In this document: in pieces, positions 1 to 32,065 of the stretch
How the letters are laid out: every line of letters starts with the position of its first letter
Position numbering within the stretch: position 1 is the first letter of the stretch
Source: a virus
IMG/VR virus record: IMGVR_UViG_3300025674_000205
Coordinates: 1-32,065 of that record
Length of the DNA: 32,065 nucleotides
Strand: one strand, 5' to 3'
Made by a program: the position numbers and the translations under genes
Notes under the pieces: generated by a model
Databases searched by the model: none
The model's input: only the letters and a program-made list of their open reading frames with translations
Told to the model about the DNA's origin: nothing

Positions 1-248
1 TATCTACCGCTGTTAGCACTTAACCAATTAGCAACTTCACGATAGGAATATTGATTTACATGCTGTCTTGCTTTTTCAAGTAAGTCTAATTCAACTTTAA
101 TGGGGTCAAGAATGTCGGGGTCTTCTTCGTTTTGTTTATAGCCAAAAGGTACAGTCCTTGCAATGCGAGGTATCTGCACCCATTCGTTTTCTTCTTTAAT
201 GTCGGTTGGCTGTGGAAGTTTCCACTTGCCTACGCTTCTAGTCGTCAT
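1..248 (-). CDS. Probable terminase large subunit, N-terminal part (cut by window edge)
   Basis: The reading frame opens with ATG at 246-248 and runs off the left edge after 82 codons. It overlaps the end of the terminase small subunit gene by 11 bases. The visible part has a motif around residues 28-50 (IPRIARTVPFGYK, then an acidic stretch). A helix-turn-helix-like segment follows at 66-82 (QYSYREVANWLSANSGR). I recall this pair of motifs at the start of terminase large subunits of marine podoviruses, ahead of the ATPase domain. The Walker motifs and the nuclease domain would lie outside the window, so the call rests on the N-terminal signature and on position after TerS. It could instead be a separate small DNA-binding protein. 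Confidence 0.6.
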   Translation of the reverse strand, partial: MTTRSVGKWKLPQPTDIKEENEWVQIPRIARTVPFGYKQNEEDPDILDPIKVELDLLEKARQHVNQYSYREVANWLSANSGR

Positions 249-612
249 CTTCCACAATAGCTTTAGGTGGCATCAACATCACACCACCACTTGCCTCTAC
301 CTGCATCTTCTCTGTCTTCACCAAACCTACACGGTCAAGCAGTTCTTTGGCGGCAGACATCTTGTCACGAATGCCAAGTTCAGTTGGGTCATACAGTGCG
401 CCAGTCATAGCCATTGCAGCTTTTGGCGCATTACGTGCCATATACATTTGTGTAGCATCAAGAACTTCTTCTTTAATGCCTTTCACAATATCGTTGATGT
501 TAGATGTGTCAGAATACCCGGCCAGCTTTTTTGCTGTACCCATATCTCCACCAGCTTCATCAAACAACACGTCAAGAAACTTTTGCTGCTTCTCTGTTAA
601 TTGCCTTGCCAT
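238..612 (-). CDS. Terminase small subunit
   Basis: This 124-residue protein would recognise phage DNA and load it onto the large terminase for packaging. The N-terminus (LTEKQQKFLDVLFDEAGGD, then AKKLAGYSD at 28-36) is the helix-turn-helix type found in small terminases. The middle is helical (residues 39-70). Residues 81-104 (IRDKMSAAKELLDRVGLVKTEK) are the usual conserved block before the acidic tail (EDDD). The start is the ATG at 610-612, not an upstream one, because GGAGAG lies five bases before it and the lysozyme stop overlaps it (TAATG). It is followed directly by the probable large subunit. Confidence 0.85.
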   Translation of the reverse strand: MARQLTEKQQKFLDVLFDEAGGDMGTAKKLAGYSDTSNINDIVKGIKEEVLDATQMYMARNAPKAAMAMTGALYDPTELGIRDKMSAAKELLDRVGLVKTEKMQVEASGGVMLMPPKAIVEDDD

Positions 613-1097
613 TAAAACTCTCCATTGTGCATGGCGTTTGCCAACTTCACTGCCCGTGATTTTACCTGAACTGCCCACCTGCTGTCAAGCATTTCTTTTG
701 CTGCATTTGGGAAATCTTCTTCATGAATGGCATTCCACATTTTTTGAAACTTACACAAACGAGGGACACCCATGTTAAATGCCATATCTACCAAGATAAG
801 TTGACGTACAGAGTCTAATCTGTCCACGCAAGGGTGCGCACGTAACAGTTCATCTTCAACTATCTGCACGTCATTCTCTGCAAGATACCGGGCATCCGAT
901 TCTGTAATCCCATGCTCATAAACTGCATCTATGCTTGGGAAGTCCAGATAAGCAAGTTCCTCATCTGTAATGCCCCGGTCTTCTAGGTTCCGACCAATGC
1001 CGATTGTATCAATGCCAAGAGAGTCCTGATACACATTCAGAACCATACCCTCATGGTCAATCAGCTTTGTGATTAAGTTGCGTCTGTCATACTTCAT
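612..1097 (-). CDS. Endolysin, T4-type lysozyme (GH24)
   Basis: A muramidase of 161 residues that would cut the peptidoglycan glycan backbone at lysis. The catalytic residues match T4 lysozyme in identity and spacing: Glu16 (HEG), Asp25 (YQDSLG) and Thr31 (TIGIG), equivalent to T4 Glu11, Asp20 and Thr26. The helical domain includes LVDMAFNMGVPRLCKF at about residues 102-117. There is no signal peptide, so export would need a holin, and two membrane proteins are encoded just upstream with one- to four-base overlaps. The start overlaps the stop of the preceding gene (ATGA at 1094-1097). The family call is firm. Confidence 0.95.
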   Translation of the reverse strand: MKYDRRNLITKLIDHEGMVLNVYQDSLGIDTIGIGRNLEDRGITDEELAYLDFPSIDAVYEHGITESDARYLAENDVQIVEDELLRAHPCVDRLDSVRQLILVDMAFNMGVPRLCKFQKMWNAIHEEDFPNAAKEMLDSRWAVQVKSRAVKLANAMHNGEF

Positions 1098-1333
1098 TTG
1101 CGTGACTCCGTAATCCTATGATTAGACTGACCCGGATGTCTACCTTCATGGTTCATCCACACTGCAAATGCACCTGTCATTGCGCCAGTAACAACAGACA
1201 CTAAACCTGCTTGTGCTGCACTAGGTTCAGGCAAAGACATAAACCATTCTACGACACGCCAACTCATAAGTGTCATCACAAGCATCATAAATCTAGGAAG
1301 TAACTTCCACTCTAGGATTTTCTCTGCCGCCAT
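1094..1333 (-). CDS. Holin-like small membrane protein (two TM segments)
   Basis: A 79-residue protein with hydrophobic segments at about residues 11-32 (LLPRFMMLVMTLMSWRVVEWFM) and 43-60 (GLVSVVTGAMTGAFAVWM), and a polar tail rich in His and Arg. Small size, two membrane segments, a charged C-terminus and a four-base overlap with the lysozyme gene are the usual marks of a class II holin. Its start overlaps the previous stop (TAATG). The holin function is inferred from topology and position. The neighbour at 1333-1716 competes for the same role, so one of the two may be an antiholin or accessory protein. Confidence 0.7.
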   Translation of the reverse strand: MAAEKILEWKLLPRFMMLVMTLMSWRVVEWFMSLPEPSAAQAGLVSVVTGAMTGAFAVWMNHEGRHPGQSNHRITESRK

Positions 1334-1716
1334 TATTTTTTACCAAAGAACTTTGTGGCACTACGAACACCAAAAGAAGCAGCCACAATAACACCAAGAC
1401 TATACTGATACCACTCAGGCATTTTTTCCAGTTGGGCAAATCCGTTTTGAACAACATTCTCCATCCCCGGTATGAAGGCAAGGATAAGTGGGATGCTGAA
1501 CAAAATGGTAAGCCATTCGTCTTTCCACGAATTGGCAGACCCTTTGGCCATTTCCAAGTCCCAATCAATCTCACCAGTAGCTTTCTTTTCCATAATGACT
1601 GCTTCAGCTTTTGCTTTAGCAACCTTTGTGGCAGACTCTGCTTTCTTTTCTTCTACCTTGCCATTTAACCATGTTCCGGCTAAATCAGCTATCGGACCAA
1701 TTAGCATGTTTAACAT
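1333..1716 (-). CDS. Holin-family membrane protein with N-terminal coiled coil
   Basis: A 127-residue protein. The N-terminus (IGPIADLAGTWLNG) is followed by a charged Lys/Glu/Ala helix at about 20-48, a conserved SWKDEW block at 63-68, a membrane segment at about 69-84 (LTILFSIPLILAFIPG) and a second at about 104-118. I recognise this pattern from holin-like proteins of marine phages and gene transfer agents, but not well enough to name a subfamily. It lies in the lysis cluster directly before the second holin-like gene and the lysozyme. Stop and next start share bases (TAATG at 1331-1335). A role in membrane permeabilisation is likely but inferred. Confidence 0.65.
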   Translation of the reverse strand: MLNMLIGPIADLAGTWLNGKVEEKKAESATKVAKAKAEAVIMEKKATGEIDWDLEMAKGSANSWKDEWLTILFSIPLILAFIPGMENVVQNGFAQLEKMPEWYQYSLGVIVAASFGVRSATKFFGKK

Positions 1717-1867
1717 ATTGTATCTCTATTTCAGATTTAATAATTTCCAGTCGGTCTTCCCAACTAGGAAATGTTTCCCGAAGCAACTTAATATTATGTG
1801 CCTCTGCGAAATCGTGCAGTCTTTTTTGCAATAGATTTAGGCTGTCGTACGAATTGTCTTCCTGCAC
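1685..1867 (-). CDS. Small hypothetical protein with GTG start, overlapping both neighbours
   Basis: A 60-residue frame that starts at GTG (1865-1867), preceded by GAGAGGGA at good spacing. It overlaps the end of the upstream basic protein gene by 74 bases and the start of the downstream holin-like gene by 32. The product is amphipathic and helical (LLQKRLHDFAEAH, then SWEDRLEIIKSEIEIQYVKHANW) and resembles no family I know. The protein-like composition continues past the end of the upstream gene, which favours a real gene. A shorter form starting at TTG near codon 27 would avoid most of the overlap. Confidence 0.45.
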   Translation of the reverse strand: MQEDNSYDSLNLLQKRLHDFAEAHNIKLLRETFPSWEDRLEIIKSEIEIQYVKHANWSDS

Positions 1868-2042
1868 GTGTTCCCTCTCTCTTTGCTTTAGTTGTAGCAG
1901 AATATTCTGCGCTTGTCAAGGACTTTATTGCTTTTTCAGGCAAATACCTTTCACCTGTCTGTGCAGAGGGCTTACCTGATTTAGTACGCCACTTTTGTTT
2001 TGTCCATGCTTTAAGACTTTTTTGTGGTGAGCGAAGTGCCAT
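1794..2042 (-). CDS. Conserved small basic phage protein
   Basis: An 82-residue, strongly basic protein: KSLKAWTKQKWRTKSGKPS at 8-26, GERYLPEKAIKSLTSAEY at 30-47, and a C-terminus of Lys/Arg-rich repeats (GRQFVRQPKSIAKKTARFRR). I recognise the KSLKxWTKQKWRTKSGK...GERYLPEKA pattern as widespread in phages and of unknown function. The ATG at 2040-2042 was chosen because upstream codons in the frame overlap the previous gene and look unlike the family. It may be a virion or DNA-associated protein, as several similarly basic proteins are encoded in this operon. Confidence 0.75.
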   Translation of the reverse strand: MALRSPQKSLKAWTKQKWRTKSGKPSAQTGERYLPEKAIKSLTSAEYSATTKAKREGTRAGRQFVRQPKSIAKKTARFRRGT

Positions 2043-2047
2043 ATGTT

Positions 2048-2515
2048 TTATCCGTTTACTATAAGCCAAAGAATACCTATAAGCACTGCAGCCGCAACAA
2101 GTATAGCACCTATAATGGCAATCCACTCAAGAAACTTTTTACGTTTTTCTCTTTGCTTGTAAAGAGTCTCTTGTCTTTCCGTGCGAATCTTACCTTCCAT
2201 TCGGATAAGTTCTTCCCACGTTCCTGATTTGCATGTATACTGAATAAGCTGGCGTAACTGGTCACGCTGCTCTTGCAGCTTACGTTTATTCATTACAATC
2301 TCAAGTGCTTCTTGCTCAACTGATTTACCAGCAAATAGCTTCTTAAAGATAGGCGGGTTCTTTGCTTCCTTTTCCGCTTGCTCTATATCTGATAGCGCAC
2401 CCATCCATCTTGACAGGTCACTTACCATAGACTCAATATCGCGGCCTACTTGAAATCCCTTTTTCAATGCACCAAAGGCCGCAGAAGCGGCAGCCATTGC
2501 ACTCATGGGGTCCAT
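2048..2515 (-). CDS. Conserved phage protein with coiled coil and C-terminal membrane anchor
   Basis: A 155-residue protein opening with an Ala-rich helix (MSAMAAASAAFGALKKGF), then a charged region with predicted coiled coil (about 70-125, including KRKLQEQRDQLRQLI). It ends in one hydrophobic segment (FLEWIAIIGAILVAAAVLIGILWLIV) followed by two residues. The positive cluster KQREKRKK just before the segment suggests the bulk stays in the cytoplasm, a tail-anchored topology. Similar proteins occur in the virion and lysis region of marine phages without assigned function. The anchor is at the wrong end for a canonical inner-membrane spanin. AGG ten bases upstream is the only ribosome-binding signal. 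Confidence 0.7.
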   Translation of the reverse strand: MDPMSAMAAASAAFGALKKGFQVGRDIESMVSDLSRWMGALSDIEQAEKEAKNPPIFKKLFAGKSVEQEALEIVMNKRKLQEQRDQLRQLIQYTCKSGTWEELIRMEGKIRTERQETLYKQREKRKKFLEWIAIIGAILVAAAVLIGILWLIVNG

Positions 2516-2516
2516 T

Positions 2517-2744
2517 TTAATATACCTTTACGCTGTTGGGGTCTATGAGTTTAGGTATACAGTATACTGTTGCTCTGTCTCTTCCGTCTATTGCATCTAA
2601 ACTTGTATGTGTTCCATACCTCTTTGCTATTTCTGCTGCGAAAAAATTGCACTCCGTAATGGACCGAAAGTACATATCATTACTTACTAGATTTCTGTCG
2701 TCTCTTATGCCAAGATATACGAGAAGCAAAAAGACGTGTTCCAT
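2517..2744 (-). CDS. Small hypothetical protein with hydrophobic N-terminus
   Basis: A 75-residue protein. The first 12 residues (MEHVFLLLVYLG) are hydrophobic and could act as a short membrane anchor. The rest has two cysteines and a conserved-looking core (NDMYFRSITECNFFAAEIAKRYG) and ends in CIPKLIDPNSVKVY. Comparable short proteins (hydrophobic start, xYFxxxxxCxxFA, terminal CxP) are common in marine phage late operons. The gene at 6573-6770 has the same layout. Function unknown. The stop lies two bases before the next gene. Confidence 0.6.
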   Translation of the reverse strand: MEHVFLLLVYLGIRDDRNLVSNDMYFRSITECNFFAAEIAKRYGTHTSLDAIDGRDRATVYCIPKLIDPNSVKVY

Positions 2745-2798
2745 TGTTTGTTTTCTTTCGCGTCTGTCGCCATCTCATGCGTCTTGCTTCAGCTAGTC

Positions 2799-3158
2799 TC
2801 ACTTATAGCCGCCACCTGCAGCTTTGTATTCTCGTGCCAGCATCTGTGCCTTACGTGCTGACCACTGACCGGGCTTACCACCTTTGCTGCCAGCCTTAAT
2901 CTTTTCAAACAACCGCTTTCTCATTGTGGGCTTAGTGTAATTGCCAGCTTCATTAACTCTACTTTTGCTCTTCGTTTTAGACTTCGCCTTGCTGCCAGCT
3001 TTTCCAACTGACCCACCCGCCTTGAGTTTTTGTTTTTTCGCCACGCCTTTAATTGTTCCTTTGTTGGCTGCTGCATAGAACACGTCCTCGCCTTTATCTG
3101 CACCATACTGCTTTTTCATAGCAGCTTTAATCTTAGTACCTTTTTTTGTGAGGGGCAT
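2799..3158 (-). CDS. Lysine-rich conserved phage protein
   Basis: A 119-residue, very basic protein in three parts. Residues 1-39 (MPLTKKGTKIKAAMKKQYGA, then GEDVFYAAANKGTIKGV) form a module often seen at the start of small marine phage proteins. Residues 40-68 are a low-complexity Lys/Ser/Gly linker. Residues 69-119 (AGNYTKPTMRKRLFEKIKAG, then PGQWSARKAQMLAREYKAAGGGYK) are a conserved C-terminal module. The two modules occur separately in other phages, so this looks like a natural fusion. A DNA-binding or capsid-internal role is plausible from charge alone. It sits between structural protein genes in a leftward late operon. Confidence 0.75.
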   Translation of the reverse strand: MPLTKKGTKIKAAMKKQYGADKGEDVFYAAANKGTIKGVAKKQKLKAGGSVGKAGSKAKSKTKSKSRVNEAGNYTKPTMRKRLFEKIKAGSKGGKPGQWSARKAQMLAREYKAAGGGYK

Positions 3159-3173
3159 ATCTCCTATCTCCTG

Positions 3174-3509
3174 TTACGTGCGGGTTCCAATGAACGTCTC
3201 TTCAACATTAAAGACAACAGTCACTGCGCTATTTGCACTAGCAAGCCCACGAAACTTGTCAGCTTTATACAAATACAAACTGTCTGTAATCTGTAGCAGA
3301 CTATTAGCTGGCAAACTAACTGTTTCAGCTAATGTGTAATATGTTGTGTTCTGACTGTTGTACCAATCAAGACTAAATGTAACAGCACTACTTGAAGCAT
3401 TGTTAATGTAAATGCTTTTAATTGTGCTTTCATAATTAGCAGGTACAGTATACAAGTCTGCATTACTTGTAGTGAGTTCTATGCCAACGGTGCGATTTTT
3501 AGTTGTCAT
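3174..3509 (-). CDS. Probable virion protein, small beta-rich
   Basis: A 111-residue protein with alternating hydrophobic and polar residues and many Thr, Ser, Asn and aromatic residues, typical of a beta sandwich (TVGIELTTSNADLYTVPANY, then SAVTFSLDWYN and LLQITDSLYLYKADKF). GGAG lies ten bases before the ATG. It follows the 416-residue structural protein by one base and is probably made with it. Small proteins of this type accompany tail or capsid decoration genes in marine phages. The exact location in the virion is not known. Confidence 0.65.
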   Translation of the reverse strand: MTTKNRTVGIELTTSNADLYTVPANYESTIKSIYINNASSSAVTFSLDWYNSQNTTYYTLAETVSLPANSLLQITDSLYLYKADKFRGLASANSAVTVVFNVEETFIGTRT

Positions 3510-3510
3510 G

Positions 3511-4761
3511 TTACACTCCGTTGGTCAAATCATAAAAGATAAGTGAGCCAATAGCTGAACCTGAAGGTGTACCTGTTACGGCAGTACGAATACCAACCGT
3601 CATAATGTCGCTTGTGCCACCTATTGTTCTACCAAGCTGCAAACTAAACTTGTAACCTGTTGGTGCGTCAACACCACTACCAGCCTGTACAGTATTTGTA
3701 ATATAGTCTAACTGCACAACTTCACCACCTGTCATCGCGGTAGCACTTACATCATAATCCACATTGGTAAATGCGCTGGTATCCCAAGATGGGCTTGTTA
3801 ATGTGGCATTACGAACAAGTGTTATAATGTAATCTTGTCCAGTAGTAGGCAAGACTTTAACAATTTGTGGAAGTACAACAGCATCAAGAGAACCGCTATT
3901 CAAACGGACGGATACTAAAGGTAAAGTTGTTAGGCCTATACTTGAAAGCGTACTAGTTCGTTGTGCAGCCAATTCGTTTACATCTTGTTGATAACCGCCT
4001 TCACTTATGACTGTACTACAAATTTGTTTCATTGTAGCAGCAGAACTAATAGTATCTGTTGCGGTAATCTCGTAACGTATCGGCAGGATAGCTGTCTTCA
4101 TATAGACTGAAGTCAAGTTATTAGCGTTGTGAAACTTGTGGCAGATTACGTTCTGCCCATCAATTACAAAGCCTACACGTACTGTACCTACACCAAGCCA
4201 CTCATAGTCAATCAAAAGAATCTGTGTCTTTGTTTCATCCAGTGTGTATCCACTAGGGCCAGTACCATCCAGTTTATCTACATTCCAGTTAGCCTGTGTC
4301 ACATATCGTGCGTCACTTGCACTGCCGCTTGTTGATGTACGAATTACAAAACGTAAATCTGTTTCATTCTGTTCAAAGTAGACACCATCATCAAAACCAA
4401 AGTAACCTACACGTTGGCGTAGATTAGCCTGTGATGCAGCCATTGTAAAGGTAGCAAGGGTAAGCAGCGACTTTCCCGGCTGGTATGGAAATACACGTTT
4501 TGTTTGCCGTATGACTTCACCAGTAGCTGTACCCACCGTCATAGAGTTGCTGCTCTCGTCAGATAAATGAGCAAATACTCCACTGCCTGTTGAACTGGTA
4601 TCAAACTGTGGGTCAGCTTGAAAACGGTTCTGACTATCAAACAGAGTATAGGGCTGACTTATACGCAGTCTACCAAACGCATCAACTGTGTGGTCAGCAA
4701 ATGCAACATCATTACCAATAGTACCAAAGACAACTTTTTCTGGATAGCTTGTTATGCTCAT
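3511..4761 (-). CDS. Virion structural protein (conserved in marine phages)
   Basis: A 416-residue protein with a conserved N-terminal signature AFGRLRISQPYTLFDSQ (28-44), which I recognise from virion proteins of many marine myo- and podoviruses. The rest is beta-rich with strand-like repeats and no enzyme motifs; for example YFEQNETDLRFVIRTSTSG lies in a segment that resembles a lectin-like or fibre domain. It is the largest protein of the left late operon and lies among small decoration-type genes, which fits a fibre, spike or head-decoration protein. Its ATG overlaps the stop of the gene upstream (TAATG). Virion location is known only by homology, and receptor binding is only a possibility. 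Confidence 0.75.
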   Translation of the reverse strand: MSITSYPEKVVFGTIGNDVAFADHTVDAFGRLRISQPYTLFDSQNRFQADPQFDTSSTGSGVFAHLSDESSNSMTVGTATGEVIRQTKRVFPYQPGKSLLTLATFTMAASQANLRQRVGYFGFDDGVYFEQNETDLRFVIRTSTSGSASDARYVTQANWNVDKLDGTGPSGYTLDETKTQILLIDYEWLGVGTVRVGFVIDGQNVICHKFHNANNLTSVYMKTAILPIRYEITATDTISSAATMKQICSTVISEGGYQQDVNELAAQRTSTLSSIGLTTLPLVSVRLNSGSLDAVVLPQIVKVLPTTGQDYIITLVRNATLTSPSWDTSAFTNVDYDVSATAMTGGEVVQLDYITNTVQAGSGVDAPTGYKFSLQLGRTIGGTSDIMTVGIRTAVTGTPSGSAIGSLIFYDLTNGV

Positions 4762-4868
4762 TTATTATTCCAGTCCAGCACCTTTTTGTGCAGCCTATGA
4801 AGGTAGGCATTTACTTTGCCAAATGGCTTGGCGGCATACAGGATGCCCCAACCTAAATATCTAACCAA
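4758..4868 (-). CDS. Small hypothetical protein, TTG start or frameshift product
   Basis: A 36-residue frame reading (M)VRYLGWGILYAAKPFG, then KVNAYLHRLHKKVLDWNNK. It has a hydrophobic start and a Lys/His-rich amphipathic helix, and it looks like a real protein. The only in-frame ATG in this frame is far upstream (4980-4982), and the codons between are the shadow of the basic 38-residue gene. The likely initiation is a TTG at 4866-4868 overlapping that gene's stop codon by translational coupling. The alternative is a +1 frameshift that fuses the two. The stop overlaps the next ATG (TAATG). Confidence 0.45.
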   Translation of the reverse strand: MVRYLGWGILYAAKPFGKVNAYLHRLHKKVLDWNNK

Positions 4869-4977
4869 AATAGGTTTTAGGTTTGTTACGCTTATTGATA
4901 TTCTTTTTATGCCTACCCGGTCTGCGAATCCGCTTTTTAAATTCACGAGAAACTGAACCGATACCTTGTCGCGCCAT
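4861..4977 (-). CDS. Very short basic conserved phage protein (38 aa)
   Basis: The ATG at 4975-4977 opens a 38-codon frame: MARQGIGSVSREFKKRIRRP, then GRHKKNINKRNKPKTYFG, then TAG. About 40% of the residues are Lys or Arg. I recognise this as the marine phage small protein type with a basic core RRPGRHxKNxNKxxKPKxYFGQGR. Here the usual final QGR is missing and the stop comes right after FG. A longer frame from an ATG three bases upstream covers the same bases but has shadow-like composition. Function unknown; the charge suggests nucleic acid or capsid binding. Confidence 0.7.
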   Translation of the reverse strand: MARQGIGSVSREFKKRIRRPGRHKKNINKRNKPKTYFG

Positions 4978-4992
4978 GACATGCTATTTCCT

Positions 4993-5382
4993 TTATTTTT
5001 TCTTTGCGTAGCCGCCCATAGCCATGTAACCCATTTTATTACGTACAGGCGTAGGCAACTTTTTTAAACCTTTATTTCCAGCAGGTACAGATTTTAATAC
5101 CATACCACCACCAGCCATTTTCTGTGTAGACTTTTGTGTAGGCTTCATAGATGCCCCACAGTTAGCGTAGCCGCCCTTGTTATATTTTTGTGCATATCCA
5201 CCTTTTGCTTTACGCTTTGGACGAGGCAGAGGAGTAGCAATAGTAACTGAAATACCTGCAGGGGTTTTATCTCTTTCTGTTACTCTACCATATTTCTCCA
5301 AAACTTTTTTAGCATCCTTGCGTTCCTGCACGGTATACTCTTTTGGATTGTCTATAATCTTCATTGCTTCAGATGGGGTCAT
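4993..5382 (-). CDS. Basic Gly/Tyr-repeat phage protein
   Basis: A 129-residue protein. The N-terminal 40 residues are helical and charged (PSEAMKIIDNPKEYTVQERK). The rest is low complexity with GGYA motifs at 61-64, 70-73 and 123-126, a CGAS block at 75-78, a GGGM at 91-94 and a C-terminal MGGYAKKK. KGGYA/KGGM repeat proteins like this are common in virion regions of marine phages, usually in several copies. The next gene also ends in a KGGM segment. The repeats are rich in Lys and could be disordered. Function not established. Confidence 0.7.
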   Translation of the reverse strand: MTPSEAMKIIDNPKEYTVQERKDAKKVLEKYGRVTERDKTPAGISVTIATPLPRPKRKAKGGYAQKYNKGGYANCGASMKPTQKSTQKMAGGGMVLKSVPAGNKGLKKLPTPVRNKMGYMAMGGYAKKK

Positions 5383-5393
5383 CTTTAGTTCTC

Positions 5394-6227
5394 CTATTTA
5401 TTTTTCCGGCGGTCATTGACACCCAAAAGCATACCGCCTTTGCGATAGTCCATAGACCCCTTATTATTTTTAGTGGCATACATACCTTTTGCAGCTTTAC
5501 CTGCTTTTTTGTTTAGATAATCACGCAGAGACAAACCAGACTTCTCCAGTTCTTCTTTTGTAACTGCCGCACGTTTTTGGCCCTGCTTATTAATGAAGTA
5601 GTCTTTGCCCATACGCTTTGCTTCAGCAATGGTGCGTGGTTCAAATGCATCTGTGCTTTCTTTTGCTTTAGCCCGTTCTGACAAAACAGGACCACCGCCC
5701 TGTGCCTTTGACTTTGCAGCCAAACTCTCTTGCCGCTGAGTTACTACCTCTGCACGTGACCGACCACCCTGTGACTGTGAACGATTGTTCTGCTTTTTCT
5801 TTGCAAGGCGACTTGGGTCCATACCACGAGGCTCTAGCTTTTTATCTTTCTTTGCTTTGATTGCTGCGTCAATACCGGACAAAACTGCAGATGCAGTTGC
5901 ACCACCAGACAGTGCTGTTACTGCACGAGAAGCCATGCTAGGTTTCTTTTTTGGTGCGGCACGTTTCTCTCCCTTCAACTCTGGTCCTTTAGATGAACGA
6001 GGAGTAACGCCTGTATCCTTTTTTGCACGAAGCACATTCTTCTCTACTGCAGCACGTCCCTGTGAAGAACTGCCTGTAGGAAGTTTCTGCGTAGTCTTGC
6101 TGATGCTACGCTGTGCTACTTTACCACCAATTTGTTTTGCTGCTTTCTGTGCAGCTTGTTTTGTAGCAAAACGTGCTACTGCTCTACCAGCAGCTGTCAA
6201 TACTACAAATGCCATAGGTAATGCCAT
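5394..6227 (-). CDS. Large basic low-complexity phage protein
   Basis: A 277-residue, strongly basic protein. The N-terminus (MALPMAFVVLTAAGRAVARF) is hydrophobic, followed by Ala/Lys-rich helix and long Ser/Lys/Arg/Gln-rich probably disordered regions (about 45-185). The C-terminal part is more ordered (RTIAEAKRMGKDYFINKQGQ at about 198-217, then KEELEKSGLSLRDYLNKKAG). It ends in a KGMYA and RKGGM repeat like the protein encoded downstream. Possible roles are a packaged DNA-binding protein or a scaffold, by composition only. A good ribosome-binding site (AAGGAGAATTTAAA before ATG) marks the start. Confidence 0.65.
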   Translation of the reverse strand: MALPMAFVVLTAAGRAVARFATKQAAQKAAKQIGGKVAQRSISKTTQKLPTGSSSQGRAAVEKNVLRAKKDTGVTPRSSKGPELKGEKRAAPKKKPSMASRAVTALSGGATASAVLSGIDAAIKAKKDKKLEPRGMDPSRLAKKKQNNRSQSQGGRSRAEVVTQRQESLAAKSKAQGGGPVLSERAKAKESTDAFEPRTIAEAKRMGKDYFINKQGQKRAAVTKEELEKSGLSLRDYLNKKAGKAAKGMYATKNNKGSMDYRKGGMLLGVNDRRKNK

Positions 6228-6239
6228 TTTAAATTCTCC

Positions 6240-6533
6240 TTACCATTTCACTTTATGTGACCAGTATTTTGCTGACAGCTTACTAGTCGGTTTACCTTGC
6301 GCATTATGTCTTGCATAATACGACTTCTTACGTGCCTTATCCTTCGCTGTGGTAGGATTCTTGCCAGCACCCTGCACACCTTGCTGCCCAAAGCGAATGA
6401 ACTTATATGTATCACCCTCTTTGGCCATCACTGCATGTGATTTCTTTGGATGCTTTGGAGTACGCTTGGGTTTGTTTACACCTGCCAAGCCTTCCTCTTT
6501 CATTTTATTTGCTACTCGTGTGGGTATAGCCAT
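6240..6533 (-). CDS. Conserved small basic phage protein (RFGQQGVxGAGKN type)
   Basis: A 97-residue, basic protein. Residues 32-70 (SHAVMAKEGDTYKFIRFGQQ, then GVQGAGKNPTTAKDKARKKS) and the C-terminus SKLSAKYWSHKVKW match a family I have seen in many cyanophage and other marine phage genomes, usually near structural genes. No catalytic motif is visible. The abundance of Lys and Arg and the Gly-rich RFGQQGVQGAGKN turn suggest nucleic acid or phosphate contact, but this is inference. It is one of a run of small basic proteins in this operon. Confidence 0.75.
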   Translation of the reverse strand: MAIPTRVANKMKEEGLAGVNKPKRTPKHPKKSHAVMAKEGDTYKFIRFGQQGVQGAGKNPTTAKDKARKKSYYARHNAQGKPTSKLSAKYWSHKVKW

Positions 6534-6572
6534 GATGTCACCTAGATGTAATAGCTATGTTCTTTATACCGA

Positions 6573-6770
6573 TTAAATGCCTTGTTGCGGCTGGCACGTA
6601 AACTGCGCCGTGTATGGAAACGGTATAGTGTTTTTAATTTGCTCAAATATCTCATATGCTCGTCTTTCGCAGTCATTAAAAGTATAACCAATCTCACGTG
6701 TATCTTCAAAGAAAGTACACATTGTGGGATTGTATAGGCTACAGATTATCAGAATCGTTTTCAGACCCAT
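6573..6770 (-). CDS. Small hypothetical protein, possible signal sequence
   Basis: A 65-residue protein with a hydrophobic N-terminus (MGLKTILIICSLYNPTMC) carrying two cysteines, then a charged helix with another cysteine (FNDCERRAYEIFEQIKN) and a C-terminal CQPQQ. It may be exported or membrane-anchored. The layout is like the gene at 2517-2744 and like small marine phage proteins of the form (hydrophobic)-C-(helix)-C. It overlaps the preceding gene by 32 bases. Function unknown. Confidence 0.6.
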   Translation of the reverse strand: MGLKTILIICSLYNPTMCTFFEDTREIGYTFNDCERRAYEIFEQIKNTIPFPYTAQFTCQPQQGI

Positions 6771-6969
6771 CGGTCCACCCTTCCATACGCATGGCCCACT
6801 CTACGTGTTCCAGCGTGAATGGTCGGCCATAGTGGGCCTCTACAGCTTTACGTACATAGAAGACATCACTGTGAGGAATGTGAAGGCGGTCAAGTGTGTT
6901 AGTACGGATAGCTTCATAGAATGCTTCAAGAACATTGTCTGTGTATAGTTTTACGGATTTCTTAGCCAT
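6739..6969 (-). CDS. Small conserved phage protein, first gene of the left late operon
   Basis: A 76-residue protein with a core LDRLHIPHSDVFYVRKAVEA and ending near MEGW; I recall similar short proteins in marine podoviruses, without function. The start is ATG at 6967-6969; an in-frame TTG two codons upstream is less likely. It is the first gene after the perfect-consensus leftward promoter at 7105-7133 and would have an untranslated leader of about 130 bases. That leader crosses the CAYTTAAGTG sites. Being first in the operon, it could be a regulator, but no helix-turn-helix is obvious. Confidence 0.65.
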   Translation of the reverse strand: MAKKSVKLYTDNVLEAFYEAIRTNTLDRLHIPHSDVFYVRKAVEAHYGRPFTLEHVEWAMRMEGWTDGSENDSDNL

Positions 6970-7018
6970 TGTCAAGAACTTTTTACAGAATAGTACAGAT
7001 ATTATCTGTAAGTAGTGT

Positions 7019-7090
7019 CACTTGTAAGTGTTACATTTAAGTGTATTTAACATCTTTTTTTAAAAAGCATTTAAGTGATTCACTTAAGTG
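7019..7090. repeat. CAYTTAAGTG operator-like array
   Basis: Four related sites lie in 72 AT-rich bases: CACTTGTAAGTG (7019-7030), CATTTAAGTG (7034-7043), CATTTAAGTG (7068-7077) and the perfect palindrome CACTTAAGTG (7081-7090). A further near-copy, CACTTATGTG, is at 7241-7250. The palindrome is about 15 bases downstream of the -10 box of the leftward promoter, the usual place for a repressor or a transcription-coupled regulator. An origin iteron role is also possible. Confidence 0.6.
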
Positions 7091-7104
7091 TTATGTTATA
7101 TATA

Positions 7105-7133
7105 ATTATACACATTTTAGGGTATGTTGTCAA
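7105..7133 (-). promoter_or_regulatory. Leftward sigma70 promoter, perfect consensus
   Basis: On the minus strand TTGACA (7133-7128) and TATAAT (7110-7105) are separated by exactly 17 bases. Both hexamers match the bacterial housekeeping consensus. Transcription would start near 7098 and run into the leftward operon beginning at 6969. The CAYTTAAGTG sites lie directly downstream, so a strong promoter held by a repressor is a reasonable model. Confidence 0.8.
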
Positions 7134-7171
7134 GCCCCTATTTTTTGTACACCCAACTTTTTTTATTTAGA

Positions 7172-7247
7172 GTGTGACTTTTTTGCAACACATTAGGTGA
7201 TTGGTCCGTGTGGGGTGGGTTATGTGTGACATTTTTGCAACACTTAT
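7172..7247 (+). repeat. Pair of 20-bp direct repeats in the control region
   Basis: GTGTGACWTTTTTGCAACAC occurs at 7172-7191 and 7224-7243 with one mismatch (W is T then A). The repeat distance is 52 bases, about five DNA turns. Each copy has partial dyad symmetry (GTGT at one end, ACAC at the other). They lie just upstream of the leftward promoter, so they could be activator sites or origin iterons. Confidence 0.6.
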
Positions 7248-7250
7248 GTG

Positions 7251-7710
7251 CTTGTTTACGACAGTTACCCCTGTGGTTAACACTTGAAAATCCTAATCTG
7301 TGTATTTCTGTGTATATATATCTACGTAACCGGGGGGTGGCCCCTGCCTACCCGCCTGATTCAAAACAATTTTCTGCCTCGCCGCCCGCAAATCCGCAGA
7401 AAACTGCCAAGAAGCAGAAGAAAATGCAATCAAATCAATAGCTTGCAGTTAAATGGTAGCTGATAAGCTATCAGTTATCTTTGAGAATACCGCGAAAGAG
7501 GGCGTAAGTTATTGATAACGCTGAGAAAACACTACGGCCGTGCATATTTTACCCCTACCCATGCTATATTATACGCGTATAGCGTTCTCGTTTTGTTCTC
7601 TTTCGCCATGCTATCACCAGAACGAAACAGCAACGAACTAGGAACGAAACAGGAACACCCGATATGCCTCAATAAAAAGTGTAACAAAATCAATGGGATA
7701 AAAAAAGTGT
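7251..7710. other. Non-coding stretch of the control region with palindromes and short repeats
   Basis: I see no convincing gene here. It holds a CTGATA/TATCAG hairpin at 7460-7474, the perfect 12-bp palindrome TATACGCGTATA at 7570-7581, and two copies of GAACGAAACAG at 7620-7630 and 7642-7652. An inverted, related stretch (GTTCTCGTTTTGTTC) lies near 7585-7599. These could be regulator or origin sites. Two weak frames starting at GTG or TTG have no ribosome-binding site and unlikely composition. Confidence 0.5.
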
Positions 7711-7739
7711 TTGACTATCCTTTTTCCTTTTGCTAGTCT
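7711..7739 (+). promoter_or_regulatory. Candidate rightward promoter before the structured RNA
   Basis: TTGACT (7711-7716) and TAGTCT (7734-7739) are 17 bases apart. The -35 box is good and the -10 box weak. The nonamer TTGACTATC and its T-rich spacer recur at 8490-8518, which suggests a shared regulator or sigma preference. Transcription would begin near 7746, at the edge of the hairpin-rich segment. Confidence 0.45.
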
Positions 7740-7936
7740 CTAAACATGAACAGGCCACTGACGGCCAATCGCAGGAAACAGTCCTTGGGATTGATAACCA
7801 TAGCGAGAGGCTAGGCAAACGATACCAGCGGGTAAGTCTGTTCTTACTGAATACCCAGTCCGCATATGGGAATAGAAGCGGATACGACTAAAAAGGTTTT
7901 TAAGTTTTTAGTGTTTAGTCGGAAGAAAATAAAAAC

Positions 7937-7965
7937 TTGACAGGTGGGGACAGGCTGAATATACT
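7937..7965 (+). promoter_or_regulatory. Near-consensus rightward promoter inside the structured region
   Basis: TTGACA (7937-7942) and TATACT (7960-7965) are separated by 17 bases, eleven of twelve positions matching consensus. Transcription would start near 7971, just before the AGTCGG/CCGACT hairpin. It is therefore the strongest candidate for the main start of the structured RNA, or the start of a read-through early transcript. Confidence 0.6.
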
Positions 7966-8422
7966 GAACAGACAGTCGGGAAGGCGAATTGAGCCGACTA
8001 TAAAGTAGCCAAGTGTGCAGACACTCAAAATACTAGGCTATCATGACGGGAGAAATCCGTCTAGCTGGGCGAACCATCACCAGGGCTGACTTCAAGTCGG
8101 GCTAACTAGGTGAAGTGCAAGGGGGCAGTCTGTCCTGAAACCGCAAGTGCGACCAAGGGTGCATTTGTATGACAGGGAAAGTGCGACCGGAAATCCTAGG
8201 GTGGTCAATGTGATTGGGGCGATAAATTGTAAAGGCCAGTTTTGTCTGTTGTCTGGCCGCCATGACTATAAGTCGGGATACGCAAGCCATGGGAAATCTA
8301 CAGATGGAACGCAAGTAATGTCTGCAATCAGCTTATGATGGCCTGACTTTGCCTTGGCAATTTCCCTGATAAAGTTTTTTACAGTCCAGAATCCGGTGCT
8401 TGCGTGGTAATATGCAAGAAAC

Positions 8423-8487
8423 AAAAAAGGTAGGGCGTATGCGCTAGTCTTATGACAGTTAAGCTAATGCCCTACCTATCATTTTTT
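8423..8487. terminator. Terminator-like hairpin, possibly bidirectional
   Basis: A perfect 9-bp stem, AGGTAGGGC (8428-8436) with GCCCTACCT (8469-8477), encloses a second hairpin (CTTA/TAAG in its core). On the plus strand it is followed by ATCATTTTTT. On the minus strand the stem runs directly into TTTTTT. It separates the structured RNA from the promoter and gene that follow. The 32-base loop is longer than in a typical intrinsic terminator. Confidence 0.55.
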
Positions 8488-8489
8488 GA

Positions 8490-8518
8490 TTGACTATCTT
8501 TTCTAATCTTGTTAAGTT
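8490..8518 (+). promoter_or_regulatory. Candidate rightward promoter before the early operon
   Basis: TTGACT (8490-8495), 17 bases, TAAGTT (8513-8518). The first nine bases and T-rich spacer repeat the element at 7711. The leader to the GP88 gene would be only about 22 bases. The -10 box is poor, so an activator may be needed. Confidence 0.4.
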
Positions 8519-8547
8519 ATGACCATAGGCAATAGTGGAGAACAGCT

Positions 8548-9252
8548 ATGACATACAATCTCATAGGCGTAGGTAATAACGCCAAAACTGTCAAGGGTGA
8601 TGGCACTGAATACATGACAGGTATTCAATACATGAAGCCATACAAAACCATATTCAAGGGCAAGGTGCATAATCTATGTGCCTTGGCAGACAAGGCAAAG
8701 TGCCATGCTGGTTGTCTCAATACGGCAGGGCGTGGGCAGATGACTGTTGTTCAGCGGGGCAGAGAACGCAAGACAATGCTATACCTGTCTGACCGCATAG
8801 GCTACATGGATGCTCTGTATAAAGACTTGACTATATTCAGTCGCAGACAGCAGAAAAATGGTATCAAGCCATGCGTCCGACTCAATGGCACTAGCGATAT
8901 TCAGTTTGAGAAAACAGGTATCATGGAACAATTCCCAGAGATACAATTCTATGACTATACTAAAATTGTCAAAAGGGCGTATGCCAAATTGCCTGACAAT
9001 TATCATCTGACGCTATCCTACAGTGAAGCTGACCCAGAATATGCAGAACAGGTATTGACAGCAGTGCGCGAGACTGGTATCAATGCGGCAGTCGTATTCA
9101 GAGGCAAGCTACCCAAGACATTCAAGGGATTGCCTGTAGTGGATGGTGACAAGGACGACTTGCGCTTTCTTGACCCACAAGGTGTTATCGTAGGGCTGAA
9201 AGCAAAAGGCAGTGCAAGGCAAGACAAGACTGGCTTTGTGATTGACGCATAA
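8548..9252 (+). CDS. GP88-family protein
   Basis: A 234-residue protein matching the phage gene product 88 family. Conserved features are a cysteine cluster at 44, 52 and 56 (CALADKAKCHAGCLNTAGR), DRIGYMDALYKDL at 82-94, RLNGTSDI at 111-118, FYDYTK at 134-139, NYHLTLSYSE at 151-160, VVDGD at 197-201, FLDP at 207-210 and GLKAKG at 216-221. The family is widespread in phages. The three cysteines and the layout of the core recall iron-sulfur or barrel enzymes, but no reaction has been established to my knowledge. GGAG lies seven bases before the ATG. It is the first gene of the rightward operon. Confidence 0.85.
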   Translation: MTYNLIGVGNNAKTVKGDGTEYMTGIQYMKPYKTIFKGKVHNLCALADKAKCHAGCLNTAGRGQMTVVQRGRERKTMLYLSDRIGYMDALYKDLTIFSRRQQKNGIKPCVRLNGTSDIQFEKTGIMEQFPEIQFYDYTKIVKRAYAKLPDNYHLTLSYSEADPEYAEQVLTAVRETGINAAVVFRGKLPKTFKGLPVVDGDKDDLRFLDPQGVIVGLKAKGSARQDKTGFVIDA

Positions 9253-9268
9253 AAAGGAGTAACTGAAA

Positions 9269-9433
9269 ATGTTTGAGAAACTTACCAAACTAATCTGCGC
9301 GGCAGGTGGGGCTACACTCTTGACAGTATCATTGCCAGAGATGCTATACTATGCCGCACCTATCATGGTTATAGGCTATACAGGTGGAGTAATCTTACTC
9401 TTGATAGCAATTAAATCAGCAATATGGGATTGA
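9269..9433 (+). CDS. Small membrane protein (54 aa)
   Basis: A short frame with a strong ribosome-binding site (AAGGAG at 9255-9260). The product MFEKLTKLICAAGGATLLTV, then SLPEMLYYAAPIMVIGYTGG and VILLLIAIKSAIWD, has one or two membrane segments (about 8-22 and 28-51). No family is recognised. It overlaps the next gene by ten bases and is probably translationally coupled to it. Confidence 0.7.
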   Translation: MFEKLTKLICAAGGATLLTVSLPEMLYYAAPIMVIGYTGGVILLLIAIKSAIWD

Positions 9434-9591
9434 CATTGCGTGTAAAACCAGTTAATCCTGTGGCAAGAATGGCGGCATTGAATCGCCGCCGGACTTCCAC
9501 CCAAGTAGTCCCACCCAAAAAGGGCAAGGGAAGCTACAACAGAAAGAGACAAAAGGACTTATTCGATGACCAAAGTAAAGAAGTCAAGTGA
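9424..9591 (+). CDS. Small basic phage protein (55 aa)
   Basis: The product is rich in Arg and Lys: NPVARMAALNRRRTSTQVV, then PPKKGKGSYNRKRQKDLFDD. The central PKKGKGSYNRKR block is one I recognise from tiny proteins of many T7-like and marine podoviruses, of unknown function. It starts inside the end of the previous membrane protein gene and overlaps the following gene by 26 bases. No separate ribosome-binding site is seen, so coupled translation is likely. Confidence 0.65.
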   Translation: MGLTLRVKPVNPVARMAALNRRRTSTQVVPPKKGKGSYNRKRQKDLFDDQSKEVK

Positions 9592-9739
9592 GTTTGACCA
9601 TGACTGGAATGACCTGTCACTCTTTGAGAAAATGCCAGTGCGTAAAACTGCTGGCAAAGCAAAGAGAGATGACTGGAAGCGAGAACGCAAGGCAATGCGT
9701 AGGGCAAAACAAATGACACAGGAGAAGTGGTATGCCTAA
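9566..9739 (+). CDS. Small charged hypothetical protein (57 aa)
   Basis: MTKVKKSSEFDHDWNDLSLF, then EKMPVRKTAGKAKRDDWKRE and RKAMRRAKQMTQEKWYA. The N-terminal third is acidic and aromatic, the C-terminal half strongly basic and helical. I do not recognise the family. AAAAGGAC lies just upstream of the ATG within the previous gene. Overlaps on both sides (26 and 8 bases) are in keeping with the rest of this operon. Confidence 0.6.
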   Translation: MTKVKKSSEFDHDWNDLSLFEKMPVRKTAGKAKRDDWKRERKAMRRAKQMTQEKWYA

Positions 9740-9902
9740 AACCATTCAGATAACCATAGATGCAGACTGGATTGACAGTCTAATGAATAATACAGGAGAT
9801 GCACAAGAAGTGCTGGCCATGCTTGAACAACATGAAGCTACCCTGTATGACTACATTGACGATGCTATCATTGAGATGATAGAACGCAATACCCAAGACT
9901 AA
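9732..9902 (+). CDS. Small acidic hypothetical protein (56 aa)
   Basis: MPKTIQITIDADWIDSLMNN, then TGDAQEVLAMLEQHEATLYD and YIDDAIIEMIERNTQD. The sequence suggests a short beta strand followed by two amphipathic helices. It is acidic and unlike its basic neighbours. The ATG overlaps the previous stop and GGAG lies nine bases upstream. Function unknown. Confidence 0.6.
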   Translation: MPKTIQITIDADWIDSLMNNTGDAQEVLAMLEQHEATLYDYIDDAIIEMIERNTQD

Positions 9903-9942
9903 CCCCAATAAGACAAACACAACACAGCAAAGGAGTAACACT

Positions 9943-10320
9943 ATGTCTTACAACACAATCAACACAACCTACTGGAAGCAATCAACAGGTCTGACAGGCC
10001 AGTGCAAAACCGAACGCACTGCTGCCCTGTTCAATCGAGTCGCCGGACTTTACAAGGCGGCACAGGGTCTGCACCTGTCAAAGATGCAGATGTATCGGCA
10101 AGCACACGCTGAAGCAAAGCTGCTGAAGGCAGAGACAGCGGGCCGTATCATGGACACTGCATCCGCAATCATGGGTATTCAGTTGAAAGAGTTGGAGAAG
10201 GAACTGCGCCAGCAAATCCGCGACAAAACTTTCACTACTGAAGTGGAGTTTGACACCATGAAAGTAACAAACATCCGCGACCTTGCACAAGGCAAGCGCG
10301 GTAAAAAGGTAGCCGCATAG
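9943..10320 (+). CDS. Hypothetical early protein (125 aa)
   Basis: A mostly helical protein with a strong AAAGGAG ribosome-binding site. Residues 30-100 have a heptad-like pattern (RVAGLYKAAQGLHLSKMQMY, then ELEKELRQQIRDK), so a coiled coil is likely. The C-terminus is basic (AQGKRGKKVAA). I do not recognise a family. It is the last gene before a 13-bp perfect hairpin at 10337-10390. That arrangement suggests that mRNA levels change at this point. Confidence 0.65.
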   Translation: MSYNTINTTYWKQSTGLTGQCKTERTAALFNRVAGLYKAAQGLHLSKMQMYRQAHAEAKLLKAETAGRIMDTASAIMGIQLKELEKELRQQIRDKTFTTEVEFDTMKVTNIRDLAQGKRGKKVAA

Positions 10321-10336
10321 ACAGTTGCCATTACAC

Positions 10337-10390
10337 AAGAGGGGCAGTGCGTCTATGCGGTTTTCGTGTTCTCCATACACTGCCCCTCTT
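10337..10390 (+). promoter_or_regulatory. Long perfect hairpin between early genes
   Basis: AAGAGGGGCAGTG (10337-10349) is complementary over all 13 bases to CACTGCCCCTCTT (10378-10390), with a 28-base loop. It is too stable to be chance in this setting. No T run follows on the plus strand, so it may be an mRNA processing or stabilising hairpin, or a leaky terminator, between 9943-10320 and 10423-10635. Confidence 0.6.
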
Positions 10391-10422
10391 TCTCCTGACT
10401 TATTCATATGAAAGGTAAAACC

Positions 10423-10635
10423 ATGCTCACCACAGAAGAAAGAACACAACTCTTTGAAATGAAAGAAGGTTATCTTGAGTTTTTTGTTGAAAACCCAGAA
10501 ATGCGAGAGACACATCCCGATTTGTGGCACGGATTTGTTTCCTTGTATGAGGAAACAAAGTTAATGCTTGAGCATGACGAGCATGAAAAGATAATGTCAA
10601 CAGCAACACAATCAATGGAGACAGACGATGAGTGA
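10423..10635 (+). CDS. Small acidic hypothetical protein (70 aa)
   Basis: An acidic, helical product (LTTEERTQLFEMKEGYLEFF, then PDLWHGFVSLYEETKLMLEH). The ATG at 10423 is preceded by AAAGG at good spacing; the ATG at 10408 has no such site. The family is not recognised. The stop overlaps the next start (10628). Confidence 0.6.
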   Translation: MLTTEERTQLFEMKEGYLEFFVENPEMRETHPDLWHGFVSLYEETKLMLEHDEHEKIMSTATQSMETDDE

Positions 10636-10915
10636 CAATTACGACAGTGGATTTGACTTGGTATTATCAGACTATGAGCGTGGCTATCTGACCGCCTACT
10701 ATGACACAGTTGTCTTTGACAGTATGGCAGACTGCTGTGACGAAGATTGGTTTGGTGTTCAGATAGGCGACAGGATGTTTGACCTGAACGCATGGGCAGA
10801 TGAGGATACTGGTGATATTGTTTGTGTGGCCTACGAATGTGACTGGGTGAATGATAATTGGCAAACTAACTGTCGCCATAGTTGGAAACTGACCGACAAA
10901 GGAGACAGACAATGA
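10628..10915 (+). CDS. Hypothetical acidic, Asp/Tyr-rich protein (95 aa)
   Basis: The product begins DNYDSGFDLVLSDYERGYLT and contains five cysteines, DCCDEDWFGVQIGDRMFDLN in the middle and VCVAYECDWVND near the end, with no basic segments until the last residues. It is reminiscent of small acidic proteins that mimic DNA, but this is only by composition. It overlaps its neighbours by 8 and 4 bases and must be co-translated. No family recognised. Confidence 0.6.
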   Translation: MSDNYDSGFDLVLSDYERGYLTAYYDTVVFDSMADCCDEDWFGVQIGDRMFDLNAWADEDTGDIVCVAYECDWVNDNWQTNCRHSWKLTDKGDRQ

Positions 10916-11445
10916 ACAGATTTCTGATTGAACATCACCCTGACTGGATAGCTAGGTCACTGTGTGACCAGCACATTGTCAAGATGCCATTAGAAGAAGC
11001 ACAGATGCTATGCACTAGCCTGTGGCATCATGCGCCAGAGTATGCACAAGAGATGGGATTGTATAAGCCTGTGCATCAGAAGCACCCATGCACACTGTGG
11101 GCAATGGATAACAATCGTAACTACTCATTTGCTTTCAGGCTATACGACAGTATGTTGCGTGAATACACATTCCGCTATGGCAAAGAGCATGGTGCTGGCA
11201 AACACTATGATGCTCTGAAAGAGGGTGTGCATTTTATACCTGACACAACAAACTTCCTGACACCACACCCTCAATGCTTCAGTGGTCACGATGACTTAAA
11301 GACAGATGAGAACTGGCCTATTGAAGCATATCGTGCCTTCTACATTGTTGACAAAGTGCGCTTTGCTAGATATAACAAGGGCAGAGAAATGCCACAATGG
11401 ATGAAGAAAGGAATTGAGAATGGACAAGGATTACATTCGGGGTGA
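10912..11445 (+). CDS. Conserved phage protein of unknown function (DQHIVKMPLEEAQ type)
   Basis: A 177-residue protein starting at ATG 10912 (AAAGGAG just upstream), eleven codons in from the longest possible frame. Motifs include LCDQHIVKMPLEEAQMLCTS at about residues 17-36, HPCTLWAMDNNRNYSF at about 58-73, YTFRYGKEHGAGKHYDAL at about 84-101 and a C-terminal YRAFYIVDKVRFARYNKGRE. The pattern DKHVVKM..E..Q...HPC..WA...NY...EYT.RYGK is one I recall from many cyanophage and other phage genomes. Conserved His, Cys and acidic residues suggest metal binding or catalysis, not established. Followed with overlap by the GIY-YIG gene. Confidence 0.7.
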   Translation: MNRFLIEHHPDWIARSLCDQHIVKMPLEEAQMLCTSLWHHAPEYAQEMGLYKPVHQKHPCTLWAMDNNRNYSFAFRLYDSMLREYTFRYGKEHGAGKHYDALKEGVHFIPDTTNFLTPHPQCFSGHDDLKTDENWPIEAYRAFYIVDKVRFARYNKGREMPQWMKKGIENGQGLHSG

Positions 11446-11953
11446 AGCTGTCTTTGAGGATGGTGAGTGGTGGTATATACAACCCGGAGATAAAACTAGG
11501 CGAAGGATAGTCTCTCATGCCAAGAAAAACATGACACGAATGTTTGTCAATGGCAAATACATTCCGAAGTCTCACCCACTACACAAGCCGGGCAATTACA
11601 AGTCACTTGATGACGCATGGTCGCACAATAAGATTGACAGTGTGCCAAAGGGTGAAGTGTATGCCATTGTCAATGCGGCATGGCCAGAGTGGGTAAAGAT
11701 AGGGTGTGCATCCATAGCAGAGGACAGGCTGAATGGATACCAGACTGGTTCACCCTATCGTGACTACAAGATTGTCTGCACAATACAGACAGACAATAAG
11801 AGAAAGACAGAGAACTTGATGCACAAGACTGTTCAAAAGCTGGCCGATGAGAGGCGCAATGAATGGTTCAAGATAAGTATTGACACTGTGAAAGAATTGT
11901 TCTATAAGTATGAGAGTGAATCAACAACAGCAAAGGAGCATGAAAATGCCTAA
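11420..11953 (+). CDS. GIY-YIG-like nuclease domain protein (T5orf172/MUG113 type)
   Basis: A 177-residue protein. The N-terminal 75 residues look like a separate small domain (GEWWYIQPGDKTRRRIVSHA). Residues 79-160 match the T5orf172/MUG113 branch of the GIY-YIG superfamily: VYAIV (80-84) in place of GIY, VKIG (92-95) in place of YIG, R103, E131 in TENLMHK, and NEWF at 147-150. The fold is that of homing endonucleases and UvrC-type nucleases. Phage roles include DNA degradation, recombination or host takeover. The ATG at 11420 has AAGGA upstream and overlaps the previous gene by 26 bases. Confidence 0.75.
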   Translation: MDKDYIRGEAVFEDGEWWYIQPGDKTRRRIVSHAKKNMTRMFVNGKYIPKSHPLHKPGNYKSLDDAWSHNKIDSVPKGEVYAIVNAAWPEWVKIGCASIAEDRLNGYQTGSPYRDYKIVCTIQTDNKRKTENLMHKTVQKLADERRNEWFKISIDTVKELFYKYESESTTAKEHENA

Positions 11954-12470
11954 CCATACAGACAACAAAGTAATCCTGTCACACGCTGACAGCAAGATGA
12001 TTGATGACATCTACAATGTAATGAATACAGATGACACAGAACTGCTCAATCATCTCATCCCTATGCCCAAAGAACTTGAAGGCACATCAGGCTTTGACGA
12101 GAATGGTGTGACAGGATGGTATGAATGGCGGCTTCAAAATTGGGGAACCAAGTGGGACATATACGATGCACACTGTGACCGCATTGATGCGAACACACTG
12201 CAACTATACTTTAACACTGCATGGTCGCCACCTATCCCTGTCTTTGACAAGCTAGTAGACATGGGATTTGAGGTCACTGCTCGTTACCTTGATGAAGGCT
12301 GGATGTATATCGGTGAATACACAGGCGGCTTTGCACACATGACAGAGCCTAACGATTACTGCGTTGATGATGTAGAGAAAGTTATCACTGAATACCCCGA
12401 ACTTGATGAGGAGTTTGGCATCAGTGAAATGATTGCAGAAATGAAAGAAGAAGAAGGAGATGCAGCATGA
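11946..12470 (+). CDS. Api92-like protein (DUF1281-type ferredoxin-like domain)
   Basis: A 174-residue protein with the typical layout of phage Api92-like proteins: a short N-terminal beta-alpha unit (MPNHTDNKVILSHADSKMID), LIPMPKEL, GWYEWRLQNWGTKWD, then FNTAWSPPIPVFDKLVDMGF and an acidic C-terminus. The WGTKWD and TAWSPPI blocks are the signature of the family. It is found in phages and plasmids and has no known biochemical role. The ATG at 11946 was preferred to the one at 11940 because AAAGGAG is then seven bases away. Overlaps the GIY-YIG gene by 8 bases. Confidence 0.85.
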   Translation: MPNHTDNKVILSHADSKMIDDIYNVMNTDDTELLNHLIPMPKELEGTSGFDENGVTGWYEWRLQNWGTKWDIYDAHCDRIDANTLQLYFNTAWSPPIPVFDKLVDMGFEVTARYLDEGWMYIGEYTGGFAHMTEPNDYCVDDVEKVITEYPELDEEFGISEMIAEMKEEEGDAA

Positions 12471-12550
12471 CTGAACTAGCTTTCCTTTTAATTGGATGGA
12501 ACTTGTGCTTCATATTCGTAGTGTTAGCACAAAAATACAATGATAATTGA
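12467..12550 (+). CDS. Tiny membrane peptide (27 aa) upstream of hydrolase
   Basis: MTELAFLLIGWNLCFIFVVL, then AQKYNDN. One hydrophobic segment covers nearly the whole peptide, with a polar C-terminus. AGGAG is at good spacing before the ATG, which overlaps the previous stop (ATGA). The end overlaps the start of the SleB-type hydrolase gene by 11 bases. The size and position suggest a coupled membrane partner, possibly holin-like, but nothing in the sequence proves it. Confidence 0.6.
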   Translation: MTELAFLLIGWNLCFIFVVLAQKYNDN

Positions 12551-12968
12551 AGCACTTGTCTGCATTGCACTCAATGTGTATCATGAAGCCCGTGACCAGC
12601 CCTTCATTGGGCAGGTTGCGGTGGCACAAGTAGTGATGAACAGAGTGTATGATGACAGATACCCCAACACTGCCTGTGAGGTAGTCAAGCAAGGCCCAAC
12701 ATACTCATGGACAGATGACTTTCCTGTTCGCAATCGTTGTCAGTTTAGCTGGTATTGTGATGGCAAGTCAGACAAACCAAAGGATAGCACAGCATGGATG
12801 GATGCTATGCGTATCGCACATGGTGTGTATTACGGCAACCTAGATGACTTTGTAGAGGGTGCTACACATTATCACGCTACCTATGTCCAGCCCGAATGGG
12901 CAGACACAAAGACAAAGGTTGTTCAGATTGGTGAACATATCTTTTACAGATGGGAAGATAATACTTGA
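12540..12968 (+). CDS. Cell wall hydrolase, SleB/CwlJ family
   Basis: A 142-residue peptidoglycan hydrolase. The conserved features are YHEARDQPFIGQVAVAQVVM at 14-33 with the catalytic Glu16, QFSWYCDG at 68-75, THYHA at 109-113 and HIFYRW at 133-138. SleB-type enzymes are lytic transglycosylases that act on the glycan backbone. The domain begins at the first residue, so there is no signal peptide and it would depend on another protein for export. It lies in the early region, far from the GH24 endolysin at 612-1097, so this phage has two different muralytic enzymes. Roles in entry-associated remodelling, superinfection control or lysis are all possible. Confidence 0.85.
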   Translation: MIIEALVCIALNVYHEARDQPFIGQVAVAQVVMNRVYDDRYPNTACEVVKQGPTYSWTDDFPVRNRCQFSWYCDGKSDKPKDSTAWMDAMRIAHGVYYGNLDDFVEGATHYHATYVQPEWADTKTKVVQIGEHIFYRWEDNT

Positions 12969-12994
12969 CACTAACTGTGCGTCTGTGTTATCAT
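12965..12994 (+). promoter_or_regulatory. Promoter at the end of the hydrolase gene
   Basis: TTGACA (12965-12970) and TATCAT (12989-12994) are 18 bases apart, eleven of twelve positions matching consensus. The -35 box overlaps the hydrolase stop codon. The predicted start near 13001 gives a 35-base leader to the DUF932 gene at 13036, which has AAGGAGAAGGAA before its ATG. Confidence 0.6.
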
Positions 12995-13035
12995 CTAACA
13001 AAATATCAGTTACCACTAGCAAAAAGGAGAAGGAA

Positions 13036-13887
13036 ATGCCACTGGATTTTACTAACATCATTGAGACTGTGCCGGATAATCTTCAATTCAAAACAGTCTT
13101 TGAACCTACCAAGTTCACAGAGAAGAAGTATGTTATCAATGGAAATACAGGTGATTACATTGGTATCGTAGGAAAAGACTTTAACTGTGCAGACCATTCT
13201 GATTTCTTTCATGGTGTTCAGGATACTGTGCTGGAAACCCTGTCACCAGATGAGGTAGCCAACGCAAAGCTGACATGGAAGACTGCACGAAACAACGCAT
13301 GGGCATTGATGGACATGACGCTGCCGAATGTTACAGCAGAGATTGTTACAGACAAGCACAGCACGACTGTTGCCCAGCGTATCATTGCCTTGCATGGTAT
13401 TGATGGTAGCTGTTCCAACCAGACATACTTCGGTGCGATTGATTTCTTCTGCACCAATGGTATGATTCGTGGTGAGCATGACAAGGTGCGGCGTAAGAAC
13501 ACCAGCAACTTTAGTCTTGACCTGTTTATCCGCGACTTGAAGCGGTCACAGCAGGACTTCTATGCACAGACAAAGCAGCTTCAGCATTGGGCTAACACTA
13601 GCATCAGCACCTTTGATGTGAAAGCTATGCTGGAAAAGGTTATGTCTTCAGAAAAGAAAGCAACCGATATGTTCAGCTTGTATAGTGCAGAAGCCGGAGT
13701 GCGTGGCTACAATATGTTTGCCCTGTATTCTGCCTTCACAAACTATGCCACCTATGCAGATGAGCGTAATGGTTTTAACCTTCGCAATACTGGCAACGAT
13801 ACACAGGCTGTGTCAATGTTCCAGCGTGAGCATGAAGTATCCAAGTGGATTTCAAACCCAGCATTCAAACAGTTGGAGGCAGCATGA
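13036..13887 (+). CDS. DUF932 family protein
   Basis: A 283-residue protein of the DUF932 family, found in phages, plasmids and integrative elements. Visible conserved blocks are VINGNTGDYIGIVGKDF near residue 32, LPNVTAEIVTDKHSTTVAQR at about 95-114, GIDGSCSNQTYFGAIDFFCTNGM at about 120-142 and a helical C-terminal half ending in WISNPAFKQLEAA. The family is thought to bind DNA or act in plasmid and phage maintenance, with no reaction established. It has its own promoter and a strong ribosome-binding site, which suggests a need for high expression. The ATG at 13036 is chosen because the upstream in-frame codons overlap the hydrolase gene. Confidence 0.85.
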   Translation: MPLDFTNIIETVPDNLQFKTVFEPTKFTEKKYVINGNTGDYIGIVGKDFNCADHSDFFHGVQDTVLETLSPDEVANAKLTWKTARNNAWALMDMTLPNVTAEIVTDKHSTTVAQRIIALHGIDGSCSNQTYFGAIDFFCTNGMIRGEHDKVRRKNTSNFSLDLFIRDLKRSQQDFYAQTKQLQHWANTSISTFDVKAMLEKVMSSEKKATDMFSLYSAEAGVRGYNMFALYSAFTNYATYADERNGFNLRNTGNDTQAVSMFQREHEVSKWISNPAFKQLEAA

Positions 13888-14327
13888 GCGAAGAATGGAA
13901 TGGCCCACAAAGTTTGTGGCAGTGTTTTTGGAGCAAAGAGCATGGTTTCTATGAACACTATGAGAGAAATGAGTATTTAGAAGAATACATACAAACCAAA
14001 TATGGAGAAAGAAGTATAGCTTACAAACTCCTGTATAAGTATTGGGCTGTATGTGGGTTCTTTCAGGATATTCGTGCTATTACTAAGGGAGATGGGATAT
14101 ACTGGAAAGATTGGTCAGTCAAGATGACACTAAGACAGTATCTTTACATGACCCTGATACATTTTCCATGCCTAAGTATATGGGAGTATATCAAGTATGA
14201 TGTCTTCAAGATGACATATGTAGACCCACATTTAGGCTGTTACAGCTACCCTAATTGTGATGAAGCACCTAATGGATGTAGGCATGTTATGGGAGATGAT
14301 GCTGAACAATATGGATATAGGGATTAA
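13884..14327 (+). CDS. Conserved phage protein of unknown function
   Basis: A 147-residue protein whose ATG overlaps the DUF932 stop (ATGA), with GGAGG just before. The N-terminus is acidic and aromatic (SLWQCFWSKEHGFYEHYERN). Residues about 85-110 (TLRQYLYMTLIHFPCLSIWE) are hydrophobic and aromatic. The C-terminus has three cysteines in DPHLGCYSYPNCDEAPNGCRH, a pattern suited to metal binding. I recall marine phage proteins with a similar HFPCLSxWE...DPHLGCxSYPNCDE ending, without function. Confidence 0.65.
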   Translation: MSEEWNGPQSLWQCFWSKEHGFYEHYERNEYLEEYIQTKYGERSIAYKLLYKYWAVCGFFQDIRAITKGDGIYWKDWSVKMTLRQYLYMTLIHFPCLSIWEYIKYDVFKMTYVDPHLGCYSYPNCDEAPNGCRHVMGDDAEQYGYRD

Positions 14328-14329
14328 GC

Positions 14330-15256
14330 ATGAAGGTAAATAAACTAGTAGAAGATTACTATTCTTCCTATGATTACAGACAGTTACGAGATGAAACTAA
14401 GAAACAGTATCAATACTTTCTGTCTGTTATGCTTGACACAGTAGTGGATGAGAAGCCTCTGTCTTCCTACAATCTTGATGCTGTCACCAGCCGCTTTGCA
14501 AAGGAGTCTTACAACCAATGGTGTGAGAAGGGTATTCACATGGCTAATCATGTAATGTCTGTTACAAGAGTGGTGTTTAATCACGGTTTGCGTATGGAAC
14601 TGTGCAGCATGAACCCTTTCTCTCTTGTGCGGAAGCGCACAGCAGAGAGGCGAAAGACTGTGTGGAGCAGGGAAGACTTACAAAAGTTTCTTGATGCAGC
14701 ATACAGCGATTTTAACACACGCAACATAGGATTGATTGCACAGATGGCATACGAATGGTGTCAGCGTATTGGTGATATGCGTAACCTTACATGGGATAGC
14801 ATTGACTTTGACACACAGACTGTTCACATTGAGCAGAGCAAGCGTAGGGCTGATGTTCACCTGCCTATATCGGATGACTTGTGCGAGATGTTACGTCAGC
14901 AGCAAGATGACTTTGGCTTTCAACAGTATGTAGCCCCGATGCCTAGACCAATACGAGGTGAGTTCAAGCCATACTCACTTACAAAGCTGCCCAAATATGC
15001 ACGAACTATCATGGATAGCATAGGTTTGTCGCAGGAGTTGCGGCTGTCTGACCTACGCAGGACTGGAACAACAGAGATGGTTGAGGCCGGTGTCGGTATC
15101 GGTCAAATTATGTCGGTTACAGGACACGCTAACCCCGGCAGCGTAAAACCTTACATGAAAAATACTTTGTCAAGTGCAAATTATGCATTGACAGAGCGTA
15201 AAAATCATGTTATAAGCATGGTAACTGCCGCAAAGAAAGGGATTATATATGACTAA
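14330..15256 (+). CDS. int: Tyrosine recombinase / integrase-like protein
   Basis: A 308-residue protein with the two-domain layout of phage integrases: an N-terminal core-binding domain (about 1-100) and a C-terminal catalytic domain. The active-site residues are Arg146 (CQRIGDM), Lys171 (QSKRRADVHLP), Arg243 (SDLRRTGTTEM), His266 (VTGHAN) and the nucleophile Tyr275 (VKPYMK). The usual His of the HxxR motif is Ser240. It lies directly before primase and overlaps it by eight bases. That fits a recombinase kept for resolution or replication in otherwise lytic marine podoviruses, or a remnant of lysogeny. No attachment site or tRNA gene was seen. Confidence 0.85.
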   Translation: MKVNKLVEDYYSSYDYRQLRDETKKQYQYFLSVMLDTVVDEKPLSSYNLDAVTSRFAKESYNQWCEKGIHMANHVMSVTRVVFNHGLRMELCSMNPFSLVRKRTAERRKTVWSREDLQKFLDAAYSDFNTRNIGLIAQMAYEWCQRIGDMRNLTWDSIDFDTQTVHIEQSKRRADVHLPISDDLCEMLRQQQDDFGFQQYVAPMPRPIRGEFKPYSLTKLPKYARTIMDSIGLSQELRLSDLRRTGTTEMVEAGVGIGQIMSVTGHANPGSVKPYMKNTLSSANYALTERKNHVISMVTAAKKGIIYD

Positions 15257-16019
15257 TGTATATAACATTATAAGTGATATAGACTTATCTAATGGAGAAA
15301 CAAAGAGGATGAACTGTCCTGTATGTAAAGGATACAAAACCTTTACTGTGACCAATAACATGGGCAGTCTCATGTGGAATTGCTACAAGGCTTCCTGCAC
15401 TGTAAGTGGTAGCACACGTGTTCATCTCTCCGTAGAAGATATTCGTTCCGGCTTTGCGGGGGCAGAGGAATATGCCGCCAGCACATTTGATATGCCTAGT
15501 TACATTGTCCCTCACCGTGGTAAGCGTGAGGTAATCAAGTGGTGTGCTGAGTGGGGCATCGATGAAGATGCGATTGGAATTATGTTTGATGTGAAGGAAG
15601 ACCGTGTTGTATTTCCCGTCAAACACGATGGCCATATCGTGGACGCTACTGGTAGAGCATTAGGCAAACGCCTACCAAAGTGGAAGCGATATGGAAATAG
15701 TGGCTTGCCATTTGTTCATGGTTGTGGTAAAGTCGCTGTAGTTGTTGAGGACTGTGTGAGTGCCGCAGTTGTAGGCAGTGATGTTTTTGTTGGGGTTGCT
15801 GTGTTGGGAACATCATTGCAGGAGTCACACAAGAGGTATCTCTCACAGTTCTCGACAGCTGTCATAGCACTAGACCCTGACGCATTACCAAAGACAATAG
15901 CTATGGCAAAGGAATTGAGAGGCCATGTGGACAAGGTTCATGTCCTTCGCCTACATGATGACCTCAAGTATCGTAACCCACATGACCTGCAAAGGTTAGC
16001 CAGCATAGGAGATAAGTAA
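15249..16019 (+). CDS. DNA primase (zinc-binding plus TOPRIM)
   Basis: A 256-residue primase resembling the N-terminal half of T7 gp4. The zinc-binding site has Cys23, Cys26, Cys45 and Cys50 (CPVC, then CYKASC). The TOPRIM core shows Glu167 in VVVEDCVSAAVVG and the DxD pair Asp209/Asp211 in ALDPDA. It would make RNA primers for the family A polymerase. Here primase and helicase are separate proteins, not fused as in T7. The start overlaps the recombinase stop and has AAAGGG upstream. Directly followed by the helicase gene. Confidence 0.9.
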   Translation: MTNVYNIISDIDLSNGETKRMNCPVCKGYKTFTVTNNMGSLMWNCYKASCTVSGSTRVHLSVEDIRSGFAGAEEYAASTFDMPSYIVPHRGKREVIKWCAEWGIDEDAIGIMFDVKEDRVVFPVKHDGHIVDATGRALGKRLPKWKRYGNSGLPFVHGCGKVAVVVEDCVSAAVVGSDVFVGVAVLGTSLQESHKRYLSQFSTAVIALDPDALPKTIAMAKELRGHVDKVHVLRLHDDLKYRNPHDLQRLASIGDK

Positions 16020-16020
16020 T

Positions 16021-17262
16021 ATGGAACTATCATTAATAAGAAGTCTGATGGACAAGTCATTCTACGATGACCATCGGGGGGCAAGGTGTCCTGACCGACT
16101 GTTCAGTAAGGATGTCCGTAAGATTAAACAGGCTATTGACAATGCAATGGATAAGTATGAACGCACTGTAACGCCTGATGAGATTGAGGCATTGTTCATG
16201 TCTAACAATCCCACACTCACCACCGCACAGAAGCAAGCGTATCAAGGTCTGTTTCGTAACATCAAGAGAGAGCAGCCGCTTGGCGGTGACATAGCACAAG
16301 AGGTTCTGTCCAAACTGTTTCAACAGGTTATTGGTGAGGACATTGCAAACCTTGGCTTTGACTATGTGAATGGAGATAAGACCAGCCTTGAACCGCTGCG
16401 TATTATGCTTGAGCAGTATGGAGATGACTTCACACCCAACTTGAATGTCGAGTGGGATGACATCGAGATTGACACACTGCTATCACGCAATGACCTTGAG
16501 GCAAGGTGGACATTTAACATCAATTCATTGGCTATGAAAGTAGAAGGTGTAAATGCTGGTCACTTAATTGAGGTAGGCGCACGGCCTAACACTGGTAAGA
16601 CATCGTTCCATGCCAGCATGATTGCTGCTCCTCGTGGCTTTGCACATCAGGGTGCTAACTGCATCATCTTGTGTAACGAGGAAGGATACCATCGTGTTGG
16701 CGCACGATACCTGACAGCTGCTACTGGCATGACCATGCGTGAGATTAAGGATAATCCAAGCAAGGCCCGTGACTTGTATGCACCTGTTAAGGAACGCATC
16801 AAGATTAAGGATGCTACTGGTCGTGACATGTCTTGGGTTGAAAGCATCTGTAAAACATACCGTCCTGACATTGTTATCCTTGACATGGGTGACAAGTTTG
16901 CCAAGACAGGTGGCTTTGCTAGAACAGATGAAGCCTTGAAAGCAAATGCTATTCATGCTAGGATGATTGCAAAAGAGTATGAGTGCGCTATGTTCTACAT
17001 GTCACAGCTTTCAGCTGAAGCAGAAGGCAAGGTTCTATTGAACCAGAGTATGATGGAAGGTAGCCGGACAGGTAAAGCAGCAGAGGCTGACTTGATGGTG
17101 CTGCTGGCAAAGAATCCAGTAAAGATGTCAGAGACAGGCAGTCGTTCAGATGAGTTGGAAGAAGACCCAATGCGTCACTTGAATGTAGTTAAGAACAAAC
17201 TCACAGGCTGGCATGGTAAAGTGGAGTCAGTGCTTGAGTATCAGACAGCGAGGTATGTGTAA
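16021..17262 (+). CDS. Replicative DNA helicase, DnaB/T7 gp4-like
   Basis: A 413-residue helicase. Residues 1-150 form a helical N-terminal region. The RecA-like ATPase domain has Walker A at 186-195 (GARPNTGKTS) and Walker B at 282-292 (PDIVILDMGDK). A later conserved block is YMSQLSAEAEGK at 326-337. RNQSMM-like residues near 341-345 and the basic VVKNKLTGWHGK at 389-400 are in the place of the DNA-binding loop and arginine-finger region of this family. It would unwind DNA ahead of the polymerase as a hexamer. Stop and next start overlap (TAATG), so helicase and polymerase are coupled. Confidence 0.9.
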   Translation: MELSLIRSLMDKSFYDDHRGARCPDRLFSKDVRKIKQAIDNAMDKYERTVTPDEIEALFMSNNPTLTTAQKQAYQGLFRNIKREQPLGGDIAQEVLSKLFQQVIGEDIANLGFDYVNGDKTSLEPLRIMLEQYGDDFTPNLNVEWDDIEIDTLLSRNDLEARWTFNINSLAMKVEGVNAGHLIEVGARPNTGKTSFHASMIAAPRGFAHQGANCIILCNEEGYHRVGARYLTAATGMTMREIKDNPSKARDLYAPVKERIKIKDATGRDMSWVESICKTYRPDIVILDMGDKFAKTGGFARTDEALKANAIHARMIAKEYECAMFYMSQLSAEAEGKVLLNQSMMEGSRTGKAAEADLMVLLAKNPVKMSETGSRSDELEEDPMRHLNVVKNKLTGWHGKVESVLEYQTARYV

Positions 17263-19304
17263 TGAAACTAACTCTTGATGTAGAGAACACGGTTACGCAC
17301 CGTGATGGTAAGATGCATCTTGACCCCTTTGAACCAGAGAACTCACTGACTATGGTCGGTATACTCTCTGACACTGGTGAGGAACGCATCGTTACCTTTG
17401 ACCATTCGGAAGTAGAACCAGAGATTAATGGTCACTCTGTTGTTCAAGAGTGGTTGGACAAATCAACTGTGCTTATAATGCACAATGCAGCGCACGACTT
17501 GCTGTGGCTGTGGGAGAGTGGCTTCAAGTATGATGGCCCTGTCTTTGACACTATGCTTGCAGAGTATGTGCTTCAGCGTGGCGTGAAAGAACCACTGTCT
17601 CTTGAGGCTTGTGCTGAACGTTATGAGTTGGACACACGAAAGCAAGACACACTAAAGGAATACTTTAAGAAGGGGTATAGCACACGAGACATACCACATG
17701 AAGAACTATGTGAGTATCTGTCAGCTGACCTTCATGCTACACAGCAGTTATCAGATAAGATTATGTATCGTCTGAATACCAATTCAGATGCTGGTCTGCG
17801 TGGCACAGTTGACCTGACCAATCAGGTTGCTGTGTGTTTATCCCATATATATCAGCGTGGCTTTACTGTTGATAGCAGTAAGCTGGAAGAGGTTCGCGTT
17901 GAGTTTGAGGAAGAGAAGAAACAATTAGAAGCTGCTTTGCAGGAACATGTTCATAAGCTGATGGGTGACACGCCTATCAATCTCAACAGTCCAGAGCAAC
18001 TTGGCTGGGTAATCTACAGCCGCCAAGTAATGGACAAGATATACTGGTCAGAAAAGATTGACCCATACATGTCTGACTCTGCTTTTGCTACACTGATTAG
18101 TTCCGGCACACGCAAGCTGTATAAAACTGCTGCGGAGAAATGCCCCGACTGCAGTGGAGAAGGTTATGTGCGTAAGATGAAGAAGGATGGAACTCCCTTT
18201 GCTAGAAAGAACAGATGCACAACTTGTGATACAAAGGGTTTCCTGTTTAATAACACAGAGAAGTTGGCTGGCCTTCGCTTTCGCCCACCTAGTCCTAAGT
18301 GGTTGAGTGCTAATGGCTTCTCTACATCCAAACAAAACTTGGAGATGCTAGAGAATGCTGCCAAGTCAAAGGGCATGGATGATGCAGTTGACTTCTTGTC
18401 AAAGGTCAGGCGGTTGTCTGCCATTGATACCTATCTGTCTTCCTTCGTGGAAGGCATACGCATACATACAAAGCAAGATGGTAAGCTGCATGTTCGCTTG
18501 CTACAGCATCGCACTGCTACTGGCAGGTTCAGTGGTGCTGACCCTAACATGCAGAACATGCCAAGGGGTGGCACATTCCCTGTGAAGAAGGTGTTTGTGT
18601 CACGGTTTGAGGGTGGCAAGATTATGGAAGCAGACTTTGCACAGCTAGAGTTTCGTGCTGCTGCTTATTTATCACAAGATGGAGTTGCTATTGAGGAAGT
18701 TTCTACTGGATTTGATGTTCATGCATACACCGCTAAAGTTATTACCGCTGCTGGTCAGCCTACGGATAGACAGACTGCGAAGGCGCATACATTCGCGCCG
18801 CTATATGGAGCAACAGGCTTTGGCAGAACAAAAGCGGAAGCAGCATACTACGAACACTTCACAGACAAATACAAGGGAGTCGCAGCTTGGCATTCCCGAT
18901 TGGCTAAAGAGGCTTTGACTACAGGCGTAATCAAAACACCATCGGGTAGAGAGTTCTCTTTCCCAGACGTAAGGCCAAAGCCAAATGGTCGTGTGTCTCA
19001 CTTCACGCAGATAAAGAACTACCCGGTGCAATCATTTGCAACAGCAGATATTGTGCCGCTTACCTTGCTGCACATTGATAAACAGCTTGACAGTATGCAG
19101 TCTTGTGTGGTAAATACTGTTCACGATTCTATCGTTATTGATGTGCATCCAGATGAAGAAGAACAGGTAAAGCAAATAATTACAGATACAAACGAAATGC
19201 TTACCAGTCTAATCACCACTAAGTGGGGTATAGTCTTTAATGTTCCTCTGATTTTGGAAGCAAAAATTGGTCCGAATTGGCTTGACACGAAAGACATTGC
19301 GTGA
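17262..19304 (+). CDS. polA: DNA polymerase I (family A) with inserted DnaJ-like zinc segment
   Basis: A 680-residue polymerase with a 3'-5' exonuclease domain (Asp6 and Glu8; Asp79 in HNAAHDL; Asp156 in YLSADLH) and no 5' nuclease domain. Polymerase motifs are A (Asp458, DFAQLEFR), B (RQTAKAHTFAPLYG at 503-516) and C (HDSIVID at 621-627). Residues 292-330 form an inserted zinc segment with CPDCSGEG (Cys294, Cys297) and CTTCDTKG (Cys319, Cys322), the CxxCxGxG pattern of DnaJ. Such an insertion is known for SAR116 phage HMO-2011. Phe511 aligns with E. coli Phe762, associated with virulent phages. The motif order is complete, so the enzyme should be active. Its stop codon overlaps the promoter of the next gene. 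Confidence 0.95.
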   Translation: MKLTLDVENTVTHRDGKMHLDPFEPENSLTMVGILSDTGEERIVTFDHSEVEPEINGHSVVQEWLDKSTVLIMHNAAHDLLWLWESGFKYDGPVFDTMLAEYVLQRGVKEPLSLEACAERYELDTRKQDTLKEYFKKGYSTRDIPHEELCEYLSADLHATQQLSDKIMYRLNTNSDAGLRGTVDLTNQVAVCLSHIYQRGFTVDSSKLEEVRVEFEEEKKQLEAALQEHVHKLMGDTPINLNSPEQLGWVIYSRQVMDKIYWSEKIDPYMSDSAFATLISSGTRKLYKTAAEKCPDCSGEGYVRKMKKDGTPFARKNRCTTCDTKGFLFNNTEKLAGLRFRPPSPKWLSANGFSTSKQNLEMLENAAKSKGMDDAVDFLSKVRRLSAIDTYLSSFVEGIRIHTKQDGKLHVRLLQHRTATGRFSGADPNMQNMPRGGTFPVKKVFVSRFEGGKIMEADFAQLEFRAAAYLSQDGVAIEEVSTGFDVHAYTAKVITAAGQPTDRQTAKAHTFAPLYGATGFGRTKAEAAYYEHFTDKYKGVAAWHSRLAKEALTTGVIKTPSGREFSFPDVRPKPNGRVSHFTQIKNYPVQSFATADIVPLTLLHIDKQLDSMQSCVVNTVHDSIVIDVHPDEEEQVKQIITDTNEMLTSLITTKWGIVFNVPLILEAKIGPNWLDTKDIA

Positions 19305-19310
19305 TATAAC
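19282..19310 (+). promoter_or_regulatory. Promoter at the end of the polymerase gene
   Basis: TTGACA (19282-19287) and TATAAC (19305-19310) are separated by 17 bases, eleven of twelve positions at consensus. It overlaps the last codons and stop of polA. Transcription from about 19316 would give a 25- to 30-base leader to the SSB-like gene, a protein usually needed in large amounts. Confidence 0.7.
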
Positions 19311-19344
19311 TATGTTTCATCTTTTATGAAAGGAGTATATGTAT

Positions 19345-20241
19345 ATGGAATTGACTACGATAGACACAAACAATTATGCAGCCATGGCCAAGGCTATGGG
19401 TATTGCTAATGAAGGGACAACCAAGTCTTCTTCAAGCACCCTTGCACGGCTGCGTATCTCTCACTCACCTATCATGGGTGAGGCAGAGGTAAATGGCCGC
19501 AAGGTAAATATGGAAGTTGTTAATGGTGGAACATACAAGCTAGAGATTCCAGATGGTCCAGCCTACTATGCATCATCCATAAAGATACGCCCTTATATGC
19601 AACGCTTTATGTATAAGCGTTTTGTAAAGGGTAGTGATAAGACACCTAATCGTTACATCAAAACAATCATGTCAGACAATCTGAATGTTGACCTGAAGGA
19701 TAACGATGGTGGCTTTAACTGTGGCAAACCTGCTGGTTACATCGAAGACTTTAAGGCATTGCCACAGAAGACACAGGACTTGATAAAGCAAATCAAGCGT
19801 GTGCGTGTGTTGTTTGGAACAGTTGAGTTGTCCAAACCTATGAACGAAAAAGGTGAGGAAGTTACAGTTGAGTCATGCCCATTCATTTGGGAGATTGACA
19901 ATCGGGATGCTTTCAAGATTGTTGGTGAGAGTTTCTCTACGCTGGCAAAGATGCAACGACTTCCCTTGCAGCACATGATTACTGCTAATACAGAGGAACG
20001 CAAACTTCCTAATGGTAATAGCTTTTATCTTCCTGTTGTATCACTTGATGTTTCAAAGACACTGAACATCGAAGCTGCGGAACAGACTACATTTTCTAAT
20101 TTCTTGGCTTGGGTTGACAACTACAATAACTATATCATCAAATCATGGGCAGAGAAAACTAACTCTCACATTGATGACGATGACAAAGAAATTGTAGATG
20201 ACATTGTTGACATTGAACTGGAAGACGAGGACGCAGCGTAA
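19345..20241 (+). CDS. Probable single-stranded DNA-binding protein
   Basis: A protein of about 298 residues ending in a very acidic tail (DDDDKEIVDDIVDIELEDED, then AA), the hallmark of phage and bacterial SSBs that contact partner proteins through their C-terminus. The body is beta-rich and aromatic (GGTYKLEIPDGPAYYASSIK, then RVRVLFGTVELSKP). Position between polymerase and nuclease genes and its own promoter agree with this. It is longer than T7 gp2.5, so the assignment rests on the tail and context. The ATG at 19345 is nine bases after GGAG; the ATG at 19339 is closer and also possible. Confidence 0.6.
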   Translation: MELTTIDTNNYAAMAKAMGIANEGTTKSSSSTLARLRISHSPIMGEAEVNGRKVNMEVVNGGTYKLEIPDGPAYYASSIKIRPYMQRFMYKRFVKGSDKTPNRYIKTIMSDNLNVDLKDNDGGFNCGKPAGYIEDFKALPQKTQDLIKQIKRVRVLFGTVELSKPMNEKGEEVTVESCPFIWEIDNRDAFKIVGESFSTLAKMQRLPLQHMITANTEERKLPNGNSFYLPVVSLDVSKTLNIEAAEQTTFSNFLAWVDNYNNYIIKSWAEKTNSHIDDDDKEIVDDIVDIELEDEDAA

Positions 20242-21098
20242 TGAACCATCCAGCTGAACTGGCGTTGCACCAGTATATGGAGAACGCCGCTAATGGCCAA
20301 TCCACTATGTCAGAAGCAACTATCAAACAGGTTGCAGAAGATGTAGCTGCTGCACTGCAACGTCAGTTTGGCGGTGGTAACAAACGAAAAGAGTTTGGTT
20401 TGCGAATGTCTAACATTGGTAGGCCAAGCTGCCAGCTTTGGTATGAGAAGAACGAACCAGAGAAGGCGTTGCCACGGCCAACCACATTCGTAATGAACAT
20501 GATGATTGGAGACATCGTTGAAGCTGTCTTCAAAGGCTTACTTAAAGAAGCAGGAGTGCAGTATGAAGACTCTGATTCAGTTACTCTTGAGTTGGACAAT
20601 GCATCCATCAATGGAACATATGATATTGTTATTGATGGTTCCGTTGATGATGTAAAGTCTGCCTCTGACTGGTCTTACAAATACAAGTTTGAATCCTTTG
20701 ATAAACTAAAAGAGGGTGATGGCTTTGGATATGTAGCACAGTTAGCTGGCTATGCAAAAGCGTCTGGCAAGAAAGCTGGTGGCTGGTGGGTAGTTAACAA
20801 GGCTAATGGAAAGTTTAAGTATGTGCCAGCCACTAACCTTGACATAGAACAAGAAATGTCTTATGTTAATGATACGGTTCAGAAGATAAAAGACAATAAG
20901 TTCGAGCGTTGTTTTGAAGCTGTGCCAGAAACATTTAGAGGTAAGGAAACTGGCAATCTTGTATTGAATAGCAACTGTGGTTTTTGTTCCTACAGATTTT
21001 CATGCTGGCCTACATTAGAAGAACGTCCGGCTGTTAAGTCACAGGCTAAAGACCCAAAGCTAGTTCCATATGTTAGCCTAGCAGAAGAATATAAGTAA
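20241..21098 (+). CDS. Cas4/RecB-like PD-(D/E)XK exonuclease with iron-sulfur cysteines
   Basis: A 285-residue nuclease. The catalytic core has Asp128 (GTYDIVID), the pair Asp137 and Lys139 (VDDVKS) and Gln167/Tyr171 (YVAQLAGY). Four cysteines, Cys64 in RPSCQLWY and Cys246, Cys249, Cys255 in CGFCSYRFSC, are spaced as in Cas4 and AddB proteins that hold a 4Fe-4S cluster around the nuclease domain. It would process DNA ends in replication or recombination, in the place of the T7 gp6 exonuclease. It overlaps the SSB-like and endonuclease I genes by one base on each side. Confidence 0.85.
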   Translation: MNHPAELALHQYMENAANGQSTMSEATIKQVAEDVAAALQRQFGGGNKRKEFGLRMSNIGRPSCQLWYEKNEPEKALPRPTTFVMNMMIGDIVEAVFKGLLKEAGVQYEDSDSVTLELDNASINGTYDIVIDGSVDDVKSASDWSYKYKFESFDKLKEGDGFGYVAQLAGYAKASGKKAGGWWVVNKANGKFKYVPATNLDIEQEMSYVNDTVQKIKDNKFERCFEAVPETFRGKETGNLVLNSNCGFCSYRFSCWPTLEERPAVKSQAKDPKLVPYVSLAEEYK

Positions 21099-21556
21099 TG
21101 CCTAATGCAAAACAATTTATTGCAGCACGAAAGAAAGGGTATCGTAGTGGTCTTGAATACAAGGTTGCTGAATCACTTAACGAACAGAACGTAGAGTATC
21201 TCTATGAGCAAGTTAAGATTGAGTGGGAAGACCTTGCATACAGAACATACACTCCAGACTTCGTGCTGCATAATGGAATTATAATAGAAACTAAAGGCAT
21301 GTTTACAGCAGCAGATAGGAGAAAGCATCTTGCAGTAAAGAAGCAACATCCCAAGCTGGATATACGCTTTGTGTTTGAAAACAGTAGAAGAAAGCTACGC
21401 AAGGGAGCAAAGTCTTCATACGCAGAATGGTGTATCAAATATGGCTTTAGGTATTATGACAGAATCATTCCCGAAGATTGGCTAAAAGAAAAAGGAAAGA
21501 ACACACATCCTAAGTTTATCAAGTTTAATGGAACAAAAGTAAAGAGGAGTAAGTAA
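21098..21556 (+). CDS. Endonuclease I (T7 gp3-like junction resolvase)
   Basis: A 152-residue resolvase. Catalytic residues Glu20 (SGLEYK), Asp54 (YTPDFVL), Glu64 and Lys66 (IIIETKG) match T7 endonuclease I Glu20, Asp55, Glu65 and Lys67 in order and spacing. The basic C-terminal half is as in the T7 enzyme. It would cut branched intermediates of phage DNA before packaging and help degrade host DNA. Coupled with the Cas4-like nuclease upstream by a one-base overlap. Confidence 0.92.
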   Translation: MPNAKQFIAARKKGYRSGLEYKVAESLNEQNVEYLYEQVKIEWEDLAYRTYTPDFVLHNGIIIETKGMFTAADRRKHLAVKKQHPKLDIRFVFENSRRKLRKGAKSSYAEWCIKYGFRYYDRIIPEDWLKEKGKNTHPKFIKFNGTKVKRSK

Positions 21557-21900
21557 TGGAAAATAAATTTAGCATTGAGGGTAATGATTTTTTGGTTCGC
21601 ATTCGTCCCCTGACTGACTATAGTGGAAGCTGGAACGGCGAGATAGATTTAGCAGTTATCACATCACCTGATAACGAACTAGGTGACGATGACTACAGTG
21701 GCATGATGCATTTTTGTAAGATGGTTGCATCCTCTATTCCAGTTATGGAACTGAACGAAGAGTTTAGAGAACTTGTGCATTCCTATGTCGTAGAAGTTGT
21801 TGACAAAGACTATGAAGATGTAGTAGAAGATAAAGCTACAGTAATAAACAAAGAGGGTAACATATTAACTGTTGACTTTAAGCCGAAAGGAAACGCATGA
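21556..21900 (+). CDS. Hypothetical acidic protein (114 aa)
   Basis: A protein with an ordered N-terminal half (FLVRIRPLTDYSGSWNGEID, then SPDNELGDDDYSGMMHFCKM) and an acidic middle segment (VVDKDYEDVVEDK). It is common for marine phages to carry a short protein of this type between the nuclease and DUF3310 genes, but I know no function. One-base overlap with endonuclease I and four-base overlap with the next gene. Confidence 0.6.
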   Translation: MENKFSIEGNDFLVRIRPLTDYSGSWNGEIDLAVITSPDNELGDDDYSGMMHFCKMVASSIPVMELNEEFRELVHSYVVEVVDKDYEDVVEDKATVINKEGNILTVDFKPKGNA

Positions 21901-22175
21901 TGAATGACTATGGAAAAGTTATAAGAGAGATAGAAGAAAAACAAAAACAGGCTGCTGCTCAAAGTGATATGGTCAATAGCCCACCTCACTACAATCAAGC
22001 AGGTATTGAGTGTATAGATGCTATCTGTGCTGCTACAGAGGAAGGCTTTGAGTATTACCTACAGGGAAACATCATGAAATACCTCTGGCGGTATCGCTAT
22101 AAAAATGGTTCCGAAGATTTGAAGAAAGCAAAATGGTATTTGGAAAAACTAATTGAGGTCAGAGATGAGAGTTAA
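21897..22175 (+). CDS. DUF3310 family protein
   Basis: A 92-residue protein with the DUF3310 signature: VNSPPHYNQAGIECIDAI, then FEYYLQGNIMKYLWRYRYKN and EDLKKAKWYLEKLIE. The N-terminal 25 residues are a charged helix that is usually not conserved. The family is widespread in phages of many hosts, is often near nucleotide metabolism genes and is sometimes annotated as a nucleotide kinase without proof. Here it lies just upstream of ribonucleotide reductase. AAGGA precedes the ATG; an ATG one codon later is also possible. Confidence 0.9.
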   Translation: MMNDYGKVIREIEEKQKQAAAQSDMVNSPPHYNQAGIECIDAICAATEEGFEYYLQGNIMKYLWRYRYKNGSEDLKKAKWYLEKLIEVRDES

Positions 22176-22323
22176 AGTATTTGTAACAATAGACATTGAC
22201 CCTGATGAATACCCCGTTCCTGCTGACGGTGATGTAGCAGTTGAAATAGAGGACAGCATACAGGAATACTTCTATGATGTAGATGGTGCTGTTATCAAAC
22301 ATATTAAGACAATACAGGAGTGA
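22165..22323 (+). CDS. Small acidic hypothetical protein (52 aa)
   Basis: MRVKVFVTIDIDPDEYPVPA, then DGDVAVEIEDSIQEYFYDVD and GAVIKHIKTIQE. The pattern is a beta strand, a proline loop, a helix and a strand, which is a plausible small alpha/beta fold. It fits tightly between DUF3310 (11-base overlap) and nrdJ (four-base gap). I recall similar short proteins near phage nucleotide metabolism genes. Function unknown. Confidence 0.7.
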   Translation: MRVKVFVTIDIDPDEYPVPADGDVAVEIEDSIQEYFYDVDGAVIKHIKTIQE

Positions 22324-22327
22324 CCCC

Positions 22328-24268
22328 ATGAATAACTATTTACCAACCGACTATCAAAACTTTATAGCACTGTCCCGCTATGCCAGATGGAAAGAGGATG
22401 AGCAACGGCGTGAGACATGGCAAGAAACAGTATCAAGATACTTTGACTACATGGAAAAGCATCTGCAAAAGAAACATAAATATGTTTTGTCAGATGAACT
22501 GCGCGGCGAACTGGAAGAGGCAGTGCTTACACAGCAAGTCATGCCAAGTATGAGAGCATTGATGACTGCTGGCCCCGCCCTTGACCGATGCCATGTAGGT
22601 GGCTACAACTGTTCCTATGTTCCAGTTGATAGCCCACGTGCTTTTGATGAGACAATGTATATTCTTATGTGTGGCACAGGTGTAGGCTTCAGTGTTGAGC
22701 GACACCATGTTGAGAAGCTGCCCATTGTCAATGAAGAGTTTCATGATACGGATACTGTAATCAAAGTTGGTGACAGTCGTCCGGGCTGGGCAAAGTCTCT
22801 GAAGGAACTACTTGCAATGCTCTACTCTGGACAGATTCCAAAGTGGGATGTGAGTGACGTGCGTCCTGCAGGTGCAAGGCTCAAGACATTTGGTGGTCGT
22901 GCCTCTGGTCCACAGCCTCTTGTTGAACTGTTTAACTTCTGCATTGAGAAGTTCAAAGGTGCTGCAGGTCGTAGGCTGTATCCGATTGAATGCCACGACA
23001 TCATGTGTAAGATTGGTGAGGTTGTTGTTGTAGGTGGTGTTCGCCGTAGCGCACTCATCAGCCTGTCCAACTTGAACGATGACCAGATGCGTCACGCAAA
23101 GGCAGGTATGTGGTGGGAGAATGAAGGGCAACGTGCGCTGGCAAACAACAGCGTTGCCTACAAAGAGAAGCCACAGATGGGAACATTCATGCGTGAATGG
23201 TTGTCATTGTATGAGAGCAAGTCAGGTGAGCGTGGTATATTTAACAGGCAATCCGCAAAAATGCAAGCATCCAAGAATGGTCGGCGTGACATTGAACATG
23301 ACTTTGGGTGCAATCCATGTAGCGAGATTATTCTGCGTCCATATCAGTTCTGTAATCTGTCAGAGGTAGTAGCACGTGAGAATGACACTGTTGAGACACT
23401 AAAAGAGAAGGTTCGACTTGCTACAATTCTTGGCACATTTCAAGCTACGCTTACTGACTTCAAATATCTTCGTAAGATATGGAAGACAAACACAGAAGAA
23501 GAGCGTTTGCTAGGTGTATCATTGACAGGTATCATGGATTGTGCAGCACTGTCACAGTTTAACAATCGGGGTAAGAACACACTCGCAGGAACATTGGAAA
23601 TGCTTCGTGATGTTGCTATCACATCTAATGCTGCTATGGCAAAACAACTTGGCATTCCCCAATCTGCTGCTGTAACATGCGTCAAACCATCAGGCACTGT
23701 GTCACAGCTTGTTGATGCAGCTAGTGGTATTCATGCTCGTCATAATCCATACTACATTCGGACAGTGCGTGGTGATAACAAAGACCCACTGACACAGTTT
23801 CTTACAGCACAGGGTATTCCTTCAGAGCCTGATGTCATGAAGCCTGACAGCACAACAGTGTTTAGTTTCCCAATGAAGTCACCAAAGGGTGCAGTAACAC
23901 GCACTGCAATGACAGCTATTGAGCAGCTAGAGTTATGGCTTACTTATCAGCGTCACTGGTGTGAACACAAACCATCTGTAACAATCTCTGTGAAAGAAGG
24001 TGAGTGGATGGATGTAGGTGCATGGGTCTATAAACACTTTGATGAGGTGTCCGGTATTAGCTTCCTGCCATTCAGTGAGCATACATATCAGCAAGCACCT
24101 TATCAGGACATTGATGCAGAAACTTACAAAGAGTTCTTGACAAAGATGCCAAAAAGTGTAGACTGGTCATTGCTGCAGGAGTTTGAGAAAGAGGATACGA
24201 CATCAGGTGGACGTGAACTTGCTTGCACGGCAGGTGTCTGTGAGGTTGTAGACTTAACAGCAGCATGA
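22328..24268 (+). CDS. nrdJ: Class II (B12-dependent) ribonucleotide reductase, monomeric
   Basis: A 646-residue reductase that would make deoxynucleotides from ribonucleotides with adenosylcobalamin as radical source. Residues matching the Lactobacillus leichmannii enzyme are the site cysteines Cys95 and Cys342 (redox pair), Cys331 and Glu333 in NPCSEI (thiyl radical site), and the C-terminal CTAGVC (Cys633, Cys638), spaced as Cys731/Cys736. The loop CGTGVGFSVERHHVEKLP at 115-132 and KPSGTVSQLVDAASGIHARH at 453-472 are also typical. The ATG at 22328 has AGGAG eight bases upstream. Activity needs cobalamin from the host. Confidence 0.95.
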   Translation: MNNYLPTDYQNFIALSRYARWKEDEQRRETWQETVSRYFDYMEKHLQKKHKYVLSDELRGELEEAVLTQQVMPSMRALMTAGPALDRCHVGGYNCSYVPVDSPRAFDETMYILMCGTGVGFSVERHHVEKLPIVNEEFHDTDTVIKVGDSRPGWAKSLKELLAMLYSGQIPKWDVSDVRPAGARLKTFGGRASGPQPLVELFNFCIEKFKGAAGRRLYPIECHDIMCKIGEVVVVGGVRRSALISLSNLNDDQMRHAKAGMWWENEGQRALANNSVAYKEKPQMGTFMREWLSLYESKSGERGIFNRQSAKMQASKNGRRDIEHDFGCNPCSEIILRPYQFCNLSEVVARENDTVETLKEKVRLATILGTFQATLTDFKYLRKIWKTNTEEERLLGVSLTGIMDCAALSQFNNRGKNTLAGTLEMLRDVAITSNAAMAKQLGIPQSAAVTCVKPSGTVSQLVDAASGIHARHNPYYIRTVRGDNKDPLTQFLTAQGIPSEPDVMKPDSTTVFSFPMKSPKGAVTRTAMTAIEQLELWLTYQRHWCEHKPSVTISVKEGEWMDVGAWVYKHFDEVSGISFLPFSEHTYQQAPYQDIDAETYKEFLTKMPKSVDWSLLQEFEKEDTTSGGRELACTAGVCEVVDLTAA

Positions 24269-24426
24269 TGTGGGAATACTGGTGCAAGGCAATAGGCAGT
24301 AAGGCGTATGATGATAACAACAAAGCAGACAAGGTTGCAATGCTGCGAACAGTCTGGGTTATCTTGCATATCCTTACTTGCCTTGCTATCATACTGCACA
24401 ACACACGAAACATGGGATGGTGGTGA
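24265..24426 (+). CDS. Small membrane protein (53 aa) after nrdJ
   Basis: MMWEYWCKAIGSKAYDDNNK, then ADKVAMLRTVWVILHILTCL and AIILHNTRNMGWW. One membrane segment lies at about residues 28-44. I recognise the MWEYWCKAIGSKAY...DK...RTVW opening from small proteins in several marine phages. The start overlaps the nrdJ stop codon. Function unknown. Confidence 0.7.
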   Translation: MMWEYWCKAIGSKAYDDNNKADKVAMLRTVWVILHILTCLAIILHNTRNMGWW

Positions 24427-24432
24427 ATCAGT

Positions 24433-24552
24433 ATGACGGACGGGGTTGATTGGCCAAACTGGTGGCAATGGTGGTTGCTTACTGCCATTACCATCAACAC
24501 AACGATAAACGTAATTGTTTTCTTTAGGCATCGCTTTAGAAAACGAAACTAG
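24433..24552 (+). CDS. Small membrane protein (39 aa)
   Basis: MTDGVDWPNWWQWWLLTAIT, then INTTINVIVFFRHRFRKRN. A Trp-rich N-terminus is followed by one membrane segment and a basic tail, predicting an N-out, C-in anchor. GGTGGTGA upstream is a weak ribosome-binding site. The stop codon lies inside the first base pairs of the structured RNA candidate that follows. No family recognised. Confidence 0.5.
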   Translation: MTDGVDWPNWWQWWLLTAITINTTINVIVFFRHRFRKRN

Positions 24553-24735
24553 TCCCCATGACGGTGGGGTCGCATAGTGACTGAATAACCCCTGTGTAAC
24601 GGGGGTAAGGTATACACGGGGAGTGGTTCTCCTGCTCAACCAGCAAACGTGTAGTTCGGGCGAAGTATTAGACAGTTACTAGCCTGATGTGGGTATTAGT
24701 CAAATCCCACCTATGCACTTTACGAAAGGAGTTAG
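24549..24735 (+). ncRNA. Candidate structured RNA or leader between small genes
   Basis: Perfect pairings cover most of the 185-base gap: CTAGT/ACTAG (24549-24553 with 24678-24682) as closing stem; CCCCA/TGGGG (24554-24569); ACCCC/GGGGT (24588-24606); TACACG/CGTGTA (24613-24618 with 24648-24653) enclosing GGAG/CTCC (24620-24632) and TGCT/AGCA (24633-24645); and GTGGG/CCCAC (24689-24710), ending 16 bases before AAAGGAG of the next gene. This gives two nested multi-branch junctions, as in riboswitches, self-cleaving RNAs or other structured leaders. I do not recognise a known class. Its place behind nrdJ and before a small gene fits a cis-acting leader or an sRNA. Confidence 0.5.
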
Positions 24736-24737
24736 AC

Positions 24738-24953
24738 ATGAGATACATGGTTGACTTACCGGATGGTTGGAAGTATGGTTTCCCAAAGGAGTTGCCCAAA
24801 GATGCAGTTATGTATTATGGTGGCAATGACTACGGTGTGAAGAAAGAGTTTAGCATCACGGGATGGGCTATCTCTGAAGGATACCCAAAGGAAAAGATTG
24901 ACAGTTTGGGTGAACATTTTTACTATAGGCAATGGATAGAAAATGAAGATTGA
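24738..24953 (+). CDS. Small hypothetical protein (71 aa)
   Basis: A small aromatic protein (VDLPDGWKYGFPKELPKDAV, then YYGGNDYGVKKEFSITGWAI) with no recognised family. AAAGGAG is seven bases before the ATG. It is the first gene after the structured RNA candidate and overlaps the next by 11 bases. Its expression may depend on the RNA structure. Confidence 0.65.
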   Translation: MRYMVDLPDGWKYGFPKELPKDAVMYYGGNDYGVKKEFSITGWAISEGYPKEKIDSLGEHFYYRQWIENED

Positions 24954-25134
24954 AATACTGGATTATGTAGAAGATGATGATGGTGGCGCGACTGTCACTT
25001 TTGACTTGGACGATGCAGCAAAACGTGTTATGATTGCTGAAGGTCTAATCGCTGTGCTGCATAGGTCATTGCAGTATTTGGAAGACATGCATGAGTATGA
25101 AGAAATAACAGAGGAGAAAGAAAATGAAGATTAA
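24943..25134 (+). CDS. Small acidic hypothetical protein (63 aa)
   Basis: MKIEILDYVEDDDGGATVTF, then DLDDAAKRVMIAEGLIAVLH and an acidic tail. The opening MKIEILDY...DGxATVTFDLDDEAK is found in short marine phage proteins of unknown function. A beta strand pair followed by a helix is likely. It overlaps both neighbours by 11 bases. Confidence 0.65.
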   Translation: MKIEILDYVEDDDGGATVTFDLDDAAKRVMIAEGLIAVLHRSLQYLEDMHEYEEITEEKENED

Positions 25135-25339
25135 GTTTGACACAAACACAAAAGATGTTGGAGCAGCAACTGCTGCGTTTAGTTCTTTGTATATGTATTG
25201 CAAAGATTTGACTATGCACAAATCATCGTGGGGTGATGAGTATATAAACATAGAAGGTGAGATTGATTCAAGTAATTTAAACATACTGGAAAGCGCATTG
25301 CCAGATGGCACGTTCAACGAAGACACAGACAAACTCTAA
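25124..25339 (+). CDS. Small hypothetical protein (71 aa)
   Basis: An acidic product starting MKIKFDTNTKDVGAATAAFS and ending in an acidic segment. GGAG lies eight bases before the ATG, in the end of the previous gene. No family recognised. Overlaps the next gene by 35 bases. Confidence 0.55.
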   Translation: MKIKFDTNTKDVGAATAAFSSLYMYCKDLTMHKSSWGDEYINIEGEIDSSNLNILESALPDGTFNEDTDKL

Positions 25340-25460
25340 ACCGATATGGAAAAAGGGCGAGGATTGGACACAGTATAAACCACCTCGCTCTCATCCGTTT
25401 TATGAAGAGTGGGAAAAGCTGTTAGAGAAGGAGAAGGAAGATGAAAGAGATACTGATTAA
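25305..25460 (+). CDS. Small charged hypothetical protein (51 aa)
   Basis: MARSTKTQTNSKPIWKKGED, then WTQYKPPRSHPFYEEWEKLL and EKEKEDERDTD. The N-terminal half is basic, the C-terminal half acidic and helical. It has a Pro/Trp-rich centre. It bridges two neighbours by overlaps of 35 and 20 bases, so it is likely translated by coupling. Function unknown. Confidence 0.55.
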   Translation: MARSTKTQTNSKPIWKKGEDWTQYKPPRSHPFYEEWEKLLEKEKEDERDTD

Positions 25461-25686
25461 TGCCCAGCGGTCACATTTGATTGGGCATATTAACAAACAC
25501 ATTTCTAATATTGAAGTGTTGCTCACGCATCCTGTTGGCATAGGTGAGCATCAGGATATACAAGAAGCAATTGAAGCGGAACTTGCTCACGTAGCAGACT
25601 ATCATGATAAGCTGGAAATGATTGACAAGTTCTTTGTGCAACCTAAACAGTCAGAAGAAAGTAAAGATGAACAAGAAGCTGATTGA
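25441..25686 (+). CDS. Small conserved phage protein, helical (81 aa)
   Basis: The first 45 residues (ILINAQRSHLIGHINKHISN, then LLTHPVGIGEHQDIQEAIEA) match a type I have seen in other marine phages, where an N-terminal helix and the PxGIGEHxD loop are conserved. The rest is a helix and an acidic Gln/Glu-rich tail. A polypurine AAGGAGAAGGAAG stretch lies before the ATG. No biochemical role is known. Confidence 0.65.
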   Translation: MKEILINAQRSHLIGHINKHISNIEVLLTHPVGIGEHQDIQEAIEAELAHVADYHDKLEMIDKFFVQPKQSEESKDEQEAD

Positions 25687-25864
25687 ACATTTTGAGGATG
25701 GGTATAGGGCATTTAATCGTGTTCAGATTCACGAAGACAAGTATCACTTTGTGGCCAACCCCCTAAAGAAAGATACCACTCCATATCGTGAGTGGCAGAG
25801 AGGTTGGAATACAGCCTACTTTAAGAACTTGGAGAAGTTAAATGGGTCTGGAGCAAGAAGCTAA
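25667..25864 (+). CDS. Small protein with ribosome modulation factor-like pattern
   Basis: The 65 residues contain EDGYRAFNRVQIHEDKYHF, then NPLKKDTTPYREWQRGWNTA. The spacing of GYxA...NPxxxxxxPYxxWxxGWxxA recalls ribosome modulation factor of proteobacteria, in which a GYxAGxxG, NPY and WxxGWxxA core dimerises ribosomes. Several phages carry proteins like this. The similarity is judged by eye and remote. An accessory role tied to nucleotide metabolism is equally possible, since mazG follows and overlaps by 23 bases. Confidence 0.5.
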   Translation: MNKKLIEHFEDGYRAFNRVQIHEDKYHFVANPLKKDTTPYREWQRGWNTAYFKNLEKLNGSGARS

Positions 25865-26225
25865 ACAGTGGATGAAGGAGAGACAAAAGAGTATGATTAC
25901 AGCTAGAGATTATCAAACACGTGCGTGTGGCACAGCAATCTTTCCAAAGCATCAGGCTATGGAGTATCTTGCGCTTGGCTTGGTAGGTGAGTCAGGGGAG
26001 ATTGCAAACAAGGTCAAAAAGTTTATTCGTGATGGTGCTGCACCAGAAGAGTTTGCACAGAAGAAGATTGACCTTGCCTATGAGGTAGGGGATGTGTTGT
26101 GGTATTGTGCAGTATTACTAGATGAATTGGAAATGGACTTAGGCCATGTCATGGAAAACAACTTACAGAAACTGGCTGACCGCAAAGCCCGTGGTAAGCT
26201 GGGCGGTTCTGGGGACAATCGCTAG
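25842..26225 (+). CDS. mazG: MazG-like nucleoside triphosphate pyrophosphohydrolase
   Basis: A 127-residue protein with the all-helical MazG fold. The metal-binding pair is Glu50/Glu53 (GESGEIANKVKK) and Glu81/Asp84 (YEVGDVLWY). The C-terminus LADRKARGKLGGSGDNR is typical for the phage version. It cleaves nucleoside triphosphates to monophosphate and pyrophosphate, and in marine phages it is thought to influence (p)ppGpp or nucleotide pools. It is near the end of the rightward operon, shortly after the other nucleotide metabolism genes. ATG at 25842 has GGAG eight bases upstream. Confidence 0.92.
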   Translation: MGLEQEAKQWMKERQKSMITARDYQTRACGTAIFPKHQAMEYLALGLVGESGEIANKVKKFIRDGAAPEEFAQKKIDLAYEVGDVLWYCAVLLDELEMDLGHVMENNLQKLADRKARGKLGGSGDNR

Positions 26226-26310
26226 TTACATATGCATAGCAGCTATTGTAGCATATGTGCTGTTCATTATTGGTGCTGGCTTAACTAATACAATATGTAA
26301 CTGCTTATGA
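26191..26310 (+). CDS. Possible small membrane protein (39 aa, GTG start)
   Basis: A frame offset from mazG begins at GTG 26191 and reads (M)VSWAVLGTIASYICIAAIV, then AYVLFIIGAGLTNTICNCL. The hydrophobic span crosses a membrane once, with three cysteines near the end. It overlaps the mazG end by 35 bases and stops just before the terminator hairpin. The absence of a clear ribosome-binding site lowers confidence. Confidence 0.4.
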   Translation: MVSWAVLGTIASYICIAAIVAYVLFIIGAGLTNTICNCL

Positions 26311-26312
26311 AA

Positions 26313-26334
26313 ATGGGGGCTTAATTGCCCCCAT
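26313..26334. terminator. Bidirectional terminator between convergent operons
   Basis: ATGGGGGC (26313-26320), loop TTAATT, GCCCCCAT (26327-26334): a perfect 8-bp GC-rich stem. On the plus strand CCTTTTG follows, on the minus strand TTTTC. It ends the rightward operon and the leftward virion operon, and it contains the stop codon of the gene at 26321-26446. Confidence 0.85.
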
Positions 26335-26446
26335 CCTTTTGTTCCTGTTCTTGTTCTTCTTCTAACGGAATATATTCTTCTGATTCATAGTCATGATAAT
26401 CAGCGTTGGCTAGTTTTTCTGCCAGTTTCATTTCTTTTATGTTCAT
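26321..26446 (-). CDS. Small acidic hypothetical protein (41 aa), last gene of right virion operon
   Basis: ATG (26444-26446) overlaps the stop of the large virion gene (TGATG). The product is MNIKEMKLAEKLANADYHDY, then ESEEYIPLEEEQEQEQKDGG and N. It is acidic and helical with a Glu/Gln tail. The stop codon is in the loop of the terminator hairpin. No family recognised. Confidence 0.6.
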   Translation of the reverse strand: MNIKEMKLAEKLANADYHDYESEEYIPLEEEQEQEQKDGGN

Positions 26447-29400
26447 CAGAGCGTCCCCCCTCTTAATTGGTCTCCCCTAGATACAGCCCACTGAAGAACA
26501 TTAATACGTTTACCATCAATTACAACATGTTTATCCTTGTCATCCGTAATTGATTGTCCACCAAATACGTTTTCGTATTCTTCTTCAACACGGCGGCGGG
26601 TATTGCGAGGCATTGTTTTCCACGCAGCTTCATCCAGTTCACTAAAGGGAAGACCTTCATATGCAGCATCATATTCAATTCTATCACGTGCCATTTCTTT
26701 TGCTTCGGATATAATTTTTTCTGAATACTTTAACAGTTGGTCCTTCTTTGCTGCATTTCCAAGTGCAGCGTATTCAGGACTAAAGATAAACTGTTGCATC
26801 CTGTCTTCCATATTTAGTGTGCTTCCACTGCGTGAAAGTTCTTGCCTTGTATACAGGTCAAGTGTCTCACTCTTTTCTCGCCTATACATATCATATGGGG
26901 TAAGACCAAGACGTGCCATTTCTTTTTCAAGAACATTTTTAGTTCTCTTACCAAAACCAAAAAGCTGTTTCTCAATTGGATTAACTGCCAACAAGTCACC
27001 AGTTTTAAATGGAGACACAGCAGCAAGGTCATAGTCCGTTTCTACACCCATTCCCCATTCACGTAATGGGAAGTCTGGCAAAGAACGTGTTGCTCTACGA
27101 TACATAATATCAAAAAAGTTATCTGTTCCACCAGTTCTTGTTTCTGGAATAGCACGTGACTCTGGGTCAAACTGGCCATAGAAATCTTTTACTACAGCAG
27201 CAGGAAGAGTAAATGTATTTATGATATTGCCAAGGGTTTCTGCCGCTATCTTTTCTACTTCACCAGACATTGCGTCATCAAAGAATTTATCAACAAGATA
27301 CAAACCTGTTCCTGCTCTAAAAGTAGAACCAAACAATGCTGTCAATGCATCTTTAACGTATGTGCTTGGATTGGAAGGAAGCGTTCCTCTTTGAGAACGA
27401 TATATCAAATCTGCTATTAGCATGAATGGAGCAAAGGGACCATATACCGGACGACCGTCTATGAAGTCTCCTTTATTATCCTTTATCTCATACCAGTTTG
27501 CTTCGTCACCTTGCTTAACTCGCCAACCATAAGCAGTTGCCATCATTATAGCACCAGTCAATTGCTTTGGCAGTTTTTCTTTGGTGTATTCCCCAACGCT
27601 TCTTGCTGGAAGTTTTGAACCCAACCTATCAAGAGGAAGCATACCAATAATAGGCATGTGTTCATACACAAACTTTAACTGGTTGGCAACATATCTTGGA
27701 AACGGAAGGAAAGCAGATACTACAAACGGAACATTATGATGTGCTTTAATAATACCACTTGCAAGTTTACTAAAGTAATCATCGCCAGTCATAGCAGCTT
27801 GATACGTAAATTCAAAAGAGTCTTTTACTGCTCCTTCTAATATTTCTGGGGATATGCGAGAGAAGTCACCTGCCTCAATAATTTTATACAGGTCTTCTCC
27901 TTGGTCAGCCAAGCGGCGTTTCAAAGAAGCTGTCAATACACCTGTCTTAAACATATTATCAGATGCAGTATTCAGAAAGTTTGCTTTTCTGCCTATTGTG
28001 GACAGAACAGTTTCAGAAGGTAACTGCGCTTGCAAATCAGCTGCTTCTCTAAATAGCAAAGCTGACTGACTAGGAAAAGATTCTGCAAATAATCTGCGCA
28101 TCGCTTGCGCTTCATAGGGATTAAACATATAAGAAACCATATCAAAAGAACCGCTAAATGGATTTCTTAAGTTTAATACATTATCAAATGTTCTATTTGA
28201 AGCATCCACTGCAATACGCATACCACCATTAAGATTGTTACGCATAGTTGTTGCAAACTGTGAAGTCATAAAACCAAGACGTAACCTATCCAAATCACCT
28301 ACTATAGTTCTACCTTTTTTAAGTGCTTCAGCATCCTCTCTTGATAGACTTGATACACCAGATTTGTTAAGCTGGTCCATGTCATCAATCAAACTATCTA
28401 CATCCGTTTTTGTTTTCTTTGGAACACCGCCAAGTGCTTTGGATATTTGTGCTTGTGCGCCAAGAGTTCTACCAGCTTCTGATACTTCAGCTAGATACAC
28501 CAAAGAAAACTGGTCAAAGTTAAGATTGTGGTCATCAAGAATTTTAGCAACTTCTGCTACATCTTGAATCTTACCATCAGCTATAAGTCTTTGCATAGCC
28601 GATGTAATACGTTCACCTTTTTTTAGTTTAAGTTGGTCTTTGACTTTAATGCCAGCAGCCGCAATGTTTCTGAACACATCAGAACCCAATGCAGCTTCCA
28701 TAGTATCACCCGGCTGCATATCTTTTTTAAGCTGTCTACCTATGCGAACTTTATTTGGGTCAAGAGCATTAAGAGTTTCCTTCATCTCTTTTACTTTTGT
28801 TTTTGACGCAGTTTTCAAAACACTAGCTGTTTTTTTACTAGCTTTGTTTGCTTTTTCTGCAGCAGCTATTTCAGCTTTAGCAAGAATCTCGTTTGCTTTA
28901 CTAGCCTTCTTTGCAGTATAAACACCTATTGGAAAGTTAATAAGGCCAGCGGTAGCAGCACCAGCCAACCCCATCATTGCTGTTCTGTCACCCTCGTATT
29001 CATCTTGAATACCAGTTTCAACACGCACAAATTCCTGCACAGCACCTTGTCCTGCGCCTATAGCACCTTCTACTACTGCAGCTTTACCTGCACTTTTCAA
29101 ACCTTCAGACAGTAATTTACGCACACCAAGTTTAGCAGCTTGTGTTCCCGCCATAGCAGCTAACTTACCGCTTCCACCTGTCAACACACCTGCGTATGTG
29201 GAAGGAGCAGTCAATACACCAGCAGCATAGTCCCACATCATGCGACCTGAAACATCTTCATTGACTTTATCATAAGCGTCAATCAACCGACCAAAGCGTT
29301 GCTTGCCTTCTAGGTCTGCATTTTGTGCATACTCAAGGTCACGAATAGCTGTAACTTCATTGACATCCTGATACCGCATGTGTTCCATGAAGGCATTGTA

Positions 29401-29535
29401 TACTTCCTCTGCACTTGCTGTTGGGTCTAGGTTTTCCCTTTCCCGCAAAAACAATGCAGCATCATCAATAAATTCAGGGTCATTCAGAAGAGTCTCTTCA
29501 TCTAACTCTTCTATTTTGTTATACTGTTTCAGCAT
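26446..29535 (-). CDS. Large internal virion / ejection-type protein
   Basis: A 1029-residue protein, the largest of the window. It has an acidic helical N-terminus, an Ala/Gly-rich hydrophobic stretch at about 100-205 (for example AGAATAGLINFPIGVYTAKK), a basic Lys/Ala-rich region up to about 255, and a long mixed helical part with hydrophobic segments (VPFVVSAFLPFPRYVANQLK). Long, alpha-helical proteins with membrane-active stretches at the end of a virion operon are typical ejection proteins of podoviruses (the position of T7 gp16). I see no transglycosylase motif. Function is inferred from size, composition and order. Confidence 0.6.
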   Translation of the reverse strand: MLKQYNKIEELDEETLLNDPEFIDDAALFLRERENLDPTASAEEVYNAFMEHMRYQDVNEVTAIRDLEYAQNADLEGKQRFGRLIDAYDKVNEDVSGRMMWDYAAGVLTAPSTYAGVLTGGSGKLAAMAGTQAAKLGVRKLLSEGLKSAGKAAVVEGAIGAGQGAVQEFVRVETGIQDEYEGDRTAMMGLAGAATAGLINFPIGVYTAKKASKANEILAKAEIAAAEKANKASKKTASVLKTASKTKVKEMKETLNALDPNKVRIGRQLKKDMQPGDTMEAALGSDVFRNIAAAGIKVKDQLKLKKGERITSAMQRLIADGKIQDVAEVAKILDDHNLNFDQFSLVYLAEVSEAGRTLGAQAQISKALGGVPKKTKTDVDSLIDDMDQLNKSGVSSLSREDAEALKKGRTIVGDLDRLRLGFMTSQFATTMRNNLNGGMRIAVDASNRTFDNVLNLRNPFSGSFDMVSYMFNPYEAQAMRRLFAESFPSQSALLFREAADLQAQLPSETVLSTIGRKANFLNTASDNMFKTGVLTASLKRRLADQGEDLYKIIEAGDFSRISPEILEGAVKDSFEFTYQAAMTGDDYFSKLASGIIKAHHNVPFVVSAFLPFPRYVANQLKFVYEHMPIIGMLPLDRLGSKLPARSVGEYTKEKLPKQLTGAIMMATAYGWRVKQGDEANWYEIKDNKGDFIDGRPVYGPFAPFMLIADLIYRSQRGTLPSNPSTYVKDALTALFGSTFRAGTGLYLVDKFFDDAMSGEVEKIAAETLGNIINTFTLPAAVVKDFYGQFDPESRAIPETRTGGTDNFFDIMYRRATRSLPDFPLREWGMGVETDYDLAAVSPFKTGDLLAVNPIEKQLFGFGKRTKNVLEKEMARLGLTPYDMYRREKSETLDLYTRQELSRSGSTLNMEDRMQQFIFSPEYAALGNAAKKDQLLKYSEKIISEAKEMARDRIEYDAAYEGLPFSELDEAAWKTMPRNTRRRVEEEYENVFGGQSITDDKDKHVVIDGKRINVLQWAVSRGDQLRGGTL

Positions 29536-29545
29536 TTATACTACC

Positions 29546-30739
29546 TTAAATTTGGCTTTGAATGTCTGCAATAATTTTATTTGCTTCTATAACTGCACGT
29601 TGTGAACCCATTGATTTGGTCAAATCCGCTATGATTGCAGCACGTGCATCATTAAGTATTGTTGGAACATCACCCGGCTTGGCTGCTTTTGCATCTTTCA
29701 GTGCTTGTGTTCTAATGCTAGAAGTAGTCATTCCTGTAAAAGTACCTACTTTTGGTGGAAGGCTGGATGCACCTGCACCTGCACCTGATGCTGTTGTTGT
29801 TGTAGACGTTGATTGTGCAGCCTTATATCCTTTTTCTTCCGCCCAAGCCATAAGTTGGTCCTCAATATCGCCAATATCTTCTGGTGTAAACTGACTACTA
29901 CCAGTTTCTTTGAATTTACTTCTTATAAAAGAAGATACTATTTTATCTACTTCAATACCTCGTGCGGCTGCTTGTGGCTTATAAATAGTTTCTCCAGTAG
30001 TAGGATTAATACCAGCCTCAGTTCCACCGCTAATACCATAACCAAAACTTCTTAAGTAAGTAGAAGCTGAACCAAAACCACGTGTGCCTGGTCTACTTTC
30101 CGTTCTACGCATAGCTGCCTCTGTTTGTGCTTTAACAGTAGGGTCTACCAATGAAATGCGACCCTCTACACCTTCGCCATACTCATAGTCTTCCATAGCG
30201 TATGCCCGCATCTCTGGTGCAGACAAACCAAATGCGTTGCTAAATGCATCAATACGCCTTGTCATAATCTTACCAAGGTCTTGACCAAATGTTCCCTTAA
30301 CTTTACCGCCAGTAGCATCAATCAAAGCGTCACTGCTATCCATGCCTCTATTAACTTTGCCCATGTAATCATCAAGCATCTGGTCATAGGTACGGCCTGT
30401 TTCTTTATAGCTTGGTAAAAAGGACACAACTTCAGCAGGTTTAATTTCTATGCCACTGAGTGACATTCTTTGCAAGCTGTTTAAAATATTTTCGCTCTGA
30501 CCCTGCCTTAAGATAACATCAATTTGGTCAGGACTAAGGTTATAGTTTTTTAAAGACTCTACTATTTTTTTATTTTCTTGCCTTTTACTGCGCCGTTTTT
30601 TAATATTCTCAACGCCAAGTTCTGTCCAAGTTTTAAGAGAGTCATCAATAAGTTTCTGCGCACGTTCACGTTCTTCTTGCAGAGTTTCTGTTACGTTCTC
30701 CGCAACACCAGCAGCAAACATCTGTAGATTAAATGCCAT
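29546..30739 (-). CDS. Probable internal virion protein with N-terminal coiled coil
   Basis: A 397-residue protein starting MAFNLQMFAAGVAENVTETL. Residues 20-70 are a coiled coil, followed by alpha-helical segments and a Thr/Ala/Gly/Ser linker at about 314-330. No enzyme motif. It lies between the small virion protein at 30729 and the 1029-residue protein, so it is probably part of the same internal or ejection assembly. AAGGAG is eight bases before the ATG, and the start lies within the previous gene by 11 bases. Confidence 0.6.
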   Translation of the reverse strand: MAFNLQMFAAGVAENVTETLQEERERAQKLIDDSLKTWTELGVENIKKRRSKRQENKKIVESLKNYNLSPDQIDVILRQGQSENILNSLQRMSLSGIEIKPAEVVSFLPSYKETGRTYDQMLDDYMGKVNRGMDSSDALIDATGGKVKGTFGQDLGKIMTRRIDAFSNAFGLSAPEMRAYAMEDYEYGEGVEGRISLVDPTVKAQTEAAMRRTESRPGTRGFGSASTYLRSFGYGISGGTEAGINPTTGETIYKPQAAARGIEVDKIVSSFIRSKFKETGSSQFTPEDIGDIEDQLMAWAEEKGYKAAQSTSTTTTASGAGAGASSLPPKVGTFTGMTTSSIRTQALKDAKAAKPGDVPTILNDARAAIIADLTKSMGSQRAVIEANKIIADIQSQI

Positions 30740-31241
30740 CGTTAATTCTCCTTGCCATCAAACCCTTTTGCTCTTCCACTGGTTGTTCTTCTTGCATTAC
30801 AACTTCTTCCTCTTGAACTTCATCTGGCATCATAGATTCCCTGATGGCCATCTGTGTTTCAGCAGCGTCAGGCACAACCTCTTCCGGGCTTTTGCCAGTT
30901 AGCACAGGCTCAACACCAACAGACTTTGCCATCTGCACAACTGTTTCAGCTAAAACAGGAGACAACAAAATGCCTACATCAACAGAGTGCAAACCTTCCA
31001 TTACTCCACCTAGTTGAATAGCATCAACCATTGTGTCAACTGGAACGCCCATTTCAAGTAGGTCAATCATTTGACCTGATTGTCTTTCTGATGTAAGACG
31101 AGGCATATAAAATTCTAACGCTTGCTCAACAGTATTGTAACGAGGGGGACGTTGCCAAGGGCGGTCGCCTAAAGGAGCAGTTAAAGATTGCCCAGGAATA
31201 GGTGCATCAACACTTGGAGAAATAGCATCTTTATCAGTCAT
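30729..31241 (-). CDS. Conserved virion-region protein (170 aa)
   Basis: The first 45 residues (DAPIPGQSLTAPLGDRPWQR, then PPRYNTVEQALEFYMPRL) match a conserved block I recall in marine phage virion proteins. It is followed by a helical part with VDTMVDAIQLGGVMEGLHSVDVGI. The C-terminus is acidic (EVQEEEVVMQEEQPVEEQ). In other phages it accompanies internal and tail proteins. Position in the virion is not known. Overlaps its upstream and downstream neighbours by 8 and 11 bases. Confidence 0.7.
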   Translation of the reverse strand: MTDKDAISPSVDAPIPGQSLTAPLGDRPWQRPPRYNTVEQALEFYMPRLTSERQSGQMIDLLEMGVPVDTMVDAIQLGGVMEGLHSVDVGILLSPVLAETVVQMAKSVGVEPVLTGKSPEEVVPDAAETQMAIRESMMPDEVQEEEVVMQEEQPVEEQKGLMARRINDGI

Positions 31242-31428
31242 TGTTAAATGCCTTTCTTACTTGAAGAACCAAGTCCTTAACACTTTCTAAATTATTGACT
31301 TGTTTTTTAGCAGCAATATTTCTGCTCAATAGCCCATAAGATTTTTCTTTAGGCATTTCTTGAGACATGTTTTTCTCAATCATTTTATTCATGCTAAGTA
31401 TAGCATTTTTAGAACCATTCGTAAACAT
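31234..31428 (-). CDS. Small basic hypothetical protein (64 aa)
   Basis: The most likely start is ATG at 31426-31428, with only a weak ribosome-binding site (AAGAAAG); an in-frame TTG 11 codons upstream overlaps the previous gene. The product is basic and helical (SMNKMIEKNMSQEMPKEKSY, then NNLESVKDLVLQVRKAFNN). No family recognised. Confidence 0.6.
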   Translation of the reverse strand: MFTNGSKNAILSMNKMIEKNMSQEMPKEKSYGLLSRNIAAKKQVNNLESVKDLVLQVRKAFNND

Positions 31429-31441
31429 ATGTTTGTCTTTC

Positions 31442-32065
31442 TTACAAGAATGTTTTAACAACTTCCGTTACAAAGTCACCAAAAGTCTTACTAGATGAAG
31501 CATCGTTTTGCATGGACTGAAGATTAATACTAGCATCGGCATTAAGTTTTGCTATTGCCAATTTATTAATGCGGTCCAATTCATTGTCAGCAGATTCCCA
31601 TGCCCACTCCATTGTGTCAGCATAATACGTCCACAAATTATCGTAAGCAGTTTTGCTTATGTCAAGGATAGCATTTGCATTTAGTTCGTTGACACGATTG
31701 ACTGCTGCAGTATCCGCTGTAGCAATCTCTCTGCGCCACTGTGCATTGCTCTGTGCAATTACAAGTTGGTTTTGTGCATTGAATTGGTCGCGTTGATTAT
31801 TTACTTCTGCGTTGAAACGATTGACAGTGTTGGCTTGCCCTGCATTAAATTGTGCTTGCGCATTTGATTGTGCCGCATTAAACTGCGAAGTGTTGGAAGC
31901 AAGATTAGCAAAGAACTCGTCAACTTGATTCTGTGAACCTGCATTAAACTGACGAGCAGCATTCTGTGCAGCTTGGTCTGTAAACAAACCTTGCACACGC
32001 TGTTGTGCTTTAAACAGTTCAGTCTGCTGCTGATTAGACAGGTTTGCCATATCCATCTGCAAGAA
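31442..32065 (-). CDS. Internal virion protein with 11-residue repeats (N-terminus outside window)
   Basis: At least 208 codons, open to the right edge. Initiation at an ATG near 32049-32056 is possible, but I expect the protein to continue beyond the window. Residues coded at 31742-31951 contain seven consecutive 11-residue repeats built on (Q/R)FNA: QFNA, EFFA, QFNA, QFNA, RFNA, QFNA and QSNA. This hendecad pattern is that of a right-handed coiled coil. The later part (NAQWRREIATADTAAVNRVN) is one I recognise from virion proteins of marine podo- and myoviruses. It is followed by the basic small gene at 31234-31428. Confidence 0.7.
   Translation of the reverse strand, partial: FLQMDMANLSNQQQTELFKAQQRVQGLFTDQAAQNAARQFNAGSQNQVDEFFANLASNTSQFNAAQSNAQAQFNAGQANTVNRFNAEVNNQRDQFNAQNQLVIAQSNAQWRREIATADTAAVNRVNELNANAILDISKTAYDNLWTYYADTMEWAWESADNELDRINKLAIAKLNADASINLQSMQNDASSSKTFGDFVTEVVKTFL

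Follow-up and report, generated by a model that had tools for sequence, protein, structure and literature searches.

A putative accessory locus for two tandem structured RNAs in the control region of HMO-2011-type marine phages

A stretch of viral DNA between two divergent operons most likely represents an accessory locus making two tandem structured RNAs, the larger of which, a core RNA, would act in trans early in infection; we give this reading a probability of roughly 65%. The DNA analysed (the window) is a virus contig of 32,065 bases, the whole of its record. The locus has a conserved fold and no conserved reading frame, retains its synteny, is patchily distributed among related phages, exchanges modules and carries conserved promoter-like sites. 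That it is transcribed, where exactly its RNAs end, that they act in trans, when they do so and what they are for are predictions from these sequence features.

Gene setting and relatives of the locus

The window belongs to an HMO-2011-type marine phage, as two of its genes show: the DNA polymerase shares 78% identity with that of Puniceispirillum phage HMO-2011, and the gene to the left of the RNA segment shares 75% with its homologue in HMO-2011. To the left of the segment is a leftward block, which contains a virion structural gene; to its right, a GP88-family gene opens a rightward block in which integrase, helicase, polymerase and ribonucleotide reductase genes come further on. The coordinates of all features are compiled in Table 1. 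Upstream of P1, a conserved block at 7590-7660 with GAACGAAACAG-like repeats and inverted GTTCTCGTTTTGTTCTC is retained by the nearest relatives. At 7060-7120 and in L270 at 1199-1360 there are clusters of CACTTAAGTG-like palindromes with TTTAAGTG repeats, which occur in HMO-2011 and CRP phages too and are possible operators or a possible origin.

Table 1. Features of the RNA locus and its flanks in the window; promoters are predicted sites.
Feature	Position	Strand	Sequence elements	Remarks
Leftward gene, 72-78 aa, conserved	6739..6975	-		borders the control region in phages with and without the RNA
Promoter P1	7711..7739	+	TTGACT-17-TAGTCT	expected start near 7746
RNA1, putative 5' unit, ~190 nt, exchangeable	7746..7936	+		start inferred from P1, end from P2
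RNA1 stem	7885..7921	+	CGACUAAA (7885-7892) with UUUAGUCG (7914-7921)	predicted from sequence
RNA1 pseudoknot	7902..7938	+	loop AAGUUUUU (7902-7909) with AAAAACUU (7931-7938)	ends on the P2 -35 box
Promoter P2	7937..7965	+	TTGACA-17-TATACT	inside the segment of the earlier note; 11/12 sigma-70 consensus bases
RNA2, putative core RNA, ~505 nt	7972..8477	+		in ~20 phage contigs; start inferred from P2, end from the 3' helix
Helix H1	7974..7999	+	AGUCGG (7974-7979) with CCGACU (7994-7999)	8 distinct versions, permutation p 5e-5
Possible pseudoknot PK1	7983..8010	+	loop GGC (7983-7985) with GCC (8008-8010)	by eye, short
Hairpin Pa	8143..8168	+	GCAAGUGC (8143-8150) with GCAUUUGU (8161-8168)	loop with invariant CCAAG
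Loop-loop (kissing) contact	8153..8357	+	CCAAGG (8153-8158) with CCUUGG (8352-8357)	complementarity
Hairpin Pb	8234..8258	+	GGCCAG (8234-8239) with CUGGCC (8253-8258)	permutation p 0.003
Pseudoknot PK2	8245..8304	+	Pb loop UCUGU (8245-8249) with ACAGA (8300-8304)	permutation p 2e-5
3' stem-loop	8428..8477	+	AGGUAGGGC (8428-8436) with GCCCUACCU (8469-8477)	around near-invariant UGCGCUAG..CAGUUAAGC
Promoter P3 of the rightward genes	8490..8518	+	TTGACT-17-TAAGTT	directly past the RNA
First rightward gene, GP88 family	8548..9252	+		PF17338; phrog_1617

Relatives were found via the GP88-family gene, DNA motif scans, profile searches and a scan with the leftward gene. The search of viral contigs with the GP88-family gene yielded 60 loci, four of which (L002, L003, L006 and L007) contain the RNA core in full or almost in full, and L004, L008, L009 and L023 contain it in part only, chiefly both ends. 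Taken together, the searches gave about 20 distinct contigs that have the core and 4-5 more in which its middle is replaced or diverged. Wherever a contig extends to the flanking genes, the RNA occupies the same slot between the same divergent operons, and where the contig reaches far enough it is flanked by the leftward gene and a rightward gene for a 125-aa protein. Exceptions to the direct neighbourhood of the latter gene are L101 and L323, and in the window and L002 it lies a few genes beyond the first rightward gene position. The first gene after the RNA is variable, encoding GP88 in the window and the 125-aa protein in other members. The 125-aa protein, whose predicted structure is of low confidence, was ruled out as a dedicated partner of the RNA because its gene is present in RNA-less phages too. 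tRNA genes are found in some RNA-bearing contigs (L095 5285-5355 on the plus strand; L092 791-861 and L323 315-385 on the minus strand), and ARAGORN detected no tRNA or tmRNA in the window.

The scan with the leftward gene showed that most sibling phages are without the locus, the RNA being present in 4 of about 61 loci that have this gene and enough upstream sequence. It is absent from the control regions of the cultured phages HMO-2011, CRP-1, CRP-345 and CRP-207. A similarity search of the phage collection with the RNA gave nothing meaningful, and covariance models of the 3' hairpin and the Pa-Pb block found no convincing member among 83 other loci. Matches to the 3' motif in the genome collection were rejected as likely chance; a profile search found no convincing member among the matches listed.

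The same control region of HMO-2011, CRP-345, CRP-1 and other RNA-less phages carries a different conserved element, ..TTT.GCGCAC..hairpin..AAACGGCA.GCGCAGAGGAT (L270 about 1970-2035, L272 about 2020-2095, L274 about 1860-1920, L010 near 3447, L016 near 3156; also L278 and L321). The arms of its hairpin change together (CAATC/GATTG, GTATC/GATAC). It has no Rfam match and is possibly another unnamed RNA.

Covariation and fold of the RNA

Taken by itself, without relatives, the window makes a weak case for an RNA. An earlier note on this DNA had counted more than nine perfect hairpins. With stems of at least 5 bp, loops of 3-10 and no overlap allowed, five were found, as compared with 4.5 ± 1.8 in dinucleotide shuffles, 99 of 200 of which reach five, so that the hairpin count is at chance level and no evidence for structure. 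The fold energy is only mildly below that of shuffled sequences, with z -3.5 for 746 nt (20 shuffles) and -1.7 for the 505-nt core. A decamer that the note had reported as repeated, AAGTGCGACC, does occur in two exact copies (8145 and 8179), but it is not a conserved repeat in relatives, because the first copy is an arm of Pa and undergoes compensatory changes there, e.g. to AACAGCTACC in L003.

The structured RNA itself, for which the note had proposed a search for compensatory changes in relatives, passed that test. Permutation tests were applied to distinct arm pairs only, with arms chosen by eye from the alignments and phylogenetic relatedness ignored. Under these terms the long stem-loop that the note had also seen near the 3' end, and which is indeed present, gave p 1.5e-4 for its helix. 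It shows double changes in 11 of 14 pairs with 99.4% of cells paired; none of 500 shuffles reaches this, and slid controls do not exceed 3. Hairpin Pa occurs in eight distinct versions (p 6e-5) with double changes in 6 of 7 pairs and Pb has them in 4 of 6, giving 10 of the 13 pairs predicted by RNAalifold in the two together. The Pb loop pairs with a strand about 50 nt downstream to form PK2, of which there are nine distinct versions, such as UCUGU/ACAGA, UUAGU/ACUAA, UUGGU/ACCAA and UAAGU/ACUUA. At the 5' end of the core, counterparts of PK1 were recognized by eye next to H1 (GCC/GGC in L139, GCU/AGC in L101).

In 20 of 20 members, the loop of Pa is complementary to another loop, located about 200 nt downstream. 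The two read CCAAGG/CCUUGG or, with both sides changed, CCAAGU/ACUUGG, and covariation is seen in the stem that holds the CUUGG loop (p 5e-5). The permutation value of the kissing pair itself (p 0.33, computed with a wrong CCAAG picked in L007 and L340) is not significant because only two states exist; the evidence for the contact is its complementarity in all members. In RNA1, a 3' stem and pseudoknot are found in the window and, with different letters, in the L095 group, where the stem analogous to that of RNA1 covaries (p 0.008). Analogues of the pseudoknot in relatives read GGUUU/AAACC, GGGGUU/AACCCC and GGUGAUU/AAUUACC (only four versions, p 0.04). A generic stem search across the whole alignment gave noisy output, since indels shift the columns.

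As the note had stated for the segment, no credible reading frame was found. The longest open stretches over the core vary between 14 members in their place, strand and frame, and no protein frame is conserved across the core in related phages. A large structured non-coding phage RNA, neither spacer nor protein gene, is therefore well supported by the comparison of relatives.

Promoters, module exchange and alternative readings

The rightward promoter that the note had placed before the segment is present as a promoter-like site (P1). A site of the pattern TTGAC-N17/18-TANNNT is also found at the place homologous to P2 in 17 of 21 sequences and is missing in L074, L077 and L085. The plus strand of the whole record contains eight such sites, P1, P2 and P3 among them, as compared with 2.2 in shuffles. 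Because a near-consensus promoter is conserved inside it, the segment is more likely made up of two tandem units, RNA1 and RNA2, each ending in structure that abuts the next promoter. Thus, of the single RNA gene of about 740 nt that the note had proposed, the structured RNA gene is supported but the single unit is not, P2 probably splitting the segment.

The two units also differ in their behaviour. Between the window and L002, identity is 95% upstream, 37% in RNA1 and 98.6% in RNA2, with 95-99% in the flanks of RNA1; near-identical phages have exchanged their 5' unit. In L092 and L099 the 3' part is nearly identical and the preceding parts are different. In L005 and L328, which have related flanks and the same 125-aa gene, a small protein frame fills the RNA slot. 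This frame in the near siblings has about 70 aa (L005 about 4194-4412, plus strand; L328 about 3075-2857, minus strand).

The 3' hairpin had been described as terminator-like. A terminator scan found no intrinsic terminator at the 3' end of the RNA in the window, and most relatives have no ordinary terminator, T's following the hairpin only in the window and L002 and the -35 box TTGACA of the next promoter taking their place in most relatives. Just past the 3' helix, L095 and L139 have inverted repeats, GGGTGTAATGTCACACCC among them, that resemble an operator and overlap the -10 box of the promoter following the RNA.

Three other readings of the locus were considered. A single continuous RNA of 740 nt from P1, with a variable 5' and a conserved 3' domain, would change the boundaries only and share the idea of action in trans. 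It is possible but the less probable arrangement. In its favour, P1 exists, L074, L077 and L085 do without P2, and GOLLD has been described with a similar pattern, its 3' part being conserved and its 5' part less so (PMC12286853). Against it stand the near-consensus sequence of P2, found at the homologous position in 17 of 21 sequences, and an RNA1 pseudoknot that ends on the -35 box of P2. The fewer versions and weaker statistics of RNA1 (p 0.008 and 0.04) count against the main reading. A DNA-level element, conserved as replication origin or operators, might be suspected from the location in a control region and from the AT-rich palindromes and GAACGAAACAG-like repeats upstream. However, G-U pairs are tolerated in the helices, helix letters change freely with pairing retained, and both loop-loop and pseudoknot contacts persist over distances of 50-200 nt. 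This is the behaviour of RNA and leaves a DNA element very improbable.

The RNA could also be a cis-acting 5' leader that controls the rightward transcript, for example an attenuator or an antitermination element like put of phage HK022. The put RNA is a cis-acting antitermination leader of tens of nucleotides, and what it shares with the present RNA is that it is structured and stands at the head of an early phage transcript. The RNA of the locus has the orientation of the first rightward gene and immediately precedes it, the 125-aa protein gene directly follows the RNA in most RNA-bearing contigs, and without a conserved intrinsic terminator read-through into the early mRNA, and with it a role in cis, is possible. 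Nevertheless, most members have a promoter between the RNA and the first gene, so that, with P2 as a putative promoter of the RNA itself, transcription of the rightward genes does not have to pass through it. In addition, the first gene is not constant, the locus is absent from most sibling phages, and the RNA, with its 500 nt and a loop-loop contact, greatly exceeds put RNAs in size. A leader is thus unlikely. An accessory RNA acting in trans is favoured by three features: the first gene has a promoter of its own, this gene differs between members, and a protein frame can take the place of the RNA.

Known RNA families and the proposed role

At the Rfam 15 gathering scores, no family matches the RNA segment in the window or in the relatives scanned, and introns, RNase P, tmRNA and other known RNAs were ruled out on this basis. 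The note had considered GOLLD and ROOL, and covariance models matched neither. In nine RNA-bearing records, a direct search with GOLLD (RF02032) gave no match at E <= 10 and one with ROOL (RF03087) gave none; the control genomes gave no ROOL match either, so the verdict on ROOL rests on the Rfam scans. The likeness to GOLLD, a large phage RNA with a conserved 3' and variable 5' region, is a general resemblance and does not imply membership. Some RNA-bearing contigs also have a tRNA near by, but the RNA described here is shorter than GOLLD and has an internal promoter, and its window has no tRNA. With ROOL it has in common that it is a large structured RNA of phages or prophages without a known protein partner. 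A known structured RNA in the same genome, manA (RF01745; 24554-24720, plus strand; 67.6 bits with a gathering score of 55.2), differs from it in sequence, fold and place. Among open-licence papers, no report of an RNA at this locus was found.

We propose that the accessory locus of HMO-2011-type phages opens the rightward, probably early, region and is transcribed in that direction. Two sigma-70-like promoters would give two tandem structured RNAs, an exchangeable 5' RNA of about 190 nt and the core of 505 nt. The core is predicted to fold compactly through a 5' helix with a likely pseudoknot, the loop-loop contact, the second pseudoknot and the long 3' stem-loop, which probably protects its 3' end. 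It would most likely act in trans early in infection, either as a stable RNA or as a ribonucleoprotein scaffold, in the way an accessory protein might from the slot in siblings. More speculatively, and on balance doubtful, the core could be a new class of large RNA, an exchangeable cassette in a marine phage group that ranks among the most abundant. Its pseudoknots and loop-loop contact would then fold it into a compact particle, perhaps a homo-oligomer like those of GOLLD and ROOL, whose targets in trans at an early stage would be the machinery or the defences of the host.

An RNA of this kind, structured, about 500 nt long, located in the control region of these phages and not covered by Rfam, would enlarge the small set of known large phage RNAs by a class, and the core is a compact, strongly covarying target for work on structure and function. 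The swaps of the 5' unit and the replacement of the RNA by a protein frame suggest that RNA genes, like protein genes, can serve as accessory cargo of phages.
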